In this document: positions 1 through 64,000 of the stretch, piece by piece
Layout: every line of letters starts with the position of its first letter
Position numbering within the stretch: position 1 is the first letter of the stretch
DNA from: an uncultured Hyphomicrobiales bacterium
GTDB taxonomy: Bacteria; Pseudomonadota; Alphaproteobacteria; Rhizobiales; Xanthobacteraceae
Assembly (NCBI GenBank): GCA_903839845.1
Contig: CAIMEA010000004.1
Span: 1-64,000 of the forward strand
Length of the DNA stretch: 64,000 bases
Reading direction: 5' to 3'
Notes under the pieces: model-generated
Told to the model about the DNA's origin: nothing
What the model saw: the letters and a program-made list of their open reading frames with translations, nothing else
The model's database searches: none
Translations under genes and position numbers: made by a program

Positions 1-36
1 CCGGCGTTTTAGAGTCGCACGGCCCGGAGCAGAGCC

Positions 37-1422
37 ATGGAATTCGATCCCGTTCTGTTGGCCCGCCTGCAATTTGCCTTCACCATCATTTTTCATATTA
101 TCTTCCCGAGCTTCACCATCGGCCTGTCGGCCTATATCGCCACGCTCGGCGTGCTCTGGCTCCGGACCGGCGAGGAGCGCTTCCAGTTTTTGATGCGGTT
201 CTGGGTCAAGATCTTCGCGGTGTCGTTCGCGATGGGCGTGGTGTCGGGCATCGTGCTGTCCTACCAGTTCGGCACCAACTGGAGCCGCTTCTCGGTGGCG
301 ACCGGCAATGTGCTGGGACCGCTGCTCGGCTACGAGGTGCTGACGGCGTTTTTTCTGGAGGCGACCTTTCTCGGCATCCTGCTGTTCGGTTTCAACAAGG
401 TGCCGCGCTGGCTCTATGTGTTGTCGGCCGCCGTCGTTGCCGTTGGCACGATGATTTCGGCATTCTGGATTCTGGCGGCCAATAGCTGGATGCAGACGCC
501 GGCCGGCCACGAATTCAGGGATGGCATCGCCTACCCGCTCGACTGGCTGCACATCGTGTTCAATCCGAGCTTCCCCTATCGCTTCGCCCATATGCTCAAC
601 GCCGCCTATCTGACCACGGCCTTTGTGGTGATCGCGGTCGGCGCGCGCTTCCTCATCGGCAAGCGTCACATGGCCGAAGGCCGCACCATGTTGCGCATGG
701 GCATCGGCCTCACCGCGCTTCTCGCGCCGCTGCAACTCGTTATCGGCGACCAGCACGGCCTCAACACGCTCAAGCATCAGCCGATCAAGGTCGCGGCAAT
801 GGAAGCGCATTGGGAAGGCAGCAAGCCCGCCGATTTCCATATCTTCGCCTGGCCGGATGAGAAGGCCGGCAGCAATCGTTACGAACTTTCGATTCCGAAA
901 GGCGCGTCACTGATCCTCACGCACAAGATGAACGGTCTGTTTCCCGGACTGCTCAGCGTCGCGGCGAAGGACAGGCCGCCGGTGGCAACCGTGTTCTTCG
1001 CCTTCCGCATCATGCTGGCGGTCGGCTTCTTCATGATCGCGGCGGCGCTGCTCGGCGCTTTTTTCTGGTGGCGCGGCACGTTATTCGAGACCCGCTGGTA
1101 TTTGCGCGTGATGGCGCAGAGCTGGTGGATCGGTTTCGTCGCGGTGATCGCCGGCTGGGTCGTGACCGAAAGCGGGCGTCAGCCCTGGGTCGTCTACGGC
1201 ATCATGCGCACCGCTGACGCCACCTCGCCGGTTCCGGGCGCGACCATCGCCGGGACATTGGCGCTGTTCATCGTGGCTTACGGCATCGTCTTCTCGTTCG
1301 GCATTTATTATATGAACCGGCTGATCGCCAAAGGACCCGATACGGTCACGGACGATGGCGGGGGCTCGCCCGGGCTCAGCCCGATTGCATCGACCAAGGA
1401 TGTCGGACAAGGGACGATTTAA
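37..1422 (+). CDS. cioA: Cytochrome bd-type (cyanide-insensitive) quinol oxidase subunit I
   Basis: 461-residue polytopic inner-membrane subunit that binds the hemes and quinol and, with the next gene, reduces oxygen to water. Visible family residues: H20 and H185 in the positions of the E. coli CydA heme ligands, M326 in FAFRIM (heme b558 ligand position), the quinol-site segment around K251-E257-E260, and GRQPW at 380-384. The Q-loop following residue 250 is short, as in CIO-type (CioA) rather than long-Q-loop E. coli CydA. The ATG at 37 follows a purine-rich GGAGCAGAG. Subunit II begins 21 nt after the stop, so the two form an operon. No cydDC lies in the window. Family is certain; the CIO subtype rests on loop length. 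Confidence 0.93.
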   Translation: MEFDPVLLARLQFAFTIIFHIIFPSFTIGLSAYIATLGVLWLRTGEERFQFLMRFWVKIFAVSFAMGVVSGIVLSYQFGTNWSRFSVATGNVLGPLLGYEVLTAFFLEATFLGILLFGFNKVPRWLYVLSAAVVAVGTMISAFWILAANSWMQTPAGHEFRDGIAYPLDWLHIVFNPSFPYRFAHMLNAAYLTTAFVVIAVGARFLIGKRHMAEGRTMLRMGIGLTALLAPLQLVIGDQHGLNTLKHQPIKVAAMEAHWEGSKPADFHIFAWPDEKAGSNRYELSIPKGASLILTHKMNGLFPGLLSVAAKDRPPVATVFFAFRIMLAVGFFMIAAALLGAFFWWRGTLFETRWYLRVMAQSWWIGFVAVIAGWVVTESGRQPWVVYGIMRTADATSPVPGATIAGTLALFIVAYGIVFSFGIYYMNRLIAKGPDTVTDDGGGSPGLSPIASTKDVGQGTI

Positions 1423-1443
1423 AGCGACGAAGAGGAAACGGTC

Positions 1444-2445
1444 ATGGAATGGTATCTGCCGTTGATCTGGGCCGGCGTCATCGGCACCGCCGTCGCCATG
1501 TATGTCATCATGGACGGCTTCGACCTCGGCATCGGCATCCTGTTTCCCTTCGCCCGCAACGAAACCGAACGCGACCAGATGATGCGTTCGATCGCGCCGT
1601 TCTGGGACGGCAATGAGACATGGCTGGTGCTCGGCGGCGCCGGCCTGTTCGTCGCCTTTCCACGCGCCTATGCGGTGATCATGCCGGCGTTCTATCTGCC
1701 GGTGATCGTTATGCTGCTGGCTTTGGTGTTTCGCGGCATCGCGTTTGAATTCCGCACCGTCTCGCACAGCAAAAAAGGCTGGAGTTACGCTTTCGTTGGC
1801 GGGTCGACGCTCGCCGCTTTCGCGCAAGGCGTGATCCTCGGCGGCATGATCCAGGGCATCAAGGTCGAGAACGGCGCCTATGCCGGCGGCCCTTACGACT
1901 GGGCGAGCCCGTTCGGATTGCTGTGCGGACTTGCGCTGATCGCCGGTTACGGACTGCTCGGCGCCACCTGGCTGGTGATGAAGACCGAAGGCGCGATCGC
2001 CGTGCGGGCGCGCCGGCAATCGAAAGCCTGTCTCATCGCCGTGCTTGTGTTCATGGCGGCGGTCAGCCTGTGGACGCCACTCGCCGAAGCGCGCATTGCC
2101 GCGCGCTGGTTCTCGTTGCCCAATTTCTATTATTTGTGGCCGGTGCCAACTGTGACTGCGCTGGTGGCCTTCGGCTGCTGGTACGGAATCGAAAAGGAAC
2201 GCGACGCGCCGCCCTTCCTCGCCGCGATTGCTTTGTTCATGCTCGGCTATCTCGGGCTGGTGATTTCCAATTTCCCGTATCTGGTCCCGCCGTCGCTGAC
2301 GGTCTGGGATACGGCGGCGGCGCCGTCGAGCCAGATATTCATGCTGGTCGGCACGCTGGTGCTGTTGCCCTTCGTGCTCGGCTATATCGTTCTGGTGTAC
2401 TGGCTGTTTCGCGGCAAGGTGCGCGAAGGCGAGAGCTATCACTGA
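1444..2445 (+). CDS. cioB: Cytochrome bd-type quinol oxidase subunit II
   Basis: 333-residue polytopic membrane protein of the CydB family, partner of the upstream subunit I. The N-terminus carries the typical MDGFDLG segment (residues 23-29) followed by FWDGNETWLV, both hallmark CydB stretches. About eight or nine hydrophobic helices can be read, the last near residues 300-322. Its ATG follows GAGGAAACGGTC, a clear ribosome site. Only 18 nt separate its stop from the convergent glycosyltransferase stop, leaving no room for a CydX-type small subunit downstream; none was found elsewhere in the window. Length matches the family. Confidence 0.93.
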   Translation: MEWYLPLIWAGVIGTAVAMYVIMDGFDLGIGILFPFARNETERDQMMRSIAPFWDGNETWLVLGGAGLFVAFPRAYAVIMPAFYLPVIVMLLALVFRGIAFEFRTVSHSKKGWSYAFVGGSTLAAFAQGVILGGMIQGIKVENGAYAGGPYDWASPFGLLCGLALIAGYGLLGATWLVMKTEGAIAVRARRQSKACLIAVLVFMAAVSLWTPLAEARIAARWFSLPNFYYLWPVPTVTALVAFGCWYGIEKERDAPPFLAAIALFMLGYLGLVISNFPYLVPPSLTVWDTAAAPSSQIFMLVGTLVLLPFVLGYIVLVYWLFRGKVREGESYH

Positions 2446-2463
2446 ACCCGCGCGGCAATCGTT

Positions 2464-3972
2464 CTATTGCGCCGGCCGCAGCACCGACCAGCCGAGGCGG
2501 ACCGGCGGCAGCCGGCCCTCGACCGCGCGGGCGAATGTGCGCGGGAATTCCGGCACCATGGCCGGAAACTGGATGGTCAATGTCTCCGGCGGCTTGCCGG
2601 ACGCCTCCGCCGGCCAGACCAGCACGCCGCCGAGCGCGGCGGCTTCATCGACGCTGATCCACGGGCTGCGTTGCGGCGCCCAGGCAAAAAAGACGCGCGG
2701 CCGGGTCGGCGTCATCAGTGCGATCGCCGGCGCGAGGCGTTCGTCGCCGCTGACAATGGCCGGCGGTTGGCCGGTGCGGCGCTGAAAACTGTCGGCGAGA
2801 AAATGCGCCTCGGCCTGCGCCGGCTGCGCGACGCGCAGGTCGCGGCCGAAGGCCCACGGCATGATGACGAGTCCGAGCGCCGCCAGCAGCGGCGGCGCCA
2901 CCAGCAAGGCGAGCCAGACCGACGACACCAGCCGCTCGCGATAGAGCAGGACGCGGTCGCCGCCGGCGACGACGACCGCCAGGCCCGACAGCAACACCAA
3001 AGGCGCCAGTGAACCGAACGCCCCGAGCGGCCAGTGCGTTCCGGCCGCGATACTCAGCGCGATGGCGCAGGCCGCGGGCGCCAGCGCGAAAAAATAAATG
3101 TAATTTCGCGCCAGCGATTGCGCCGGCGGCCGGTCGATTTCCGGCGCGCGCTCGCGCCGCTGCCGCTTTAAGCCGCTGGCCAAAAGGACGAGCAGCACGA
3201 CGCCGAGATGGATTGCAACCAGCACCGTGGCGAGATCGATCGCCGCCGACCATCCGGCACCGGCAACGATGCTCTCGTGGAATGCGGTCAACACCGTGTC
3301 GCGCATCGCGTAGAGCCAGGCGGCATGTGGCGCGACGACGATGACGAATAGCAGCAGGCCAATCCACGGCTCGACATAAGTCAGCGCGCGGCGGCCGCGC
3401 ACGGTCGCCAATGTGAACGCGGTCAGCAGCACGAGCAGAATAACGCCGGCATACGTCGTCAGTAGCAGCAGGCCGAGATCGAGCGCCAGCAGGAACCAGG
3501 CGCCGCGTTTGTACAGGCCGACCGCGCGCCAGTAATGCAGCAGCGCCAGAGCCCACAATGCCGCCGCCAGCACCGCCGGTCCGAATTCCGTCGACGGCAC
3601 GGTGAAGGAAGCGACTCCGACCATCAGCAGAATGCCGAGCGCGGCGTGACGCGTGCCGACCACCGCGCGGCCGAGCGTGAACACCGCCCATAGCGCGGTG
3701 ACGATGCAGGCCTGCGCCAGGACGTAGAGGCCAATCAGCCCGCCGAGCCGGAACGCGACCTCGCCGAGCCAGAACGCCAGCGGCGGTCCGAGATAGCTGC
3801 CGAGCACGAATTCATGACCGATGGCCAGCAGCAGCGGCACATCGCCGGGAGGCGCGCTATAAAATAAAGCCGGCACAAGCGTCCACAGCAGGCCTTGCGT
3901 CAAAGCTGCGGCCCAGAACACCAGCACCGGCCGGCCGCGCAAGGCTTCGATAATGAGGGAAACTTGATGCAT
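2464..3972 (-). CDS. Glycosyltransferase family 39-like integral membrane protein
   Basis: About 502 residues, mostly hydrophobic, with roughly ten or more predicted membrane spans and a C-terminal soluble part. The first external loop has PPGDVPLLLAIGHEF and later GPPLAFWL, which is the layout of the PMT/ArnT (GT39, GT-C fold) family that uses polyprenyl-phosphate sugars to modify lipid A or proteins. The open frame extends further upstream, but that stretch is arginine-rich and overlaps rnhB, so I place the start at the ATG at 3972, just before a hydrophobic segment. It lies 71 nt downstream of rnhB on the same strand. Donor and acceptor cannot be told from the sequence. Confidence 0.75.
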   Translation of the reverse strand: MHQVSLIIEALRGRPVLVFWAAALTQGLLWTLVPALFYSAPPGDVPLLLAIGHEFVLGSYLGPPLAFWLGEVAFRLGGLIGLYVLAQACIVTALWAVFTLGRAVVGTRHAALGILLMVGVASFTVPSTEFGPAVLAAALWALALLHYWRAVGLYKRGAWFLLALDLGLLLLTTYAGVILLVLLTAFTLATVRGRRALTYVEPWIGLLLFVIVVAPHAAWLYAMRDTVLTAFHESIVAGAGWSAAIDLATVLVAIHLGVVLLVLLASGLKRQRRERAPEIDRPPAQSLARNYIYFFALAPAACAIALSIAAGTHWPLGAFGSLAPLVLLSGLAVVVAGGDRVLLYRERLVSSVWLALLVAPPLLAALGLVIMPWAFGRDLRVAQPAQAEAHFLADSFQRRTGQPPAIVSGDERLAPAIALMTPTRPRVFFAWAPQRSPWISVDEAAALGGVLVWPAEASGKPPETLTIQFPAMVPEFPRTFARAVEGRLPPVRLGWSVLRPAQ

Positions 3973-4043
3973 GGGCCCGTGGCATCTTTTTATCCCGTGC
4001 CCTGTAAGACAAGGGATACGAGGGCAGCAATAGAGAACGCCGG

Positions 4044-4760
4044 CTAAAGTGGCAACAAGGACGCGACAACCGCGTCCGGAACCGCGCCTAATTCGGCCTG
4101 AAGAGCTGCGAATTTGGCCGCAACCGGGGCAAACGACCGGCGGTGATGCGGCGTCGGGCCGAGGCGCTCCAGCGCCGCGCAATGTTCCGGCACGCTGTAG
4201 CCCATGTGGCGCTCGAAGCCGTAACCGGGATGCGCCAGCGCGATGCGCGCCATCAGCCGGTCGCGCGTCACCTTGGCGACGATGGAGGCGGCCGCCACCG
4301 ACAGCACCAGGGCATCGCCCGACACCACCGCCTCGCAGTCGCAGCCGCAGTCGATTTTCATGTTGCCGTCGACGAAGACCAGCTTCGGCCGCACCGGCAA
4401 GGCCCTGACCGCGCGCGCCAGCGCCCACAACGAAGCGCGCAGTATATTGTCGCGGTCGATGCGCTCGACCGCGCCGAAGGCGACCGATACTTGCGCGGTG
4501 GCGCAGATTTTCTCGTAAAGGGCTTCGCGCGCCTTGGCGTCGAGCTTTTTGGAATCGTTGAGGCCGCGCGGGATGCGCGCGGGATCGAGGATCACCGCCG
4601 CCGCGACCACCGGACCGGCCAAAGGCCCGCGGCCAGCCTCGTCGCAGCCGGCGACCGGAAAAATCCCGGCGTTGAGCGCCCGCCGCTCGCGCCGGAAGGT
4701 CGGGCGCAGCACGGGCTCTTTGAGCGGCAGGCGTTTGGCGGCTTGCGGTTTGCGGGCCAT
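4044..4760 (-). CDS. rnhB: Ribonuclease HII
   Basis: 238-residue cytosolic endonuclease that nicks RNA in RNA-DNA hybrids and removes single ribonucleotides from DNA. Motifs in order: [14 protein letters not shown] with D40 and E41 (catalytic acids), NDSKKL at 69-73, FVDGN with D131, [12 protein letters not shown], and [13 protein letters not shown] chose the ATG at 4760 because the upstream open frame has no family similarity. About 30 basic residues precede the catalytic fold, common in alphaproteobacterial RNase HII. Possibly co-transcribed with the membrane glycosyltransferase downstream. Intact. Confidence 0.95.
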
Positions 4761-4965
4761 GGTCGAGCAGTCGCCCGCGGCGGGGGCGAAGTCAACGGCT
4801 GTGATTTTGCGATGTGAAATCCGGGGATTGCGGCAGGCACGCGCGCCGTGGCGGCGCGATGATTCGCCGTTGTTTCCTTGTCCCGGCCGCCGGGATGGAT
4901 TAGTCGAGTTCAGGCGCGGAAACTGCGCCCGGAATAGCCAAGAACAGTCACCAGGGGAAACGCAC

Positions 4966-5940
4966 ATGCTCATTCGGTCTCAATTCCGGTTCGCGATGGC
5001 CGCGGCAGCGCTCCTGGTGTTCGCAAGTCCCGTGCGCGCGGCTGACCCTTACCCGGCCAGCAAGATCACGATGGTGGTCGCCTTCGCGCCGGGCGGCGTC
5101 GCCGATACCGTGGCCCGCTTCATCGCCCAGGGTTTGAGCGAACGTCTGCGGCAGAGTGTCGTGGTTGAAAATCGCGGCGGCGCCGGCGGCAATATCGCGG
5201 CCGCCGCTGTCGCTCACGCCGCGCCAGACGGCTACACGTTGCTGGCAACGACAACGGCCATCGCCATCAACGAGACGCTGCGCGAGGTGAAGCAATTCGC
5301 CGCGACCGATTTGACCACCGTGGCGATCGCCGCGTCGAGCCCGGAAGCGCTGGTGACGAGCCCAAACAATCCCGCCAACTCGCTCGCCGACCTGATCAAG
5401 GCGGCGCAGGCCAAGCCGGTCAATTTCGGCTCGGCCGGCGTCGGCAGCGGCTCGCATATCGAGGCCGAATATTTCTTCAAGATACTCGCGCACATTTCGG
5501 CGACCCATATTCCGTTCCAGGGCGGCGCGCCGGCGATGAATGCCGTTCTCGGCGACCAGATCGATGTCTGGGCGACGACATTGGGTGGCGGCGCGGCGGC
5601 GCAAATTGCCGCCGGCAAGCTCAAGGGCCTGGCCATCGCCGGTGACAGCCGCGCCGGCGTCGTGCCGAACGTGCCGACTTTTGCCGAGCAAGGGTATGCG
5701 AATTACGTCGCGGCCTCCTGGGTCGGTGTCTTCGCACCGGCCAAGACCGACCCGAAAATCATCGAGGCGCTGAATGCCGCGATCAACGACACCATCAAGT
5801 CGCCGGACATTCAGGACAAGCTGACCAAGATCGGCTTCGATCCGATGACGGGAACGCCGGCGCAAGCCGACGCCATGTTCAAGGCCGAAGTGGAAAAATG
5901 GGGCAAGATGGTCAGCGCGCTCGGCATCACCATCAAATAG
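4966..5940 (+). CDS. Tripartite tricarboxylate transporter-type substrate-binding protein (Bug family), orphan
   Basis: 324-residue periplasmic binding protein. A Sec signal peptide (basic start, then [16 protein letters not shown]) is followed by the Bug signature [23 protein letters not shown], in which the loop after beta-1 contacts a ligand carboxylate, and later by [10 protein letters not shown] and [19 protein letters not shown]. The start at 4966 has an AGGGGA ribosome site; the longer open frame upstream is a shadow of rnhB. No TctA/TctB membrane genes are nearby, so this is one of the many orphan Bug receptors, which may share a transporter elsewhere or act as a sensor. Ligand unknown, most likely a carboxylate. 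Confidence 0.9.
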
Positions 5941-5962
5941 CGCGGGCGGGCGCGCCGAAAAA

Positions 5963-6403
5963 CTAGGCCGGCAACGTCAGCCGGCCGTCTTCGGTGAGCG
6001 GAAAATCGGGATTGAACGCGACCTCCCAGAGATGGCCGTCGGGATCGAAGAAATATCCCGAATAGCCGCCCCAGAAGGCATCGACTGCCGATTTTTGAAT
6101 CGTCGCGCCGGCGCGATAGGCGCGGTCGATGGCCGCGTCGACTTCCGGTTTGGAATGGCAATTCCAGGCCAGCGACACGCCGCGAAACGCCGGCGACAGA
6201 TCCTTGAAGCCGATGCCGGCGTCCTTGGCCAGTTCTTCGGATGGGAAGACCGAAATAGCGCAGGCGCCGGCGAGGAAAAAGCCGACGCCCTCGACCGCCT
6301 GCGCCTTGCGCTGAAATCCGAGCGCTTCATAGAAAGCAATGCTGCGGTTCAGATCGGCAACGCCGAGCGTCACCAGCGACAGCACGGCTTGCGGGTCGTT
6401 CAT
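5963..6403 (-). CDS. VOC (glyoxalase/bleomycin-resistance fold) family protein
   Basis: 146-residue single VOC domain with the paired beta-alpha-beta-beta-beta arrangement. The N-terminus reads VTLGVADLNRSIAFYEALGF and the C-terminus YSGYFFDPDGHLWEVAFNPDF, matching glyoxalase-like proteins in which a late Glu (in HLWEVAF) is a metal ligand. The specific reaction is not evident; many members act on aromatic or thiol adducts. Its ATG overlaps the stop of the PA0069-type radical SAM gene by four bases (ATGA), so the two are translationally coupled and should share the SOS-type promoter upstream of that gene. Confidence 0.88.
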   Translation of the reverse strand: MNDPQAVLSLVTLGVADLNRSIAFYEALGFQRKAQAVEGVGFFLAGACAISVFPSEELAKDAGIGFKDLSPAFRGVSLAWNCHSKPEVDAAIDRAYRAGATIQKSAVDAFWGGYSGYFFDPDGHLWEVAFNPDFPLTEDGRLTLPA

Positions 6404-7620
6404 GAGGCAAACAGGCTCAGTTGTGCGTCATCTGGCTTGGGATGGCGGAAATGCTCGGTCGAGAGCTTCAGTTTCTTTTTGTTGAGGCCGAGCCTTTCGC
6501 AGGCGACCTCGAAACGCCGGCCGATCAGCCAGGCATAGGGCCCGGTGCCCTTCATGCGCTTGCCCCATTCCGAATCGTAATCTTTGCCGTCGCGCATGTC
6601 GCGGATCAGCTTGAACACATGCCGCGCACGGTCGGGATAATTCGTCACCAGCCATTCGCGGAATAGGTCGCGCACTTCGAGCGGCAGGCGCAGCATGACA
6701 TAGCCGGCTTCGCGCACGCCAACGGCCTGCGCCCGATCGAGGATACGTTCGATTTCGCTGTCGTTGAGCGCCGGAATGATCGGCGCGACCATCACCGTGG
6801 TCGGCACGCCGGCCTGCGCGAGCGCGCGCAAGGTTTCCAGCCGCCGCGTCGGCGTCGCCGCGCGCGGCTCCATCTTGCGCGCCAGTTCCGGATCGAGCGT
6901 CGTGATGGACAGCGCGACTTTGGCGAGATTGCGCTCGGCCATGCGGGCAAGAATATCGAGATCGCGCAGCACGAGCGCCGACTTGGTGACGATGCCGACC
7001 GGATGACCGGCGCGATCGAGCACTTCGAGAATGCGGCGCATGACCTTGTAGCGCCGCTCGATCGGCTGATACGGGTCGGTATTGGTGCCGATGGCGATCA
7101 CCTTCGGCGAATAGTTGGGCGACGCCAGCTCCTTGGCCAGAAGCTCGGCGGCTTCCGGCTTGACGAACAGCTTGGATTCGAAATCCAGCCCCGGCGACAG
7201 GCCGAGATAGGCGTGCGTCGGCCGCGCGAAGCAATAGACGCAGCCGTGCTCGCAACCGCGATAGGGATTGACCGAACGGTCGAAGCCGATGTCGGGGGAA
7301 TCGTTGCGGGTGATGATCTTGCGGGTGGCGTCCGCCTGCACCGTGGTCTTGAACGGCGGCAGCTCGTCGAGCGAGCGCCAGCCGTCGTCGAAGGCAATGC
7401 GCGCCAGAGGCTCGTAACGGCCGGAGGCATTCGACTGCGCGCCGCGGCCCTTGCGCCGCTCATGCTCGACGACGACGCCGAGCAGGCCGGTGGCGTCATC
7501 GACGCGAACGCCGCGCTCTGAATTTGCGACACCCGCCGGCGCAGAGGGCAGCTCCGTTACTCGGTCGGCAAAACCGGGTGACGCCGGCGGGCGTTTCAAG
7601 GCTGAAGTTGATCTAGCCAT
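6400..7620 (-). CDS. PA0069-family radical SAM protein (spore-photoproduct-lyase-like)
   Basis: 406-residue radical S-adenosylmethionine enzyme. The iron-sulfur motif RGCEHGCVYCF gives C123-X3-C127-X2-C130, binding a [4Fe-4S] cluster. Flanking blocks (PTHAYLGLSPGLDFE, GTNTDPYQPIERRYKVMR, KSALVLRDLDIL) are typical of the PA0069/Rv2578c group related to SplB. No reaction is established that I know of; DNA-lesion repair is a reasonable guess by kinship. The ATG at 7620 is 25 nt from a perfect alphaproteobacterial LexA box (7645-7659), which supports a DNA-damage role. Overlaps the VOC gene downstream by four bases. Confidence 0.88.
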   Translation of the reverse strand: MARSTSALKRPPASPGFADRVTELPSAPAGVANSERGVRVDDATGLLGVVVEHERRKGRGAQSNASGRYEPLARIAFDDGWRSLDELPPFKTTVQADATRKIITRNDSPDIGFDRSVNPYRGCEHGCVYCFARPTHAYLGLSPGLDFESKLFVKPEAAELLAKELASPNYSPKVIAIGTNTDPYQPIERRYKVMRRILEVLDRAGHPVGIVTKSALVLRDLDILARMAERNLAKVALSITTLDPELARKMEPRAATPTRRLETLRALAQAGVPTTVMVAPIIPALNDSEIERILDRAQAVGVREAGYVMLRLPLEVRDLFREWLVTNYPDRARHVFKLIRDMRDGKDYDSEWGKRMKGTGPYAWLIGRRFEVACERLGLNKKKLKLSTEHFRHPKPDDAQLSLFAS

Positions 7621-7644
7621 GGATTCAACCTAGTGAGCCAGAGT

Positions 7645-7659
7645 GAACATAACAAGAAC
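7645..7659 (-). promoter_or_regulatory. LexA-type SOS box before the radical SAM gene
   Basis: Reading the minus strand gives GTTC, seven bases (TTGTTAT), GTTC. This matches the known alphaproteobacterial LexA recognition pattern GTTC-N7-GTTC, with an AT-rich spacer as usual. It ends 25 nt upstream of the radical SAM start codon, a position suited to blocking RNA polymerase. It is also about 105 nt upstream of the divergent GT2 start, which might be affected too. Confidence 0.75.
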
Positions 7660-7764
7660 AATTTTTGAAAAACGCAAATTCGTCCACTAAATGCCCGATC
7701 TCGTGGGACGGAATTGAAATCCCACATGATATGGTGGCAACCCAATCCACAGGCCGGAAGTTCC

Positions 7765-8340
7765 ATGCTCAGCGTCGTCATTCCCACCCACGAATCGGAG
7801 CGCCTGCTGGTGCCGACCTTGGCCGCGCTGGTGCCAGGCGCGATGAGCGGGCTGATCAGCGAGGTGGTGGTGGCCGACGCCGGCTCGAGCGACGACACCG
7901 AACAGGTCGCCGACATCGCCGGCTGCCGGTTCGTCCGCATGGAAGCGCCTTTGGCGGCGCGGCTGCGCGAAACGGCGCGCGGCACCCGCACGCCCTGGCT
8001 GATGTTTCTGCGCGCCGGCTGCGTGCCGGAGCCGGGCTGGATCGAGGCGACCGAGAGATTTATTCAGGCCGCCAGCACCGGCGACACCCAGCGCGCCGCG
8101 GTGTTTCGTCCGCCCGGCGCCGCCGATCTGCTGCGGCCCGGACTGTCGGAACTGCTGACGCTGCTGCGTGTGATGCTCGGCGGCGGCGCCCGGCCGGAAC
8201 AGGGCCTGCTGATCGCGCGGCGGTTCTACGATGTACTCGGCGGCCACCCCGACGCCTCCGAGCCCGAGGCGGCGATGCTGAGAAAGTTGGGGCGGCGGCG
8301 GGTGACGATGCTCGGCGCCGGGGCGCGCACCGTAGGCTAG
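7765..8340 (+). CDS. Small GT2-fold glycosyltransferase-like protein
   Basis: 191 residues. The N-terminus MLSVVIPTHESERLL and then EVVVADAGSSDDTEQVAD are the nucleotide-binding blocks of family 2 glycosyltransferases. The region that normally holds the DxD metal motif reads WLMFLRAGCVPEPGW, without the expected aspartates, and the protein is shorter than most GT2 enzymes, so catalysis is doubtful. I start at the ATG at 7765, preceded by GGAAG, rather than at 7714. It is divergent from the radical SAM gene. Acceptor and pathway unknown. Confidence 0.72.
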   Translation: MLSVVIPTHESERLLVPTLAALVPGAMSGLISEVVVADAGSSDDTEQVADIAGCRFVRMEAPLAARLRETARGTRTPWLMFLRAGCVPEPGWIEATERFIQAASTGDTQRAAVFRPPGAADLLRPGLSELLTLLRVMLGGGARPEQGLLIARRFYDVLGGHPDASEPEAAMLRKLGRRRVTMLGAGARTVG

Positions 8341-8369
8341 TCGACCCAGAGGCATTGCAATTTCTCCGC

Positions 8370-8439
8370 TCATGCCCGCGAAAGCGGGCATCCAGTCTTT
8401 GGCGAAGCACTGGGTCCCCGCCTTCGCGGGGACGAACGG
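8370..8439. repeat. Intergenic palindromic repeat, type A (copy 1)
   Basis: Two hairpins in tandem: TGCCCGC-GAAA-GCGGGCA, then after a linker CCCCGC-CTT-CGCGGGG. A second copy with the same outer sequence lies at 45336-45439, where the second loop carries a 36-base palindromic insert. Elements of this design are scattered between genes in Bradyrhizobium-type genomes. No coding potential seen. Confidence 0.7.
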
Positions 8440-8447
8440 AATTTGAT

Positions 8448-8468
8448 ATACTTGACTTTGTCAACTAT
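8448..8468. promoter_or_regulatory. Inverted repeat, probable operator of the MarR-GNAT gene
   Basis: Arms ATACTTGAC (8448-8456) and GTCAACTAT (8460-8468) flank TTT; eight of nine arm positions are complementary and the core TTGAC/GTCAA is perfect. It ends 16 nt before the ATG at 8484 of a MarR-domain protein, the usual place and size for a MarR-family operator. The TTGAC could also serve as a -35 element. Confidence 0.6.
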
Positions 8469-8483
8469 CTGGCCGACCCTCGG

Positions 8484-9443
8484 ATGGCCATGAAAACCGA
8501 CCATCCCGACCCTGCCCGCATCGACCAAAAGCACATCGCGGACGTACGCCGCTTCAATCGCTTCTACACGCGGCAGATCGGCGTCCTGCGCAAAAACTAT
8601 CTCGACAGTCCCTACTCGCTCGGCGAACTGCGCGTGCTGTACGAATTGTCACGAGGCGACGATCTGACGGCGAGCGACATTGCCCGCACGCTCGATCTCG
8701 ACGCCGGCTATCTGTCGCGCCTGCTGCGCGATTTCGAGAAAAAGGGCCTGATCAAACGCACGACCTCGAAACTGGATGCGCGGCAGAGCCACCTGTCGCT
8801 GACCGCGCAGGGCCGTAAGGTCTATGCGCCGGCGGAGAAACGCTCGCAGAGCGACGTCGCTGCGATGCTGGCGAAACTGGACCCGGCCAGGCAATCGGTA
8901 CTCGTCGGCGCCATGCGGACGATCGAGACCTTGCTGGAAGGCGACGCGCCCGCCGCGACCGAAAGCTATATCTTGCGGGCGCCGCGCCATGGCGACTTCG
9001 GCTGGATGGTGGCCGCGCACGCGGTCAACTACGCGCAGGAATATGGCTGGGGCGATCCGTTCGAGGGCCTGTGCGCGCAGATCGTCGCCGACTTCGTCAA
9101 TAACAACGATCCATCATGCGAACGCTGCTGGATCGCCGAGTTAAACGGCGAGAATGTCGGTTGCGTCATGCTGGTCAAGGACGCGGCGCCCGATACGGCA
9201 CGCATCCGCCTGCTGCTGGTCGATCCGAAAGGCCGCGGCCTGGGACTCGGCCGGCGGCTGACCGACGAATGCGTGCAGTTCGCGCGCGCGTCCGGCTACA
9301 AGAAAATCACTTTGTGGACGCACAGCATCCTCACCGCGGCGCGGCACATCTACCAGAAAGCCGGCTTCACGCTGACCTCGAGCGAACAGCGGCACACATG
9401 GGGCAAGGATGTGGTTGCAGAATTCTGGGATATGGAACTGTAG
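8484..9443 (+). CDS. MarR-type regulator fused to GNAT acetyltransferase
   Basis: 319 residues in two domains. Residues about 10-150 form a winged-helix MarR domain (SLGELRVLYELSRG, then LTASDIARTLDLDAGYLSRLLRDFEKKGLI with DARQSHLSLTAQGR as the wing). Residues about 160-319 form a GNAT domain with the acetyl-CoA loop LLLVDPKGRGLGLGRRLTDECVQFA and a C-terminal IYQKAGFTLTSSEQRHTWGK. Such fusions are widespread in alphaproteobacteria; the acetyl acceptor is generally unknown. The start is ATG 8484 or 8490; the longer frame upstream is a shadow of the GT2 gene. Probably autoregulated through the inverted repeat just upstream. Convergent with moaB. Confidence 0.9.
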   Translation: MAMKTDHPDPARIDQKHIADVRRFNRFYTRQIGVLRKNYLDSPYSLGELRVLYELSRGDDLTASDIARTLDLDAGYLSRLLRDFEKKGLIKRTTSKLDARQSHLSLTAQGRKVYAPAEKRSQSDVAAMLAKLDPARQSVLVGAMRTIETLLEGDAPAATESYILRAPRHGDFGWMVAAHAVNYAQEYGWGDPFEGLCAQIVADFVNNNDPSCERCWIAELNGENVGCVMLVKDAAPDTARIRLLLVDPKGRGLGLGRRLTDECVQFARASGYKKITLWTHSILTAARHIYQKAGFTLTSSEQRHTWGKDVVAEFWDMEL

Positions 9444-10007
9444 TTAGGCGGTTGTGCCTTTCGCCTTCGGCCTGCGCATATGCTCGTCGAGCCGCGGCAG
9501 AATCTCGACGAAGTTGCACGGCCGGTAGCGGTAATCGAGCTGATGCACGAGGATGTCGTCCCAGGCGTCCTTGCAGGCGCCCGGCGAGCCCGGCAGGCAG
9601 AAGATGTAAGTCGCGTTGGCAACGCCGGCGGTGGCCCGGGTCTGGATCGCCGAGGTGCCGATCTTCGGGAAGCTCACCATCGTGAACAGAGTCGAGAAGC
9701 CATCCATGCGCTTCTCGAACAAAGGCTCGACCGCTTCCGGCGTGACGTCGCGGCCGGTAAATCCGGTGCCGCCGGTCGAGATGACAACGTCGATGAACGT
9801 GTCGTCGATCCAGGCCTTCACCTTCTTGCGGATCTCGCTGACCTCGTCCTTGACGATCGACCGTTCCGCCACGACATGGCCGGCGGCACGGATGCGCTCG
9901 ACCAATGTGTTGCCGGATTTGTCGTCGGCCAGTTCGCGCGTATCCGACACGGTCAGCACCGCGATCTTGAGCGGGACGAAATGGCGCGTTTCGTCGAGAC
10001 CGGGCAT
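9444..10007 (-). CDS. moaB: Molybdenum cofactor biosynthesis protein B
   Basis: 187-residue MoaB/Mog-like protein that handles adenylylation of molybdopterin. It has the fold landmarks VLTVSDTRELADDKSGNTL near the N-terminus, VISTGGTGFTGRDVTPEAV (the molybdopterin-binding GGTG loop) and the C-terminal CLPGSPGACKDAWDDIL. The ATG at 10007 has a strong GGAGGG ribosome site, so the extra 32 codons of open frame, which run through the type B repeat, are not used. Its stop abuts the convergent MarR-GNAT stop (9443/9444). No other moa/moe genes are in the window. Confidence 0.93.
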   Translation of the reverse strand: MPGLDETRHFVPLKIAVLTVSDTRELADDKSGNTLVERIRAAGHVVAERSIVKDEVSEIRKKVKAWIDDTFIDVVISTGGTGFTGRDVTPEAVEPLFEKRMDGFSTLFTMVSFPKIGTSAIQTRATAGVANATYIFCLPGSPGACKDAWDDILVHQLDYRYRPCNFVEILPRLDEHMRRPKAKGTTA

Positions 10008-10019
10008 ATTTGACCCTCC

Positions 10020-10107
10020 GTCATGCCCGGCCTCGTGCCGGGCATCCACGTCTTTCTGAAGGCAGTAAAGCAAGTCGTGGATGGCCGGGACAAGCCCGGT
10101 CATGACG
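10020..10107. repeat. Intergenic palindromic repeat, type B (copy 1)
   Basis: Imperfect 88-base inverted repeat whose outer arms are TCATGCCCGG and CCGGTCATGA, with an inner TGCCCGGcctcgtGCCGGGCA hairpin. It fills the gap between moaB and the metallopeptidase gene. A shorter copy lies at 17061-17092. The design is typical of the short mobile-like repeats of Nitrobacteraceae/Xanthobacteraceae genomes. Confidence 0.7.
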
Positions 10108-10112
10108 AAAAG

Positions 10113-11042
10113 TTAAAGTTGCGCGTTTGCCGCGAACGTATTGCAGGCCGCGATCTTGCCGGCCTTCAGCCCGGTGGTGAACCAGCGCTGCCGCTGCTCC
10201 GACGAACCATGGGTGAATGAGTCCGGCACGACATAACCGCGCGCCTGCTTTTGCAAGCGGTCGTCGCCGATCGCCGCCGCGGTCTGCAACGCCGCCTCGA
10301 CATCGCCCGGCTCGATCGTTTTCCAGCGCTGGTCGGACTGGTTGGCCCAGATGCCGGCGAAACAATCGGCCTGCAATTCGACGCGTACCTGAATGCGGTT
10401 GGCCGCCGCCTTGCTGTCGGCCTGCTGCTGCGCCTCGTGCGCCTTCGGCAGGATGCCCAGCAGGTTCTGCACGTGATGGCCGACCTCATGCGCGACGACA
10501 TAGGCCTCCGCGAATTCGCAGGCCTTGCCGGTGCAGCCTTTGAAACGCACGCGCATGTCGTTGAAGAACGAGGTGTCGAGATAAATGCGCCGGTCGTTCG
10601 GGCAATAGAACGGCCCCGACGCCGCGCTCGCGGCGCCGCAGCCGCCCTGCACCTGGCCGGAGAACAGCCGCAGACGCGGCGCGCGATAGGTCTGGCCGCT
10701 GTCTTGAAAAACCTTGATCCAGGTGTCTTCGGTGTTGCCGAGAACCGCGGCGACGAAATCGCCTATCTGGTCTGTCGGCTTCGATGTCTTGCCGGAAGGC
10801 GGCTGAGAGGGCTGCTGATATTGCGTGCGGCTGTTGCTGACCATTTCGGCGCCGCCGATCAGAATGCTCGGATCGATACCGAAGGCCCAGCCGACCAAGC
10901 TGAGCACGACAATGGCGCCGATGCCGAGACCGCCGCCGCCGACCGGCAATCCAAAGCCGCCACCGCCGCCGCCATATCCGCCGCCACCGCCGTCGCGATC
11001 GTCTTCGACATTGTCGCTGCGGCGAAAATCATCCCATCGCAT
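10113..11042 (-). CDS. Neutral zinc metallopeptidase (YpfJ/KPN_02809 family)
   Basis: 309 residues. A charged N-terminus MRWDDFRRSDNVEDDR is followed by a glycine-rich run, one membrane segment (GIGAIVVLSLVGWAFGI) and a soluble domain with HEVGHHVQNLLG, the HExxH zinc site, plus the family blocks APRLRLF, CPNDRRIYLD and ELQADCFAGIWA. These proteins are membrane-anchored; substrates are not known. The ATG at 11042 is at the first family-like residue. It is divergent from ccrM across a 234-base control region. Confidence 0.9.
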   Translation of the reverse strand: MRWDDFRRSDNVEDDRDGGGGGYGGGGGGFGLPVGGGGLGIGAIVVLSLVGWAFGIDPSILIGGAEMVSNSRTQYQQPSQPPSGKTSKPTDQIGDFVAAVLGNTEDTWIKVFQDSGQTYRAPRLRLFSGQVQGGCGAASAASGPFYCPNDRRIYLDTSFFNDMRVRFKGCTGKACEFAEAYVVAHEVGHHVQNLLGILPKAHEAQQQADSKAAANRIQVRVELQADCFAGIWANQSDQRWKTIEPGDVEAALQTAAAIGDDRLQKQARGYVVPDSFTHGSSEQRQRWFTTGLKAGKIAACNTFAANAQL

Positions 11043-11130
11043 TTAGGCCGTCTCCCACATCGTTCGTTCAATCATCGCGTAGCTTTGCGCCCGCGTCCAA
11101 TCGGGCGTTTTCCATCCCCGTTAACGAGTG

Positions 11131-12416
<1,286 letters not shown>

Positions 12417-12628
12417 GCCGCTTCGCCTTCGTTTCCGAAACGTCAATCTATCCCCGCATGCCGCCGACGCACATGCATCGGTAGCGCCGCCGACAACACC
12501 CCCGCGAAGTTCTGTAAAAACCATAAAGTAGATTACCTAAATAACTGCTGACTTGCGGTTCCAAACATATTGCGAAGACTCTAGATGGGAGAGCTTTACA
12601 TCCATAAACAACAGACTTTCCAGGTGCT

Positions 12629-13372
12629 TTGGTGAAATTTGAACGGCAATTGGCCTGGCCTTGCCGCGACTGCGGCGTTCGCGGTTCGAGCTTCTGCAGC
12701 AAGTTGACTGACCAGGTCGACGCAGGCACGCCGACGCCAAAAGCGGAAATCCCGCAGCTCTTTTTCCACGCCGACGAGGGCGCGGTCATTCAGGAGAGCA
12801 GCACGCATTTTTTTCCAGGCCCTTACGTGCTGTGTCAGGGTTGGGCCTATCGTTTCCATCGCTTTGCCGATGGCCGCCGTCAAATTCTATCCGTGCTGAT
12901 CCCGGGCGACCTGTTTTCCGCTTTCGCGCTGTTCAATAGCCAGTCGGCCTTCTCGGTGCAGGCTGCGACCGATACGCGCATCTGCCAACTCGGCAGAGAC
13001 GCCATCAAAAAACAACTCATTGAAAACAGCGACATCTGCGAGGCGTTGGGACAACTTTGCTCGACCGAAGTCGAGGAAATGGCCACGACCTCGGTCAACC
13101 TGACCGCGCCCGAACCCAAGACCCGCATCGCCGGCTTAGTCCGTGGCCTGGTCGACCGGCTTGCTGCCCGCAACATCAGAAACGGCGCCAATGCCTACCC
13201 GTTTCCGCTCGATTCTGTGGAAATCGCCGACGCCACCGGGCTTGCGCCCGATCAGGTCCAACACGCGATTCGCAATTTGCGTGAAGAATGCATAATTGAT
13301 CTATCAGATGATGAAGTGACAATTCTCGATCATGACAAGTTCGCACAACTAGCCTTGGTGGCGTTTCGGTAA
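12629..13372 (+). CDS. Crp/Fnr-family transcriptional regulator, first of a tandem pair
   Basis: About 246 residues. An N-terminal cysteine cluster CRDCGVRGSSFC (C-X2-C-X7-C), a cyclic-nucleotide-binding-type barrel with LCQGWAYRFHRFADGRRQILSVLIPGDLF, and a C-terminal helix-turn-helix (VEIADATGLAPDQVQHAIRNLR). The four-cysteine pattern recalls oxygen-sensing FNR/FnrN proteins, but spacing differs from E. coli FNR, so an Fe-S cluster is only possible. The start is TTG 12629 or GTG 12632 with AGG upstream; no ATG fits. Its stop overlaps the next start by one base (TAATG). The recognition helix lacks the E-xx-SR of FNR. Confidence 0.85.
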   Translation: MVKFERQLAWPCRDCGVRGSSFCSKLTDQVDAGTPTPKAEIPQLFFHADEGAVIQESSTHFFPGPYVLCQGWAYRFHRFADGRRQILSVLIPGDLFSAFALFNSQSAFSVQAATDTRICQLGRDAIKKQLIENSDICEALGQLCSTEVEEMATTSVNLTAPEPKTRIAGLVRGLVDRLAARNIRNGANAYPFPLDSVEIADATGLAPDQVQHAIRNLREECIIDLSDDEVTILDHDKFAQLALVAFR

Positions 13373-14103
13373 TGACTGCAACTTCCAAGCTACCCGCTCA
13401 GAAAACCGGTTGTTCAAACTGCATCATGCGCGGCTTGGGACTTTGCACCGTCTTGATAGACATGGGCTGGGAACGCCCCTACGCGGCCGAAACGTCCATT
13501 ACGCAGAAGAAAAGCAATTTCGCCGCGCGGCGCACGATCTTTCACCCGAACACGACACTGGAAGGCGTGCCGGTAATTTGCGAAGGCTGGGCCACCAGCA
13601 TCATGAAGCTGTCGAATGGCCGCCGGCAGATTTTGTCGTTCATGGTGCCGGGCGAACTGGTGACATGCCGGCTGCTGTTCGAGCGCAAACTGCATCTATC
13701 GATCGATGCCATCACCCGGGGCAGCATTCGCACCTTCGATCTGACGCAACTGCGTGCAGCGATGACGATGTCGCCGCCGATATTCGATACGTTTCTGTCC
13801 GCATACAACGAAGAGCGGAACCGCGCCGACCAGTTGATCGCCGATCTCGGCCGGCGCACGGCGACCGGCCGCATTGCCCGCCTGATGCTCGACATCTGGA
13901 GCCGCATGGAAAAGGCCGGCAAGGTCGCGGACGGCGCCATCGAATTTCCGTTGCGCCAGACCCATATCGCCGACGCCACCGGACTGACCACCGTCTATGT
14001 CAGCAAGGTCATCAACGCCTTTCGCAATGGCAATCTGGTGGAATATTCGGAGCGCTCGCTGAAAATTCTCGATATCGACAAATTGCGCCAACTGGCGGCG
14101 TAG
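13372..14103 (+). CDS. Crp/Fnr-family transcriptional regulator, second of a tandem pair
   Basis: 243 residues, paralogous to the preceding gene along the whole length: CSNCIMRGLGLC (same C-X2-C-X7-C spacing), ICEGWATSIMKLSNGRRQILSFMVPGEL, and an HTH IADATGLTTVYVSKVINAFR. A fourth cysteine (in ICEGW) is also shared. The recognition helices differ (TTVYVSKVINAF against APDQVQHAIRNL), so target sites probably differ. ATG 13372 overlaps the upstream TAA, so it is translationally coupled. Effector unknown. Confidence 0.88.
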   Translation: MTATSKLPAQKTGCSNCIMRGLGLCTVLIDMGWERPYAAETSITQKKSNFAARRTIFHPNTTLEGVPVICEGWATSIMKLSNGRRQILSFMVPGELVTCRLLFERKLHLSIDAITRGSIRTFDLTQLRAAMTMSPPIFDTFLSAYNEERNRADQLIADLGRRTATGRIARLMLDIWSRMEKAGKVADGAIEFPLRQTHIADATGLTTVYVSKVINAFRNGNLVEYSERSLKILDIDKLRQLAA

Positions 14104-14151
14104 GTTCGGCAGGAATCGGGTGGGAAATGCCGGCCCGCCGGCCCAGATAGT

Positions 14152-14173
14152 TCTCCATCGGAATGATGGAGAG
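14152..14173 (+). promoter_or_regulatory. Hairpin covering the Shine-Dalgarno of the DUF1203 gene
   Basis: TCTCCATC (14152-14159) and GATGGAGA (14165-14172) form a perfect eight-pair stem with a five-base loop. The right arm is the Shine-Dalgarno GGAGAG, five bases before the ATG at 14179. Ribosome access would need the stem to open, by temperature, a ligand, or ribosomes arriving from upstream. Confidence 0.5.
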
Positions 14174-14178
14174 CAATC

Positions 14179-14646
14179 ATGAGCTTTAAAATATCGGGAC
14201 TTCCGGCCGAGACTTTTGCGCCGCTGTTTCGACTGTCGGACGCGGAACTCGCGGCGCGAGGCGCAAAGCGCCAGTTCGCCGACGACCGCAAGCCCGGCTA
14301 TCCTTGCCGGATCAGCCTGACGGATGCGTGCGAAGGTGACGAACTCCTGCTCGTCAATTACGAACATCACGCTGTTGAATCGCCCTATCGCATGCGGTTT
14401 GCGATCTTCGTCCGCGAAGGCGAAGAACAATATGACGCAGTCGACCGGGTGCCGGAACAACTGCGCCTGCGCACATTAGCGGCTCGCGCATTCGATAAGA
14501 GCGGCATGATGGTCGGCAACGAACTTATCGCCGGGCGCGAGGTCGAAACCGCGATTGAAAAACTGTTCGCCGATCCGCGCGCCGCCTATCTGCATCTGCA
14601 CTACGCCGCGCCTGGCTGCTATGCCGCGCTAGTCGACCGGGCGTAG
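14179..14646 (+). CDS. DUF1203 domain protein
   Basis: 155 residues, no signal peptide or membrane segment. The sequence follows the DUF1203 pattern: N-terminal FKISGLPAETFAPLF, then PGYPCRISLTDACEGDELLLVNYEHH, FAIFVREG, LRLRTLAARAFD and a C-terminal YLHLHYAAPGCYAAL. Conserved Cys and His residues suggest a small binding or enzymatic role, but no function is established. It follows the Crp/Fnr pair by 75 nt on the same strand and its ribosome site lies in a hairpin. It faces the convergent CinA-like gene. Confidence 0.88.
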   Translation: MSFKISGLPAETFAPLFRLSDAELAARGAKRQFADDRKPGYPCRISLTDACEGDELLLVNYEHHAVESPYRMRFAIFVREGEEQYDAVDRVPEQLRLRTLAARAFDKSGMMVGNELIAGREVETAIEKLFADPRAAYLHLHYAAPGCYAALVDRA

Positions 14647-14670
14647 GTTCCGGTCGCGCCGCGACAGGAC

Positions 14671-15159
14671 TCACGCCTTGGCCGACAACGCGTCCAGCAG
14701 CAGTTCAAGCGCCCGCACGGCAAACGCATCCATATTGGCGCGGCGATCGGTGCTGCCGGTCTCCAAAGTCGCGGCCTTCTCGGCGGGTCCCGCCACCGCG
14801 ACGCAAGTGTGGCCGGCCGCGTCGCCATAGCGATTGCCGGACGGCCCCGTGGCGCCGGTTTCGCTTAACGCCCACGTCGCCACCATCTTGTGCCGAAGCG
14901 TGCGGGCGCAAAGCAGCGCGTAGGCTTCGGTCGATGGACGCATACCGATCATTTCGGCGTCGCCGATACCAAGCAAAGCCGCGCGCGACGCCTTGGTATA
15001 GACAACCGCGCCGCCGATGAAATAGGCCGAGGCGCCGGGCACGGCCAGCAAGGCCACTGCGATCAGCCCGCCGGTCGAGGATTCGGCGACCGCGATTGTT
15101 TCCTTGCGCGCAATGAGAAGCGCCGCGACTTTTCCGGCAATGCTTTCGAGCTGTGTCAT
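14671..15159 (-). CDS. pncC: CinA-family nicotinamide-nucleotide amidohydrolase
   Basis: 162-residue stand-alone CinA C-terminal domain that deamidates nicotinamide mononucleotide to nicotinate mononucleotide in NAD recycling. The signature AESSTGGLIAVALLAVPGASAYFIGGAVVYT is present, with the catalytic-type Ser/Thr in AESSTGG and later GATGPSGNRYGDAAGHTCVAV. The ATG at 15159 overlaps the stop of the upstream barrel gene by four bases (ATGA), so I reject the 11 extra codons upstream. It is the last gene of a three-gene operon with the aminotransferase. Confidence 0.88.
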   Translation of the reverse strand: MTQLESIAGKVAALLIARKETIAVAESSTGGLIAVALLAVPGASAYFIGGAVVYTKASRAALLGIGDAEMIGMRPSTEAYALLCARTLRHKMVATWALSETGATGPSGNRYGDAAGHTCVAVAGPAEKAATLETGSTDRRANMDAFAVRALELLLDALSAKA

Positions 15160-15809
15160 GTGGCGAACGCCTCTCCATGTCCAAGCTGGCACAAGACGCG
15201 AAACACGCCGGTGTCGCCGTTCGGAAACTGTTCCGTCAATCGCACGCCGAGCGCCTCGGCATCCTCCTGCCGCAAGGTGTCGACCATCAGCGCACCTTTG
15301 ATCTTCCGGTCGCCGCCGCGCAGTTTTTCTTCCTGCGTCAGAGGCTGGCTCGCCGCATCCACGGCCAGCCAGATTTCGCCGCTGACGATGTTGATATCGG
15401 CGAGCAATTCGTCGAGCAGCGCGGCGAGCCGCATTTCATCGGGCGTGTCGTTGAAGCGCACCGTCACCGCATAGGCGCCGCGCATCGCGCCGCGCCGCAA
15501 GCCGCGGTGGCACAAGGTGCGATTCATGTTCTTGAAGACGTCCGACATGATCATCCTGGTCATCGGCGTCGGATTGTTCAGCCGCTCCAGATAAGGCTGT
15601 GACGTCAGGACGTCTGGGTGTTCAACCAGATAGAAATTGAAATAACCCGACGCCCCGGAGATCGCCTGATGCCGGCGGCCATAGAGAAAGCCGGGCACGG
15701 CGAGCCGCTCCTCGAGATGCTCGCCCTGAAACCAGTTGTTGAAGTCGGCGTCGCGGCCGGGCGCCACGTCATTCCAGATTGCCAGAATGCCGGGCCTATC
15801 GTTCGCCAT
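15156..15809 (-). CDS. Dimeric alpha/beta-barrel-like (EthD/DUF4286-like) protein
   Basis: 217 residues. The N-terminal block GILAIWNDVAPGRDADFNNWFQGEHLEERLAVPGF is a ferredoxin-like dimeric barrel pattern seen in EthD-type and similar small proteins, and the second half (GAYAVTVRFNDTPDE onward) looks like a diverged second copy. Function unknown; the family name is tentative. The ATG at 15809 overlaps the end of the aminotransferase gene by 14 nt and the stop overlaps pncC by four, so it is expressed with both. The longer frame upstream lies in antisense of the aminotransferase. Confidence 0.7.
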   Translation of the reverse strand: MANDRPGILAIWNDVAPGRDADFNNWFQGEHLEERLAVPGFLYGRRHQAISGASGYFNFYLVEHPDVLTSQPYLERLNNPTPMTRMIMSDVFKNMNRTLCHRGLRRGAMRGAYAVTVRFNDTPDEMRLAALLDELLADINIVSGEIWLAVDAASQPLTQEEKLRGGDRKIKGALMVDTLRQEDAEALGVRLTEQFPNGDTGVFRVLCQLGHGEAFAT

Positions 15810-17037
15810 TCTCTTGTCCCAGCTCAACATTGGCGCTACGCGCCGGCACGCCGAACTCCTTGCGACAAACGTCGGCCAAAATGGCGATGCCCTCGCGGAT
15901 TTCGTCATGCGAGGGACTGGCAAAGCATATGCGAATGCGGCTGATGCTGTGCGCCCTGTCGGTCGACCATTCCGGGCCGGGATTGATGGCGACACCGGCG
16001 GCAAGCGCGGCCGTGTAAAGCTTCAACGTATCGACATTGTCCGGCAGCTTGACCCAGAGGAATATCCCGCCTTTGGGATCGTCGAACTCGGCAGCGGTGC
16101 CGAATTGTTCGTTGAGCGTTTCCATCAAGGTCTCGAGCTTCTTGCGCAGACTGGAACGCAATGCCGGAACGTGATCGGCGAAATGCGGCGCGCAGTATTC
16201 GGCCAGCACCATTTGTTCGAGCGAACCGGAGCCGGCGTCGGTCTTCAGCGCCAGCATGCGCGACATCACGCCCCAGGGCGCGGCGATGAAGCCTACGCGC
16301 AGGGCCGGCGCGATCGACTTCGAGAATGAGCCGATATGGATGACGTTGTCGGACTTGCTGATCGCGTGGATGGCGCGCGGGCGGTCGCCGCTCCACACCA
16401 GATCGGCGTAGCAGTCGTCCTCGAAAATCGGCACGCCATATTGATCGGCGAGTTCGCACAGCTTGATGCGGCGCGCCTCGCCCATGATCGTGCCGGTCGG
16501 ATTTTGCACGGTCGGGATGGTGTAGATGTATTTCGGCTTGATGCCGCGGACTTTAAGTTGCTCGAGCGCCGCTTCCAGCACGTCCATGCGCATGCCGCCG
16601 CTATCGAGCGGAATGCCGACGGCGCTGACGCCGAGTTTTTGCAGCCGTGTCAGCGTGCCCTGGTAATTGTCCTGCTCGACGATGACGGTGTCGCCGCGCG
16701 TCAGCAGCGCCGCGTTGACCAGATCGAGCGCCTGCAGCGAGCCGGAGACAATGAGAATGTCGTCGGCGCTGCAATTCATCCGGGCGTCGCGCTTGAGCTT
16801 GGTGCTGAGAAATTCGCGTAGCGGGCGGTAGCCCTGCGGCCCGCTTTTCAGGCCATAGGTCGCCAGCGTCCGCCCTTCGCGCTCGAGCACCGATTGCGCC
16901 GCCTGCATAAGACCGGACAGCGGCACGGCGTCGGGGTCGTTATTGCCGCCGGTGAAGTTGTATTTCGGCGAACCGGTCCAGCGCAGGGCGGGCGCCGGCG
17001 TGCCTGCCGGAAACAGCGGGCTGAAGTCGAATGGCAT
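15796..17037 (-). CDS. PLP-dependent class I/II aminotransferase
   Basis: 413-residue fold-type I aminotransferase. Visible: TYGLKSGPQGYRPLREFL, SGSLQALDLVNAALL, NPTGTIM with the cofactor-contacting Asn, EDDCYADLVW, the Schiff-base lysine in IGSFSKSIAPALRVG, and the substrate carboxylate arginine in RIRICFAS near the end. It resembles the 2-aminoadipate/MocR-type aminotransferases but lacks an N-terminal GntR domain. Substrate unknown. First gene of an operon with the barrel protein and pncC; RidA, which clears reactive enamines from PLP enzymes, lies just upstream on the same strand and fits the context. Confidence 0.9.
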   Translation of the reverse strand: MPFDFSPLFPAGTPAPALRWTGSPKYNFTGGNNDPDAVPLSGLMQAAQSVLEREGRTLATYGLKSGPQGYRPLREFLSTKLKRDARMNCSADDILIVSGSLQALDLVNAALLTRGDTVIVEQDNYQGTLTRLQKLGVSAVGIPLDSGGMRMDVLEAALEQLKVRGIKPKYIYTIPTVQNPTGTIMGEARRIKLCELADQYGVPIFEDDCYADLVWSGDRPRAIHAISKSDNVIHIGSFSKSIAPALRVGFIAAPWGVMSRMLALKTDAGSGSLEQMVLAEYCAPHFADHVPALRSSLRKKLETLMETLNEQFGTAAEFDDPKGGIFLWVKLPDNVDTLKLYTAALAAGVAINPGPEWSTDRAHSISRIRICFASPSHDEIREGIAILADVCRKEFGVPARSANVELGQENGER

Positions 17038-17060
17038 AAAAATTTCCCCGCCCTCTGCGC

Positions 17061-17092
17061 CGTCATGCCCGGCCTTGTCCCGGCCATGACGA
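17061..17092. repeat. Intergenic palindromic repeat, type B (copy 2)
   Basis: Short copy of the 10020-10107 element: CGTCATGCCCGG and CCGGCCATGACG arms around CCTTGTC. It separates ridA from the aminotransferase gene. A T-run follows on the plus strand, but no plus-strand gene ends here, so I do not call it a terminator. Confidence 0.6.
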
Positions 17093-17098
17093 GCTTTT

Positions 17099-17449
17099 TT
17101 ACTTGGCCGCGACCACCATGATCTCGACCTTGTAGTCGGGCGTGGCGAGTTTGGCCTCGACGGTGGCGCGCGCCGGCGTATTGCCGGGCGAGACCCAGCC
17201 GTCCCAGACCGCGTTCATTTCGGCGAAATTGGCCATATCGGTGATCCAGATATTGGCGGTGAGAAGCTTCGACTTGTCGCTTCCGGCGGTTTTCAGGAAG
17301 CCGTCGATCTGGGCGAGGATGTCCTTGGTCTGCTCGGTGACGCTCTTGCCCTTGGGCTCATTGGCGACGATGCCGGCGAGATAAACGGTATTGCCGTGCA
17401 CCACGCACTTGCTCATGCGGGCGCCGACGTCGTGACGTTCAATGGCCAT
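17099..17449 (-). CDS. RidA-family enamine/imine deaminase
   Basis: 116-residue RidA (YjgF/YER057c/UK114) domain that hydrolyses reactive 2-aminoacrylate-type intermediates released by PLP enzymes. Features: N-terminal MSKCVVHGNTVYLAGIV, TEQTKDILAQIDGFLKTAGSDKSKLLTANIWITDM, and the active-site arginine in NTPARATVEAKLA. The ATG at 17449 has an AGGAG ribosome site eight bases upstream; the ORF extends 11 codons further without support. Lies upstream of the PLP aminotransferase. Confidence 0.92.
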   Translation of the reverse strand: MAIERHDVGARMSKCVVHGNTVYLAGIVANEPKGKSVTEQTKDILAQIDGFLKTAGSDKSKLLTANIWITDMANFAEMNAVWDGWVSPGNTPARATVEAKLATPDYKVEIMVVAAK

Positions 17450-17567
17450 AGGGCTCTCCTTTAAGACTTCGATCCGGGGCAATTCTTAGCGGTCTTTGCC
17501 GGCAAAGGGAACTCAGGCGGCCCCGGCGCTTTATACCCGCTCAGGTTCCAAAGGGAGATCTACGGCC

Positions 17568-18152
17568 ATGGGTTGGTTTTCATCCGACATCGACACTTTC
17601 GACGAGCTGTTCGTGCATACGCTGCAGGACATCTATTACGCCGAGCACCAGATCAAAAAATCGCTGCCCGACATGGTCACGAAAGCCTCCGACGCTGAGC
17701 TGAAGAAGGGCTTCCGGATGCACCTCAAGCAGACCGACGGCCACATCAAGCGGCTCGACCGGGTGTTCAAAATGATCAAGTCGGTGCCGCAGGGCACCAA
17801 GTGCCCGGCCATCGACGGTATCCTGGAAGAAGCCAGCGAAATCGCCGGCGAGATCGAGAACAAGACCGTGCTCAACGCCGCGCTGATCGCCGCCGCACAG
17901 GCGGTCGAGCATTACGAGATTACCCGTTACGGCACGCTGACGGCCTGGGCCAAGCTGATCGGCCGCAACGACGTCGCCAAGATTCTCGCCATGACGCTCA
18001 AGGAGGAGAAGGCGACCGACAAGAAGCTGGGTTCAATCGCCAAGCGGAAGATCAACAAGAAGGCGGCGATGAGCAAATTGCCGAAGCCCGACCGCACCGA
18101 GCGCGCGGAAAATGCCTTCCTCGTCGCCGCGGCGGGCATTCCAGCGATTTGA
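17568..18152 (+). CDS. Ferritin-like DUF892 (YciE/YciF-type) protein
   Basis: 194 residues, mainly helical. It starts at FSSDIDTFDELFVHTLQDIYYAEHQIKK, then HLKQTDGHIKRLDRVF and AAAQAVEHYEITRYGTLTAWAKLIG, the paired E...EH...E pattern of the YciF/DUF892 ferritin-like four-helix fold. Members are stress-induced and of uncertain metal use. ATG 17568 follows AAGGGAGA; the longer frame upstream is not used. The C-terminus is lysine-rich, then ends in ERAENAFLVAAAGIPAI. A type C repeat follows the stop directly. Confidence 0.9.
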   Translation: MGWFSSDIDTFDELFVHTLQDIYYAEHQIKKSLPDMVTKASDAELKKGFRMHLKQTDGHIKRLDRVFKMIKSVPQGTKCPAIDGILEEASEIAGEIENKTVLNAALIAAAQAVEHYEITRYGTLTAWAKLIGRNDVAKILAMTLKEEKATDKKLGSIAKRKINKKAAMSKLPKPDRTERAENAFLVAAAGIPAI

Positions 18153-18158
18153 TTGCTT

Positions 18159-18305
18159 CACCTCTCCCATCGGGAGAGGTCGGATCGCGATAGCGATCCG
18201 GGTGAGGGGTTGCGCACTATCGAGAGTCTTAGGCCCCCTCACCCCAACCCTCTCCCCCGTCAGGGCGTTCACGCCCGTCTTCGACGGGCTATGGGGGAGA
18301 GGGAG
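18159..18305. repeat. Intergenic palindromic repeat, type C (copy 1), compound
   Basis: Three or more stem-loops in 147 bases: CCTCTCCCatcGGGAGAGG, a nested GGATCGCgataGCGATCC, then CTCTCCCCCG...TGGGGGAGAG whose loop itself holds GGGCGttcaCGCCC and CCGTCttcGACGG. A simpler copy is at 47562-47622. It lies between the convergent DUF892 and lactonase genes and may also act as a weak bidirectional transcript end. Confidence 0.7.
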
Positions 18306-18326
18306 CACACCGAGTGCGACGCGACG

Positions 18327-19292
18327 TCATCCCCCCACCGCACCCTGCGTGTTGACGTAGAGCGCATACAGCGAATGCGCGGCCGCCATGAACAGGCGGT
18401 TGCGCTTTCGGCCGCCGAAACAGACATTGGCGCAGCGCTCCGGCAGCGAGATATGCCCGAGCGGCTCGCCTTGCGGCGAAAACATCCGCACGCCGTCCAG
18501 CTCCGGTGACATGCCCCAGCCACACCACAGATTGCCGTCGACATCGACGCGAAAGCCGTCCGGCGTGCCCTGTGGCCCGGAATCGATCAGCAGCTTGCGA
18601 TTGGAGATCTTGTCGCCGGACGGCGCGACGTCGAAAGACAAAATCGTGCGCGGCTCGGCGCGCGACTCGACGATGTAGAGCTTCTTCTCGTCCGGCGAGA
18701 ACGCCAGCCCGTTCGGTGCCTTGATGTCATCGGCAATCACGCTCATCGCTCCGCTCTGCCCGTCGACGCGATAGACATTCATCGGCAGTTCGGCGTCGCG
18801 CTGGTCGCCCTCGTAATTGCTGAGCAGGCCGAATTGCGGATCGGTGAACCAGATCGACCCGTCCGACTTCACCACGATGTCGTTCGGTGAATTCAGCCTT
18901 TTGCCGTTGAATTTTTCGGCGATCACGGTGATCGAGCCATCGATCTCGGTGCGCACGACGCGGCCAAGATGCTCGCAAGTAATCAGTCGTCCCTGGCGGT
19001 CGCGGGTATTGCCGTTGCCGTAATTCGACGGCTTGCGGAAAACGCCGACCGCGCCTGTCTCCTCGTCCCATTTCAGCATGCGATTGTTCGGAATATCGCT
19101 CCAGATGACGCAGCGCATGTCGCCGATCCAGACCGGCCCCTCGCCCCAGCGCGTACCGGTGTAGAGTTGCTCGACGCTCGATAGCGGCAAATGATATTTC
19201 TTGAAGCGCGGATCGAGCGCGGTAATCAGCGGATCGGGATAGCGCAGGCTTGGTGTCCAAGAATTTGACGTCCACGAATTGGGCTCAGACAT
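18327..19292 (-). CDS. SMP-30/gluconolactonase family lactonase
   Basis: 321-residue six-bladed beta-propeller of the SMP-30/Gnl/LRE family, which hydrolyses sugar lactones with a divalent metal. Landmarks: GTRWGEGPVWIG (metal-binding Glu in GEGP), NGNTRDRQGRLITCEH, NSPNDIVVKSDGSIWFTDP (metal Asn and Asp), APNGLAFSPDEKKLYIVES and DGFRVDVDGNLWCG. The ATG at 19292 precedes MSEPNSW; the upstream frame overlaps mutY and is discarded. No signal peptide is apparent. Substrate unknown. It is 29 nt downstream of mutY on the same strand. Confidence 0.9.
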   Translation of the reverse strand: MSEPNSWTSNSWTPSLRYPDPLITALDPRFKKYHLPLSSVEQLYTGTRWGEGPVWIGDMRCVIWSDIPNNRMLKWDEETGAVGVFRKPSNYGNGNTRDRQGRLITCEHLGRVVRTEIDGSITVIAEKFNGKRLNSPNDIVVKSDGSIWFTDPQFGLLSNYEGDQRDAELPMNVYRVDGQSGAMSVIADDIKAPNGLAFSPDEKKLYIVESRAEPRTILSFDVAPSGDKISNRKLLIDSGPQGTPDGFRVDVDGNLWCGWGMSPELDGVRMFSPQGEPLGHISLPERCANVCFGGRKRNRLFMAAAHSLYALYVNTQGAVGG

Positions 19293-19321
19293 TTTCGTTT
19301 CCCCGGATATTTTATCTCTCG

Positions 19322-20410
19322 TCAGTCTAGCGCAGCGCTGAGAACTTTGCGCATCACAGTCGGTAGCGCCTCGCCGGTCAAGCCCGACACCTTGGCCCAG
19401 CGCGCGCCTTTGGGCGCCCGGGTGCCGCGCGGCAGCTCGGCGACATACACAGTCAGCCGCAGCGGAAAATGCGTGAACACATGCGTGACTTCGCCGCCGA
19501 GCTTTCGCCACTTCGCCTTTAACGGCGCGGCGTCGAGCGCCGTCTTCAAATCGAAATCATGCGCCCAGTCGCTGCCCGGCACTTCGGTCATCGAACCGAG
19601 CAAACCTTTCTCCGGCCGCTGGCGCAGCAAGACCTCTAGATTCTTTTGGCCATCGGCGCGCAGCGCGACGAAGGCCGCGCCAAAGCGCTGCTTGCCTTCG
19701 CGCTTGGGCGCCTTGCGCGGAAAGGTCTCCTGGTCGCCGCGCGCGCGGGCCATGCACGCATCGTTCCACGGACACAGAACGCAAGCCGGCTTCTTCGGCG
19801 AACAGATCGTGGCGCCGAGATCCATGAAGCTTTGCGCGAAATCGCCGGAGCGGCGCGGCGGCAACAACGACGCCGCCAATCGCTTGATCTCCGGCTTCGC
19901 CGCCGGCATCGCTTGTTCAACCGCATAAAGCCGTGTCACCACGCGCTCGACATTGCCGTCGACCGGCACCGCCGGCAGATCGAAAGCAATCGAACCGACG
20001 GCCGCCGCGGTGTAGTCGCCGATGCCGGGCAACGCGCGAAGCGCGTCGAGATCGGCGGGGAAGATTCCGCCGTGCCGCTCGACCACCGCTCTGGCGCAGG
20101 CGTGCAGATTGCGGGCGCGGGCGTAATAGCCAAGCCCGGCCCAGGCGCGCAGTACATCGTCGAGCGGCGCTTGCGCCAGTGCCTCCACCGTCGGCCAGCG
20201 CGTCAGGAATTTGGTGAAGTAAGGCCCGACCGTTTTCACGGTGGTCTGCTGCAACATGATTTCCGACAGCCACACCGCATAGGGGTCGGCTTTGCGGCCC
20301 GCGCGCGCGCGCCACGGCAGCACGCGGCGGTGGCGGTCGTACCAGGCCAGGAGGTCGGCCGGGTCGGCGGCGGATTTCTTTCGCTTAAGGGGCCGGACTG
20401 CTACGGTCAT
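19322..20410 (-). CDS. mutY: A/G-specific adenine glycosylase
   Basis: 362 residues. Removes adenine opposite 8-oxoguanine in base-excision repair. In order: WLSEIMLQQT with the catalytic Glu, LPGIGDYTAAAVGSIAF helix-hairpin-helix, VPVDGNVERVVTRL with the catalytic Asp, the iron-sulfur loop CSPKKPACVLCPWNDAC (C-X6-C-X2-C-X5-C), and a C-terminal Nudix-like 8-oxoG recognition domain. ATG 20410. Divergent from the DUF721 gene across 29 bases; the order mutY, DUF721, dsbA, smc is a conserved alphaproteobacterial neighbourhood. Confidence 0.96.
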   Translation of the reverse strand: MTVAVRPLKRKKSAADPADLLAWYDRHRRVLPWRARAGRKADPYAVWLSEIMLQQTTVKTVGPYFTKFLTRWPTVEALAQAPLDDVLRAWAGLGYYARARNLHACARAVVERHGGIFPADLDALRALPGIGDYTAAAVGSIAFDLPAVPVDGNVERVVTRLYAVEQAMPAAKPEIKRLAASLLPPRRSGDFAQSFMDLGATICSPKKPACVLCPWNDACMARARGDQETFPRKAPKREGKQRFGAAFVALRADGQKNLEVLLRQRPEKGLLGSMTEVPGSDWAHDFDLKTALDAAPLKAKWRKLGGEVTHVFTHFPLRLTVYVAELPRGTRAPKGARWAKVSGLTGEALPTVMRKVLSAALD

Positions 20411-20439
20411 TACAGCGACCTTGGCCGAGACACGACAAT

Positions 20440-20931
20440 ATGAGCAAGCCCGCCCGCGGTTTTCCCCGGCCGTTGTCCGAGTTCCTCGGCGCGACGCTCG
20501 GCGGCGTGCTGAAGGAGCAGGGCTTTGCCTCGACCGAAATCATCGCCCGCTGGGCCGACATCGTCGGCCAGGAAATCGCCGCCCACAGTGAGCCGATGAA
20601 AATCAACTGGCCGCGCGTCAAAAACGACACCGGCGACGACGACCAGAGCGAACCGGCCACCTTGGTGCTCCGGGTCGAGGGGCCGATGGCGCTGGAAATC
20701 CAGCATCTGTCGGCGGTCATATTGGAGCGGGTGAACCGCTTTTTTGGCTGGCAGGCGATCGGCCGCATCACCTTGCGACAGGCGCCTCTGCACCGGCAAA
20801 GTTCAAAAAAGATGCCCGCCCCGCCCGATCCCGCCGTTACAGCCCGCCTTGCCGACGCCATGCCGGAAGTCGAGGACGAGGCCCTGCGCCAGGCGCTGGC
20901 ACGGCTGGGGGCGTCGATCAAACGAAAGTGA
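20440..20931 (+). CDS. DUF721 (DciA-like) protein
   Basis: 163 residues. The N-terminal half has the DUF721 pattern: RPLSEFLGATLGGVLKEQGF, ARWADIVGQEIAAHSEP, then LVLRVEGPMALEIQHLSAVILERVNRFFGWQAIGRITL. The family includes DciA, the replicative-helicase operator of many bacteria that lack DnaC, so a role in loading DnaB is possible by homology. The C-terminal third (after residue 120) is low-complexity and then a short amphipathic helix. Starts at ATG 20440, first gene of a cluster leading to dsbA and smc. Confidence 0.87.
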   Translation: MSKPARGFPRPLSEFLGATLGGVLKEQGFASTEIIARWADIVGQEIAAHSEPMKINWPRVKNDTGDDDQSEPATLVLRVEGPMALEIQHLSAVILERVNRFFGWQAIGRITLRQAPLHRQSSKKMPAPPDPAVTARLADAMPEVEDEALRQALARLGASIKRK

Positions 20932-21057
20932 CAAGATTTTTGGTCCGGTGTCCGGCCCCGCCGGGCGGCCCTTGGCTTTATGGCCCGCCATTGCCACAAT
21001 TGTCCTGTCCAGCTAGCAAGCCATTCTGAACCGGTATTTCACCTTACGGAGATTCCA

Positions 21058-21726
21058 TTGCGCCTCACCCGACGTGAATTCTGCCAGGGCACCGCCACCG
21101 TGGCGCTCGCCACCGCTTTCGGCCTGTCGACCCTGCCGCCGTTCTCCGGCGAAGCGCTGGCCCAGGCCAAGGTGTCCGAGGTCGAACTGATGGCGCCCGG
21201 CGCCCTGCCCGACATGGTCATGGGCGACGCCAAGGCGCCGGTCACAATCATCGAATACGCCTCGATGACCTGCCCGCACTGCGCGCATTTCACCGAGACC
21301 ACATTCCCGGAACTCAAGAAGCGCTACATCGACACCGGCAGAGTGCGCTTCATCTTCCGCGAGTTCCCGCTCGATCAGCTGGCCGCCGCCGCCTTCATGC
21401 TGGCGCGCTGCGCCGGCGAGACCGACCCCGGCAAATATTTCACCCTGGTCGACACCATGTTCCGCCAGCAGCGTGTCTGGGCGGTCGAAAAGCCGCTGCC
21501 GCCCTTGCTGGCCCTGGCCAAGCAGGCCGGCTTCACGCAAGCTTCGTTCGAAGCCTGCTTGCAGAACCAGAAGCTGCTCGACGGCATCGAGGCAGTCCGC
21601 ACCCGCGCCACCGACAAGTTCAAGGTGCAGTCGACGCCCTCTTTCTTCATCAACGGCACTTTGACCGCCGGCGCGCTGACGATCGAGGACATGGCCAAGC
21701 AGATCGACCCGCTGCTGAAAAGCTGA
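21058..21726 (+). CDS. Tat-exported DsbA-like thioredoxin-fold protein
   Basis: About 222 residues. I place the start at the TTG at 21058, with GGAG ten bases upstream. The signal peptide has LTRREFCQG, a twin-arginine motif, then a hydrophobic stretch ending SGEALAQA, indicating Tat export. The mature part is DsbA/BdbD-like: APVTIIEYASMTCPHC with the C72-P-H-C75 active site, REFPLDQLAAAAFMLARCAG, and the cis-proline loop QSTPSFFING. Function is oxidation or isomerisation of periplasmic disulfides. Lies before smc as in related genomes. An ATG/GTG start further upstream (20980) would spoil the signal peptide. Confidence 0.88.
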   Translation: MRLTRREFCQGTATVALATAFGLSTLPPFSGEALAQAKVSEVELMAPGALPDMVMGDAKAPVTIIEYASMTCPHCAHFTETTFPELKKRYIDTGRVRFIFREFPLDQLAAAAFMLARCAGETDPGKYFTLVDTMFRQQRVWAVEKPLPPLLALAKQAGFTQASFEACLQNQKLLDGIEAVRTRATDKFKVQSTPSFFINGTLTAGALTIEDMAKQIDPLLKS

Positions 21727-21761
21727 TCGCGCCCGGTTTTTTAAGCTGATTTCGCTTTGAA

Positions 21762-21786
21762 GCCGCTCCCCGATACCGGGAGCGGC
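21762..21786 (+). terminator. Strong hairpin after the dsbA-like gene
   Basis: GCCGCTCCC (21762-21770) pairs perfectly with GGGAGCGGC (21778-21786) around CGATACC. It lies 36 bases after the dsbA-like stop. The only T-run downstream starts about ten bases later (in CTATTTTTCG), so it is an imperfect intrinsic terminator and may instead protect the transcript end. Confidence 0.45.
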
Positions 21787-22010
21787 GCCGCAAGGCTATT
21801 TTTCGCTAATCCACAGCCGAAAGGTCTGGAAAACCGGGCTTTTTGATCGCATCTCTGTTGCTCCCGGGGACACGAAAATTCATTCTCCCGGCGAACGCGG
21901 CACCTATATCTAGCGTCCGGGCTCTGCCCCCGGCAGATAGTTTGTATCAGTCCCTATATGACCCAGCAGGAACGTCGGGCGTTCACCCTGCGCGGGTTGA
22001 GGCCTAAAGC

Positions 22011-25000
22011 ATGAAGCTTACGCGGCTCCGCCTGATCGGTTTCAAATCCTTCGTTGAACCGACCGACTTTCAAATCGAGCCGGGCCTCACCGGCGTGGTC
22101 GGGCCGAACGGCTGCGGCAAATCCAATCTGGTCGAAGCGCTGCGCTGGGTGATGGGCGAAAGCTCGTACAAATCCATGCGCGCCTCGTCGATGGACGACG
22201 TGATCTTCTCCGGCAACAACAGCCGGCCGGCGCGCAACCACGCCGAAGTCGCCATCACCATCGACAATGAAGAGCGCTCGGCGCCGGCTTTGTTCAACGA
22301 CACCGATACGCTGGAAATCGCCCGCCGCATCGAGCGCGAGGAAGGTTCCGCCTACCGCATCAACGGCCGCGAAGTGCGCGCCCGCGACGTGCAGATGGTG
22401 TTCGCCGACGCCTCGACCGGCGCGCGCTCGCCCGCCCTCGTGCATCAAGGCCGCATCGGCGAGATCATTCAGGCCAAGCCCGAGCAGCGCCGCCGGGTGC
22501 TGGAAGAAGCCGCCGGCGTGTCTGGCCTGCATGCCCGCCGCCATGAAGCCGAACTGCGCCTCAAGGCCGCCGAAGCCAATCTGCTGCGCATCGAGGACGT
22601 CATCGGCCAGTTGGCCGGGCAGATGGAAGCGCTGAAGAAGCAGGCCCGTCAGGCGATCCGCTATCGCACCGTCTCGGCGCAAGTGCGCAAGTCGGAAGCA
22701 ACGCTTTATCATTTGCGCTGGACCGCCGCGTCCGCCGAACTCGCCGCCGCCGAGCAGGCCAAGGACGAAGCGTTCAGCGAAGTCGCCGCCCGCACCGGCG
22801 CGCAGGCCGAAGCCTCGACACGCCAGGCCAACACGTCGGCGACGTTGCCGCCATTGCGCGAAGCCGAGGCCCGCGCCGGCGCAGCGCTTCATCGTCTCAA
22901 TGTCGCGATGCAGGAACTCGACCGCGAAGAAACCCGCGCCAAGGATCGCATTGCCGAACTCGATCTGCGTCTGGTGCAGTTCGCCGCCGACCGCGAGCGC
23001 GAGCAGAAGCTTGCCGCCGACGCCGAAGCGGCCATCGCCCGCCTCACCGCCGAGGAAGAAAGCATCCGCGCCGAAGCCCATGCCAGCGCCGGTAAGCGCA
23101 GCGGCGTCGATGCCCGTGTCACCGAAGCGGCCGGCGCACTCACCGCCGCCGAGGCGATTTTCTCGGAATTGACCAAGCGCCTCGCCGACCTGACCGCGCA
23201 ACGCAATCAGTTGTCCAATGCCGTGCGCCAGCACAGCGATCGCGCCGCCAAGCTCGAGACCGAGATGGCGGAGATCACCCGCGAAATCGGCACTTTGCAG
23301 GCGACCGATGGTCCCGATCTGGCGACGCTGAAGGCCGCTGTCGATGAACTTCAACAGTCTGTCGCCGACGCCGAAAAAGCGGCCATCGAGGCCGAAGCCG
23401 CGCATGCCGCGGCGCGCCAGGCGCTGGAAGCCACGCGCAGTCCGTTGACGGAAGCCGAACGCCGCGTGCAGCGGCTGGAAACCGAAGCCAAGACCCTGGC
23501 CAAGGTGCTGGCGGTCGAGAACAAGAATCTGTGGCCGCCGGTCATGGACCATGTCTCGGTCGAGAAGGGCTACGAGAAGGCGCTCGGCGCCGCGCTCGGT
23601 GACGATCTCGATGCGCCGATCGATCCCTCGGCGCCGATGCGCTGGGTCGGTTCGACCATCGATCCGAGCGACCCATCGCTGCCGTCCGGCGCATCGCCTT
23701 TGTCGTCGCATGTGCAGGCGCCGGCGGAGTTGGCCCGCCGCCTCAATCAGATCGGCGTTGTCGACAAGGAATCAGGCGCCCGCCTCGCCGCGCAATTGAA
23801 GCCCGGCCAGCGGCTGGTGTCGCCGGAAGGCGACCTGTGGCGCTGGGACGGTTTTGCCGCCGCTGCGCATGCGCCGACCGGCGCCGCCCGTCGTCTCGCC
23901 GAACGCGCGCGTCTGGCCGATATCGAGGCCGAATTGGAGACCGCCCGCACCGAAGCCGAGACCGCGCGTGGCCTCGGCGAAGCGGCGCAAATCGCCTTGC
24001 AGGCCGCCGGCCTCGCCGAGACCGCCGCGCGCAACGCGTCACGCGAACGTCAGCGCGAAGCCAATGTCGGGCGCGACATGCACGACGCCGCCGAACGCGA
24101 GGTCAACCGCAACGCCGCCCGCCTCTCCGCGCTTGCCGAGGCGCAGGCGCGCCTGACCGCCAGCCGCGACGAAACCGCCGCCGCCCGCGCGCAAGCCGAA
24201 CAGGCTTTGGCCGCGCTGGCCCCGGCCGCCGATCTTGAAACCGAGCTGACTGGCGTACGCGACGACATTACGGGAAAGCGCGCCCATCTTGCCGAAGTGC
24301 GCGCCGAGCAGCAGGCAATCGCCCGCGAAGCCGAACTGGCCGACCGCCGCCTGATTCAGGTCGGCACCGACAAGACCGGCTGGGTCCAGCGCCAGGAAGG
24401 CGCGCGCAGCCAGATGGCCACGCTGGAACAGCGCGTCGCCGAGGCGACGCATGACCGGGCCGAACTGGAAAACGCGCCCGCCATTTTCGCCGACCGGCGC
24501 GAGGCGCTGATCAACGAAGTCAAGATCGCCGAAAACGAGCGCCGCGAAGCCGCCGACCGTTTGCAGGAAGCCGAAACCGCTTTGGCGGAAGCCGACCGCG
24601 ACGCCCGCACCGCGCTGGAAGCAGCTTCGACCGCGCGCGAGGAACTCGCCCGCGCCGAGGAACGTTTCGAAGGCGCCAAAAGGCGGCTCGCCGATATCGC
24701 CCGCGAGATCCATGACATGCTGGAAATCGAGCCGGCCGGCGTTGCCGAACTGGCGGAATTGCAGCCGGATCAAGCGTTGCCGGAACTCGCCGATGTCGAG
24801 GCGACGTTGGAGCGGCTGCGCCGCGAGCGCGAACGTCTCGGTGCCGTGAACCTTCGTGCCGAAGAGGAACTGGTCGAGGTCGAGACCCAGCACACCTCCT
24901 TGACCGCCGAGCGCGACGATCTGGTCGAAGCGATCAAGAAGCTGCGGATGGGCATCCAGAGCCTCAACCGCGAGGCGCGCGAGCGCCTGCTGGCCTCGTT

Positions 25001-25463
25001 CCAGCAGGTCAACGCGCACTTCCAGCAGCTTTTCACCAAGCTGTTCAACGGCGGCACCGCCGAACTGCAGCTGATCGAGAGCGACGATCCGCTCGAAGCG
25101 GGCCTCGAAATCCTTGCCAAGCCGCCTGGCAAGAAGCCGGCGACTTTGTCGCTGCTCTCGGGCGGCGAGCAGGCGCTGACCGCGCTGGCGCTGATTTTTG
25201 CGGTGTTTTTGACCAACCCGGCGCCGATCTGCGTGCTCGACGAAGTCGACGCGCCGCTCGACGATCACAATGTCGAGCGTTTCTGCGACATGCTCGACGA
25301 AATGACCCGCTCCACCGACACCCGCTTCGTGATCATCACGCACAACCCGATCACCATGGCCCGCATGAACCGGTTGTTCGGCGTCACCATGGCGGAGCGT
25401 GGCGTGTCGCAACTGGTGTCGGTCGATCTGGAAGCCGCCGTCCGCTTCCGCGAAGCGGGCTGA
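22011..25463 (+). CDS. smc: Chromosome segregation protein SMC
   Basis: 1150-residue condensin ATPase. Walker A GPNGCGKSN at 31-39, long coiled coil, short central hinge around residues 500-590 (NLWPPVMDHVSVEKGYEKALGAALGDD), second coiled coil, then the signature LSGGEQALTALALIFAVF and Walker B ICVLDEVDAPLDDHN near the C-terminus. Full length for alphaproteobacterial SMC, which lack a long hinge. ATG 22011 begins MKLTRLRLIGFKSF, the standard N-terminus. Two very long minus-strand open frames inside it are shadows of its Ala/Glu/Arg-rich coils. No scpA/scpB adjoin. Confidence 0.97.
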   Translation: MKLTRLRLIGFKSFVEPTDFQIEPGLTGVVGPNGCGKSNLVEALRWVMGESSYKSMRASSMDDVIFSGNNSRPARNHAEVAITIDNEERSAPALFNDTDTLEIARRIEREEGSAYRINGREVRARDVQMVFADASTGARSPALVHQGRIGEIIQAKPEQRRRVLEEAAGVSGLHARRHEAELRLKAAEANLLRIEDVIGQLAGQMEALKKQARQAIRYRTVSAQVRKSEATLYHLRWTAASAELAAAEQAKDEAFSEVAARTGAQAEASTRQANTSATLPPLREAEARAGAALHRLNVAMQELDREETRAKDRIAELDLRLVQFAADREREQKLAADAEAAIARLTAEEESIRAEAHASAGKRSGVDARVTEAAGALTAAEAIFSELTKRLADLTAQRNQLSNAVRQHSDRAAKLETEMAEITREIGTLQATDGPDLATLKAAVDELQQSVADAEKAAIEAEAAHAAARQALEATRSPLTEAERRVQRLETEAKTLAKVLAVENKNLWPPVMDHVSVEKGYEKALGAALGDDLDAPIDPSAPMRWVGSTIDPSDPSLPSGASPLSSHVQAPAELARRLNQIGVVDKESGARLAAQLKPGQRLVSPEGDLWRWDGFAAAAHAPTGAARRLAERARLADIEAELETARTEAETARGLGEAAQIALQAAGLAETAARNASRERQREANVGRDMHDAAEREVNRNAARLSALAEAQARLTASRDETAAARAQAEQALAALAPAADLETELTGVRDDITGKRAHLAEVRAEQQAIAREAELADRRLIQVGTDKTGWVQRQEGARSQMATLEQRVAEATHDRAELENAPAIFADRREALINEVKIAENERREAADRLQEAETALAEADRDARTALEAASTAREELARAEERFEGAKRRLADIAREIHDMLEIEPAGVAELAELQPDQALPELADVEATLERLRRERERLGAVNLRAEEELVEVETQHTSLTAERDDLVEAIKKLRMGIQSLNREARERLLASFQQVNAHFQQLFTKLFNGGTAELQLIESDDPLEAGLEILAKPPGKKPATLSLLSGGEQALTALALIFAVFLTNPAPICVLDEVDAPLDDHNVERFCDMLDEMTRSTDTRFVIITHNPITMARMNRLFGVTMAERGVSQLVSVDLEAAVRFREAG

Positions 25464-25603
25464 GGTCTGTCGCCCACCTGCAAAAATAATTTGAAACCGC
25501 GTACTGGGGTGCGGAACCAATCCCGGCTGCCGCTGTTATTGACACACTAGCGTTTCAGCCGGGCGGCTCCCCCCTTACCCCCCGAATAGCCGTCTGGTGA
25601 AAA
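25464..25603. other. Non-coding gap after smc
   Basis: Together with the terminator and the following 140 bases this makes a 310-base stretch without a gene. I see a TTGACA at 25539-25544 but no convincing -10 element at the right distance, and a C-rich run at 25570-25580. No open frame with a ribosome site is present. A short RNA ending at the terminator at 25604 is possible but not supported by a clear promoter. Confidence 0.4.
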
Positions 25604-25634
25604 GGCCTCGAACTCCGGTTCGAGGCCTTTTTTC
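25604..25634 (+). terminator. Intrinsic terminator downstream of smc
   Basis: Perfect ten-pair stem GGCCTCGAAC (25604-25613) with GTTCGAGGCC (25618-25627), loop TCCG, followed by six or seven T. It stands 140 bases after the smc stop and 140 before lemA and is the best-formed terminator in the window. Confidence 0.88.
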
Positions 25635-25773
25635 TTGTGCGTCAGAAGCTTACCGGCCAACACGCGGGGGCGGAACTTTTCGCAAAACGTGCTAGCCCTA
25701 CCCTGTTGCCATTCGCCCGCTGCCCCCACTTAAGCTAGGTTTCGTCAGTCCTTATTTTTCAGGAGCGCTCGTC

Positions 25774-26337
25774 ATGTCCACCACCGGCTGGATCGTCCTC
25801 GGCGTCATCGTCGTGATCGTCCTCTGGGCGATCAGCGTCTATAACGGTCTCGTCGCCATGCGGCAGCGGACCAATCAGGCCTTCGCCGACATCGACGTTC
25901 AGCTCAAACAGCGCTCCGACCTGATCCCCAATCTGGTGGAAACCGTGAAGGGCTACGCCGCGCACGAACGCGGCACCCTGGAAGCCGTGGTCAATGCGCG
26001 CAACGCGGCGATCGCCGCGCCCGGCGTCGAGCAGAAGGTGGCGGCCGAGAACATGCTGTCCGGTGCGCTGCGACAGTTGTTCGCACTGTCGGAGTCCTAT
26101 CCGGACCTCAAGGCCAACCAGAATTTCCAGCAACTGCAGAACGAAATCACCGACATCGAAAACAAGCTCGCCGCCTCGCGCCGCTTCTTCAACAGTTCGG
26201 TGCAGGAATACAACACCGGCATCCAGCAATTCCCGGCCGCCTTGTTCGCCGGCATTTTCGGCTTCAGCCAGCGTCCGTTCTTCGACGTCGGCGAAAATCG
26301 CGCGCAACTCGAGCAGGCGCCGAGCGTGAAGTTCTAG
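25774..26337 (+). CDS. lemA: LemA family protein
   Basis: 187 residues. One N-terminal membrane helix (WIVLGVIVVIVLWAISVY) then the LemA helical bundle with its hallmark AFADIDVQLKQRSDLIPNLVETVKGYA and LQNEITDIENKLAASRRFFNSSVQEYN. The N-terminus sits outside and the bundle faces the periplasm or cytoplasm depending on family member. Clear AGGAG before ATG 25774. It is paired with the M48 protease gene downstream, a pairing widely seen (LemA-HtpX-type), which suggests membrane-protein quality control. Confidence 0.93.
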   Translation: MSTTGWIVLGVIVVIVLWAISVYNGLVAMRQRTNQAFADIDVQLKQRSDLIPNLVETVKGYAAHERGTLEAVVNARNAAIAAPGVEQKVAAENMLSGALRQLFALSESYPDLKANQNFQQLQNEITDIENKLAASRRFFNSSVQEYNTGIQQFPAALFAGIFGFSQRPFFDVGENRAQLEQAPSVKF

Positions 26338-26360
26338 TTTCGTGCACGGACTCACTGCTT

Positions 26361-26484
26361 TTCCCGGACGCAGCGCAGCACGTCTTCGTGGTGCGTTGCA
26401 GAACCGGGATCGCCAATACCGGTTTTCGTAACGGTCCCGGCTCTGCGGCGCATCGCTAACACGCTGCGCCGCGTCCGGGACAAG
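26361..26484. repeat. Intergenic palindromic repeat, type D
   Basis: Imperfect inverted repeat filling the lemA-protease gap: outer arms TTCCCGGACGCAGCGCAGC and GCTGCGCCGCGTCCGGGAC, with internal ACCGGGATCGCCAATACCGG. The same kind of element is common between genes in Bradyrhizobium-type genomes. It splits what would otherwise be a tight lemA-htpX operon. Confidence 0.65.
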
Positions 26485-26494
26485 TGGACGCATC

Positions 26495-27628
26495 ATGGCC
26501 GCCTACGGTCTCTACACCCACATCCAGTCGAACAAGCGGCGGTCGATCGCGCTGCTGATCGGCCTGTTCCTGCTGGTCTATGTGCTGGTGTTCGCCGGCG
26601 CGCTGGTCGCCGAAGTCATGAGTGTCGGCGACGCGCCGCTGGATTATCTGATCCAGGCGGCGCTGCGCGATCTCATCATCGCCGCGCCTTTCACCACCCT
26701 TGGCGCCATTCTCTGGATCCTGATCGCCTATAAATTCCACCAGTCGATGATCGACGCCATGACCGGCGCCACCGAGGTCAGCCGGACCGACGAACCGCGT
26801 CTCTACAATCTGCTGGAAAATCTCTGCATCTCGCGCGGCATTACCATGCCGAAGCTGCGCATCGCGGACGACGACGCGCTCAACGCCTTCGCCACCGGTC
26901 TGAACGAGAAGCAATATTCCATCACTGTCACGCGCGGGCTGATTGGCGCGCTGAACGACCAGGAACTCGAAGCCGTGCTCGGCCACGAACTGACCCACAT
27001 CCGCAACGGCGACGTGCGCATGCTGGTGATCGCGCTGGTCATCGCCGGCGTGATCTCGTTCTTCGGCGAACTGGTATTCCGTATTTTCTTCCAGAACGCG
27101 TTCTACGGCGGCTTCGGCCGGCGCCGCTCCAGCAACAGCGACGACAAGAAGGGCGGCGGCGCGGTCATCGCCATCGTCATTGCCATCGCGCTGATCGTCG
27201 TCGCCTGGGTGCTGTCGATCGTCATCCGCTTCGCGCTGTCGCGTCAGCGCGAATATCTAGCCGATTCAGGCTCGGTCGAACTGACCAAGAACCCGGACGC
27301 CATGATCTCAGCCTTGCGCAAGATCGAGAATCGCGGCGAGCTGGCCAGCGCCAATTCCGCCGTGATGGAAATGTGCATCGACAATCCGCGCGTCGGCTTC
27401 GCCAACATCTTCGATACGCACCCGTCGGTCGATAAGCGTGTCGCCGCTTTGGTGCAATATGCCGGCGGTCACGATCCGGGTCCGCTGGCGATTGAAGCGC
27501 CGGAAGCGCCCGCGCAAATCCCCGGCGAGGCGCCGCCTCCGGGCCCGTGGAGCGATCCAGCCCCGGATAGCGGCAAGCCGTTTCTGCCGGGCGAGCCGCC
27601 GATCGGCGGCAAGGGGCCGTGGGGTTAG
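26495..27628 (+). CDS. M48-family membrane metalloprotease (HtpX-like)
   Basis: 377 residues. Two N-terminal membrane helices (about 18-40 and 60-80), the zinc site HELTH at 164-168 followed by IRNGD, two further helices around 175-195 and 215-245, then REYLADSGSVELTKNPDAMISAL carrying the third zinc ligand (Glu of the downstream E-x3-D). The final 60 residues are proline- and glycine-rich. It cuts misfolded membrane proteins. ATG 26495. Partner of lemA. Confidence 0.92.
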   Translation: MAAYGLYTHIQSNKRRSIALLIGLFLLVYVLVFAGALVAEVMSVGDAPLDYLIQAALRDLIIAAPFTTLGAILWILIAYKFHQSMIDAMTGATEVSRTDEPRLYNLLENLCISRGITMPKLRIADDDALNAFATGLNEKQYSITVTRGLIGALNDQELEAVLGHELTHIRNGDVRMLVIALVIAGVISFFGELVFRIFFQNAFYGGFGRRRSSNSDDKKGGGAVIAIVIAIALIVVAWVLSIVIRFALSRQREYLADSGSVELTKNPDAMISALRKIENRGELASANSAVMEMCIDNPRVGFANIFDTHPSVDKRVAALVQYAGGHDPGPLAIEAPEAPAQIPGEAPPPGPWSDPAPDSGKPFLPGEPPIGGKGPWG

Positions 27629-27635
27629 GCGGCGC

Positions 27636-28184
27636 CTAATGCCCGTCGAACGCCATCAAGGTGCGCACCGGCACGTCCATCGCGCGCAGCTTGGCGGCGC
27701 CGCCGAGATCCGGCAGATCGATGACGAAACAGGCGGCCAGCACCTCGGCGCCCATTTGACGCAGCAATTTGACCGCGCCTTCCGCCGTGCCGCCGGTGGC
27801 GATCAGGTCGTCGACCAGAATGACGCGCTCGCCCTTCTTGACCGCGTCCTCGTGCATTTCCATTTCGTCGAGGCCGTATTCCAGCGAATAGGCGATGCGC
27901 ACGGTGGTGTGCGGCAGCTTGCCTTTCTTGCGGATCGGGATGAAACCGGCCGATACCTGGTGCGCCACCGCGCCGCCCAGAATAAATCCGCGCGCCTCGA
28001 TGCCGGCGACCTTGTCGATTTTCATGCCGGCCCAGGGCTGCACCATCTCGTCAACGGCGCGGCGGAACGCGCGCGCGTCGCCGAGCAAAGTGGTGATGTC
28101 GCGGAACATGATGCCGGGCTTGGGATAATCCGGGATCGAACGGATCGAGGCGCGCAGGTCGTTGTCGGCGAATGGCTTGGTCAT
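27636..28184 (-). CDS. apt: Adenine phosphoribosyltransferase
   Basis: 182-residue cytosolic purine-salvage enzyme making AMP from adenine and PRPP. The PRPP-binding motif is [18 protein letters not shown]; other family blocks are [27 protein letters not shown] and [16 protein letters not shown]. Complete at 182 residues. It works with mtnP two genes upstream, which releases adenine from methylthioadenosine. A methyltransferase gene sits between them. ATG 28184. Confidence 0.96.
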
Positions 28185-28215
28185 CGGGCGCGATAAAACC
28201 TTCTGTTGTCGACTC

Positions 28216-29004
28216 TCACTTCGGCATGCGTCCTTTGACGGCGTTGGCGCGGGCGCTGTAGGTGATGCGCCCGGACGAATCCGCCGGCAATCGCCCTCTC
28301 ACCATGGCCTTCAACGACTCCAGCTCAGCCGCGGACATTTTCGCAAATATGGGGACAATACCGGCGCTCAACTGGGTTGTACTCCAGAACTCTTCAAAGC
28401 CGGCATATGTCCGCTGCACGGTGATCTCGCGTGTCTCAACCGCTTCGATGCCGGCGCCGTTCCATAATTTGACGAGGGCATCGATCCGCGATGCATCGGC
28501 GCGCGGCGGAAGGATTGGTTTGATGCCCACTTCCCGCATCGCGGCTTGCAGCGGCTCCATCGGAAAGCCGCCACCCAGGACATCCCAGGCATAGGTCGCG
28601 ACCAGTCCGCCGGGTTTGGTCACCCGCGCCAGCTCGGCGACGCCCTTCTCCGGCTCGGGGACGAAGAAAATCACCAGCGCCATCACCGCGGCGTCGAACG
28701 TCTTGTCGGCGAAAGGCAGCGCCATGGCGTCGCCCTGGTGAAATTTCGCCAGCCGCGCCGCCGGGCGCGTACGGGCGAAAGCGAGCTGGCCTTCGGAGGG
28801 ATCGACCCCGTCAACGGACAAGGGCGCGCAGCGCTCGACGATATTCTCGGTGAAGGCGCCATTGCCGCAGCCGACATCGACCCATTTCAGGCCCGCTGCC
28901 GGCTTGAGCCAGTCGATGAACACGTCGCCGGCCATGCGGCTCCAGATGCCCATGAATCTTTCATAGGACGCACCATCGTCGAAGCGGATTTGCGGTTCAG
29001 CCAT
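28216..29004 (-). CDS. Class I SAM-dependent methyltransferase
   Basis: 262 residues, Rossmann-fold methyltransferase. Motif I is [18 protein letters not shown]; later [14 protein letters not shown] (acidic loop), [53 protein letters not shown]. This is the UbiE/Methyltransf_11 layout. Substrate unknown. Starts at ATG 29004. It lies between apt and mtnP, two genes that are usually close neighbours in this group, so it may be a later insertion. Confidence 0.88.
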
Positions 29005-29050
29005 TTTAGCCCCGTGTTGCTGCGGTAAGCAGTAGTCCCCGAAAGCGACT

Positions 29051-29926
29051 TTACCGCCCCAGCACCCTTCCCGCTACCGCGTCGAGCTTCTTGATCAGTT
29101 CAGGGTCGCGCGCGTCCGGCTGCGTAATCAGCGCGGTGTCGAGCGCGCGGTCGGAGCCGATCGGGCAAAGCTCATGCTCGCGCGGAAAATCGCGCGCCAG
29201 CCGCGCCACCAGGCTTTGCGCCCGCGCCGCGTTCTCCAGCAGCACCTTGACGATGTCCTGCACTGTGACGGCGTCGTGGTCCGGATGCCAACAGTCGAAG
29301 TCGGTCACCATGGCGACCGTCGCGTAGCAAATCTCGGCTTCGCGGGCGAGCTTGGCCTCCGGCATATTGGTCATGCCGATCACCGAATAACCGAGCGTCT
29401 TGTAGGTCATGCTCTCGGCATAGGTGGAGAACTGCGGTCCTTCCATGCAGACGTAAGTGCCGCCCATTTTTGGCTCGATGCCTTCCGCCCGCGCCGCCTT
29501 GGCGATATGCCCACGCAACAAAGGCGACACCGGATGGGCCATCGACACATGCGCGACCAGCCCCTTGCCGAAGAACGAACTCTCGCGCTTGTGGGTGCGG
29601 TCGACGAACTGATCGACCAGAACGAAAGTGCCCGGCGGCATCTCCTCCTTGAACGAACCGCAGGCCGACAGCGACACCAGATCGGTGACGCCGGCCCGTT
29701 TCAGGATATCGATATTGGCGCGGTAGTTGATGTCGGAGGGCGACAGCCGGTGGCCCTTGTCGTGGCGCGGCAGGAACACCACCGGCAGGCCTTCGATCTC
29801 GCCGATGCGCAACGCGCCCGAAGGCTCGCCCCAGGGCGACGCGATGCGCTCCTCGCGCACATTCGTCAGACCGGGCAGATCGTAAACGCCTGAACCGCCA
29901 ATGACGCCGAGGACTGCTTTGGTCAT
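29051..29926 (-). CDS. mtnP: S-methyl-5'-thioadenosine phosphorylase
   Basis: 291 residues of the trimeric PNP/MTAP family; splits methylthioadenosine into adenine and methylthioribose-1-phosphate, first step of methionine salvage. Landmarks: GVIGGSGVYDLPGL, PRHDKGHRLSPSDINYRANI (phosphate site), TYVCMEGPQFSTYAES and IGMTNMPEAKLAREAEICYATVAMVTDFDCW (substrate site). ATG 29926. Same strand as the bc1 operon and 87 nt after its end, but a terminator intervenes. Confidence 0.95.
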   Translation of the reverse strand: MTKAVLGVIGGSGVYDLPGLTNVREERIASPWGEPSGALRIGEIEGLPVVFLPRHDKGHRLSPSDINYRANIDILKRAGVTDLVSLSACGSFKEEMPPGTFVLVDQFVDRTHKRESSFFGKGLVAHVSMAHPVSPLLRGHIAKAARAEGIEPKMGGTYVCMEGPQFSTYAESMTYKTLGYSVIGMTNMPEAKLAREAEICYATVAMVTDFDCWHPDHDAVTVQDIVKVLLENAARAQSLVARLARDFPREHELCPIGSDRALDTALITQPDARDPELIKKLDAVAGRVLGR

Positions 29927-29940
29927 TTTCGCCTCTCATT

Positions 29941-29975
29941 AAACCCAAAAACGAAAGGGCCCCAACCGGGGCCCT
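29941..29975 (-). terminator. Intrinsic terminator of the bc1 operon
   Basis: On the minus strand AGGGCCCC and GGGGCCCT pair around GGTT (29956-29975 on the plus strand), and a T-rich run (TTTCGTTTTTGGGTTT) follows. It lies about 40 bases beyond the cytochrome c1 stop and before mtnP. Confidence 0.8.
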
Positions 29976-30013
29976 CGCGTCAAGAGATGAAGCTCTCACA
30001 AAGTCGCGTTCGC

Positions 30014-30850
30014 TTAGTGAACCGCCGACCACACCTTCTTCTTGGTGAAGTACAACAGGCCCGACAGCACGATCAGGAAGATCATGACCTGGAAGCCCGT
30101 GCGCTTGCGCTGCACCAGCTTCGGCTCCGCCGCCCACATCAGGAAGGCGGTGACGTCCTTGGAGTACTGCGCCAGCGTCGCCGGCGCGCCGTCGTCGAAG
30201 GTCACCTGTCCGTCGGACAGAGGCTTCGGCATGGCGATGACATGGCCCGGGAAATATTCGTTGTAGTTGCCGCCCGGCGGCATGATGAAGCCGGCCGGCG
30301 CCGCATCCTTGTAGCCGTTGAGGACGGCGTGGATGTAGTCGGGACCCGCTTCCTGATACTGCGTGAAGATGTCGAACACGAAGGTCGGGAAGCCGCGCAT
30401 ATAGCCGCGCGCCTTGGCCAACGTCGACATATCCGGCGGCGCGACGCCGCCATTGGCCGCGGCGGCTGCCGCGTCATTGGCGAAAGGCGACGGGAAGTGG
30501 TCGGCCGGACGGCCGGCGCGCTCGATCGCCTCTCCCTTGTCGTCGATATCCTTGATCTTGTATTCGGCCGCGAGCGCCGCGACCTGCGCCTCCGAGAAGC
30601 CGGGACCGCCGGCATCGGCGAGCGAGCCGATGGAAAGCAGGCTGAGCGCGTGGCAGCTCGAGCAGACTTCCTTGTAGATCTTGAAGCCGCGCTGCAACTG
30701 GCCTTCGTCGAACTTGCCGAACGGGCCGGCAAACGACCATTTGACGGCCGGCGGGGTCGGCGCTTCGTGCGAGTGCTCCTGCGCCAGAGCGGGCGCGGCA
30801 AAGGCCGCGAACGCCAGGGTCAGAGCAATGATGGTGCGCTTGTTGGTCAT
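30014..30850 (-). CDS. petC: Cytochrome c1 of the bc1 complex
   Basis: 278 residues with a cleavable signal (IIALTLAFAAFAAPALAQ), the heme motif CSSCH, the methionine axial ligand in VIAMPKPLSDG and a C-terminal membrane anchor (FQVMIFLIVLSGLLYFT) ending in KKKVWSAVH. Periplasmic electron donor to cytochrome c. Start ATG 30850 with GGGGG upstream. In Bradyrhizobium the homologous protein is made as a cytochrome b/c1 fusion (FbcH); here it is a separate gene starting 14 nt after the cytochrome b stop. Confidence 0.95.
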   Translation of the reverse strand: MTNKRTIIALTLAFAAFAAPALAQEHSHEAPTPPAVKWSFAGPFGKFDEGQLQRGFKIYKEVCSSCHALSLLSIGSLADAGGPGFSEAQVAALAAEYKIKDIDDKGEAIERAGRPADHFPSPFANDAAAAAANGGVAPPDMSTLAKARGYMRGFPTFVFDIFTQYQEAGPDYIHAVLNGYKDAAPAGFIMPPGGNYNEYFPGHVIAMPKPLSDGQVTFDDGAPATLAQYSKDVTAFLMWAAEPKLVQRKRTGFQVMIFLIVLSGLLYFTKKKVWSAVH

Positions 30851-30864
30851 GTCGATGCCCCCGC

Positions 30865-32091
30865 TCACGCTTTCGCGCCCAAGACCGATTCCGAAATCGA
30901 ATTCGGCAACGGCTTGGTCTTTTCGAAGATGCCGAGCAACGGCAGGATGACGATGAAGAAGCCGAAGTAATACAGCGTGAACAGCCGCGACAGGATCACG
31001 TAGATGCCTTCGGGCGGCTTGGAGCCGAGCCAGCCGAGGCCGACGCAGACGATCACCCACAGCCAGAAGAACTGCTTGAACAGCGGGCGATAGCGACCCG
31101 AGCGGACGCGGGACGTGTCGAGCCACGGCAGGAAGGCGAGGATCAGGATCGAGCCGAACAGCGCGACGACGCCCATCAGCTTGTCCGGGATCGAGCGCAG
31201 GATCGCGTAGAACGGCAGGTAATACCATTCCGGCACGATCTCCGCCGGCGTCACCGCCGGGTTGGCGGGGATGTAGTTGTCCGGATGGCCGAGGAAGTTC
31301 GGCACGTAGAACACGAACCAGCAATACAGGATCAGGAAGCAGGCCATGAAGAAGCCGTCCTTGACCGTCGCATAGGGCGTGAACGGCACGGTGTCCTTTT
31401 CCGACTTCGGCTCGATGCCGGTCGGGTTGTTCTGGCCCGACACATGCAGCGCCCAGACGTGCAGGATGACAACGCCGGCGATGACGAAGGGCAGCAGGTA
31501 GTGCAGCGAGTAGAAGCGGTTGAGCGTCGGATTGCCGACGGCATAGCCGCCCCACAGCCAGGCGACGATGGTGTCGCCGACGCCGGGAATGGCCGAGAAC
31601 AGGTTGGTGATGACGGTGGCGGCCCAGAAACTCATCTGGCCCCAGACCAGCACGTAGCCCATGAAGCCGGTGGCCATCATCAAGAGATAGATGATGACGC
31701 CGAGAATCCAGAGGACCTCGCGCGGCTCCTTGTACGACCCGTAATAGATGCCGCGGAACATGTGGATGTAGACGGCCAGGAAGAACATCGCCGCGCCATT
31801 GGCGTGCAGGTAGCGCAGCAGCCAACCGTAGTTGACGTCGCGCATGATGGCTTCGACCGACTTGAATGCGAGATCGACATGCGGCGTGTAGTGCATCGCC
31901 AGCACGATGCCGGTGATGATCTGGATGCCGAGCATCATCGAAAGGATGCCGCCGAAGGTCCACCAGTAATTGAGATTACGGGGCGTCGGATAGGCGACGA
32001 AGGATGAATGAATGAGACCGCCGATCGGCAGCCGCTTCTCAAACCATTGCAGAACTGCGTTCTGCGGCTGGTAGGTCGAATTTCCGCTCAT
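30865..32091 (-). CDS. petB: Cytochrome b of the bc1 complex
   Basis: 408-residue polytopic subunit with eight membrane helices. Quinone and heme landmarks: [44 protein letters not shown] (His pairs), [16 protein letters not shown] (the PEWY quinol-oxidation motif). Full length, with the extra C-terminal helix. Start ATG 32091, 28 nt after the Rieske stop. Carries both hemes of the low- and high-potential chains across the membrane. Confidence 0.97.
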
Positions 32092-32119
32092 GGTCGTACC
32101 TTAGAATGCGACGTTTCGG

Positions 32120-32647
32120 TCAGCCGATCTGAATCTTGGTATCGGAGACGAACTTGTACGGCGGCAGGGGAAGGTTCTTCGGCGCCGGGCCTTTCCGGAT
32201 ACGGCCGGCAGTGTCGTACTGCGAACCGTGGCACGGGCAGAACCAGCCATCAAACTCGCCTTGGTGGGCGAGCGGGATGCAGCCGAGATGGGTGCAGATG
32301 CCGATGACGACGAGCCACTGGTCGTGGCCGGCCTTGACGCGGGCCGAGTCCGGCTCGGGATCCGGCAGGGTCGCCAACTGGACGTTCTTGGCCGCGTCGA
32401 TCTCCTTCTTCGAACGATGGGAGATGAAGATCGGCTTGGAGCGCCAGAACACCTTGATGATCTGACCGTCGGCGATCGGCGCCAGATCGACTTCGATCGG
32501 CGCGCCCGCCGCGATGGTCGAGGCATCCGGGTTCATTTGGGCGATCAGCGGCACCAGGGCCGCCGCACCGCCGACAGCGCCTACGGCGCCGGTGGCGATG
32601 TAAAGGAAATCGCGGCGCGTGTGCTCCGCAGAAGACACGGTCGTCAC
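32120..32647 (-). CDS. petA: Rieske iron-sulfur subunit of the bc1 complex
   Basis: 175 residues starting at a GTG (32647) with GGAGAGGA upstream; the family N-terminus VTTVSSAEHTRRDFLY begins there and carries a twin-arginine motif with one membrane anchor (ATGAVGAVGGAAALVPLI). The [2Fe-2S] ligands are in CTHLGC and CPCHGS. The longer frame upstream is not supported. First gene of petABC; it shares a 250-base intergenic region with divergent trmL. Confidence 0.96.
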   Translation of the reverse strand: MTTVSSAEHTRRDFLYIATGAVGAVGGAAALVPLIAQMNPDASTIAAGAPIEVDLAPIADGQIIKVFWRSKPIFISHRSKKEIDAAKNVQLATLPDPEPDSARVKAGHDQWLVVIGICTHLGCIPLAHQGEFDGWFCPCHGSQYDTAGRIRKGPAPKNLPLPPYKFVSDTKIQIG

Positions 32648-32900
32648 GTCTGAATCCTCTCCCCCGGCTGGCTTAAATCGACCGCCCGCGGCTGGAGCCG
32701 AGGATATCATCCCGCGGCGGCGGGGCGGACCGGTCACGGCAATCCTGTGAAAGGCAGGATGGCGTTTTCGGTGGGTTCTATTGGCACCCTTGCGGTGCGA
32801 GTGCAAGCCCGCTATGGCCGCCACGGGCGTTAGTCGCATAAATCATTCGTCTAGAGCGGTTTAGCCGGGCTCCTGTGCAAAACTTGGCCGAGGTCAACCG

Positions 32901-33359
32901 ATGCGGATCGCCCTTTACGAACCCGACATACCCCAGAATACCGGGACGATTCTGCGCACCTGCGCCTGCCTGGGTCTGGAGGCCCATATTATCGAGCCGG
33001 CCGGCTTCCCGGTCACCGACCGAGCCTTCCGTCGGGCCGGAATGGACTACCTCGATCGTGTCACTATCATGCGTCACGCCGACTTCGCCAGTTTCGAAGA
33101 CTGGCGACACCAGGAGCGGCTCAAACTGGTGCTGATGACGACCGCCGGTGCCCAAAATTATCTCGACCATGCCTATGCGGACGACCAGGTCGTCTTGTTC
33201 GGCCGCGAGAGCGCCGGCGTGCCGCGAGCGGTGCACGATGCCGCCGAGGTCCGGCTGCGCATACCCGTCGTTGAAGGCCTGCGCTCGCTCAACATTGCCG
33301 TGTCGATGGCCATGGTGGCTGGCGAGGCGCTGCGGCAGACGGCGGGATTTCCCCGGTGA
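32901..33359 (+). CDS. trmL: tRNA (cytidine/uridine-34 2'-O)-methyltransferase
   Basis: 152-residue SPOUT-fold enzyme that methylates the wobble ribose of certain leucine tRNAs. Landmarks: MRIALYEPDIPQNTGTILRTCACLG, then VVLFGRESAGVPRAV and VRLRIPVVEGLRSLNIAVSMAMVAGEAL (the knotted AdoMet site). Full length. ATG 32901. It precedes hemF by 36 bases, so the two may be co-transcribed; they have no known functional link. Confidence 0.95.
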   Translation: MRIALYEPDIPQNTGTILRTCACLGLEAHIIEPAGFPVTDRAFRRAGMDYLDRVTIMRHADFASFEDWRHQERLKLVLMTTAGAQNYLDHAYADDQVVLFGRESAGVPRAVHDAAEVRLRIPVVEGLRSLNIAVSMAMVAGEALRQTAGFPR

Positions 33360-33395
33360 TAGCATTCTCCGCCGCAACCGAATAAAGCCTCGCCG

Positions 33396-34268
33396 ATGAC
33401 CGACGATCTCGACACCCGCAAAACACAAGCCAGGACCTGGTTCGAGGCCTTGCGCGACGATATCTGCGCCTCGCTCGAGGCCGTCGAGGGCGCCCTGCCC
33501 GTTTCGGCGCCTTTGGCGGACCGGCCGGCCGGCCGCTTCGTACGCACGCCGTGGCAGCGCGCCGCCGGCGGCGGCGGCATGATGTCGATCATGCATGGCC
33601 GCGTGTTCGAGAAGGTCGGTGTGCATTGCTCGACCGTGCATGGCGAGTTCGCACCGGAATTCCGCAAGGAAATTCCCGGCGCCGCCGACAATCCGAATTT
33701 CTGGGCGTCCGGCATTTCGCTCATTGCCCACCCACAAAATCCGCACGTACCGGCGGTCCATATGAACACGCGCTTCGTCGTCACCTCGAAGGCCTGGTTC
33801 GGCGGCGGCGCTGATCTCACGCCGGTGCTCGACAGACGGCGCACGCAAACCGATCCGGACACGCTCGCCTTCCACGAAGCGATGCGCGCGCCTTGCGACA
33901 TGCACAAGGACGTCGCCGACTACGACAAGTTCAAGAAGTGGTGCGACGACTATTTCCACCTCAAGCACCGCAACGAGCCGCGCGGCATTGGCGGCATTTT
34001 CTACGATTATCTTGAGAGCGACTGGGAAAAAGCTTTCGCCTTCACGCAGGATGTCGGCCGTGCCTTCCGCGATATTTATCCGAAGATCGTCGAAAAGAAT
34101 TCCACCAAATCATGGATCGACGCCGAGCGCGACGAGCAATTGATCCGGCGCGGCCGTTATGTCGAATTCAACCTACTTTATGACCGCGGCACGATTTTCG
34201 GGCTGCGTACCGGCGGCAATGTCGACTCGATCCTGTCGTCGATGCCGCCCGTGGTGAAATGGCCTTGA
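33396..34268 (+). CDS. hemF: Oxygen-dependent coproporphyrinogen III oxidase
   Basis: 290-residue heme-biosynthesis enzyme, oxidatively decarboxylating coproporphyrinogen III. Landmarks: [43 protein letters not shown], the metal-type [10 protein letters not shown] stretch (here APCDMHKD), [27 protein letters not shown] and [34 protein letters not shown] 33396. The aerobic enzyme; no anaerobic HemN is in the window. Confidence 0.96.
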
Positions 34269-34372
34269 AGCTCCTGCCGCGGCCGCGCGTCAACATCGCA
34301 CCGTCAAACCAGCGTGATCTGCCTGTCATCTAACGGGGCTAGCGTCGTCCTCCTGCATCCAGGGAGATTGCC

Positions 34373-34612
34373 ATGACGTTCGCTGCGGGAGACGTTGTCA
34401 TTCTGAAATCCGGCGGCCAACCGATGACGGTGATCGGGGTCGAAGAAGACGAAGCGATTTGCATCTGGACCGGCGACGACGGCGACCTGTTTCGCGAAGC
34501 CATTCCGGCGATCGCCTTGCAGGCGGCGCACCTGCTCGATGAAGACGACGAAGATGACGCGGAAGATGAAGACGACGGCGAAAAGAAGAGCGAAGACGCC
34601 GACGCTGCCTGA
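34373..34612 (+). CDS. YodC-like DUF2158 small protein
   Basis: 79 residues. The N-terminal half VVILKSGGQPMTVIGVEEDEAICIW is the DUF2158/YodC pattern, a small SH3-like barrel. The C-terminal 30 residues are almost all Asp/Glu (DEDDEDDAEDEDD then EKKSED), giving a strongly acidic tail. The ATG follows AGGGAG. Function is unknown. It stands alone, convergent with the TauE-like gene. Confidence 0.8.
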   Translation: MTFAAGDVVILKSGGQPMTVIGVEEDEAICIWTGDDGDLFREAIPAIALQAAHLLDEDDEDDAEDEDDGEKKSEDADAA

Positions 34613-34641
34613 TTTTTCGCCGTTGTCGTCGGCGCACGCCG

Positions 34642-35400
34642 CTATCTGAACGCGGCGACGATCATCAGGACGCCGCCGAGTAGCACGATGAAGTCGAGGA
34701 TCGCGGTGTGGACGTGCACCGGCATGCGCTCGACGAACAGCCGCGCCAGGAACGCGCCGGGAAAGGCGATGAAGCCGATCAGCAGCGCCAGCGCGATGGT
34801 CTGCGCGGTCAAAACGCCGGCAAAGCCGAACACCACGACCTTGGTGACGCTGATCGCGATCGATATCGCGGCGTCGGTGGCAACCACCGCCGCACCTTCC
34901 AGCCCCGCCGCCATCAACAGCGACAGCATGATGACGCCGGAGCCGGCGGTGCCGCCGACGACAACGCCATAGCCGATAGCGCCGAGGGTGAAGCCGCGGT
35001 CGCCGACGCGGACTTCGTGGTGCTTCAACAGGCGGCGCAGCGGCACGCTCAGGATCAGCATCGCGCCGATCACCAGAGCCGCGCCCTTGCCGGTGAGAAA
35101 GGTGTAGCCCCAGGCCCCTAGCACGCAGGTCGGCAGAGCCGCGGCGACGCCGATCAGCGCGCGCCGCCGGTCGAGATATTTGAAGAAGGCCGAGACCCGG
35201 CCAAAATTATTGAACAGCGCGGCAATCGCAATGATCGGTACGACCGGCGCAGCGCCAATCATCGGCACCAACACCAAAGGCATCAGCGCGCCGTTGCCAT
35301 AGCCGGAGACGCCGCCGATCACCGAGGCAATCAGCGCGACGGCGGCGACCAGCAGCAATTGCGCCAGCGAAATATCGGCGAAGCCGGAGAGAATTTCCAT
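34642..35400 (-). CDS. TauE/SafE-family sulfite/sulfoacetate exporter-like permease
   Basis: 252 residues, eight-ish membrane helices in two similar halves. It has the family opening GGVSGYGNGALMPLVLVPMIGAAP (residues 29-52, the pore-lining glycines) and a matching second half GYGVVVGGTAGSGVIML. Such permeases export small organosulfur or sulfite anions; the true substrate is not known. It begins nine nt after the cca stop, the last gene of a minus-strand operon. Confidence 0.87.
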   Translation of the reverse strand: MEILSGFADISLAQLLLVAAVALIASVIGGVSGYGNGALMPLVLVPMIGAAPVVPIIAIAALFNNFGRVSAFFKYLDRRRALIGVAAALPTCVLGAWGYTFLTGKGAALVIGAMLILSVPLRRLLKHHEVRVGDRGFTLGAIGYGVVVGGTAGSGVIMLSLLMAAGLEGAAVVATDAAISIAISVTKVVVFGFAGVLTAQTIALALLIGFIAFPGAFLARLFVERMPVHVHTAILDFIVLLGGVLMIVAAFR

Positions 35401-35409
35401 GCCGGCTGT

Positions 35410-36666
35410 TTACCCGCCCGCCGCGGCGCTGTCCGAGATTTTATCGAGCGATACTTGATCTTGCGGAAACCCCTGAGCGATCCACGCCGCTTCCGCCGCG
35501 CGCAACGCCGCGCCGAGCGCCGGGCCTTTAGCAATGCCGCGTTTGATGAAATCGGCGGCCTTGAGCGGAAATTCCGGCGCGGTGAAGCGTTGCGGCAAGG
35601 TCGCCAGTTCACGCCATGCCGGATCGTTGGCCGAGTCCCAGGAGCGCGCCCAGCCGAGCAACGCATGATCGGTGAAGGCGTCCGGCCCGAGCCGATAGAT
35701 CAAGGCGCGCGCCCCCGCCTCGCCGATCGACGGCACAATCCGCCGCCAGCCTTCGGCCATCGACGCCAGCCGCGCATGTTCGTTATTGGTCAGCCGCAGT
35801 CTTTGCCACAGGCGCTCGGCGTCCTCGGCGACGGATACGGCCAGCGCGCCGAGCCGGCGCACCGGACAGGCCGCGAGGCCAATAGCGGCCTCGACCTTGG
35901 CCATGTTCTCGAAGGACGCGAGATAAGTAACGCCACCCAGAATACGCAGCGCCAGCCCGGCGTCGGCCATCACGATCAAGGTCGGCACCGCGTGCGGCGC
36001 CACCAGAAGCTTCATCATTTCCTGACGCAAGCGCTCGCGCGACAATTGATCGAGCCCGTCGCGGCCCTCGATGCAGGCGGCAAGGCCTTGCGGATCGGCC
36101 GGACCGCCCGGCCCGTAGGCGGCATGGAAGCGAAAGAAACGCAGGATGCGCAGATAATCCTCGGCGATGCGTTTGTGCGGATCGCCGATGAAGCGCACGC
36201 GCCGCGCCGCCAGATCGTCGAGACCGCCGGTATAGTCGAAAACCGCGCCGTCGCGCGTCACCGACAGCGCATTGATGGTGAAGTCGCGCCGCGCGGCGTC
36301 TTCCTGCCAATCGCGACCGAAGGCAACCTTGGCATGACGGCCATAGGTCTCGACATCGGTGCGCAGGGTCGTCACCTCGAACGGATGCTTGTCGATGACG
36401 ACAGTGACGGTGCCATGCTCGATGCCGGTCGGCACCGCCTTGAATCCGGCTGCCTTGACGCGGCGCACTACTTCCTCAGGGATCGCCGTGGTGGCGACGT
36501 CGATCTCGTGGATCGGCATGTCGATCAGCGCGTTACGCACCGCGCCGCCGACCACGCGCGTTTCCTCGCCGTCGCAATCGAGGACGTCGAGCAACCGCGC
36601 CAGCTCGGCGGCGAAGGGCCATGCGGCGATATCGACCTTGCGCGCGCTCGCGCCCTGCCTGGTCAT
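35410..36666 (-). CDS. cca: CCA tRNA nucleotidyltransferase
   Basis: 418 residues, class II nucleotidyltransferase. Landmarks: VVGGAVRNALIDMPIHEIDVATTAIPEEV with the G-x-R and D-x-D-type metal motif, FEVTTLRTDVETYGR, RRDFTINALSV, RRVRFIGDPHKRIAEDYLRILRFFRF. Adds or repairs the 3' CCA of tRNAs. ATG 36666 overlaps the DUF6111 stop (ATGA). Full length. Confidence 0.95.
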   Translation of the reverse strand: MTRQGASARKVDIAAWPFAAELARLLDVLDCDGEETRVVGGAVRNALIDMPIHEIDVATTAIPEEVVRRVKAAGFKAVPTGIEHGTVTVVIDKHPFEVTTLRTDVETYGRHAKVAFGRDWQEDAARRDFTINALSVTRDGAVFDYTGGLDDLAARRVRFIGDPHKRIAEDYLRILRFFRFHAAYGPGGPADPQGLAACIEGRDGLDQLSRERLRQEMMKLLVAPHAVPTLIVMADAGLALRILGGVTYLASFENMAKVEAAIGLAACPVRRLGALAVSVAEDAERLWQRLRLTNNEHARLASMAEGWRRIVPSIGEAGARALIYRLGPDAFTDHALLGWARSWDSANDPAWRELATLPQRFTAPEFPLKAADFIKRGIAKGPALGAALRAAEAAWIAQGFPQDQVSLDKISDSAAAGG

Positions 36667-36926
36667 TTGGTTGCCGCCGGCACGAACTTACCGTCCTCGA
36701 TATGCGCCGGAATGTAAGTCGAGCCGGGCTTCGAACCGGAGAAATGCGCGAAGAACACAAAGCTGCCGACCACCAGCGCCAGCGCGGCAATGGCCAGCCA
36801 GGCAAGGCGCGACAGCGGCCAGGATTGCGCGTCCATGACGCCCGCCTTGGTCAGCCACAAAAACCCCGCGTACAAAACGAACGGCGCGACGAACAAAGCG
36901 ATCTCGGTTAATCCTACGCGAATCAT
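36663..36926 (-). CDS. DUF6111 small membrane protein
   Basis: 87 residues with two hydrophobic segments (IALFVAPFVLYAGFLWL and LAWLAIAALALVVGSFVFFAHF) and a short tail GSTYIPAHIEDGKFVPA that is conserved in related genomes. Function unknown. Both ends overlap neighbours by four bases (ATGA with nudL upstream and cca downstream), so expression is tightly coupled. Confidence 0.85.
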   Translation of the reverse strand: MIRVGLTEIALFVAPFVLYAGFLWLTKAGVMDAQSWPLSRLAWLAIAALALVVGSFVFFAHFSGSKPGSTYIPAHIEDGKFVPAATK

Positions 36927-37582
36927 GTGTAAATCCTGTCGTGCAGATTGCGCAGAATGCCCGCGGTGACGCCCCAGATATAACGCTCGCCGAACGTAAT
37001 CGCGTAATAGTGCCGTGTCATGCCCTGCCAGTCGCGCGAATGACGCTGCACATTGGCCTGGTCCATCAAAAAAGCGAGCGGCACTTCGAAGGCGACATCG
37101 ACCTCGCCGGTGTTGAGCGTGAGCGTGAAGCCCGGCTCGACCCGCGCGATGGTCGGCACGATGCGATATCCGAGCGTCGTCATATAGACGTCGAGATAGC
37201 CGAGCGGCTCGACCAGCGAACGGTCGAGACCGATTTCCTCCTCGGCTTCGCGCAGCGCAGCGTCGAGCGGATCGGTGTCGGTCTTGTCGATCTTGCCGCC
37301 GGGAAAAGAAATTTGTCCGGGATGATCCGGCAGATGCTGCGCACGTTGCGTCAGCAGCACGGTCGGTTCGGGATGATCGATAATAGCGACCAGCACGGCG
37401 GCGGGACGGATCGGCCGTACCTCGGCGATTTTGCGCATCACCGGATCGGCGTCGTGGTCGCCGCGCTTGGGCGTGACGTTGGGATCGTTGATGCCGGCCG
37501 GCACTTTCAGCGACAGACGTTCGCGCACGCGTGCGTAAAACTGGTCCGAACTCAATGCCGGGATCGTTTGCGCGCCGTGCAT
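36923..37582 (-). CDS. NudL-type CoA pyrophosphatase (Nudix)
   Basis: 219-residue Nudix hydrolase. The Nudix box GGKIDKTDTDPLDAALREAEEEIGL follows HLPDHPGQISFP, the second motif typical of CoA pyrophosphatases, and the first acidic residue is Asp as in that subgroup. ATG 37582 overlaps the DUF1285 stop by one base. The longer frame upstream (80 extra residues) is a shadow of the DUF1285 gene. Trims CoA or acyl-CoA to 4'-phosphopantetheine and 3',5'-ADP. Confidence 0.9.
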   Translation of the reverse strand: MHGAQTIPALSSDQFYARVRERLSLKVPAGINDPNVTPKRGDHDADPVMRKIAEVRPIRPAAVLVAIIDHPEPTVLLTQRAQHLPDHPGQISFPGGKIDKTDTDPLDAALREAEEEIGLDRSLVEPLGYLDVYMTTLGYRIVPTIARVEPGFTLTLNTGEVDVAFEVPLAFLMDQANVQRHSRDWQGMTRHYYAITFGERYIWGVTAGILRNLHDRIYT

Positions 37583-38196
37583 TAGAGAAATTCCTTCAAG
37601 GCGCTGGCCTCCGCCATTGGATAAAACTCTGTGCCCGAGGCGACGCCGAACATGAGCTTGCCGCCGACCTCGCGTTCCTGCCCGAGTTCCACCAGATCGT
37701 AAAACAGCGCCCGCGTCACCTTGGCCCACAAATCGCTGCGGACATGCAACAGCGGCTTGAGACCGCCATTCGTCGCATCCTCCTCGAAGCGCAGCGCATG
37801 CGAGGGGCCGGCCTCGACCCATTCGTCGACATTGGTGCGGAACCGCAGCGTCGGCCCGGCCTGGCCTACTCTAACGGCGAGTTCGACGGCTATGAACGGT
37901 ACGTCCTCGACGACGATGCCGACCTTTTCCACCGGGGTGACGAGAAAGTATTTGTCGCCCTCGCGCTTGAGCACGGTGGAAAACAATTTGACCAACGCCG
38001 GCCGGCCGATCGGCGTCTTTTGGTAAAACCAAGTGCCGTCGCTGGCGATCCGCATGTCGATATTGCCGCAAAACGGCGGATTCCACAGGTGGACGGGCGG
38101 CAGGCCCTTACCGCCCGGCTCATTGCCGATGGTGGGAAGCTGGGCTGCTATACCGTCCAGCCCGGACTTGCGCGTTTCCTGCCCTGTCTTCGCCAT
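37582..38196 (-). CDS. DUF1285 domain protein
   Basis: 204 residues, soluble. The family signature is LPPVHLWNPPFCGNIDMRIASDGTWFYQKTPIGRPALVKLFSTVLKREGDKYFLVTPVEK. Structure-based work on this family shows a two-domain fold with no settled function. ATG 38196; the extra 42 codons upstream have no support. First gene of the operon DUF1285-nudL-DUF6111-cca-tauE, divergent from the MoxR operon, a neighbourhood often seen in this lineage. Confidence 0.9.
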   Translation of the reverse strand: MAKTGQETRKSGLDGIAAQLPTIGNEPGGKGLPPVHLWNPPFCGNIDMRIASDGTWFYQKTPIGRPALVKLFSTVLKREGDKYFLVTPVEKVGIVVEDVPFIAVELAVRVGQAGPTLRFRTNVDEWVEAGPSHALRFEEDATNGGLKPLLHVRSDLWAKVTRALFYDLVELGQEREVGGKLMFGVASGTEFYPMAEASALKEFL

Positions 38197-38393
38197 TGTT
38201 TCCCTACGATAATCAGGAACTTCGCACCTGTTCGCAACTTCGTGACCGGCCCGGACCCGCGATGCAAGATAGCGTAAGCTCGGCGAAATAATGAGGCAGA
38301 TTCGCCGCAAAGCCCGCAGCAAATCCGGTGTGGTGCGTTTGTTGCATAGCCTTTAGGCAGCAAAAAAACTCTCGATAAAAGGAAACTGGGATC

Positions 38394-39404
38394 ATGGCGT
38401 CGCCAAGCGGTGAAAACCTGGAAAAGCTCGAGGATATGATCGTGCGCGCGGCGGAATCGACCGCCACCCATGTGCGCGCGGCCAAGGAAGCCATCGGCAC
38501 CGTCATCTTCGGCCAGGACCTGGTGGTCGAGCGCGCTCTGGTCACGGTCTTGTCCGGCGGCCACGCGCTTCTGGTTGGTGTGCCCGGTCTCGCCAAGACC
38601 AAGCTGGTCGAGACCATGGGCATTGCGCTCGGCATGGATGCCCGCCGCGTGCAGTTCACGCCAGACCTGATGCCGTCCGACATTCTCGGCTCCGAAGTGC
38701 TGGAAGAAAACGCCAGCGGCAAGCGCAGCTTTCGTTTCATTCCCGGTCCGGTCTTCGCGCAATTGCTGATGGCTGACGAAATCAACCGCGCCTCGCCCCG
38801 CACTCAGTCGGCGCTGCTGCAGGCGATGCAGGAGCAGCATGTCACGGTGGCCGGCGCGCGCCACGATCTGCCCAAGCCCTTCCATGTACTGGCGACGCAA
38901 AACCCGCTCGAGCAGGAAGGCACCTATCCGCTGCCGGAAGCGCAGCTCGACCGCTTCCTAATGGAGATCGACGTCGATTATCCCGACCTCATTTCCGAGC
39001 GGAAGATTCTGTTCGACACCACCGGCGCCGACGACAGCCGCGCCAAGGCGGCGATGACCGCCGACGATCTGATTGCCGCGCAACGTCTGGTCCGCCGGCT
39101 GCCGGTCGGCGAGAGCGTGGTCGAAGCGATTTTGCAACTGGTGCGCTCGGCGCGTCCCGGTCCGGAAGCCGGCGATCTCGGCAAGCTGATCTCTTGGGGC
39201 CCCGGTCCGCGCGCCAGCCAATCCTTGATGCTGGCGGTGCGCGCCCGCGCGCTGCTCGACAACCGTTTCGCGCCGTCGATCGACGACGTTCTCGAACTCG
39301 CCGAGCCTATCCTCAAGCACCGCATGGCCCTCACATTTGCCGCGCGCGCCGAAGGCGAGACGATCACCAACATCATTTCGCGCCTCAAGTCGCGCATCGG
39401 ATAA
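38394..39404 (+). CDS. MoxR-family AAA+ ATPase
   Basis: 336 residues. Walker A GVPGLAKTK, Walker B LLMADEINRASPRTQSALLQAMQE, sensor LATQNPLEQEGTYPLPEAQLDRFL, arginine finger region thereafter. MoxR proteins act as chaperones that insert metals or assemble complexes, together with VWA proteins. ATG 38394. First of a four-gene operon with DUF58, DUF4159 and a second membrane protein (a Bat-like set). Complete. Confidence 0.93.
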   Translation: MASPSGENLEKLEDMIVRAAESTATHVRAAKEAIGTVIFGQDLVVERALVTVLSGGHALLVGVPGLAKTKLVETMGIALGMDARRVQFTPDLMPSDILGSEVLEENASGKRSFRFIPGPVFAQLLMADEINRASPRTQSALLQAMQEQHVTVAGARHDLPKPFHVLATQNPLEQEGTYPLPEAQLDRFLMEIDVDYPDLISERKILFDTTGADDSRAKAAMTADDLIAAQRLVRRLPVGESVVEAILQLVRSARPGPEAGDLGKLISWGPGPRASQSLMLAVRARALLDNRFAPSIDDVLELAEPILKHRMALTFAARAEGETITNIISRLKSRIG

Positions 39405-39407
39405 GAG

Positions 39408-40361
39408 ATGGCCGAGCCGAGCCTCAAGGACCTCAAGAGCCAGCCGGTCAAGGACGCCGTCGGCAAGAGCAGCAAACTCGCCGCGCGCATTCCGCGGTTG
39501 ATCCTGGAAGCGCGGCGCGTTGCTTCGACGGTCATTCACGGCCTGCACGGCCGCAGGCGCGCCGGCTCGGGCGAGAACTTCTGGCAATATCGGCACTTCG
39601 TGTCCGGCGAACCGGCGCAAAACATCGACTGGCGGCGTTCGGCGCGCGACGATCATCTTTATGTGCGCGAGCGCGAATGGGAGGCCTCGCATACGATCTG
39701 GCTATGGGCCGACCGTTCGCCGTCGATGGAGTTTTCCTCGGCGCTGACCGAATGGAGCAAGCTCGACCGCGCGCTGGTTGTCTCGTTCGCGCTCGCCGAA
39801 ATTCTGGTGCAAGGCGGCGAGCGGGTCGGCATTCCCGAATTGATGCGGCCGACCGCCAACCGCAATGTCATCGAAAGCATGGCGCAGCGCATCGTGCATG
39901 ATCTGCGCGCGGCGCCGAGCCTGCCGCCGAATTTCGCACCGGCGCCGTTCTCGGAAGTCGTGCTGTTGTCCGACCTGTGGAGCCCGATCCCGGAATTCCG
40001 CAAAATCATCGGCCAGCTCGCCGCCAATGGTGCGCGCGGCCATGTCGTACAGGTGTGCGATCCGGCGGAAGAAACCTTTCCCTATGCGGGGCGCGTCGAA
40101 TTCGTCGAATCCGAAGGCCTCGGCAGCGTTACCGCCGGCCGCGCCGAGATGTGGCGCGAGGACTATCAGAAGCTGCTGGCGCAACATCGCGCGGCGCTGC
40201 GCGCCGAGACCGAACAATTCGGCTGGACCTTCACCGTGCATCGCACCGATCGCGGCCCGACCGAGCTTCTGTTCGCGCTGCATGCGCGCATGGGCGCCAA
40301 CGCGGTCGCCACCGCCGTCAACAGCCGGCACACGCCCTCGCAAAGAGGGACCGCGGCATAA
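39408..40361 (+). CDS. DUF58 domain protein (Bat-like)
   Basis: 317 residues, soluble. The family core is GLHGRRRAGSGENFWQYRHFVSGEPAQNIDWRRSARDDHLYVREREWEA followed by a VWA-like fold with WLWADRSPSMEF (a MIDAS-like D-x-S-x-S). Acts with the MoxR ATPase. It starts three nt after the moxR stop, and its stop overlaps the next ATG by one base (TAATG). The C-terminal part ends near VNSRHTPSQRGTAA. Confidence 0.92.
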   Translation: MAEPSLKDLKSQPVKDAVGKSSKLAARIPRLILEARRVASTVIHGLHGRRRAGSGENFWQYRHFVSGEPAQNIDWRRSARDDHLYVREREWEASHTIWLWADRSPSMEFSSALTEWSKLDRALVVSFALAEILVQGGERVGIPELMRPTANRNVIESMAQRIVHDLRAAPSLPPNFAPAPFSEVVLLSDLWSPIPEFRKIIGQLAANGARGHVVQVCDPAEETFPYAGRVEFVESEGLGSVTAGRAEMWREDYQKLLAQHRAALRAETEQFGWTFTVHRTDRGPTELLFALHARMGANAVATAVNSRHTPSQRGTAA

Positions 40362-43219
40362 TGGGCGCACTCCCCTTAGCCTTCGCGCAACCGCTCGTGC
40401 TGATCGGCCTGGTCAGCCTTCCTATCCTGTGGTGGCTGCTGCGGCTGGTGCCGCCGCGTCCGCGCACGATCAGCTTTCCGCCGACGCGACTATTGTTCGA
40501 GATCGCGCCCAAGGAAGAAACGCCGTCGCGCACGCCGTGGTGGCTGACCTTGCTGCGGCTGACGCTCGCCGCGCTGGTCATCATCGCCGCCGCAGGTCCG
40601 TTGTGGAATCCGCCGCTCGCCACCGCCAACAAGGCGGCGCCGCTGTTGATCCTGCTCGACGACGGCTGGGCCGCCGCTTCGACCTGGGATGCGCGGCTGC
40701 GCAATGCCGACGAATTGCTGGCGCGCGCCGAAGCCGACGGCCGTGGCGTCGCTATCCTGCCGCTGTCGGAAACCGGCCGCGACCTGTCGATGCAGGTCGC
40801 CGGCGCTGCACGCGTGCAGATCAAGCAGGTCAAGCCGAAGCCGCACACGGTCGATCGCGCCGAGGCGCTGCCGGTGATCGAACGATTTTTGAAAGCGACG
40901 CCGGACCTCGACATCGTCTGGCTGTCGGACGGCGTCGATCTCGGCAAAGGCTCGGCCTTCGTGTCGGGTCTGAAAGACATTATCGGCAATCGGCCGCTCA
41001 CCGTCGTCTCCGGCGGCGTCGCCGTTGCGCATGCGCTGGCCGCCGCCGACAACGCCGCCGGCGCGCTGACCGTGAAGGTGCTGCGCGCGCAGACCGGCTC
41101 AATCGAAAACGGCATGGTCAACGCCATCGATCTGAAAGGCTTGCCGCTCGGCGAAGCGCCGTTCGCATTCAAGACCGGCGATCTGGAAACCGAAGCGACC
41201 ATCAACCTGCCGGTCGAAATCCGCAACGACGTGGCGCGGCTGGATATCGCCGGCGAGCGTTCGGCAGGCAGCGTGCAACTGCTCGACAAGCGCTGGCGGC
41301 GGCGCACCGTCGGTATCGTCTCCGGCTCGGCCGCCGACCGTTCGCAGCCATTGATCGGCGCGACCTATTATCTGTCGCGCGCGCTCAACCCGTTCGCCGA
41401 CGTGCGGCTTTCCGAAGGCGCCGCGCCGACCGAGGCCATCACCCGTTTCCTCGGCCAGAACCTGCCGATGCTGGTGCTCGCCGATGTCGGCAACATCACC
41501 GACGCGCGCGAGCGTCTCGACAAATGGATCGACAATGGCGGCGTGCTGGTCCGTTTCGCCGGCCCGCATCTGGCCGGCGCGTCCGACGATCTGGTGCCGG
41601 TGAAATTGCGCCGCGGCGGCCGTATTCTCGGCGGATCCTTAAGCTGGGAAAAACCGCAACAGCTTGCGCCTTTCGCGCGCGACGGCCCGTTCAACGGCAT
41701 GCCGGTGCCGAACGACGTCACAGTGACGCGGCAAGTTCTCGCCGAGCCGGACGCGCAACTCGCCGATCGCACCTGGGCAACGCTCGCCGACGGCACGCCG
41801 CTGGTCACCGCGCAAAAGCGCGGCAAGGGCCTGGTCGTGCTGTTCCACGTCACCGCCGACACCCGCTGGTCCGATCTGCCGCTGGCCGGCACTTTCGTCG
41901 ACATGCTTCGCCGCATCGTCGCGCTCGCCGGCGCGACCACGGCGAACGCCACAGACGACGCAGCCGGCAACGCCGCGGGCGCCGGCCGCGCCGTCGTGCA
42001 AGCGGTGCCGCCGACGCGCGTGCTCGACGGCTTCGGCGCCTTCTCGACGCCGCCGGCGACTGCGCGCCCGGTGACCGCCGGCTTTACCGGCCGCGCCAGC
42101 GCCGATCACCCGCCCGGCTTCTACGGGCCGCCGGAAGGGCTCGTCGCCGTCAACGCACTGGCGCCGGCCGACCGGCCGCTGCCGCTCGACGTATCGCCGC
42201 TCAACGCGCGGCTCGATGCCTATCGCCAGGGCGAGCCGCTCGATCTGCGCGGTCCGCTGTTCGTCGCCGCGCTGCTGCTGCTGCTGCTGGATGCGCTGGT
42301 GGTGTTCTGGCTGGCCGGCGGACTTTCCAGTTTGACCCATCGCCGCCGCGCCGCGGCTGCGCTGATCGCCTTCGCCGTTATCGCCGGCCTCGCGTCGCAC
42401 GACGCGGCTCGCGCGCAAACGCCGACGCCGGCAAAGCCGCCGCAACTGACGCAAGCGCAGCAAGACTTCGCCATGAAGGCGACGCAGCAGACCCACCTCG
42501 CTTACATCGTCACTGGCGACGCCGAAGTCGACGCCATCAGCAAGGCCGGTCTCGACAGTCTGTCGCTGTTTCTGGCGCAGCGCACCGCGCTGGAGCCGGG
42601 CGACGCGATGGGCGTCGATCCGGCGCGCGATGAATTGTCGTTCTTCCCGTTGCTCTATTGGCCGGTGTCGGTTTCGGCGGCGAAACCCTCGCGCGCCGCG
42701 CTCGATCGCATCGACAGCTACATGAAACGCGGCGGCACCGTCGTGTTCGACACTCGCGACGCGGTCGACGCACCGCCCGGCCCCGGCGGCGAAATGCAGG
42801 GCCCCGGCATGGTCGCCCTGCGCTCGATCCTGGCCTCGCTCGACGTGCCCGAGCTCGAACCGCTGCCGCGCGATCACGTCCTGAACAAGACGTTCTTCCT
42901 GCTGCGCGATTTTCCCGGCCGTTTCACCAATGGCCAGCTTTGGGTCGAGGCGCAGCCGGTCGATAATGAAGACGAACCGGGCCGCCCGGTGCGGGCCGGC
43001 GACGGCGTCTCGTCGATCATGATCACCTCGAACGATCTGGCCGGCGCCTGGGCGATGCGCCCGGACGGCCAGCCGATGCTGCCGTTGGTGCCGGGGGAAC
43101 CGCGCCAGCGCGAATTCGCCTTCCGCGCCGGCGTCAACATCGTCATGTACGCGCTGACCGGCAACTACAAAGCCGACCAGGTGCACATCCCGGCGCTGCT
43201 CGAACGGTTAGGACAGTAG
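40361..43219 (+). CDS. DUF4159-containing membrane protein of the MoxR operon
   Basis: 952 residues. Two N-terminal membrane helices with the BatA-type pattern (LVLIGLVSLPILWWLLRLVPP, then LRLTLAALVIIAAAGPLWNPP), a VWA-like domain with LLILLDDGWAAASTW, a long periplasmic part, another hydrophobic segment around 630-650 and near 680, then the DUF4159 domain (ELSFFPLLYWPVS onward to the C-terminus). The ATG at 40361 overlaps the DUF58 stop. The longer open frame starting at 39977 is a shadow. Function likely assembly or stress tolerance; not proven. Confidence 0.88.
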   Translation: MGALPLAFAQPLVLIGLVSLPILWWLLRLVPPRPRTISFPPTRLLFEIAPKEETPSRTPWWLTLLRLTLAALVIIAAAGPLWNPPLATANKAAPLLILLDDGWAAASTWDARLRNADELLARAEADGRGVAILPLSETGRDLSMQVAGAARVQIKQVKPKPHTVDRAEALPVIERFLKATPDLDIVWLSDGVDLGKGSAFVSGLKDIIGNRPLTVVSGGVAVAHALAAADNAAGALTVKVLRAQTGSIENGMVNAIDLKGLPLGEAPFAFKTGDLETEATINLPVEIRNDVARLDIAGERSAGSVQLLDKRWRRRTVGIVSGSAADRSQPLIGATYYLSRALNPFADVRLSEGAAPTEAITRFLGQNLPMLVLADVGNITDARERLDKWIDNGGVLVRFAGPHLAGASDDLVPVKLRRGGRILGGSLSWEKPQQLAPFARDGPFNGMPVPNDVTVTRQVLAEPDAQLADRTWATLADGTPLVTAQKRGKGLVVLFHVTADTRWSDLPLAGTFVDMLRRIVALAGATTANATDDAAGNAAGAGRAVVQAVPPTRVLDGFGAFSTPPATARPVTAGFTGRASADHPPGFYGPPEGLVAVNALAPADRPLPLDVSPLNARLDAYRQGEPLDLRGPLFVAALLLLLLDALVVFWLAGGLSSLTHRRRAAAALIAFAVIAGLASHDAARAQTPTPAKPPQLTQAQQDFAMKATQQTHLAYIVTGDAEVDAISKAGLDSLSLFLAQRTALEPGDAMGVDPARDELSFFPLLYWPVSVSAAKPSRAALDRIDSYMKRGGTVVFDTRDAVDAPPGPGGEMQGPGMVALRSILASLDVPELEPLPRDHVLNKTFFLLRDFPGRFTNGQLWVEAQPVDNEDEPGRPVRAGDGVSSIMITSNDLAGAWAMRPDGQPMLPLVPGEPRQREFAFRAGVNIVMYALTGNYKADQVHIPALLERLGQ

Positions 43220-43223
43220 CACC

Positions 43224-45290
43224 ATGAACCTCGGCGTCGCCTTCGCTCCGCTGGTGCCCGACTACGTCGTGTGGGCGGCGTTCGGCGTCGCCGTGCTGAT
43301 TTCCATTTTGCTGCTCGTCGTGCGTTCGCGCGGCGCGGTCGTGCGCGCGCTGGCAATGGCGATGATGGTACTGGCGCTCGCCAACCCGTCATTCACGCGC
43401 GAGGACCGCGAGCCGATCCCGTCGGTCGCCGCCGTCATTATCGACAAGAGCCCGAGCCAGGATTTCGCCGACCGCAATGTGCAGACCGACGCGGCGCGCA
43501 CGACGATCGTCGAGCGGCTCAAGCGTATTCCCGGCCTCGAGGTGCGCGTCGCCGAAGCCGGCGCCGCCGATGGCGAGACCGACGGCACCCGGCTGTTTTC
43601 CGCATTGTCGTCGACGCTCGCCGACGTGCCGCCGGATCGCGTCGCCGGCGCTATCATGATTACCGACGGCCGCGTCCACGACATTCCGGCCGACGCCGCC
43701 GCATTGGGCTTTAGTGCGCCGCTGCACGCGCTGATCACAGGCCACAGCGACGAGATCGACCGCCGCGTCGTGCTGACGCAGACGCCGCGCTTCGGCATTG
43801 TCGGCCAGTCGCAAACCATCGGCTTCCGCGTCGAGGATCAGGGTGCCGGCGGCGGCGCCGTGCAAGTGACGATCAGGCGCGACGGCGAAATGCTCGAGCA
43901 GCGCATGGTGAGCGTGCGTAGCGACATCAGCGTGAAAATTCCGATCCCGCATGCCGGCGCCAATATCGTCGAGGTCGAGGCCGCGCCGCTCGCCAATGAG
44001 CTGACCTTGGTCAACAATCGCGCCGTGGTGTCGATCGACGGCGTGCGCGACAAATTGCGCGTGCTGCTGGTGTCGGGCGAACCGCATGCTGGCGAGCGCA
44101 CCTGGCGCAACCTTTTGAAGTCCGACGCCTCGGTCGATCTGGTGCACTTCACCATTCTGCGGCCGCCGGAAAAGCAGGACGGCACGCCCATCAACGAACT
44201 GTCGCTGATCGCGTTTCCGACGCGCGAACTGTTCCAGCAAAAAATTTCCGAATTCCAGTTGATCATCTTCGACCGCTATGCCCGGCAGGGCGTGCTGCCG
44301 ATGATCTACTTCGACAACATCGCCAAATATGTGCAGGACGGCGGTGCGGTGATGATCGCGGCCGGTCCCGACTATGCCTCGCCGACCTCGATCTGGCGCA
44401 CGCCGCTTGATGTCATTCTGCCGGCCGAGCCGTCGGGCGACATGACCGATCAAAGTTTCCAGGCGCGGCTGACCGATGCGGGAAAACGTCACCCGGTGAC
44501 ACGCGCGCTGGAGGGTTCGGACACCGAGCCGCCGCACTGGAGCCACTGGTTCCGACTGGTCAACACCAAGCGCACCACCGGCACCACTGTCATGCAGGGT
44601 CCAGACAACAAACCGTTGCTGGTGCTGGCGCGCGAGGGCGAAGGCCGCGTCGCGCTGCTTCTGTCCGATCACATCTGGCTGTGGGCGCGCGGCTATGAAG
44701 GCGGCGGGCCGCATCTCGATCTGCTGCGCAATTTGTCGCACTGGCTGATGAAGCAACCGGATCTCGACGAAGAGGCGCTGCGCCTGATCGTGCAGGGCCG
44801 CGATGTCACCGTGCAGCGCCAGACCATGTCCGACAGCGTCGGCGAAATCACATTGACCGCGCCGAGCGGACAAAACCGCAAACTCACGCTGACGCAGGAA
44901 CAGCCCGGCCTGTGGCACTCGCACCTGGGCGCCAACGAGCTCGGCCTGTGGCGCGCGACCGACGGCAAACTCACCGCGCTCGCCAATGTTGGACCGGCCA
45001 ATCCGCGCGAATTCCAGGAAGTGACCTCGAGCACGCAGCCTTTGATGCAACTGGCCAACGCCACCGGCGGCGACTCGCGAAGGCTCGCCGACGGGCCTAC
45101 GCTCAACGTGCCGCGCGTTCTGCCGGTGCGCACCGCATCGACCTTCAAGGGCGACGACTGGATCGGCTTGCGAATGCGCGACGTCAGCGTGGTGCGCGGC
45201 ATCGGCGTGCTGCCGATCTTCGCCGGGCTGATCGGCCTTCTGCTGCTGATCGGTTCGCTGGCGGCGACATGGGCCAGAGAAGGTCGCTGA
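43224..45290 (+). CDS. Large membrane protein of the MoxR operon (VWA/glutamine-amidotransferase-like)
   Basis: 688 residues. Two helices at the N-terminus (YVVWAAFGVAVLISILLLVV; VRALAMAMMVLALANPSF), a VWA-like domain with AAVIIDKSPSQDF and AIMITDGRVHD, a middle region with LRVLLVSGEPHAGERTWRNLLKSD and YARQGVLPMIYFDNIAKYVQDGGAVMIAAGPDYASP typical of glutamine-amidotransferase-like folds, and one C-terminal helix (LPIFAGLIGLLLLIGSLAATW). Starts four nt after the previous stop. Last gene of the operon. Confidence 0.87.
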   Translation: MNLGVAFAPLVPDYVVWAAFGVAVLISILLLVVRSRGAVVRALAMAMMVLALANPSFTREDREPIPSVAAVIIDKSPSQDFADRNVQTDAARTTIVERLKRIPGLEVRVAEAGAADGETDGTRLFSALSSTLADVPPDRVAGAIMITDGRVHDIPADAAALGFSAPLHALITGHSDEIDRRVVLTQTPRFGIVGQSQTIGFRVEDQGAGGGAVQVTIRRDGEMLEQRMVSVRSDISVKIPIPHAGANIVEVEAAPLANELTLVNNRAVVSIDGVRDKLRVLLVSGEPHAGERTWRNLLKSDASVDLVHFTILRPPEKQDGTPINELSLIAFPTRELFQQKISEFQLIIFDRYARQGVLPMIYFDNIAKYVQDGGAVMIAAGPDYASPTSIWRTPLDVILPAEPSGDMTDQSFQARLTDAGKRHPVTRALEGSDTEPPHWSHWFRLVNTKRTTGTTVMQGPDNKPLLVLAREGEGRVALLLSDHIWLWARGYEGGGPHLDLLRNLSHWLMKQPDLDEEALRLIVQGRDVTVQRQTMSDSVGEITLTAPSGQNRKLTLTQEQPGLWHSHLGANELGLWRATDGKLTALANVGPANPREFQEVTSSTQPLMQLANATGGDSRRLADGPTLNVPRVLPVRTASTFKGDDWIGLRMRDVSVVRGIGVLPIFAGLIGLLLLIGSLAATWAREGR

Positions 45291-45335
45291 CGCGACCTTG
45301 CTGGGCAAGAGAAGGTCGCCAAACCAATCTCCGTT

Positions 45336-45439
45336 CATTCCCGCGAAAGCGGGAATCCAGTACTTAAAGAACTGGGTCCCCGCCATAGGCGTCTGAAAGA
45401 ACGCCGTCCTTCGGACGGCTTTGCGCGGGGACGAACGGG
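45336..45439. repeat. Intergenic palindromic repeat, type A (copy 2, with nested insert)
   Basis: Same outer sequence as 8370-8439 (TTCCCGC-GAAA-GCGGGAA, linker, CTGGGTCCCCGCC...GCGGGGACGAACGG), but the loop of the second hairpin carries about 36 extra bases with their own palindrome GCCGTCC-TTC-GGACGGC. It lies between the MoxR operon and the broken lysE gene. Confidence 0.7.
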
Positions 45440-45474
45440 TTGTTATCAATTGATCCTGACGTTGGTATTTCGCC

Positions 45475-46104
45475 ATGACACTTTCCCTTTTCATCGCCAC
45501 GTTGATTGCCGGTTTCGTCTATTCGGTAATCCCCGGCCCCGCCGTGCTGCTGGTGTTCTCGCTCGCCGCGCAACACGGCCGCGCCATGGGCGCGCGGTTT
45601 CTATTGGGTCACATGGCCGGCGACATTGTCTGGAGCGCGCTGGCCTTCGCCTCGATCCTCGGCGTCAGCCAGATGGGGCCGATGCTGTTTGAAATTCTCG
45701 GCGCCGGCTGCGGGCTGTATCTGATCTATCTCGGCATCAAAGCGATGACAGCGACAAGCATCGGCGAGGCGCCGGTGCTGCGCGGACATCGGCCGTACCG
45801 CGCCGGATTTCTGTTCGGGCTGACCAATCCGAAAGCCTATCCGGTGGCGGTGGCGGTGTTTACCGCCTTGATCGCGCGCTACACGCTGGAACTGTCGTGG
45901 TCGTCGCTACCACTCATGGGGCTGGCGGCGTAGATCGGCATCGTGCTCGGCTATGTCGCAACCTTGTTCTGGGCCGGGCTGCCGCTGGTGCGCCGCTTCT
46001 TCCTGACCCACGGTGTCATTGTCACGCGCGTGATCGGCGTCACCTTCGTGCTGTTCGGCGCCAAGTCGCTGATCGACGCCGGACGTTCGTTCCAGGCGCG
46101 CTAG
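45475..46104 (+). pseudogene. LysE-family amino acid exporter with an in-frame internal stop
   Basis: The first 152 codons encode a standard LysE/RhtB exporter N-terminus (FVYSVIPGPAVLLVFSLAAQHGRAMGARFLLGHMAGD) and several membrane helices. A TAG at 45931-45933 stops the frame, but the same frame continues without another stop for 56 codons to TAG 46102-46104, reading IGIVLGYVATLFWAGLPLV and FVLFGAKSLIDAG, the expected last two helices. The sum, 209 codons plus the amber, equals the usual family length. A single substitution (for example TGG to TAG) explains it. Either a fresh pseudogene, a read-through product, or a sequencing error. Confidence 0.88.
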
Positions 46105-46631
46105 GCCGGAACGTAGGTCAACCTGACCACATCTTCGCCAACACGATCGGTGGTGACCAGACGAAGCGGCGGCCGCGCGCCGGTGAAGAACGGCTTGCCG
46201 CCACCAAGAACGACGGGGTGCAGGTAGAGGCGATACTCATCGACAAGACCAAGGGCGGTCAGGCTTCCCGCCAAGTCGGGCCCGCCCACATCGATCTCGC
46301 CCTCGCGTTCGGCCTTCAGTGCGTGGATCGCCGCTTCGACGTCATCGCCGACAAGCGTGGCATTGGGGCCAACTGACGTCAGCGAACGCGCCACCACCCA
46401 CTTCGGCTTGCTCCGCCACGCCACCGCGAATTCGCGCTCAGGGGCGTCCCACTCGGGATGGTCGTCGTCCCAGTAACGCATGATCTCGTACAGGCGGCGG
46501 CCGTAGACACTGCCGGTCAGGCCGCGCACTTGCTCGATCCAGTGACGAAAAAGCGCCGGGCCCGTCGCGAACTTATCGTGGTCGACATAACCGTCCAGGG
46601 ACACGTTCATTCCGTAGACAAGCTTCGCCAT
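46101..46631 (-). CDS. Dihydrofolate-reductase-like (RibD C-terminal) protein
   Basis: 176 residues with the RibD-C/DHFR fold: KLVYGMNVSLDGYVDHD, SVYGRRLYEIMRYW, EIDVGGPDLAGSLTALGLVDEYRLYLHPVVLGGGKPFF. Relatives reduce pyrimidine or pterin-like substrates with NADPH; the role here is unknown. ATG 46631. Its stop overlaps the terminal stop of the convergent lysE remnant at 46101-46104 (CTAG). It may be the last gene of a GNAT-hdeA operon. Confidence 0.88.
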   Translation of the reverse strand: MAKLVYGMNVSLDGYVDHDKFATGPALFRHWIEQVRGLTGSVYGRRLYEIMRYWDDDHPEWDAPEREFAVAWRSKPKWVVARSLTSVGPNATLVGDDVEAAIHALKAEREGEIDVGGPDLAGSLTALGLVDEYRLYLHPVVLGGGKPFFTGARPPLRLVTTDRVGEDVVRLTYVPA

Positions 46632-46665
46632 GCCGCATTTCGCTCCGACGCCGGGCCGACTAGCC

Positions 46666-46956
46666 CTAATTGCCCATCACTTCGTCGGCCGCGGTGATCA
46701 GGCTGTGGCCGGGGTTCTTGCCGCAATAGTCGCCGAGCTTGCTGCCGTCCGCCTTCATCTTGTCGAAGTCGACGATCGGCTTGGCGTCGGTGTCGCTGTA
46801 ATAGCCTTCCAGCCACATCAGGATCAGGCCGATGGTGGCCTTGTCGCTGGCGACGAAATCCTTGCAGGTGATGGTGGCGAGATCGAGCTGCTGGGCTTGC
46901 GCCGGCAGCGGCGTATAAAACGCGATGGCAATGAGCAGCGCCGAAAGCTTTTTCAT
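46666..46956 (-). CDS. HdeA/HdeB-family periplasmic acid-stress chaperone
   Basis: 96 residues. Signal peptide MKKLSALLIAIAFYTPLPAQA, then a mature part with one cysteine near each end of a helical bundle (ITCKDFVASDKATIGLILMWLEGYYS and LGDYCGKNPGHSL), the HdeA/HdeB layout in which the two cysteines form a disulfide. Prevents aggregation in the periplasm at low pH. ATG 46956 overlaps the GNAT stop (ATGA); the long frame through this region belongs to antisense shadows. Confidence 0.85.
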   Translation of the reverse strand: MKKLSALLIAIAFYTPLPAQAQQLDLATITCKDFVASDKATIGLILMWLEGYYSDTDAKPIVDFDKMKADGSKLGDYCGKNPGHSLITAADEVMGN

Positions 46957-47489
46957 GATGCGCCTTGTTGCTGTTGGTCCGTCTCGTCGATCCAGTCCGG
47001 GCGGATCAGCCCGCTGACGCCCTCGAAGGCGCCGGAATCCAATTCGTTGACCAGCAGGCGGGCGGGGTCGACCGGCCCCGGCATTTTCACCAGGCCCTTT
47101 GGGATGCGCTTGAAGCCGGCCTTGGCGTAGAACGGCTCGTCGCCGACCAGCACCACAAGCTTGCCGCCCTTGGCCCTGGCCTCCTGCAAGGCGCGATCGA
47201 TCAACTTCGAGCCGACGCCGCGCGAGCGGAACGGCGGCTCGACCGTCAGCGGCCCGAGCAGCAAAGCCTTCGTCTCGCCGATGCAGATCGGCGTCAGCCG
47301 GATCGACCCGACCAGCAAGGTGCCGATGCGCGCGGTGAAGGACAGGTCCAGCGTATGGCCCCTGCCCTCGCGGATGCGGAAGGCCGAGCGGGCATAGCGG
47401 CCGGGCCCGAAGGTGCGCTCGTGCAGGCGTTCGATCGCCAGCGCGTCGCCGAGGGCCTCGGGCAGGATGGTCAATTGCAGTTCGCTCAT
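46953..47489 (-). CDS. GNAT-family N-acetyltransferase
   Basis: 178 residues. The acetyl-CoA site reads LLGPLTVEPPFRSRGVGSKLIDRALQEARAKGGKLVVLVGDEPFYAKAGFKRI, which matches the YhbS-type GNAT group. A later LRLTPICIGE block precedes it as the beta-bulge region. Substrate unknown. The ATG at 47489 is preferred over 47507. Its stop overlaps the hdeA start by four bases, so both are made together. Confidence 0.88.
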   Translation of the reverse strand: MSELQLTILPEALGDALAIERLHERTFGPGRYARSAFRIREGRGHTLDLSFTARIGTLLVGSIRLTPICIGETKALLLGPLTVEPPFRSRGVGSKLIDRALQEARAKGGKLVVLVGDEPFYAKAGFKRIPKGLVKMPGPVDPARLLVNELDSGAFEGVSGLIRPDWIDETDQQQQGAS

Positions 47490-47561
47490 GGGTAAGCCGA
47501 TTAGCACCTCGAACGATTCCGGTCCATCGCCGGTGGCTTTTAAGAGCTGGAGATACTAAAT

Positions 47562-47622
47562 GCCCCTCACCCGGCGCGGTCCTTTGGACCTCGCCACCCT
47601 CTCCCCGTAAACGGGGAGAAGG
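47562..47622. repeat. Intergenic palindromic repeat, type C (copy 2)
   Basis: CCCCTCACCC, then a nested GGTCCtttGGACC, then CTCTCCCCGTaaaCGGGGAGA. It is the short form of the compound repeat at 18159-18305 and lies just before the glutathione transferase gene, ending 20 nt before its ATG. Confidence 0.65.
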
Positions 47623-47643
47623 AAGAGCAGCGGAGAATGCGAC

Positions 47644-48618
47644 ATGGGACTTCTCGTCGACGGCGTCTGGCAGCAGGAAGGCCTGCGCACCAAGGACGGC
47701 CATTTCATCCGGCCGACCGCGAGCTTCCGCAACTGGGTGACGCCCGACGGCAGCGCCGGCCCCTCGGGCAAGGCCGGTTTTCCGGCCGAGGCCGGCCGCT
47801 ATCACCTCTACGTCTCGCTGGCCTGTCCGTGGGCGCACCGCACCATCATCTTCCGCAAGCTCAAGAACCTCGAGAACGTCATCTCGATGTCGGTGGTGTC
47901 GCCGGACATGCTGGAGAACGGCTGGACCTTCCACAAGGACGAGGGCTCGACCGGCGACACCATCAACGGCAAGGACAAGCTTTCCGAAATCTATGTGATG
48001 GCCGAGCCGAAATATACCGGACGCGTCAGCGTGCCGGTGCTGTGGGACAAGAAGACCAACGCGATCGTCAACAACGAGTCGCCGGAAATCATCCGCATGC
48101 TCAATTCGGCGTTCGATGCCTTCACCAACAGCCGCGCAGATTTTTATCCCGAGAATTTGCGCGGCGAGATCGACCGCATCAACGACCTCGTCTATCCGAA
48201 CATCAACAACGGCGTCTATCGCACCGGCTTCGCCACCAGCCAGGCCGCCTATGAGACGGCGTTCCGCGGCGTGTTCGACACGCTTGATGAGCTGGACCAG
48301 ATTCTGTCGCAGCAGCGCTATGTCGCCGGTCCCGTCATTACCGAAGCCGACTGGCGGCTGTTCTGCACGCTTATCCGTTTCGACGCGGTGTATTACGGCC
48401 ACTTCAAGTGCAACTGGCGGCACATCTACGAATATCCGCAGCTGTCGAACTATGTGCGCGACCTTTATCAGGTGCCGGGCGTGGCCGAGACGGTGAGCCT
48501 CGAACAGATCAAGCGGCATTATTATAACAGCCAGCGCCACGTGAACCCGTTCGGCATCGTGCCGGTCGGGCCGCAACTCGATTTCGCGGCGCCACATGAT
48601 CGCGCGCGGTTCGGGTAG
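47644..48618 (+). CDS. Xi-class glutathione S-transferase (glutathionyl-hydroquinone reductase-like)
   Basis: 324 residues. The catalytic cysteine is C61 in SLACPWAHRTIIFRKL, the Xi-class CPWAHR motif that reduces glutathionyl-quinones, and the C-terminal domain has TEADWRLFCTLIRFDAVYYGHFKCNWRHIYEYPQLSNYVRDLYQVPG, typical of YqjG/ECM4 proteins. Full length. ATG 47644 with GGAGA upstream. Cytosolic; protects against quinones. Confidence 0.93.
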   Translation: MGLLVDGVWQQEGLRTKDGHFIRPTASFRNWVTPDGSAGPSGKAGFPAEAGRYHLYVSLACPWAHRTIIFRKLKNLENVISMSVVSPDMLENGWTFHKDEGSTGDTINGKDKLSEIYVMAEPKYTGRVSVPVLWDKKTNAIVNNESPEIIRMLNSAFDAFTNSRADFYPENLRGEIDRINDLVYPNINNGVYRTGFATSQAAYETAFRGVFDTLDELDQILSQQRYVAGPVITEADWRLFCTLIRFDAVYYGHFKCNWRHIYEYPQLSNYVRDLYQVPGVAETVSLEQIKRHYYNSQRHVNPFGIVPVGPQLDFAAPHDRARFG

Positions 48619-48642
48619 GCGCGCGCCGGCGAACCCGCGCCA

Positions 48643-49302
48643 CTAGTGAACGAACTGGCCCTTGGCCATCATCAGATGATGCGGCTGGTGATGGCCGCCC
48701 TGCACCATGATGCCAATGAAGCCGAGCGCCTTGAGCTTGGCGAGCGGCACGGCATCGTTCGCCATGACGATCAGCGTGACGCCGTCGGGCATGTCGGCGG
48801 TGCCGGCTTTCCAGCCGAGACTTTCAAGTTCGTGCACATGGGCGGGAACCATGCGCTTGATGGCGTCGCGGGTGCGGCCTTCGCCGGTGATCGCGATCTC
48901 GATGCTGGTATCGGTCATCCGTTCGGTGACGGCGGCATGCAACGTCACTTCGTTCATATCGATGAGATGCTCGCGTAATGCGCCGATGTTGACCTTGGAC
49001 CAGTCGGTTGCCGGGTCGGCTTCGAGAATCTGCACGACTTCCTGGATGGCGCCGAAGGCGTCCTGTCCCGGGCTCACCGGAAACCGGCCGGCATGATGAG
49101 CCTGAACATCGACAGGCGAGCCGCCGTGCGGGCCAACAATCGGGCCGCCTTGTCGCGTGCCATTTTGCCTTCCCTGCGTCATCTGCCGATGCATCTCTGC
49201 CATGGTGTCGCTCATGTCCGCCGGCATCTGGGCAAAGGCGTAAACCGTAGTGCCGACAATCGCTAAACCCGCGAGCATGGTCTTCCAGGGGAATTTCGAC
49301 AT
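48643..49302 (-). CDS. Exported Met/His-rich protein of unknown function
   Basis: 219 residues. The ATG at 49302 has a strong AGGAG. Signal peptide FPWKTMLAGLAIVGTTVYAFAQ, then a methionine-rich stretch (MPADMSDTMAEMHRQM), a His/Gly region, a helical core with ALREHLIDMNEVTLHAAVTERM, and a C-terminal GGHHQPHHLMMAKGQFVH. The Met-xx-Met and His clusters suggest metal (possibly copper) binding in the periplasm. I do not recognise the family. Immediately downstream of a Crp/Fnr regulator with an FNR-type palindrome between them. Confidence 0.8.
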   Translation of the reverse strand: MSKFPWKTMLAGLAIVGTTVYAFAQMPADMSDTMAEMHRQMTQGRQNGTRQGGPIVGPHGGSPVDVQAHHAGRFPVSPGQDAFGAIQEVVQILEADPATDWSKVNIGALREHLIDMNEVTLHAAVTERMTDTSIEIAITGEGRTRDAIKRMVPAHVHELESLGWKAGTADMPDGVTLIVMANDAVPLAKLKALGFIGIMVQGGHHQPHHLMMAKGQFVH

Positions 49303-49361
49303 GATTTCGCTCCTTCGCATAATACCTTGCTGACCTGTTAGCCGATCGCCGGCAAGGCTTC

Positions 49362-49377
49362 TATGATCCGGATCATA
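49362..49377. promoter_or_regulatory. Perfect palindrome with FNR/Dnr-box core
   Basis: TATGATCCGGATCATA, a perfect 16-base palindrome; its core TGAT-N4-ATCA equals the centre of the FNR/Dnr site TTGAT-N4-ATCAA. It overlaps the last codon of the Crp/Fnr gene (stop at 49373-49375) and its centre is 67 bases before the ATG of the exported protein. Likely target of the adjacent regulator, whose recognition helix keeps the E and R that read such half sites. Confidence 0.7.
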
Positions 49378-49978
49378 CCTTGCGCCCGCGCAAAAGCGTG
49401 ATCCTGCCACGGCCGCGCCGGATTTCGCCGCTGCGCGAAAGCGCACCCAGCGTGCGGTAGAGCGCCTCGTGGGTCAGGCCCAGTTCGCCGGCGAGGTCCT
49501 TCAACGTACCGCGCAGTGTCACAGCGCCAGCTTCGGCGTTGACGGCGAGATAATGTCGAACGCGGTCGCGCGCCGAGCGGATATTGCGCTGCTCGATGCG
49601 CGTGCGCAGGCCCATCACCTGCCGCGCCAACGTCGCCGTGAAGGCCTGCGCCGCCTTGCGATCCTTGCCGAAGGCGGCGAGCAGCGCGGGCTTCGGGTAG
49701 GCGCGCAAGGTCGCGGCGGTCGAGGCAATGGCGTCGCAATGATAGGCATCCGAATAGAGCGAGGCTTCAGCCAACGTCTCGCCGGGGCCGGCGACATGGA
49801 GAACGACCTCGCGCCCGGCACGATCGACGCGCGACAACCGCACGCGGCCGGCGGTGACTTCAAAAAAACTCACCGGCCTGTCGCCCTGCCGGAACAAGGT
49901 TTCGCCGGCCTTCAGTCTGCGGTCCGTGGCCCGGGCGCGCACCGACGCCGGGAGCCAGTCGTGGTTGGGCATTTCCAT
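49373..49978 (-). CDS. Crp/Fnr-family regulator (Dnr/NnrR-like)
   Basis: 201 residues. Sensor domain: LKAGETLFRQGDRPVSFFEVTAGRVRLSRVDRAGREVVLHVAGPGETLAEASLYSDAYHC; HTH: LKDLAGELGLTHEALYRTLGALSRSGEI. No N-terminal cysteine cluster, so it is Dnr/NnrR-like rather than FNR-like. The recognition helix HEALYR keeps Glu and Arg in the positions used by FNR to read TTGAT. Starts at ATG 49978 with GGAGA upstream or at 49972. NO or other signal is possible but unproven. The downstream gene carries a matching palindrome. Confidence 0.88.
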   Translation of the reverse strand: MEMPNHDWLPASVRARATDRRLKAGETLFRQGDRPVSFFEVTAGRVRLSRVDRAGREVVLHVAGPGETLAEASLYSDAYHCDAIASTAATLRAYPKPALLAAFGKDRKAAQAFTATLARQVMGLRTRIEQRNIRSARDRVRHYLAVNAEAGAVTLRGTLKDLAGELGLTHEALYRTLGALSRSGEIRRGRGRITLLRGRKV

Positions 49979-50572
49979 GTGTCTCCGCTCGCGCGACAAG
50001 ACTAGCACGCGCGCGCCATCGCCCGTGTTGTTTGCGGCCCCGGGCAAGCCAACGCCTGATTTCCTTGCCCTCAAAAATATCGAGGGTGTGGCGCGCCAAA
50101 GGGCGCTCCATTATTTCCGTGTGTGAGCATCTCTTTGCGGAGATGCCCGCGCCTCTCGGCGCGCCACGGCGGCGTCTTCCGGCAGCCGGGCCGCGCTTCT
50201 GGTGGCTTTTTGCCTTTCCTCGCTCCTTGAACAACCGACCCCTTGCGGAGCATCGGCCGTTCTTGGCTCTCGGAAAAACAAGAGCACGCGCCATCAGCGA
50301 GCTCCTCGCGGCAGGTCCTATTGCCTGCGGGCGGGGCCCCGGCACCGCCCGAGCGCATGGAGTGCGTTACTCCCTGCCCGCGGGCGCCGCGCCCTGCTCC
50401 ACCATCCTGACGCCTCATGACAGCGCCCTCGATAAGCAGGACGATTTGGGTATATATTCAGTAGGAACTAATGTCAAGCGACTTGAAGGTGCCCGGGCCC
50501 GGTTGAGTTGGATCAATGCGACTGCGCCGTCAGCCGGTAACTTTCTTCCAACATCATCGAAGGGGATATTCC
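49979..50572. other. 594-base gene-poor region with repeat-like sequence
   Basis: No frame here combines a ribosome site with protein-like sequence. The first 430 bases are GC-rich, with hairpins such as GAGCATCTCTTTGCGGAGATG and several overlapping open frames on both strands; sequences of this type recur as intergenic repeats in related genomes. The last part (50440-50572) is AT-richer with TATATATTC at 50451-50459, the likely promoter area of the transporter gene. Confidence 0.45.
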
Positions 50573-52072
50573 ATGGCTGGTGATTCGAGCGGGTCGGCGG
50601 CGCTTCCGGACGCCAAAGCAGCCGGCATCGACTGGTGGCGGATCATCATGCCGATCGCTGTGGCGATCGTCATCGCACTGATTCCCGCCCCCGCCGGCCT
50701 CGGCCAGCACGCTTGGTATTATTTTGCTCTGTTCGCTGGGGTCGTCGCAGCACTGGTTCTGGAGCCTTTGCCCTCGACCGCCGTGGGATTCATCGCAATT
50801 ACGCTGACGGCCGTACTGTCGCGCTGGACGCTATTCAGCAACGCTGAACTCGCCAAACCGGGATTTAACGTGGCGAGCGAAACCGTCAAATGGGCCTTCT
50901 CCGGCTTCGCCAGCAATACGGTCTGGCTGGTCGGCGGCGCCTTTATGCTGGCGCTCGGCTATCAAAAAACCGGTCTCGGACGTCGCATTGCATTGCTATT
51001 GGTGCGGGCCCTCGGAAAAAACTCGTTGTCGCTCGGCTACGCCGCAACCGTTGCCGATACCATCCTCGCCCCGTTCACCCCCTCGAATACGGCACGCAGT
51101 GCCGGGACCATGTTCCCGGTCATGATCAATCTGCCGCCGATTTACGATTCAAAGCCAAACGATCCGTCGGCCCACAAGATCGGCGGATATATCCTCTGGG
51201 TAACCTTCGCGGCGAGTTGCATCACGAGTTCGCTGTTTATGACCGCATGCGCTCCTAACTTCCTGGCGCTCGATTTTATCCGCAAGATCGCACACGTCGA
51301 AATAAGCTATAAGCAATGGTTTCTCGCAGCAGCGCCTTTCGCCGTGCCGCTACTGCTCGCATTGCCGGTGATTGCTTATTTTGTCGTTCCGCCAACCGTC
51401 AAGAAAAGTCCCGAGATTCCGGCATGGGCAGCACGCCAATTGCATGAAATGGGATCGCTGTCGCGCGGCGAGATTATCCTCACCGTGCTTGTAGTAGCGG
51501 CGATCCTGCTGTGGGTATTCGGCGGCGATCTCGTCGACGCCGCAGTTGTCGCATTCATGGTGGTGTCGATGATGCTGATCTGCCGCGTCGTCACCTGGGA
51601 GGACATGGCGAAAAATCATTCGGCCTGGACCACGATCACACTGCTGGCGACGCTGGTCGCCATGGCCGATGGTCTGGCGCGCACCGGCTTCATCAAATGG
51701 TTTGCCACATTTGTCGCCGGGCATATCTCCGGCTACCCGCCGATGGCGATCATCGTCATTCTCATCTCTGTCTATTTCTTCTCTCACTACTTCTTCTCAA
51801 GCCTGACGGCACACACGACCGCGATGATGCCTATCATGCTCGGCGTTGGCATGGGTATTCAGGGCTTGCCGCCCGAGAAGCTCGCCATGGGGCTGGCCAT
51901 GACGACCGGCATTATGGGCGTGATCTCGCCTTATGCGACGGGCGCCGCGCTGCCTTATTACAATAGCGGCTATTTCACATCGGCCGAGTTCTGGCGCAAT
52001 GGTACGATCTTCGGGCTAATTTTTCTATTCGCCCTGTTGGCGATTGGGGTGCCGATGCTCGGCGTACTGTAA
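50573..52072 (+). CDS. DASS-family (SLC13/CitT-like) anion transporter
   Basis: 499 residues, about 12 membrane helices. Two halves carry the paired ligand/sodium motifs: FTPSNTARSAGTMFPVM and SLTAHTTAMMPIMLGVG, the SNT/SLTAHTT design of divalent anion:Na+ symporters and anion exchangers (CitT/2-oxoglutarate-malate type). ATG 50573 has AAGGGG upstream; the extra N-terminal codons from 50516 are not used. Substrate likely a dicarboxylate or tricarboxylate. Confidence 0.9.
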   Translation: MAGDSSGSAALPDAKAAGIDWWRIIMPIAVAIVIALIPAPAGLGQHAWYYFALFAGVVAALVLEPLPSTAVGFIAITLTAVLSRWTLFSNAELAKPGFNVASETVKWAFSGFASNTVWLVGGAFMLALGYQKTGLGRRIALLLVRALGKNSLSLGYAATVADTILAPFTPSNTARSAGTMFPVMINLPPIYDSKPNDPSAHKIGGYILWVTFAASCITSSLFMTACAPNFLALDFIRKIAHVEISYKQWFLAAAPFAVPLLLALPVIAYFVVPPTVKKSPEIPAWAARQLHEMGSLSRGEIILTVLVVAAILLWVFGGDLVDAAVVAFMVVSMMLICRVVTWEDMAKNHSAWTTITLLATLVAMADGLARTGFIKWFATFVAGHISGYPPMAIIVILISVYFFSHYFFSSLTAHTTAMMPIMLGVGMGIQGLPPEKLAMGLAMTTGIMGVISPYATGAALPYYNSGYFTSAEFWRNGTIFGLIFLFALLAIGVPMLGVL

Positions 52073-52136
52073 CGCAACTCGATCTCCGTCACGGCGGCAC
52101 ACGTTGGGCAATCTAGCCCTCCGGCTGCCTTGATCC

Positions 52137-52619
52137 TCACCACACCTCGCTCAACGCCACGCCGCTGAACACTTCGGCGATGCGCGCCCGCGTGGCGCGG
52201 CCGGTGTCTTCCGGCAACGCGTCGATGGCGAAAAATCCATGGTCGATGATCTCGTGATCCGGGATGGGCGCGGCGTCCTGCGCAAAGTCGCGCACGATGA
52301 ACAGCGCAACGTGATCGCGGCGCGAGACGCGATGATTGAAAAACACGCCGTGCAGCACCGCCTCGCCGGTCAGGCGGATATTGCCCTCTTCCATCAGTTC
52401 GCGGGCGAGCGCCGTGCGCAATGTCTCGCCGGTTTCGACGCCGCCGCCGGGCAGATGCCAGCCGGCGACGTAGGAGTGCTTAATCAGGAACACCCGGCTC
52501 TGGCCGTCGATCACCATGCCGAAGGCGCCCAGGGTCGCGCCACGGGCGAAGCGCCAGTAGAAATGGAACCCGCGCCTGATCAGCGGCTCGAATTTGCGGC
52601 GCAGGCGGTGCAAGGTCAT
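52137..52619 (-). CDS. Nudix hydrolase
   Basis: 160-residue Nudix protein. The box reads GGGVETGETLRTALARELMEEGNI, complete with the REL-EE acids, after GWHLP. The N-terminus RLRRKFEPLIRRGFHFYWRF is basic and amphipathic. Substrate unknown. The ATG at 52619 is chosen as the first family-like residue; the longer frame extends into the mbfA control region. Divergent from mbfA. Confidence 0.88.
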   Translation of the reverse strand: MTLHRLRRKFEPLIRRGFHFYWRFARGATLGAFGMVIDGQSRVFLIKHSYVAGWHLPGGGVETGETLRTALARELMEEGNIRLTGEAVLHGVFFNHRVSRRDHVALFIVRDFAQDAAPIPDHEIIDHGFFAIDALPEDTGRATRARIAEVFSGVALSEVW

Positions 52620-52707
52620 GGACGTCCTTTGGCTTGGAGCCCGGCTATAGCCGGCGGACGAGGCGCTTCGCAATCTGTGCAAAAGGGTGCGCCGCGCCTC
52701 TTTATCG

Positions 52708-52724
52708 ATTAGAATAATTCCAAT
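52708..52724. promoter_or_regulatory. Iron control element (Irr site) before mbfA
   Basis: ATTAGAATAATTCCAAT fits the Bradyrhizobium ICE consensus TTTAGAA-N2-ATTCTAAA at 12 of 15 fixed positions, and nothing else nearby matches. It is 47 bases before the mbfA start codon. In Bradyrhizobium, Irr represses mbfA through such a site. Confidence 0.7.
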
Positions 52725-52770
52725 ATAGCAAACCTGTGTCCTGATACCGGCGAGCCAGAGGCGACCTCCC

Positions 52771-53730
52771 TTGAAAAATTTTTCCGACCTGACCGAACAG
52801 GAAGTGCTGGCGCTGGCCATCACCAATGAAGAAGAGGACAGCCGCATCTATCGCGGCTTCGCCGAGGGCCTGCGCGAGCAGTTCCCCTCCTCCGCCAAGG
52901 TGTTCGACGAAATGGCCGAGGAGGAGGTGCACCACCGCACTTTGCTCTACGACATGTACCGCTCGAAGTTCGGCGACTACCTGCCGCTGATCCGCCGCCA
53001 GGACGTCAAGGGCTTCATCCAGGCCAAGAAGCCCTTGTGGCTGATGCGCCCGCTCGGTCTCGACGAGGTGCGCAAATTCGCCGAGGACATGGAGTTCGAG
53101 GCCGAGCGCTATTACCGCAAGGCGGCGGCGAATGCGCGCGACGCCTCGGTGCGGCAGTTGCTGATCGAACTGGCCGAAGCGGAAGCCGGCCACGAGAGCC
53201 TGGCGCATAAATTGTCCGAGACCATTCTCACGCCGGGCGCGCGCGAGATGGAGGACGAGACGGCGCGGCGCGCCTTCCTGCTGCAATATGTGCAGCCCGG
53301 CCTGGTCGGCCTGATGGACGGTTCGGTGTCGACTTTGGCGCCGTTGTTCGCGGCGGCCTTTGCCACGCATCAGCCGTGGGAGACGTTTCTCGTCGGTCTG
53401 GCGGCAAGCGTCGGCGCCGGTATTTCGATGGGTTTTGCCGAAGCCCTGTCGGACGACGGTTCGCTGACCGGCCGCGGCACGCCGTGGCTGCGCGGCACGG
53501 TCTGCGGCATGATGACTGTGATCGGCGGCCTGGGGCACACATTGCCCTATCTCATTCCCGATTTCTGGACCGCGACCGTGGTCGCGGCGATCGTCGTAGT
53601 CGTCGAGCTCGGCATCATTTCGTGGATACGCTACCGTTTCATGGACACGCCGTTCCTGCAGGCGACGTTCCAGATCGCCTTCGGCGGCGCGCTGGTGTTC
53701 ATCGCCGGGATATTGATCGGGAGTTCGTGA
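52771..53730 (+). CDS. mbfA: Membrane-bound ferritin/iron exporter
   Basis: 319 residues in two domains. Residues 1-150 are a ferritin/rubrerythrin-like di-iron bundle with repeated E-xx-H motifs (EEEVHHRTLLYDMY; EFEAERYYRKAAANARD; EAEAGHESL); residues 170-319 are a VIT1/CCC1-type membrane domain with VGLMDGSVSTLAPLFAAAFA and four or five helices. MbfA exports iron and resists peroxide. The start is TTG 52771 with GAGG ahead; no ATG fits. The upstream iron control element predicts induction by iron excess. Confidence 0.92.
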   Translation: MKNFSDLTEQEVLALAITNEEEDSRIYRGFAEGLREQFPSSAKVFDEMAEEEVHHRTLLYDMYRSKFGDYLPLIRRQDVKGFIQAKKPLWLMRPLGLDEVRKFAEDMEFEAERYYRKAAANARDASVRQLLIELAEAEAGHESLAHKLSETILTPGAREMEDETARRAFLLQYVQPGLVGLMDGSVSTLAPLFAAAFATHQPWETFLVGLAASVGAGISMGFAEALSDDGSLTGRGTPWLRGTVCGMMTVIGGLGHTLPYLIPDFWTATVVAAIVVVVELGIISWIRYRFMDTPFLQATFQIAFGGALVFIAGILIGSS

Positions 53731-53749
53731 CGCGCTACGCGCGTTGAAC

Positions 53750-54646
53750 ATGTTCACACTCGCCCATTTGTCCGATCCGCATCTGGCGCCGTTGCCGCCG
53801 GCGCGCCTTCTTGAACTCGGCGGCAAGCGCCTGACCGGCTGGCTGAACTGGAAGCGCAAGCGCCATCTGGTGCATGACCGCGCGACGCTGAAGGCCCTGC
53901 TTGCCGACCTGCAAGCGCAAGCGAGCGACCACATCGCGGTGACCGGCGACATCGCCAATATCGGCCTGCCGGCTGAATATGCGCGCGGCCGCGAATGGCT
54001 GGCGAGCCTGGGCCCGGCGCGCGACGTCAGCTTCATTCCCGGCAATCACGACATCTATGTCGCCGGCTGCGCCGAGATGGCGGCGCGCGAATGGGGCGCG
54101 CATATGCGCGGCGATGACATAGCGGATTCTTTGGGCGACAGCTTTCCCTATGCGCGGCGGCGCGGACCGCTTGCGCTGATCGGCGTTTCAAGCGGCGTGG
54201 TCACCGCGCCATTCATGGCGACCGGCGAAATCGGTCCGGCGCAATTGCAAAGGCTTGCCGCGCTGCTCGATATGCTCAAAGGCGAAAAGCTGCTCCGCGT
54301 GGTGATGATCCACCATCCGCCGGTCAGTCTCGCCGCACATCACAAGCGGCTGATCGATGCCGGCGCGCTCAAGGCGGTGATCGCCTCGCATGGCGCGGAG
54401 TTGCTGCTGCACGGCCACGACCATCGCGCCATGCTCAACTGGCTCGACGGACCGGACGGCGCACGCGTGCCCGCTATCGGCGTGCCATCGGCGTCGGCAA
54501 AGCCGGGCATGGATCACGAACCGGCGGGATATAATTTGTACCGGATCGATGGTGTGGCGGGTGCGTGGCGCTGTGAGATGGTGTCGCGGGGCATGAGCCT
54601 TGATGGCAAGGTCACCGAGCGGACGCACGCAACTCTTTTTGGCTAA
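53750..54646 (+). CDS. Metallophosphoesterase
   Basis: 298 residues, calcineurin-like phosphoesterase fold. The five metal motifs appear in order: LSDPHLAP, TGDIANIG, IPGNHDIY, MIHHPP and LLHGHDHRAM. Probably cleaves a nucleotide or lipid-linked phosphodiester; substrate unknown. I chose ATG 53750 over the TTG at 53744; there is no strong ribosome site. Its stop overlaps that of the convergent gene by four bases (CTAA, 54643-54646). Confidence 0.9.
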   Translation: MFTLAHLSDPHLAPLPPARLLELGGKRLTGWLNWKRKRHLVHDRATLKALLADLQAQASDHIAVTGDIANIGLPAEYARGREWLASLGPARDVSFIPGNHDIYVAGCAEMAAREWGAHMRGDDIADSLGDSFPYARRRGPLALIGVSSGVVTAPFMATGEIGPAQLQRLAALLDMLKGEKLLRVVMIHHPPVSLAAHHKRLIDAGALKAVIASHGAELLLHGHDHRAMLNWLDGPDGARVPAIGVPSASAKPGMDHEPAGYNLYRIDGVAGAWRCEMVSRGMSLDGKVTERTHATLFG

Positions 54647-55215
54647 GGCCGAGGCCCGTTGAGCAGCGCCAAGGTGAACAGCGCGCCGACGGCCATGACC
54701 ACGCCGTAGACGAACGTGCGGAAGGCGCGCAGGCGGCCGCGTTGATGTTCCAGTTCGAGCAGTTTGCGCGCCGTCGCCTCGCCGAACGGCGCGTCGTCGG
54801 ATAAAGCGCGTTCGCGCTCGACGAGGCGGCGCGCGACATAGCGCGTCACCGCGTGCACGATCTCCGGAATCTCGTGGCTTTCCGCCAAAGTGGCGCGGCC
54901 AAAGCGGGTCTCCTGCACGAAACGGTATTGCCGTTTGTCGCGGCCCATTTCCACATGCGCGATGACGTCGATCCACAGCCGCGGCACGTCGCCGCGCGAC
55001 AACCCGCGGTCGAACAATTCGATATGCGACGGCACGTCGGCGAACAGGGAATCGAGCGCCTCGTTCAACAGCTCAAGCCGCGCCTGCTCGGCGTCGCGCA
55101 AATCGACGACGACGGCCGAGCGCTCGGCCACCTCGGTGCGCACCTCGCGCATGGCCTGTTTCAGCGGATGCGGTGCGGCCTGCGAAGCAGGCTGGTTTTT
55201 GCGGCGTCCCCACAT
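54643..55215 (-). CDS. Conserved protein with one C-terminal membrane helix
   Basis: 190 residues. A charged soluble part (MWGRRKNQ...) with DLRDAEQARLELLNEALDSLFADVPSHIELFDRGLSRGDVPRLWIDVIAHVEMGRDKRQYRF, then a helical region and one C-terminal hydrophobic segment (FVYGVVMAVGALFTLALLNG). I do not recognise the family; it looks like a conserved alphaproteobacterial hypothetical. ATG 55215. Overlaps the phosphoesterase stop. Confidence 0.75.
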   Translation of the reverse strand: MWGRRKNQPASQAAPHPLKQAMREVRTEVAERSAVVVDLRDAEQARLELLNEALDSLFADVPSHIELFDRGLSRGDVPRLWIDVIAHVEMGRDKRQYRFVQETRFGRATLAESHEIPEIVHAVTRYVARRLVERERALSDDAPFGEATARKLLELEHQRGRLRAFRTFVYGVVMAVGALFTLALLNGPRP

Positions 55216-55316
55216 CGGGCCAATTTAGCAAAGGCAAGCGCCCCGGCAAAGCCGAAAAACACGATTTTTCAAGGCCTTCGATGGTTAACCCAGGGTTAAA
55301 GCGCCAAAAATGCGCG

Positions 55317-56099
55317 CTAGCCGCGCGGTTTGACGCCATAGGCCCGAGCCCAGCCGAGGCAGTCCTCGGTACGGCCGCGCGGGCGATATTCGCAGCCGAC
55401 CCATTCACTGTAACCGAGCCGATCGATCTCGGAAAAGACGAAGGGGTAGTTTATCTCGCCCTGCTCGTCCGGCTCGCACCGCACCGGCACCTGCGAACAC
55501 TGGACGTGGCCGATGATCTTCTGGTGCTTCCTGAAGCGCTCGATCAAATCGCCGCCGACGATCTGCACATGGTAGAAATCGTATTGCAGCCACAGGTTCG
55601 GCTTGCCGACCTTGGCAATGATGTCGGCGCCGTGCTCGACCTGGGACAGGAAATAGCCCGGCTGGTCGCGCGGATTGATCGGCTCGATATAGAGCTTGAT
55701 GTTTTTCTCAGCCGCCAGATCGGCGGCGCGCGTGAGGTTGGCGACGAAGACTTTTTCGGCTTGGGCGCGGTTGCCGGGATCGACCCGGCCGGCCAGACAA
55801 TGAATGGCGGTGGCGCCGATGGTGGTGACGTAATCGAGCGCGTCGCTGAACGATTTGTCCCAGTCGGCCTCGCGGCCGGGCAGCGCGCAAAGGCCGAATT
55901 CGCCGGTTCCGCCTTGCGACGAATTGATGCCGAGCGCGCGCAGCTTATTGCGCTCGAGCGCGCGCTTGAAGTCCGCCGCCGGCACATCCGGGAACCGGCC
56001 CTCGACCGCCGCAAAACCGGCCGCCGCCGCCGCGTCGATGCGCGCCAGCAGAGGGCGATCGGTAAACAGGTAATCGAGGTGCACCGAGAACTTTGGCAT
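55317..56099 (-). CDS. Hydroxypyruvate isomerase family protein (TIM barrel)
   Basis: 260 residues, Hyi/OtnI-type TIM barrel. Landmarks: LDYLFTDRPLLARIDAAAAAGFAAVEGRFP, LCALPGREADW, YIEPINPRDQPGYFLSQ (metal-ligand Glu), WLQYDFYHVQIVGGDL (metal Asp and His), IGHVQCSQVPVRCEPDEGE-type stretch and WVGCEYRPRG. Interconverts hydroxypyruvate and tartronate semialdehyde. ATG 56099 with AGGAG upstream. Divergent from the tartrate-type dehydrogenase, which supplies hydroxypyruvate in the tartrate route. Confidence 0.88.
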   Translation of the reverse strand: MPKFSVHLDYLFTDRPLLARIDAAAAAGFAAVEGRFPDVPAADFKRALERNKLRALGINSSQGGTGEFGLCALPGREADWDKSFSDALDYVTTIGATAIHCLAGRVDPGNRAQAEKVFVANLTRAADLAAEKNIKLYIEPINPRDQPGYFLSQVEHGADIIAKVGKPNLWLQYDFYHVQIVGGDLIERFRKHQKIIGHVQCSQVPVRCEPDEQGEINYPFVFSEIDRLGYSEWVGCEYRPRGRTEDCLGWARAYGVKPRG

Positions 56100-56189
56100 G
56101 ATCTGCTCCTTGCGTGGCCGCACGCGCCGGTATTCATTACCCATCCAAACGTTTCGCGCCAGCCCAACACGGCAACCAGAGAAAACACC

Positions 56190-57275
56190 ATGGCCGCCAA
56201 CTCCGCTTTTCACATCGCCGTCTTGCCCGGCGACGGCATCGGCCATGAAGTCACCAAACCGGCGCTTGACGTGCTGCGGCGCATCGAGGACACGACGCCG
56301 AGCCTGAAATTCCGTTTCAGCGAGCGGCCCGCCGGCGCCGAGGAATACAAGGCGACCGGCAAGTCGATGTCGGCAGAGACCATCAAATTGTGCGGCGAGG
56401 CGGACGCAATTTTTCTCGGCGCCTGCGGCCTGCCGAGCGTGCGCTATCCGGACAATACCGAGATCATGCCGCAGGTCGAACTGCGCTTCATCTACGATCT
56501 CTATGCCGGGGTGCGGCCGGCGCGACTGATCCCCGGTGTGCCGTCGCCGATCGTCGGCGCGGATAAGCACGGCATCGACTTTGTGCTCATTCGCGAATCG
56601 ACCGAGGGGCTGTTCGCCTCGATGGGCAAGGGTGTCACCACGCATGACGACGCGCGCGAGACTCTGGTCGTCACCCGCAAGACCACCGAGCGGCTGTTCG
56701 ACTTCTCATTGCATCTGGCCGAGCGGCGCAAGAAGCGCGGCAAGCCCGGACGCTTGACGCTGGTCGACAAGGCCAATGTGTTCAAGGCCTTCAACTGGCA
56801 GCGCGACATCTTCAACGAGCGCAAGCCGAAATTCCCCGACGTTGCGACCGACATGCTCTATGTCGACGCCTGCGCCGCGCTGATGGTGAAAAAACCGTGG
56901 GACTTCGACGTCATGGTGATGGAGAACATGTTCGGCGACATTCTCTCCGACCTCGCCGCCGGATTGATCGGCGGTCTCGGCATCGCGCCGTCGGCGGATA
57001 TCGGCGACACGCACGCTGTGTTCCAGCCGTGCCACGGCACCGCGCCGGACATCATGGGCCAGGGCAAGGCCAATCCGACAGCGATGATCTTGTCCGCCGC
57101 GATGATGCTCGACTGGCTCGCCGATAAGCACGACCATGCGCCCGCCGCCGAGGCCGCGCAACGCATCGAGCGCGCCGTCGATTCCGCCTATGCGTCAGGC
57201 TTGAAGCCGATGGAATATGGCGGCAACGACGGCACCGCGGCGATCACCAAGGCGGTGATGACAGCGCTGGGGTAA
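56190..57275 (+). CDS. Isocitrate/isopropylmalate-family dehydrogenase (tartrate or D-malate type)
   Basis: 361 residues of the beta-decarboxylating dehydrogenase family. Landmarks: IAVLPGDGIGHEV, ELRFIYDLYAGVRPARL (substrate arginines), FVLIRESTEGLF, LVDKANVFKAFNWQRDIFNE and MVMENMFGDILSDLAAGLIGGLGIAPSADIG (metal Asp), AVFQPCHGTAPDIMGQGKANPTAMILSAAMML. The RESTEGL segment is unlike LeuB and closer to tartrate/D-malate enzymes, though that is not certain. ATG 56190; 90 nt from the divergent isomerase start. Confidence 0.85.
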   Translation: MAANSAFHIAVLPGDGIGHEVTKPALDVLRRIEDTTPSLKFRFSERPAGAEEYKATGKSMSAETIKLCGEADAIFLGACGLPSVRYPDNTEIMPQVELRFIYDLYAGVRPARLIPGVPSPIVGADKHGIDFVLIRESTEGLFASMGKGVTTHDDARETLVVTRKTTERLFDFSLHLAERRKKRGKPGRLTLVDKANVFKAFNWQRDIFNERKPKFPDVATDMLYVDACAALMVKKPWDFDVMVMENMFGDILSDLAAGLIGGLGIAPSADIGDTHAVFQPCHGTAPDIMGQGKANPTAMILSAAMMLDWLADKHDHAPAAEAAQRIERAVDSAYASGLKPMEYGGNDGTAAITKAVMTALG

Positions 57276-57346
57276 CGCCCGCGCGGTCGAATAAATATCT
57301 GAATTACTTTGTTTTTTTACCGGATGCCGCACCCCCGGTCGGGGGG

Positions 57347-57375
57347 CTTGAAATCAAAAAACGCCGTTCCTAAAT
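57347..57375 (+). promoter_or_regulatory. RpoH (heat-shock sigma) promoter of hsp20
   Basis: CTTG at 57347-57350 and CCTAAAT at 57369-57375 are separated by 18 bases. Alphaproteobacterial RpoH promoters read CTTG-N17/18-CYTATNT, so only one base of the -10 differs. Transcription would start near 57383, giving an 89-base leader that contains the ROSE-like element. Confidence 0.7.
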
Positions 57376-57382
57376 CGATCGC

Positions 57383-57474
57383 CGCCAGGCGCTCGATCGA
57401 GGCTTGGTGCGGGCGTCGGCGGGTGTCCGGCGTACTGCTCGTACCCATGTTGCTCAACGGAGGATGTGGCTATG
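57383..57474 (+). ncRNA. ROSE-like RNA thermometer in the hsp20 leader
   Basis: The last hairpin has TTGCTCA (57450-57456) followed two bases later by GGAGGAT (57459-57465); TTGCT opposite the Shine-Dalgarno GGAGG is the conserved heart of ROSE elements, including the one before Bradyrhizobium hspA. Flanking CAT (57446-57448) and ATG (57464-57466) extend the stem. Upstream GC-rich segments form one or two support hairpins. At heat-shock temperature the stem melts and exposes the ribosome site. Confidence 0.8.
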
Positions 57475-57972
57475 AGGAACTATGATTTTGCTCCCCTGTG
57501 GCGGTCGAGCATCGGCTTCGACCGCATGTTCGATCTCATCAACAACACGCAGTTGCTCGAAGGGCCGGACAACTATCCGCCCTACGACATCGTCCGAACC
57601 GGCGATGAGTCCTACCGCATTTCGCTGGCGGTTGCCGGCTTTGCGGAAGACGACATCACGGTAACGGCTCAGCAGAACCTTCTGACCGTGACCGGACGGA
57701 AGACCGAGGAGAAAACGGAGACGCCGGCCAAGGACTTTCTCTATCGCGGCATCTCGGCCCGCGCCTTCGAGCGCAAGTTCAGTCTTGAGGACCATGTCGA
57801 GGTCGAGAAGGCCCTTTACGAGAACGGCCTCCTGCAAATCGATCTGGTGCGAAGAATTCCCGAGGCGATGAAGCCGCGGCGGATTGAAATAGCCGCGGCC
57901 CAGGACGCCCGGGAGGCCGGCAAAGACAAGCCGATCGACAAGACAGCCGAGCGCTTGCGCATCGCGTCCTGA
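57472..57972 (+). CDS. Small heat-shock protein (Hsp20/IbpA family)
   Basis: 166 residues. The N-terminus RNYDFAPLWRSSIGFDRMFDLI is typical of rhizobial class A small heat-shock proteins; the alpha-crystallin domain spans YPPYDIVRTGDESYRISLAVAGFAEDDI to the C-terminal ENGLLQIDLVRRIPEAMKPRRIEI, ending the core with the I-x-I/V-like tail. A holdase chaperone. ATG 57472 after AGGA; a GTG start at 57466 is less likely. Controlled by the RpoH promoter and ROSE element upstream. Confidence 0.95.
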   Translation: MRNYDFAPLWRSSIGFDRMFDLINNTQLLEGPDNYPPYDIVRTGDESYRISLAVAGFAEDDITVTAQQNLLTVTGRKTEEKTETPAKDFLYRGISARAFERKFSLEDHVEVEKALYENGLLQIDLVRRIPEAMKPRRIEIAAAQDAREAGKDKPIDKTAERLRIAS

Positions 57973-57998
57973 CGCGGGCGGTCGCGCTCGAAGGCGTT

Positions 57999-58046
57999 GA
58001 GGTGGCCCGGCCATTCACGCGGGCCACCTCCTGCTTGGAAAGGAGG
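57999..58046 (+). promoter_or_regulatory. Two mutually exclusive hairpins between hsp20 and the next gene
   Basis: Hairpin 1: GAGGTGGCCCG (57999-58009) with CGGGCCACCTC (58020-58030), an 11-pair perfect stem. Hairpin 2: CCTCCT (58027-58032) with AGGAGG (58041-58046), which is the Shine-Dalgarno of the next gene. They share bases 58027-58030, so hairpin 1 frees the ribosome site and hairpin 2 hides it. Also a likely 3' end or processing structure for hsp20 mRNA. Confidence 0.55.
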
Positions 58047-58053
58047 AATGACA

Positions 58054-58446
58054 ATGAGCGAACAGCTGAACCCATCTGAAAAATTCGCGCGACGCCGCCG
58101 TGCCGGCGATGACGCGTTCGATCTTGACGCGCTGCTCCATCCGGCGTCGGCCTTCGTGCATCCCGACCAGGTGGTCAACGATTCCGATCTCACATTGAAC
58201 GAAAAGCGGGCCATTCTTGCCTCATGGGCCTCGGATGCCTGCGCGGTGGAGGCGGCACCGGCGCTGCGGCAAAGCGCGGGCGGCCGCGTGGTGCGATTCG
58301 ATGAGATCATGGACGCGCTGCGGACCCTCGACCGGCAACAGGCGGCGACTGCGGACGTGGCCCGCTTCCGGCGCGCGCCGCGCTGGATGCGGCCGTTGGG
58401 CCGCGGTCGCAGCGGCCGCGACGATCAAGGCTCACCACTGATTTGA
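58054..58446 (+). CDS. Conserved small protein encoded downstream of hsp20
   Basis: 130 residues. The stretch FDLDALLHPASAFVHPDQVVNDSDLTLNEKRAILASWASDACAVEAAPALRQ is conserved next to small heat-shock genes in Bradyrhizobium-type genomes, as far as I recall. Soluble, basic C-terminus. Function unknown. The ATG at 58054 is seven bases after AGGAGG; the ATG at 58048 is too close. Part of the heat-shock transcript. Confidence 0.8.
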   Translation: MSEQLNPSEKFARRRRAGDDAFDLDALLHPASAFVHPDQVVNDSDLTLNEKRAILASWASDACAVEAAPALRQSAGGRVVRFDEIMDALRTLDRQQAATADVARFRRAPRWMRPLGRGRSGRDDQGSPLI

Positions 58447-58458
58447 CGGAGGCGCACC

Positions 58459-58539
58459 ATGTTGCTCGCCACCGCTTTTGTGTTGTCGGTCTGCCTGGCC
58501 GTCGCGGCTGTCGTGATCGAGCGGCAAACCGAGGCCTGA
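58459..58539 (+). CDS. 26-residue single-helix membrane microprotein
   Basis: A short frame from ATG 58459 to TGA 58537-58539: MLLATAFVLSVCLAVAA, then VVIERQTEA. GGAGG lies eight bases before the ATG. The 17 N-terminal residues are hydrophobic enough for one membrane helix. It starts 13 nt after the upstream stop and precedes the next start by 15 nt. Not identifiable by homology at this length; the strong ribosome site and spacing are the evidence. Confidence 0.6.
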   Translation: MLLATAFVLSVCLAVAAVVIERQTEA

Positions 58540-58553
58540 TCGGAGCCGCCCCG

Positions 58554-58748
58554 ATGCAAACCGCCGATATCATCGATCGCTACATCGTCGGACGCGACAG
58601 AAATGTCGTGCGCGTCGCCTTCGACCGGCGCGATCCAGATCCGCCAACGCCAAAATTTCCCGGCGGCGCCGCCTTGCGCCAGTGTCACAACGATGATTCC
58701 GCCGAGCTGACGGACAACGCAGCGATTGGGGTGTCGGCGCTGGGCTAG
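58554..58748 (+). CDS. Small hypothetical protein, last gene of the heat-shock cassette
   Basis: 64 residues. ATG 58554 with GGAG at 58542-58545. Sequence opens MQTADIIDRYIVGRDRNVVRVAFDRRDPDPPTPKF and ends ELTDNAAIGVSALG. No family recognised; no membrane segment. It may be a genuine small protein, judged by its position after the microprotein and its ribosome site. Confidence 0.55.
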   Translation: MQTADIIDRYIVGRDRNVVRVAFDRRDPDPPTPKFPGGAALRQCHNDDSAELTDNAAIGVSALG

Positions 58749-58754
58749 CAATCG

Positions 58755-58785
58755 CAAAAAAACAGGCCGCCTCGCGGCGGCCTGT
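58755..58785 (-). terminator. Intrinsic terminator, minus strand
   Basis: ACAGGCCGCC and GGCGGCCTGT pair perfectly (58762-58771 with 58776-58785) around TCGC. On the minus strand a run of seven T follows (58756-58762). It lies 30 bases beyond the stop of the DUF2171 gene and also ends the convergent heat-shock transcript region. Confidence 0.82.
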
Positions 58786-58814
58786 CTAAATGCGTACAGC
58801 GAGCGCGACGGGCT

Positions 58815-59054
58815 TTACGCCTTTTCTTCTTCCATCGTCACCGCGACATCGGCATTGGCCGAGAGGCGGACCTTTTGGCCTTCCACTTCGGCGACCAGTC
58901 CGAGATCGATGAAGTGGTGATGGCCTTTGTGCGTGCCCTCACCGCTGTCGGCCTTGGTCAGTTTGATCTTCTTGCCTTCGACCTTGTCGACGGTTCCAAT
59001 ATGAACGCCATCGGCGCCGATGACTTCCATATGTTCTTTAATGTCGTTCTTCAT
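58815..59054 (-). CDS. DUF2171 small protein
   Basis: 79 residues. The family pattern is KEHMEVIGADGVHIGTVDKVEGKKIKLTKADSG, then HHHFIDLGLVAEVEGQKVRLSANADVAVT, a PRC-barrel-like small fold. Function unknown; often found near stress genes. ATG 59054. Its own terminator follows. Confidence 0.87.
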   Translation of the reverse strand: MKNDIKEHMEVIGADGVHIGTVDKVEGKKIKLTKADSGEGTHKGHHHFIDLGLVAEVEGQKVRLSANADVAVTMEEEKA

Positions 59055-59121
59055 TGAATTTGTCCTTAGTGGTCTGCGCTAACGCGCCACAAAGGATTTG
59101 GTTCAACCGATCTGGCGACGG

Positions 59122-60936
59122 CTAGAATTCCTTCCAGTCGTCGTTGACGGCGGTGGCCAGCGCAGTCTGCATGCCACGCGCCCCGCCCCCGGATGCGGTC
59201 CGCTTGAGCGCCGCGCCGGGACGCTTCTGCGCAGCCGGACCGCGCGACGGCGGAGTGGCTTGACGCGACGCCGGCCGTTCGGCCGGCTCCCGGGCCTGCG
59301 GCGCCGATGCGCGGAATTCGGAACCGTGGGCGATCTGGAAGAAGGCGACCTGGTCGTCCATCGCCTTGGCCTGGAATTCCAGGGTCTTGGCGGTGGCAGC
59401 GTTTTCCTCGACCAAAGCCGAGTTCTGCTGCGTCACCTCGTCCATCTGGGTGAGCGCCTTGTTGATCTGCTCGATGCCGGTCGCCTGTTCGATCGAGGCG
59501 TTGGCGATGTCGGAGACGACAGCGGCGACCTTCTTGATCGAGTCGACGATCTCGGTGAGCGACACGCCGGCGCGATTGACGAGCTCGACGCCGTCCTTGA
59601 CCTGGCCGTTCGAGTTAGTGATCAGGTCCTTGATGTCTTTCGCCGCCTGCGACGAGCGCTGGGCCAGACTACGCACTTCCGAGGCGACGACGGCGAAGCC
59701 ACGGCCGGCTTCGCCGGCGCGCGCCGCTTCGACCGCCGCATTGAGCGCCAGCAAATTGGTCTGGCGGGCGATCTCGTCGATGACGCCGATGATGTCGGAG
59801 ATCTTGCGCGACGACTCCTCGATCTTCGCCATGGCTTCGACAGCCTGAGCGACGACCTTGCCGCCACGATCGGCGACTTCGCGGGTGGCGTTCGCATCGG
59901 AGTTCGCCATCTGCGCGCTTTCGGCGTTTTTCTTCACGGTGGCGGACAGCTCTTCCATCGCGGCGGACGTTTCTTCCAGGCTGGCGGCCTGTTCCTCGGT
60001 GCGCTGCGACAGGTCGGTGGTCGAGGTCGAAATCTCGGCCGAGGCGTTGGTAACCTCGCGGCCGGAATTCTTGATATTGCCGATGGTGGCGGAAACCTTC
60101 TGTGCCATCAGCTGAACCGCATCGGCGATCTGGCCGACTTCGTCCTTGCGGCCGGTGCCGGGGACGGAGATGGCGAAGTTGCCGCCTGCGACGTCTTCGA
60201 GGGGGCTTATCAGCGCGCGCAACGGGCGAGCGATCGCGATCGATCCGAACACGGCGGTCAGGATCGTGATGAGGATGGTCAAGGCTCCAAAAACGATGGC
60301 GGTCGTGGCCGAGAAGCTGATGGCCTGTTGGGCCTCGGCCTGCGACCGATCGGCGGCCTTCGACGTGGCTTCAACGATTTCGTCGGCGGCCTTGATGATG
60401 CCGAGCGCGGCTGGAATGGCCACCGGCGCCGCATTCTCAATCATCGTGCCGAGTTCCTTCAAGCGCGCCGCGTCGGTCTGCGACCGCTCGCCGGCGCCGG
60501 CTTTCGATTGAATAGCTAGCATTTCGCGACGCAAGGCGGAATTGTTGACTGTGATCTTGGCGTAGAGCGCAGCGTCGGCTTTCATTTTCTTGATTTGCTC
60601 AACCACCGAGGCGGTGGTGGCCGCAGCGGCAATGCGATCGATAATCTTCTCGAACCCGGCATGCTCCTTATTGATTTCGTTGCCCTGCTCTTCCAGAGCC
60701 TTGGGATCGTCGGCGTAACGGACATAGAGGGCTGCGACGCGCATGCCGCGGATCGCCGCCTTGGCCATCGCCGCGTCAAGCGCCATTTGGGCGCGCCGGT
60801 TTGTCGTGTCGTTGGCGGATTTAATAGTGCCCGCCGACATCATCTGACTGACGATCAGAATGACAACCAGCAGAATCGTGATGCCCGACATGATTGCCAG
60901 TTTTGTGCCGATGCGAATATTTGAAAGGCTAAGCAT
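59122..60936 (-). CDS. Methyl-accepting chemotaxis protein
   Basis: 604 residues. TM1 about 12-31, a periplasmic four-helix sensor (35-205), TM2 208-232, HAMP 233-285, then the signalling domain with [24 protein letters not shown] hairpin tip and a C-terminal linker rich in Ala/Pro/Arg ending NDDWKEF. The final DWKEF fits the x-W-x-x-F pentapeptide that tethers CheR/CheB. Ligand unknown. ATG 60936. No che genes are nearby, so it relies on a central array. Confidence 0.95.
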
Positions 60937-61519
60937 TTCAAGCGGTCCTGGTTATGGATTCCGACCGCAAAGACAGGTGGATCAAGTCAGCCCGTATACT
61001 GAACCGGCGCTTTGTTGGCTTGACCCGCTCGCGGCAAAAACGACACGTGAATTCCTGGCTTGGAACCTATGAAAACCGCATGGAGAATTGGTTTAATTAC
61101 ATCCAATTGCATATCGACACGTGAAATCAATAAACTGGATTGCCAAGCCGGCGCCGTCGCGCGGCTTTAACATCATAAATTCGGATCGGCGGTGTATCGC
61201 TACCGCTTGCCGATCGCCGCGATGACGCGCGGCAACACCGCCGCGGCGACACGGCTATGCGAAGCCGCGGCGGTCGCAACAGGTGCCGAAAGAATGCTGC
61301 GGCGCACAATTGTACCGGGTGCATCGCGGATTCGTATTCACATGCCGCCTTTGTTGTAATCTCGCGCGAGCGGTATCGATTTGCCGGCTGCCGATAACCA
61401 TCTCTAAATTGTTAAATGTCGATTTCTGTGTGTGATTCCGCGCATCAATGATAAATAAAACAATAATAAGTTCTCTTCTGGCGTGCGCGGAAGAGATGCG
61501 CACTTAGGGAGTGTTTTGT
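60937..61519. promoter_or_regulatory. 583-base control region between the chemoreceptor and the synthase fusion
   Basis: No credible gene. It holds two copies of CGACACGTGAA (61041-61051 and 61115-61125) with palindromic CACGTG cores 74 bases apart, and an inverted repeat AATTGG (61086-61091)/CCAATT (61103-61108) between them. The last 130 bases before the synthase are distinctly AT-rich (for example ATAAATAAAACAATAATAAG at 61450-61469), unlike the neighbourhood. Both flanking genes diverge from here. Confidence 0.5.
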
Positions 61520-63229
61520 ATGCGTGAGTTGAGAAGCGTTGCCGCGTGGCTGGCCGAGGGCACGCCGCACCAACTTGACTATGTCGAAACGCTGCCAAAT
61601 CCGACGTTTCGCGCCTACGGACAAGAGCAGGTCTCCTTCAGTAGCAATAATTATCTCGCGCTGTCGGCCAGCCCGCGGTTGATCGCCGCGGCGCATGAGG
61701 GCGTCACGCGCTATGGCGTCGGCAATTGCGAGTCCCGCTTGCTCGGCGGCAATCTCGAAATCTACGACGCCCTGGAGCGAAAAATCGCCAAGCTCAAGCA
61801 TAAAGAAAGCGCGGTGCTGTTCGCCACCGGCTATCTGACCAATCTCGGCGTACTGTCGTCGATACCGCGCACCGGCCAGTATGCGCGCATCTACGGCTAC
61901 CGCGCGCAGGGCGTCCATACTTACGCCTACTTCAGCGATGAATTCAATCACCTCAGCATCCGCGAAGGCATGCGCAACTCAGGCGCCGAACGCCACACCT
62001 ACCGCCACGGCGATCTCAATCATCTCGAAGCGCTGCTGCGCAAATCGACGACCAGCAGCCGCATCATCGTCACCGATGGCGTGTTCAGCCAGGACGGCGA
62101 CATCGCCGACCTGCCGGGCTTGCTGGCGCTGGCCGAACGTTACGACGCAATGGTCTATGTCGACGACGCGCACGGCACCGGCGTGCTTGGCCAGAACGGC
62201 GAGGGTACGAGCGAACACTTCGGCGTCAAGAGCGCGCGGCTCATCCAGATGGGCACGCTGAGCAAGGCTTACGGCGCCATCGGCGGATTCATCGCCACCG
62301 AAGCGGCGGTGGCCGAGGTTCTGCGGCTGTCGTGCGCGGCCTATGGCTTCACCTCAACGCTGCCGCCCGATCAAGCGCTCGCTGTCAGCGCGGCGATGGA
62401 TGCTGTGCTCGATGAGCCGCAGCGGCGTCAACGCCTGTGGGACAACCAGCGCTATTTCGTCTCGCGTATGGCCGAGCTGTCGTACAAGCTGGTATCGACG
62501 CAAACGCCCATCGTGCCGATCATGATCGGCGATGAAGCGCTGGCCGACACCGTCGCTGGGCGGTTGCGCGACGAAGGCATGCATGTCGACGCGGTAAAAT
62601 TTCCAGCGGTTTCGATGCACAAGGCGCGGCTGCGCATTCAGCTTAATGCCGGTCATACGCGCGCCCAAATCGATCATCTGGTTGATGTGCTGGACGCCAA
62701 CCAGGATCTTGCCCATGGCAAGCGGCCGGAGACAAAGCCGCGCGTCTTTGCCAGCACGACTTCCGGAGCCAACGATAATCGCCCCTGGGCAGTGGCGGCT
62801 TTCAGCGTGCTGTCGAATGCGGCTAAGGCGAATTTTCATCGCGTGCGCGGCGCAGCCGTGGACCTGGCCGGCAATATTGTCGCTTCATTGACGGCGCGGC
62901 TCCCCAGTCTCGGCGCCTCGCTCAACCTGGTCACCATCGCAAGCGCAATCCTGGTGGCGATCGACCTGTATTTCGACGTGCCGCATCTGGTATTCGCTTA
63001 TCTGCTGCCGATCGGCTTTGTCGCCGTCAAATTCGGCCGGTTCTCCGGACTTGTCGCAACGGTGGTGAGCTGCGCCTGTACAGCGCTCTTGTTGTATGAG
63101 CCGCTGTTCAGTTTCGTCATCGACGACCGGGTCGAGATCATCGAATTGGCCGTTTTCGCAGCCTTCGCGCTGGCGATCGTCTATGTCGCAAGCGCGGGCC
63201 AGGCCACGCCCGCTACCCGCCGCGCCTAA
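61520..63229 (+). CDS. Alpha-oxoamine synthase fused to a DUF4118 membrane domain
   Basis: 569 residues. Residues 1-395 are a PLP alpha-oxoamine synthase (kin of BioF, KBL, ALAS, SPT and CqsA): FSSNNYLALS (40-49), RLLGGNLEIYDALERKIAKL, DEFNHLS with H144, VDDAHGTGVLG (D215-H218), the Schiff-base lysine K249 in TLSKAYG and ARLRIQLNAGHT (369-380). It joins an acyl-CoA and an amino acid with decarboxylation. A linker (396-460) leads to a KdpD-like DUF4118 domain of four helices (about 468-560). An insertion at 115-138 is unusual for the family. ATG 61520 follows AGGGAG. Product unknown. Confidence 0.85.
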   Translation: MRELRSVAAWLAEGTPHQLDYVETLPNPTFRAYGQEQVSFSSNNYLALSASPRLIAAAHEGVTRYGVGNCESRLLGGNLEIYDALERKIAKLKHKESAVLFATGYLTNLGVLSSIPRTGQYARIYGYRAQGVHTYAYFSDEFNHLSIREGMRNSGAERHTYRHGDLNHLEALLRKSTTSSRIIVTDGVFSQDGDIADLPGLLALAERYDAMVYVDDAHGTGVLGQNGEGTSEHFGVKSARLIQMGTLSKAYGAIGGFIATEAAVAEVLRLSCAAYGFTSTLPPDQALAVSAAMDAVLDEPQRRQRLWDNQRYFVSRMAELSYKLVSTQTPIVPIMIGDEALADTVAGRLRDEGMHVDAVKFPAVSMHKARLRIQLNAGHTRAQIDHLVDVLDANQDLAHGKRPETKPRVFASTTSGANDNRPWAVAAFSVLSNAAKANFHRVRGAAVDLAGNIVASLTARLPSLGASLNLVTIASAILVAIDLYFDVPHLVFAYLLPIGFVAVKFGRFSGLVATVVSCACTALLLYEPLFSFVIDDRVEIIELAVFAAFALAIVYVASAGQATPATRRA

Positions 63230-63246
63230 CGCGCGGCGGCTAGCCG

Positions 63247-64000
63247 CTACAGCCCGGCGAAATCCCTGATCGCGGCGATGAACGCCTCCGGCTGTTCGAG
63301 CGGCGGACAATGGCCGCAGCCGGGCAGTTCGACATAGCGGCTGCCTGCGACCTTGTCGGCGATCTGCCTGTTGAGCACCGGCGGCGTCGCCTGGTCGAGT
63401 TCGCCGCAGACGACGAGGGTCGGCACTTTCAGGCGCGATAAAAGCGGCGTCAGATCGGCCTCCTGCAAGATCGTGCAGGCGGCGAGAAACGCTTTCGGAT
63501 CGATGCCGAGCAGCACACGCTTGCGTTCCTCGATCTTTTCCGGATGCGCGGCGAGATAGGCCGGCGAGAACACCCTTTTGGCGGCGACTTCGGCAATGGC
63601 GCCGAGACCGCCTTCCGTCACCTTCGCCGCCATCGCGGCGAACTGGGCGCGGCCCTCGGGCGGGAAGGCGGCGGCGGCGTCGCTGAGCACCAATTTGGCA
63701 ATGCGTTCCGGATGCGCCAGCGCGAAAGCGAGCGCGACCGTGCCGCCGAAGCCGTTGCCGATGAGCACGGCGTCATTACCGATCCTGAATTCGTCGAAGC
63801 CATCCTCGATCGCCGCGACATAGGCATCCATCAGCGCCAACACCGCGGGCTGCGAGCCGTGGAAGCCCGGCAGGTTGAACAGCGTGACGCGATGCTTGGC
63901 GGCGAAGGCCGGCAGCACCGGATCGAAGGCGTGGCGGTCGGCGAGCAGCGAATGCAGCACAACCAGGTCGCGGCCCTTGCCGCAGCGGTCCGCCGTCAGT
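63247..64000 (-). CDS. Alpha/beta-fold hydrolase-like protein, 5' end beyond the window
   Basis: At least 251 residues; the frame stays open to the window edge (…GKGRDLVVLHSLLADRHAFD). Typical alpha/beta hydrolase layout with strand-turn LPGFHGS, the elbow region VLIGNGFGGTVALAFALAHPERIAKLVL, acidic loop VVCGELDQATPP (catalytic Asp position) and GCGHCPPLEQPEAF (catalytic His). The elbow reads GNGFGG instead of G-x-S-x-G, so the nucleophile serine is replaced by glycine. The start is outside, so no ribosome site can be judged. Confidence 0.8.
   Translation of the reverse strand, partial: LTADRCGKGRDLVVLHSLLADRHAFDPVLPAFAAKHRVTLFNLPGFHGSQPAVLALMDAYVAAIEDGFDEFRIGNDAVLIGNGFGGTVALAFALAHPERIAKLVLSDAAAAFPPEGRAQFAAMAAKVTEGGLGAIAEVAAKRVFSPAYLAAHPEKIEERKRVLLGIDPKAFLAACTILQEADLTPLLSRLKVPTLVVCGELDQATPPVLNRQIADKVAGSRYVELPGCGHCPPLEQPEAFIAAIRDFAGL

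Follow-up and report, generated by a model that had tools for sequence, protein, structure and literature searches.

Within the window, that is, the whole 64,000-nt stretch of DNA analysed here, a gene for a 406-residue radical SAM protein lies on the minus strand at 6400..7620 and is preceded on the same strand, at 7645..7659, by the 15-mer GTTCTTGTTATGTTC. Read as GTTC-TTGTTAT-GTTC in the motif search, this 15-mer fits the alphaproteobacterial LexA operator GTTCN7GTTC, the consensus given in the relevant part of PMC12700426. The preliminary description had placed a perfect minus-strand LexA (SOS) box at 7645-7659, 25 bases from the start codon. The match at these coordinates is exact and so is the distance, the A of the ATG lying at 7620 (offset of 25 bases, 24 bases between). 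A second minus-strand site with one mismatch, TTTCAAAAATTGTTC (7656..7670), overlaps the box one 11-bp step upstream and is also present in five of the six closest relatives (loci L002-L007). Together the two sites form three half-sites in line, and locus L056 has a pair of perfect boxes, again offset by 11 bp. Overlapping sites stepped in this way possibly allow LexA to bind cooperatively.

Downstream, the stop codon of the radical SAM gene overlaps by 4 nt a minus-strand gene for a VOC/glyoxalase-like protein (5963..6403; PF00903, 61.6 bits), with which it is probably cotranscribed. Where the VOC gene ends, the minus strand carries a terminator-like hairpin followed by a T run (5966..5986; seven G-C pairs, tail TAGTTTTTCG), recognized by pattern match only. 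An opposing plus-strand ORF for a TctC-type receptor follows (4534..5940 as listed, its true start lying further in; PF03401, 217.9 bits), and beyond it rnhB, coding for ribonuclease HII (4044..4760, minus strand; NF000595, 231.8 bits for a cut-off of 167), which in relatives is usually the direct neighbour of the radical SAM gene. In the window, the VOC gene, the hairpin and the opposing gene thus part rnhB from the radical SAM transcript. On the other side of the box, a divergent glycosyltransferase-like gene (7714-8340, plus strand; related to TIGR04283 but below its cut-off) shares the same intergenic region and might also be influenced by the box. A similar divergent gene adjoins 45 of the 80 named loci (the best 80 of 595).

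Counting the motif was rejected as evidence in its own right, as neither the window nor the genome is enriched in it: the window holds 3 copies of GTTCN7GTTC, where shuffles give 2.11 +/- 1.61, and the 4.04-Mb genome holds 87, compared with 91 copies of the reversed pattern. In the same genome, boxes precede lexA (TIGR00498, 182 bits), recA (569 bits), ssb and parC (both over cut-off), as well as a fragmentary uvrA and imuA, which were identified by best match, below cut-off. With a weight matrix built from these six canonical boxes, the window site ranks 10th of 87, and fourth among the sites outside the training set. The weight-matrix check called for by the preliminary description was therefore useful but not decisive, the site not coming first. 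Other high-scoring boxes of this genome (C181:114276, C147:54192 and C236:1376; loci L069, L067 and L073) stand, as judged by eye, before genes for a 144-residue protein, a RecD-like helicase and a truncated DNA cytosine methyltransferase, which are candidate SOS genes.

The identical 15-mer has been characterized in Caulobacter, where the portion of PMC12700426 that describes it presents it as the LexA box of ccna_01391 and ccna_02355, two SOS genes induced early by mitomycin and whose expression is also altered in the absence of lexA. The likeness to the window resides in the box, identity with a PA0069-type gene being established in that portion for neither gene (PMC12700426). The box in the window is real and almost certainly functional, the conservation described below being decisive. 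The second of the two Caulobacter genes, ccna_02355, presumably corresponds to CC2272. The latter is described as a second nth (PMC1839093).

Conservation of the box was assessed at orthologous loci drawn from 60 relatives (56 with the gene), a phylum sample (57 of 150 over cut-off), a class sample (49 of 96) and the named loci, which, being the best 80 of 595, lean to close relatives and may overlap with the other genome samples. A uniform test covered, on the coding strand, the last 300 nt before the gene and its first 60 nt, with repeats removed; three repeat loci (L098, L099 and L108) were left out, and two further loci of the genus were dropped because contig ends cut off their upstream DNA. 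The preliminary description had chosen this comparison beforehand as one that could refute its reading. It did not do so, since a perfect alpha box stands at 190 of the 207 alphaproteobacterial loci, a set that includes the best 80 of 595 named loci. By group, the box is found in the organism itself (1/1), throughout the genus (33/33) and the family (4/4), in all 20 loci from other families of the order among the 60 relatives, in 10 of 13 further loci of the order, in 47 of 56 loci of the class, and in 75 of the 80 named loci (best 80 of 595). The class count is 48 when a 450-nt interval and both strands are searched, against 47 with the 360-nt interval and the coding strand. Seventeen of the 207 loci are devoid of a perfect box in this test, several of them carrying one in the right place that is one base off. 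Away from the gene start, at orthologue loci outside the named set, the exact alpha box occurs 0.007 times per 360 nt. Hence, although the bare motif is at chance level by count, its place and its conservation are far beyond chance. SOS control of the PA0069-type gene, as read from these promoters, is very probably near-universal in Alphaproteobacteria.

Applied to 21 loci of a different class within the phylum (presumably Gammaproteobacteria in the GTDB sense), this test returned no perfect alpha box (0/21). Instead, 13 of the 21 carry at the gene start a perfect CTGTN8ACAG, which we take to be the gamma LexA box; the other 8 are without a perfect box of this type. CTGTN8ACAG is found at none of the 207 alphaproteobacterial gene starts (uniform test), and its background away from the gene start is 0.0014 per 360 nt. 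Regulation retained through a change of operator is strong evidence for the action of LexA rather than for an inherited stretch of sequence, and it lends weight to the link between this gene and the SOS response that had been read from the window. From these promoter comparisons, we hold with high confidence that the radical SAM gene is under LexA control.

The alignment of the boxes also yields the likely architecture of the promoter. In a box-aligned profile of 154 sites from outside the genus, information is limited to the box itself plus some T/A bases directly beside it, the flanks being near zero, apart from a second peak at offsets 27-28 from the box. The spacer of the box is itself non-random, its first three positions reading TTG in most of the 154 sites. 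The pattern TAnnnT is commonest at offsets 26 and 27, with 22 and 45 occurrences among 156 sites; offset 33 has 15, and each of the other offsets from 15 to 49 has between 0 and 6. This -10-like signal is not an effect of the start codon, as it is strongest where the start codon is at least 60 nt away (of 65 such sites, 50 have the T and 51 the A). The aligned sites thus read as a -35 element (TTGnnn) within the box, separated by 16-17 bp from a -10 element. In the window, the putative minus-strand elements are TTGTTA (7650..7655), in the box spacer, and TAGGTT (7627..7632), 17 bp away, with the ATG 7 nt past the last -10 base. Transcription would start about at the ATG, possibly giving a leaderless message. 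A generic sigma-70 scan did not return the window promoter, whose geometry was read instead from the aligned profile. With this arrangement, LexA would cover the -35 element of the radical SAM promoter.

The encoded protein belongs to the PA0069 family of radical SAM proteins, as had been proposed: NF033668 scores 574.2 bits against a curated cut-off of 360, whereas the next-best models, for Rv2578c-type radical SAM proteins (NF038135, 237 bits) and radical SAM mobile pair protein B (TIGR04470, 102 bits), stay below their own cut-offs of 430 and 410, respectively. The cluster motif CX3CX2C (C123, C127 and C130) is invariant in two alignments (56/56 and 19/19). An AlphaFold2 model computed with 56 aligned sequences has a mean pLDDT of 77, with a confident core and a disordered N-terminus (residues 1-78 below 50). 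When this model is compared with VIA-align, the six best matches are all entries of spore photoproduct lyase (SPL), aligned over 269-272 residues at Z 19.6-19.9 with an rmsd of 3.3-3.4; the best reaches Z 19.9 over 269 residues (rmsd 3.3), and the next family follows at Z 15.3. Ranks 1-6 in Foldseek are likewise all SPL. The relation to SPL comes from the fold only, given that a PDB sequence search with the single protein (P0001) gave no credible match and that the search with the alignment returned SkfB as best match (E 0.005) and no SPL among its matches. The SPL family model TIGR04070 reaches 16.8 bits, far under its cut-off of 400, and TIGR03886, also of the SPL family, exceeds its cut-off in none of 40 relatives, with a single weak match.

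According to the part of PMC3742179 that deals with catalysis, SPL possesses four conserved cysteines, among which C141 (Bacillus subtilis numbering) is the likely hydrogen donor, and Y99 is a likely radical relay. In the PA0069-type proteins, no column outside the cluster motif is more than half cysteine in either alignment; the statement that the fourth conserved cysteine is absent rests on this lack of a further conserved column, in alignments that contain no SPL sequence. At position 131, the Y99 equivalent just after the third cysteine, Phe is found in 50 of 56 sequences and Tyr in 6, whereas Tyr129, the equivalent of Y97, is kept in 56/56. The enzyme therefore resembles the SPLs of Bacillus and Geobacillus in its nearly full-length fold, its CX3CX2C motif and the tyrosine before the third cysteine, and departs from them in the fourth cysteine, in the Phe that mostly replaces Y99, in a family HMM score far below cut-off and in its regulation, SOS control taking the place of sporulation control. 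The SPL gene is controlled by sporulation, and the lesion that SPL repairs is 5-thyminyl-5,6-dihydrothymine. The relation to SPL asserted in the preliminary description thus holds for the fold and fails for family membership and the catalytic cysteine; the protein, as modelled, is an SPL-fold radical enzyme that we do not file as SPL. Without the fourth cysteine and, mostly, without the partner tyrosine, its substrate or its hydrogen donor must differ from those of SPL.

A coupled VOC gene, induced by damage together with the radical SAM gene, had also been predicted. The 4-nt overlap supports coupling in this lineage, and co-induction is likely in this organism, where it would have a local meaning. 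As a general partner the VOC gene was rejected, since only 38 of 233 loci have it beside the radical SAM gene. The commonest real neighbour in the named loci (best 80 of 595) is rnhB, which lies just downstream and co-oriented on the same strand in 67 of the 80, and within 1.5 kb in 64 of the 80. Two genomes of one family (G087 and G200) have rnhB directly beside the radical SAM gene in convergent orientation, so that the adjacency survives inversion. Inspection by eye of the genes downstream in 24 loci of the other class and of the class revealed no repeated DNA-repair partner.

Overall, we consider it likely that the 15-mer is a LexA operator lying over the -35 element of a gene for an SOS-induced enzyme of SPL fold, most likely engaged in the direct repair of a DNA lesion. 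LexA bound to the 15-mer would block RNA polymerase at the radical SAM promoter; RecA filaments assembled on damaged DNA would trigger the self-cleavage of LexA; and the loss of LexA would switch on the radical SAM gene, here together with the overlapping VOC gene. The enzyme, with its SPL-like radical SAM barrel, would then most likely reverse a DNA lesion by radical chemistry. A LexA site kept in nearly all alphaproteobacterial relatives, and swapped for the matching site in many others, indicates that the gene probably serves DNA repair. That the enzyme acts on DNA directly is, judging from the model, probable in our view, a shared fold alone not establishing DNA as the substrate.

This last step is where the main competing explanation enters, according to which LexA control is real but the enzyme repairs no DNA, its role in the damage response being to modify some other substrate (RNA, a protein or a small molecule). 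The score below the SPL family cut-off, the missing fourth cysteine and the mostly missing Y99 equivalent would all agree with a non-DNA substrate, as would a barrel common to radical SAM enzymes of many functions and the presence of a VOC protein as one partner in this lineage. Against these points stand a near full-length match to SPL that lies about 4.5 Z above all other radical SAM families listed, the usual proximity of RNase HII, and the general composition of SOS regulons, which are dominated by DNA enzymes; on balance, we regard a non-DNA substrate as rather unlikely. That a short motif arose by chance in AT-rich intergenic DNA and was then kept by common descent would account for counts at chance level in the window and in the genome, but not for flanks that have decayed to background around a box that has not, nor for a different LexA motif at the same place in another class. 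The conservation data refute it, and the probability that we leave to it is negligible.

The box could alternatively serve rnhB, in which case selection would act on the SOS control of RNase HII, and the radical SAM gene would simply come first in that operon. The two genes lie on the same strand within 1.5 kb, rnhB downstream, in 132 of the 230 loci with at least 700 nt of downstream sequence, and in Escherichia coli RNase HII is reported to act on, and remove, ribonucleotides left by the error-prone polymerase V (PMC3493448; PMC3820734). A damage-induced RNase HII would thus be sensible where the genes are adjacent. However, no coding-strand box precedes rnhB in any of 16 unlinked cases from genomes with the radical SAM gene elsewhere (those, among 30 loci, judged not to be near that gene), nor in any of 29 genomes lacking the radical SAM gene, a count that leaves out the window's own rnhB (L290). 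In two of these 29, a match does lie upstream, at 383 and 494 nt, but in reverse orientation. Moreover, the hairpin and the opposing gene isolate rnhB in the window, and loci of the other class keep the gamma box without an adjoining rnhB. As the sole reason for the box, rnhB is largely refuted by the lone copies, and we judge this explanation very improbable. The box accordingly belongs to the radical SAM gene, and rnhB would be linked to SOS by position only, if cotranscribed; a link of rnhB to damage is nonetheless probable in many Alphaproteobacteria, judging from gene order.

SOS control of splB-like radical SAM genes is, as a kind, already known, and the association of a radical SAM gene with DNA damage, correctly perceived in the preliminary description, is therefore not new in itself (PMC3323433; PMC8565304; PMC7739468, in the passages that concern these genes). 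A comparative study of 2012 (PMC3323433, section 8) predicted such control of splB for alpha- and beta-Proteobacteria and stated that it had not been seen in Gammaproteobacteria. As here, that section reports a LexA box before the gene of an SPL homologue in Alphaproteobacteria and stresses two LexA motifs in two classes; unlike here, it restricts the case to species with several chromosomes, and it contains no promoter geometry, residue test or rnhB neighbour. We infer that this splB would be a member of the PA0069 family, which is helped by the failure of TIGR03886 to exceed its cut-off in any of the 40 relatives. The pertinent parts of PMC8565304 and PMC7739468 place splB/COG1533 radical SAM genes in the SOS regulons of Bacteroidetes, Gram-positives and Balneolaeota: the same broad radical SAM group is repeatedly found under LexA-type control with unrelated DNA motifs, although in other phyla and with other operators. 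A radical SAM gene of Streptomyces venezuelae is bound by LexA (ChIP) and induced by mitomycin, and SplB-like genes are mentioned beside SOS domains (PMC9380542 and PMC3765255, respectively). A literature search on PA0069 together with SOS found no paper. PA0069 reportedly figures in the Pseudomonas aeruginosa SOS regulon, as Cirz et al. are said to have described in 2006. In Mycobacterium tuberculosis, Rv2578c is under LexA. What is new here is the assignment to the PA0069 family, the breadth of the control in Alphaproteobacteria and the finding of a gamma box in 13 of the 21 loci of the other class. The geometry of the promoter, the absence of SPL's donor residues and the proximity of rnhB are likewise additions.

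So far, the PA0069 family carries no name beyond that of a hypothetical equivalog. An SOS control that is near-universal in Alphaproteobacteria, and retained across a change of LexA motif in another class, indicates that its job would belong to the DNA-damage response; the SPL fold points to the kind of chemistry involved, and the missing donor cysteine sharpens the question of which lesion and which hydrogen donor are at play. The frequent rnhB neighbour suggests in turn a damage-inducible RNase HII in many Alphaproteobacteria, a subject on which a literature search found no paper for these bacteria. More tentatively, and with odds that we consider low, the two enzymes could form a two-step SOS unit of Alphaproteobacteria, in which a LexA-controlled enzyme of SPL fold, directed at a lesion other than that of SPL and devoid of a cysteine donor, would be made with RNase HII, the two acting on the damage or the ribonucleotides that remain around the tracts of SOS polymerases. 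Such a unit, if real, would be a hitherto undescribed direct-reversal pathway in growing cells. Downstream of a PA0069-type gene, rnhB is often followed by a gene for a CcrM-like methyltransferase.

Follow-up and report, generated by a model that had tools for sequence, protein, structure and literature searches.

The window, a 64,000-nucleotide stretch of DNA from an uncultured Hyphomicrobiales bacterium, encodes a protein in which an alpha-oxoamine synthase (AOS) is fused at its C-terminus to a DUF4118 membrane domain. The gene (61520–63229, + strand) is an open frame of 569 codons with an ATG start and no internal stop codon, and a Shine-Dalgarno-like GGGAG lies 8 nt 5′ of the ATG (61507–61511, +). 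Both halves were matched by Pfam: Aminotran_1_2 at residues 36–391 (E 1.2e-45) and DUF4118 (PF13493) at residues 466–559 (46.5 bits, the gathering score being 28.4; E 3.4e-12). The catalytic domain comprises residues 1–395 (61520–62704, +) and is followed by a linker of about 70 residues (residues 396–460; 62705–62899, +) and then by DUF4118 (62900–63196, +), after which the protein ends. A fusion of this kind had been proposed in an original prediction made from the sequence, and the intact frame, the Pfam matches, the structural model and a second species carrying the same architecture all agree with it. A full-text search of open-licence papers turned up no description of an AOS joined to DUF4118. 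We give about an even chance to the reading that the protein is an accessory AOS, anchored in the inner membrane, that makes a lipid-like alpha-aminoketone. Its cytosolic pyridoxal-phosphate (PLP) domain would join L-serine or L-alanine to an acyl thioester in a decarboxylative condensation, and the four-helix tail would tether the enzyme to the membrane, into which a long-chain substrate or a lipid-like product may partition.

The catalytic half has the family hallmarks for which it had been singled out, including K249. This residue (the PLP lysine), D215 and H218 (the DDAH motif), H144 (the stacking His) and R372 (the carboxylate Arg) are present and aligned with those of BioF, KBL, ALAS and SPT in all rows of the alignment, and they are intact in every aligned member of the clade described below. 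The AlphaFold model of the core has a pLDDT mostly of 80–98, and its nearest solved structure is ThAOS (PDB 7POA, 8S1Y; TM 0.92–0.93 by target length), which is alike in fold, shares 35–36% identity and has all the catalytic residues. The aligned catalytic residues and the predicted fold thus identify the core as a fold-type I PLP enzyme of the AOS family. ThAOS differs in having Val79 in place of Ser72, and in lacking both a 13–15-residue insertion and a membrane domain. Ser72 was recognized as the specificity position by its alignment with this V79, where the reference rows carry V in the wild type and A in the V79A variant (7POA/8S1Y). The position is a determinant of which amino acid is chosen; AONS and SPT carry Ser there, KBL carries Val and ALAS carries Thr (PMC11906848). 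Ser72 would therefore favor L-alanine or L-serine over glycine, and one of these two is most likely the amino-acid substrate. The specificity position is, however, no proof of the amino acid by itself, and the acceptance of several amino acids by ThAOS (PMC11906848) counts against taking it as such.

Ser72 lies in the sequence NCESRLLGG (residues 69–77; 61724–61750, +), within a flexible loop; this signature is common to the clade, the variants being NSDSRLLGG in one member and ANCESR in two. A second trait is an insertion with a net length of 13–15 residues inside residues 119–135 (61874–61924, +), delimited by alignment and model geometry. It stands before the D-E-x-N-H motif in every row of the clade, as against nearly all references, and is missing from the BioF, KBL, ALAS, SPT, JqsA and ThAOS rows. 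The original prediction had pointed to residues 115–138; the net insertion is shorter than these 24 residues. In the AlphaFold model it immediately precedes strand 135–140 and the NH144 motif; it is a sequence neighbor of the active-site loop and could line the path of the acyl chain or CoA.

In a maximum-likelihood tree, the clade is supported at 100/100, has a stem length of 1.34 and is separate from BioF, KBL, ALAS, SPT, ThAOS and JqsA. Two fusion proteins from Pseudolabrys are sisters in it (100/98), beside members from Bradyrhizobium and Hyphomicrobiales. The fusion protein stays below the cut-off of every NCBIfam equivalog model for AOS enzymes. BioF (TIGR00858) scores 362 bits against a cut-off of 426; this enzyme (AONS) is like the core in fold, catalytic residues and the specificity Ser, but the core falls outside BioF in the tree and no bio genes adjoin the fusion. 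The models for KBL and glycine C-acetyltransferase give 332/460 and 269/493 bits, and KBL has Val where the core has Ser72. ALAS (TIGR01821), with Thr at this position, reaches 253/338.6 bits. As judged from its sequence, the core belongs to an uncharacterized AOS clade that is distinct from the compared synthases of biotin, haem, threonine, sphingolipid and quorum-sensing metabolism. The expectation that it stands outside the housekeeping clades is thus borne out by both tree and cut-offs, which do not place it within BioF or KBL. The source genome carries its own bioF elsewhere, beside dethiobiotin synthetase-like and aminotransferase-like frames (neighbors assigned by sequence reading); this BioF stretch, partial as scanned, scores 414/426 bits. 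Two 5-aminolevulinate synthase paralogues, both above the curated cut-off, are also encoded in this genome (L003 on contig C194 and L004 on contig C102).

We also considered that the protein might be a true serine palmitoyltransferase of a sphingolipid pathway that has come, by convergence, to be integral to the membrane as eukaryotic SPT is. Ser72 and the SR(F/L)LxG motif do resemble the Sphingobacterium enzyme, bacterial SPT (PDB 3A2B, 2JG2) shares the fold, the specificity Ser and an SRxLxG motif with the core, and a lipid product would account for an anchor. This identity nevertheless seems quite improbable, since the core is not sister to SPT, which forms a separate branch of the tree, since the bacterial SPT models (NF047599/600/603) yield 243/500, 291/640 and 201/670 bits, all far below their cut-offs, and since no acyl-carrier protein, ceramide synthase or reductase was recognized in the neighborhood. 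Eukaryotic SPT (SPTLC1/SPTLC2) is likewise an AOS held in the membrane, convergent at most with the fusion; it is a heterodimer with anchoring segments other than a C-terminal four-helix DUF4118. Characterized bacterial Spt is soluble while the eukaryotic enzyme is integral (PMC11087976), indicating that AOS chemistry does not need membrane anchoring.

About 28 further members of the clade, 55–66% identical to the core, were found; they were located by short peptide patterns, so that the counts are lower bounds, and gene calls in these relatives were made from frame composition. Their hosts are Zoogloea, Rhodocyclales, Sulfuricella, Massilia/Telluria, Rugamonas, Janthinobacterium, Bradyrhizobium and Hyphomicrobiales, together with Verrucomicrobiota, Planctomycetota and one Bdellovibrionales metagenome-assembled genome, a patchy distribution over Pseudomonadota, Verrucomicrobiota, Planctomycetota and Bdellovibrionota. 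The clade is also rare: scoring of the best candidates in each genome, at strict thresholds, found it in 1 of 397 genomes sampled from the order and in 2 of 398 from the phylum. PLSDB plasmids contained no copy, the best match being about 40% identical. Members that could be read as far as the stop codon have 390–451 amino acids and a C-terminus without DUF4118; the tail is absent from all of the approximately 28 members found besides the Pseudolabrys fusions. The clade, which has a signature in the active-site loop and an insertion that set it apart, looks like a synthase family that has yet to be characterized.

Genes next to the clade members vary (RND pump, citrate synthase, porin, acyl-CoA ligase, PTS, P450 and two-component genes), and no conserved partner was found among the neighborhoods examined. 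In Verrucomicrobiota (L037, 6784–9194; L038; L040), a gene of equal length lies about 100 bp upstream on the AOS strand; in L037 this gene is a citrate synthase. In Massilia/Telluria (L042, 8001–11292; L046), the gene directly after a tail-less AOS encodes an OmpR-type response regulator and the next one a HAMP histidine kinase, with short gaps between them. Homologous genes cluster in L043, L045, L047, L049, L050 and L052. In Zoogloea-type genomes (L026, 4579–9212; L027, L028, L032), the AOS is preceded by a gene for a PAS hybrid histidine kinase, the end of which lies 78 bp upstream.

Such arrangements recall enzymes of the CqsA/JqsA type, which are AOS enzymes that make signals with cognate kinases (PMC5080296), and raise the alternative of a diffusible ketone signal as the clade's product, made by a quorum-sensing-like synthase independent of CqsA, the tail being regulatory or related to export. 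The regulator and kinase right after the Massilia/Telluria enzyme and the hybrid kinase upstream of the Zoogloea-type one speak for it. Nevertheless, we regard it as rather unlikely. The kinases are of differing types, and most clade loci, including both fusions, have no adjacent two-component gene; the JQS gene order also differs, being synthase, sensor, regulator (PMC5080296). CqsA, LqsA and JqsA belong to the same enzyme superfamily but are very distant from the fusion core, which scores only 171 bits with NF005526 (cut-off 428) and lies outside the JqsA clade. Moreover, a true JqsA (521–544 bits, cut-off 428) is encoded separately in three genomes of Janthinobacterium and Rugamonas (G439, G440, G442) that also have a clade member, which shows that the clade enzyme is not CqsA. 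The original prediction had envisaged a signaling product; the kinship with CqsA/LqsA is not supported, nor is a link to the chemoreceptor gene nearby (see below), but such a product keeps some likelihood from the putative operons with two-component genes in some clade members. A broader version, that the clade is an unrecognized family of signaling synthases recurrently wired to membrane signaling modules, through kinase operons in Massilia and Zoogloea and through DUF4118 in Pseudolabrys, where the DUF4118 module would either pass the signal, an amino- or hydroxyketone, on to the membrane or gate its synthesis by membrane state, strikes us as improbable.

The tail was modeled alone, aligned with 17 DUF4118 relatives. 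AlphaFold predicted a linker helix at residues 422–459 and then helices at 461–485, 490–505, 507–525 and 537–559, and the hydropathy profile agrees with four membrane-length helices. The Pfam score above cut-off and these predicted helices together assign the tail to DUF4118; a Foldseek search of the model against the PDB gave no meaningful match. The even number of helices would leave both ends on the same side of the membrane, consistent with a cytosolic enzyme. With the DUF4118 of KdpD and of small stand-alone proteins, the tail shares the four membrane helices, a conserved P and the SFxIxD loop; it differs in its position at the C-terminus of an enzyme and in the absence of a kinase.

The original prediction took the tail for a sensor domain, otherwise known from KdpD-type kinases. 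In a tree of 28 DUF4118 domains, the sampled kinase-type domains form one clade (100/98) and the fusion tails, with a fragment from a third genome, another (99/96), which joins small kinase-free DUF4118 proteins of 120–180 amino acids at 94/84; the tree has a midpoint root and so shows a split rather than a dated origin. The domain is not confined to kinases. With no kinase after DUF4118, the protein is not a KdpD-type sensor kinase, and neither a kinase origin of the tail nor its reading as a sensor domain is supported by these sequences. The simplest reading of them is that a stand-alone four-helix DUF4118 protein became joined to the synthase, most simply once, on the Pseudolabrys stem. DUF4118, usually read as a sensor domain of kinases, would here be a membrane module on non-kinase proteins.

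Another reading is that the tail responds to the state of the membrane or to ions and thereby turns the synthase on or off, as is thought for KdpD. In kinases, DUF4118 sits in the sensory input region, and its conservation under selection in the fusion would suit such a role. We consider this unlikely, as the tail is nearest to kinase-free proteins, and the linker is poorly conserved with no signal-transmission domain recognized in it by Pfam. The unconserved linker speaks against tight coupling between tail and synthase.

The same architecture was found in a second species of the genus, Pseudolabrys HJP_bin35 (G033, locus L025), as a protein of 559 amino acids; the fusion was found only in Pseudolabrys, thus in a few soil bacteria. 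Compared with each other, the two fusions share 74% identity over the core, 35% over the linker and 53% over DUF4118, with Nei–Gojobori dN/dS ratios of about 0.24, 0.62 and 0.32, respectively; these are two-sequence estimates with dS near or above 0.8. The ratios for the core and DUF4118 indicate that both domains are kept by purifying selection, in contrast to a drifting linker. Possibly a third species has the fusion: G028 carries a DUF4118 fragment of the fusion-tail clade, within which its contig ends. A profile of the tail, searched against 392 sampled genomes of the family, ranked G000 (the source genome), G032, G033 and G028 at the top with 137–171 bits, and the next hit had 95 bits; the profile was built from these four themselves, which by itself accounts for part of the gap. 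An assembly artefact was rejected, because a second species has the same fusion at another chromosomal site with both halves under selection. The original prediction had named this, a core grouping with BioF or KBL, and a tail missing from close homologs as grounds for giving it up; the first two do not hold, but the tail is indeed absent from all close homologs outside Pseudolabrys. A non-functional or transient gene fusion with a tail that plays no role would fit the occurrence in two, possibly three, species and the nearly unconstrained linker. It appears very unlikely to us given that two species retain the fusion with DUF4118 halves 53% identical and dN well below dS.

A chemoreceptor gene lies divergently upstream of the fusion gene. 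In a related genome (G031), the same chemoreceptor and alpha/beta-hydrolase genes are direct neighbors, and the roughly 220 bp that separate them hold no synthase; the counterpart in the window is 2.04 kb long and bears the fusion, so that 61209–63245 is the segment replaced. G012 likewise has no room for the fusion at this site. In HJP_bin35, the fusion is flanked by the genes for trigger factor and NAD(P)H-hydrate dehydratase. These differences mark the fusion as an accessory gene with a history of gain, relocation or loss; the segment is either an insertion here or was lost in G031. The neighbors of such a gene are a poor guide to function, and the chemoreceptor in particular, present without the synthase in G031 and absent from the HJP_bin35 site, is not supported as a partner of the enzyme. 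A downstream partner is lacking, as had been noted. The GC content of the core (0.62, against 0.64 for the window) is near the genome average, and we therefore claim no recent foreign origin.

The accessory role in the membrane-anchored reading is favored by the source genome already having its own bioF and two ALAS genes, and the anchor by a second kinase-free C-terminal DUF4118 in the genus, in a lipid context (G032; see below). Against this reading stand the absence of any lipid-biosynthesis gene adjoining the fusion in either species, the roughly 28 clade members that presumably work without a membrane tail, the NCBIfam SPT models, the best of which falls far short of its cut-off, and the strong divergence of the fusions in the linker. 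If the enzyme is anchored, it would represent an independent bacterial route to the membrane arrangement of eukaryotic SPT, pointing to a lipid-like product.

The G032 protein (L084, 2299–3399, +) has 366 amino acids, with an N-terminal domain that matches no Pfam or NCBIfam family and was found in no other of 43 genomes of the genus, and a C-terminal kinase-free DUF4118. Its gene lies between those of a fatty-acid desaturase and a GT21/HpnI-like glycosyltransferase. This tail occupies a different branch of the DUF4118 tree and is thus a parallel, not a descendant, of the fusion tail. Stand-alone DUF4118 proteins of 154 amino acids (L173, 1390–2831; L174, 457–1896) adjoin a 284-amino-acid protein that resembles an LpxO-type hydroxylase by eye. 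Finally, G035 encodes a class-III aminotransferase (L083, 1565–2980, −), PigE-like by its best NCBIfam match, whose first approximately 50 residues are, in frame, 46% like the N-terminus of the AOS in the window. The gene is possibly a deletion relic of a former upstream AOS; it contains scaffold Ns, however, so that it may be a misassembly.
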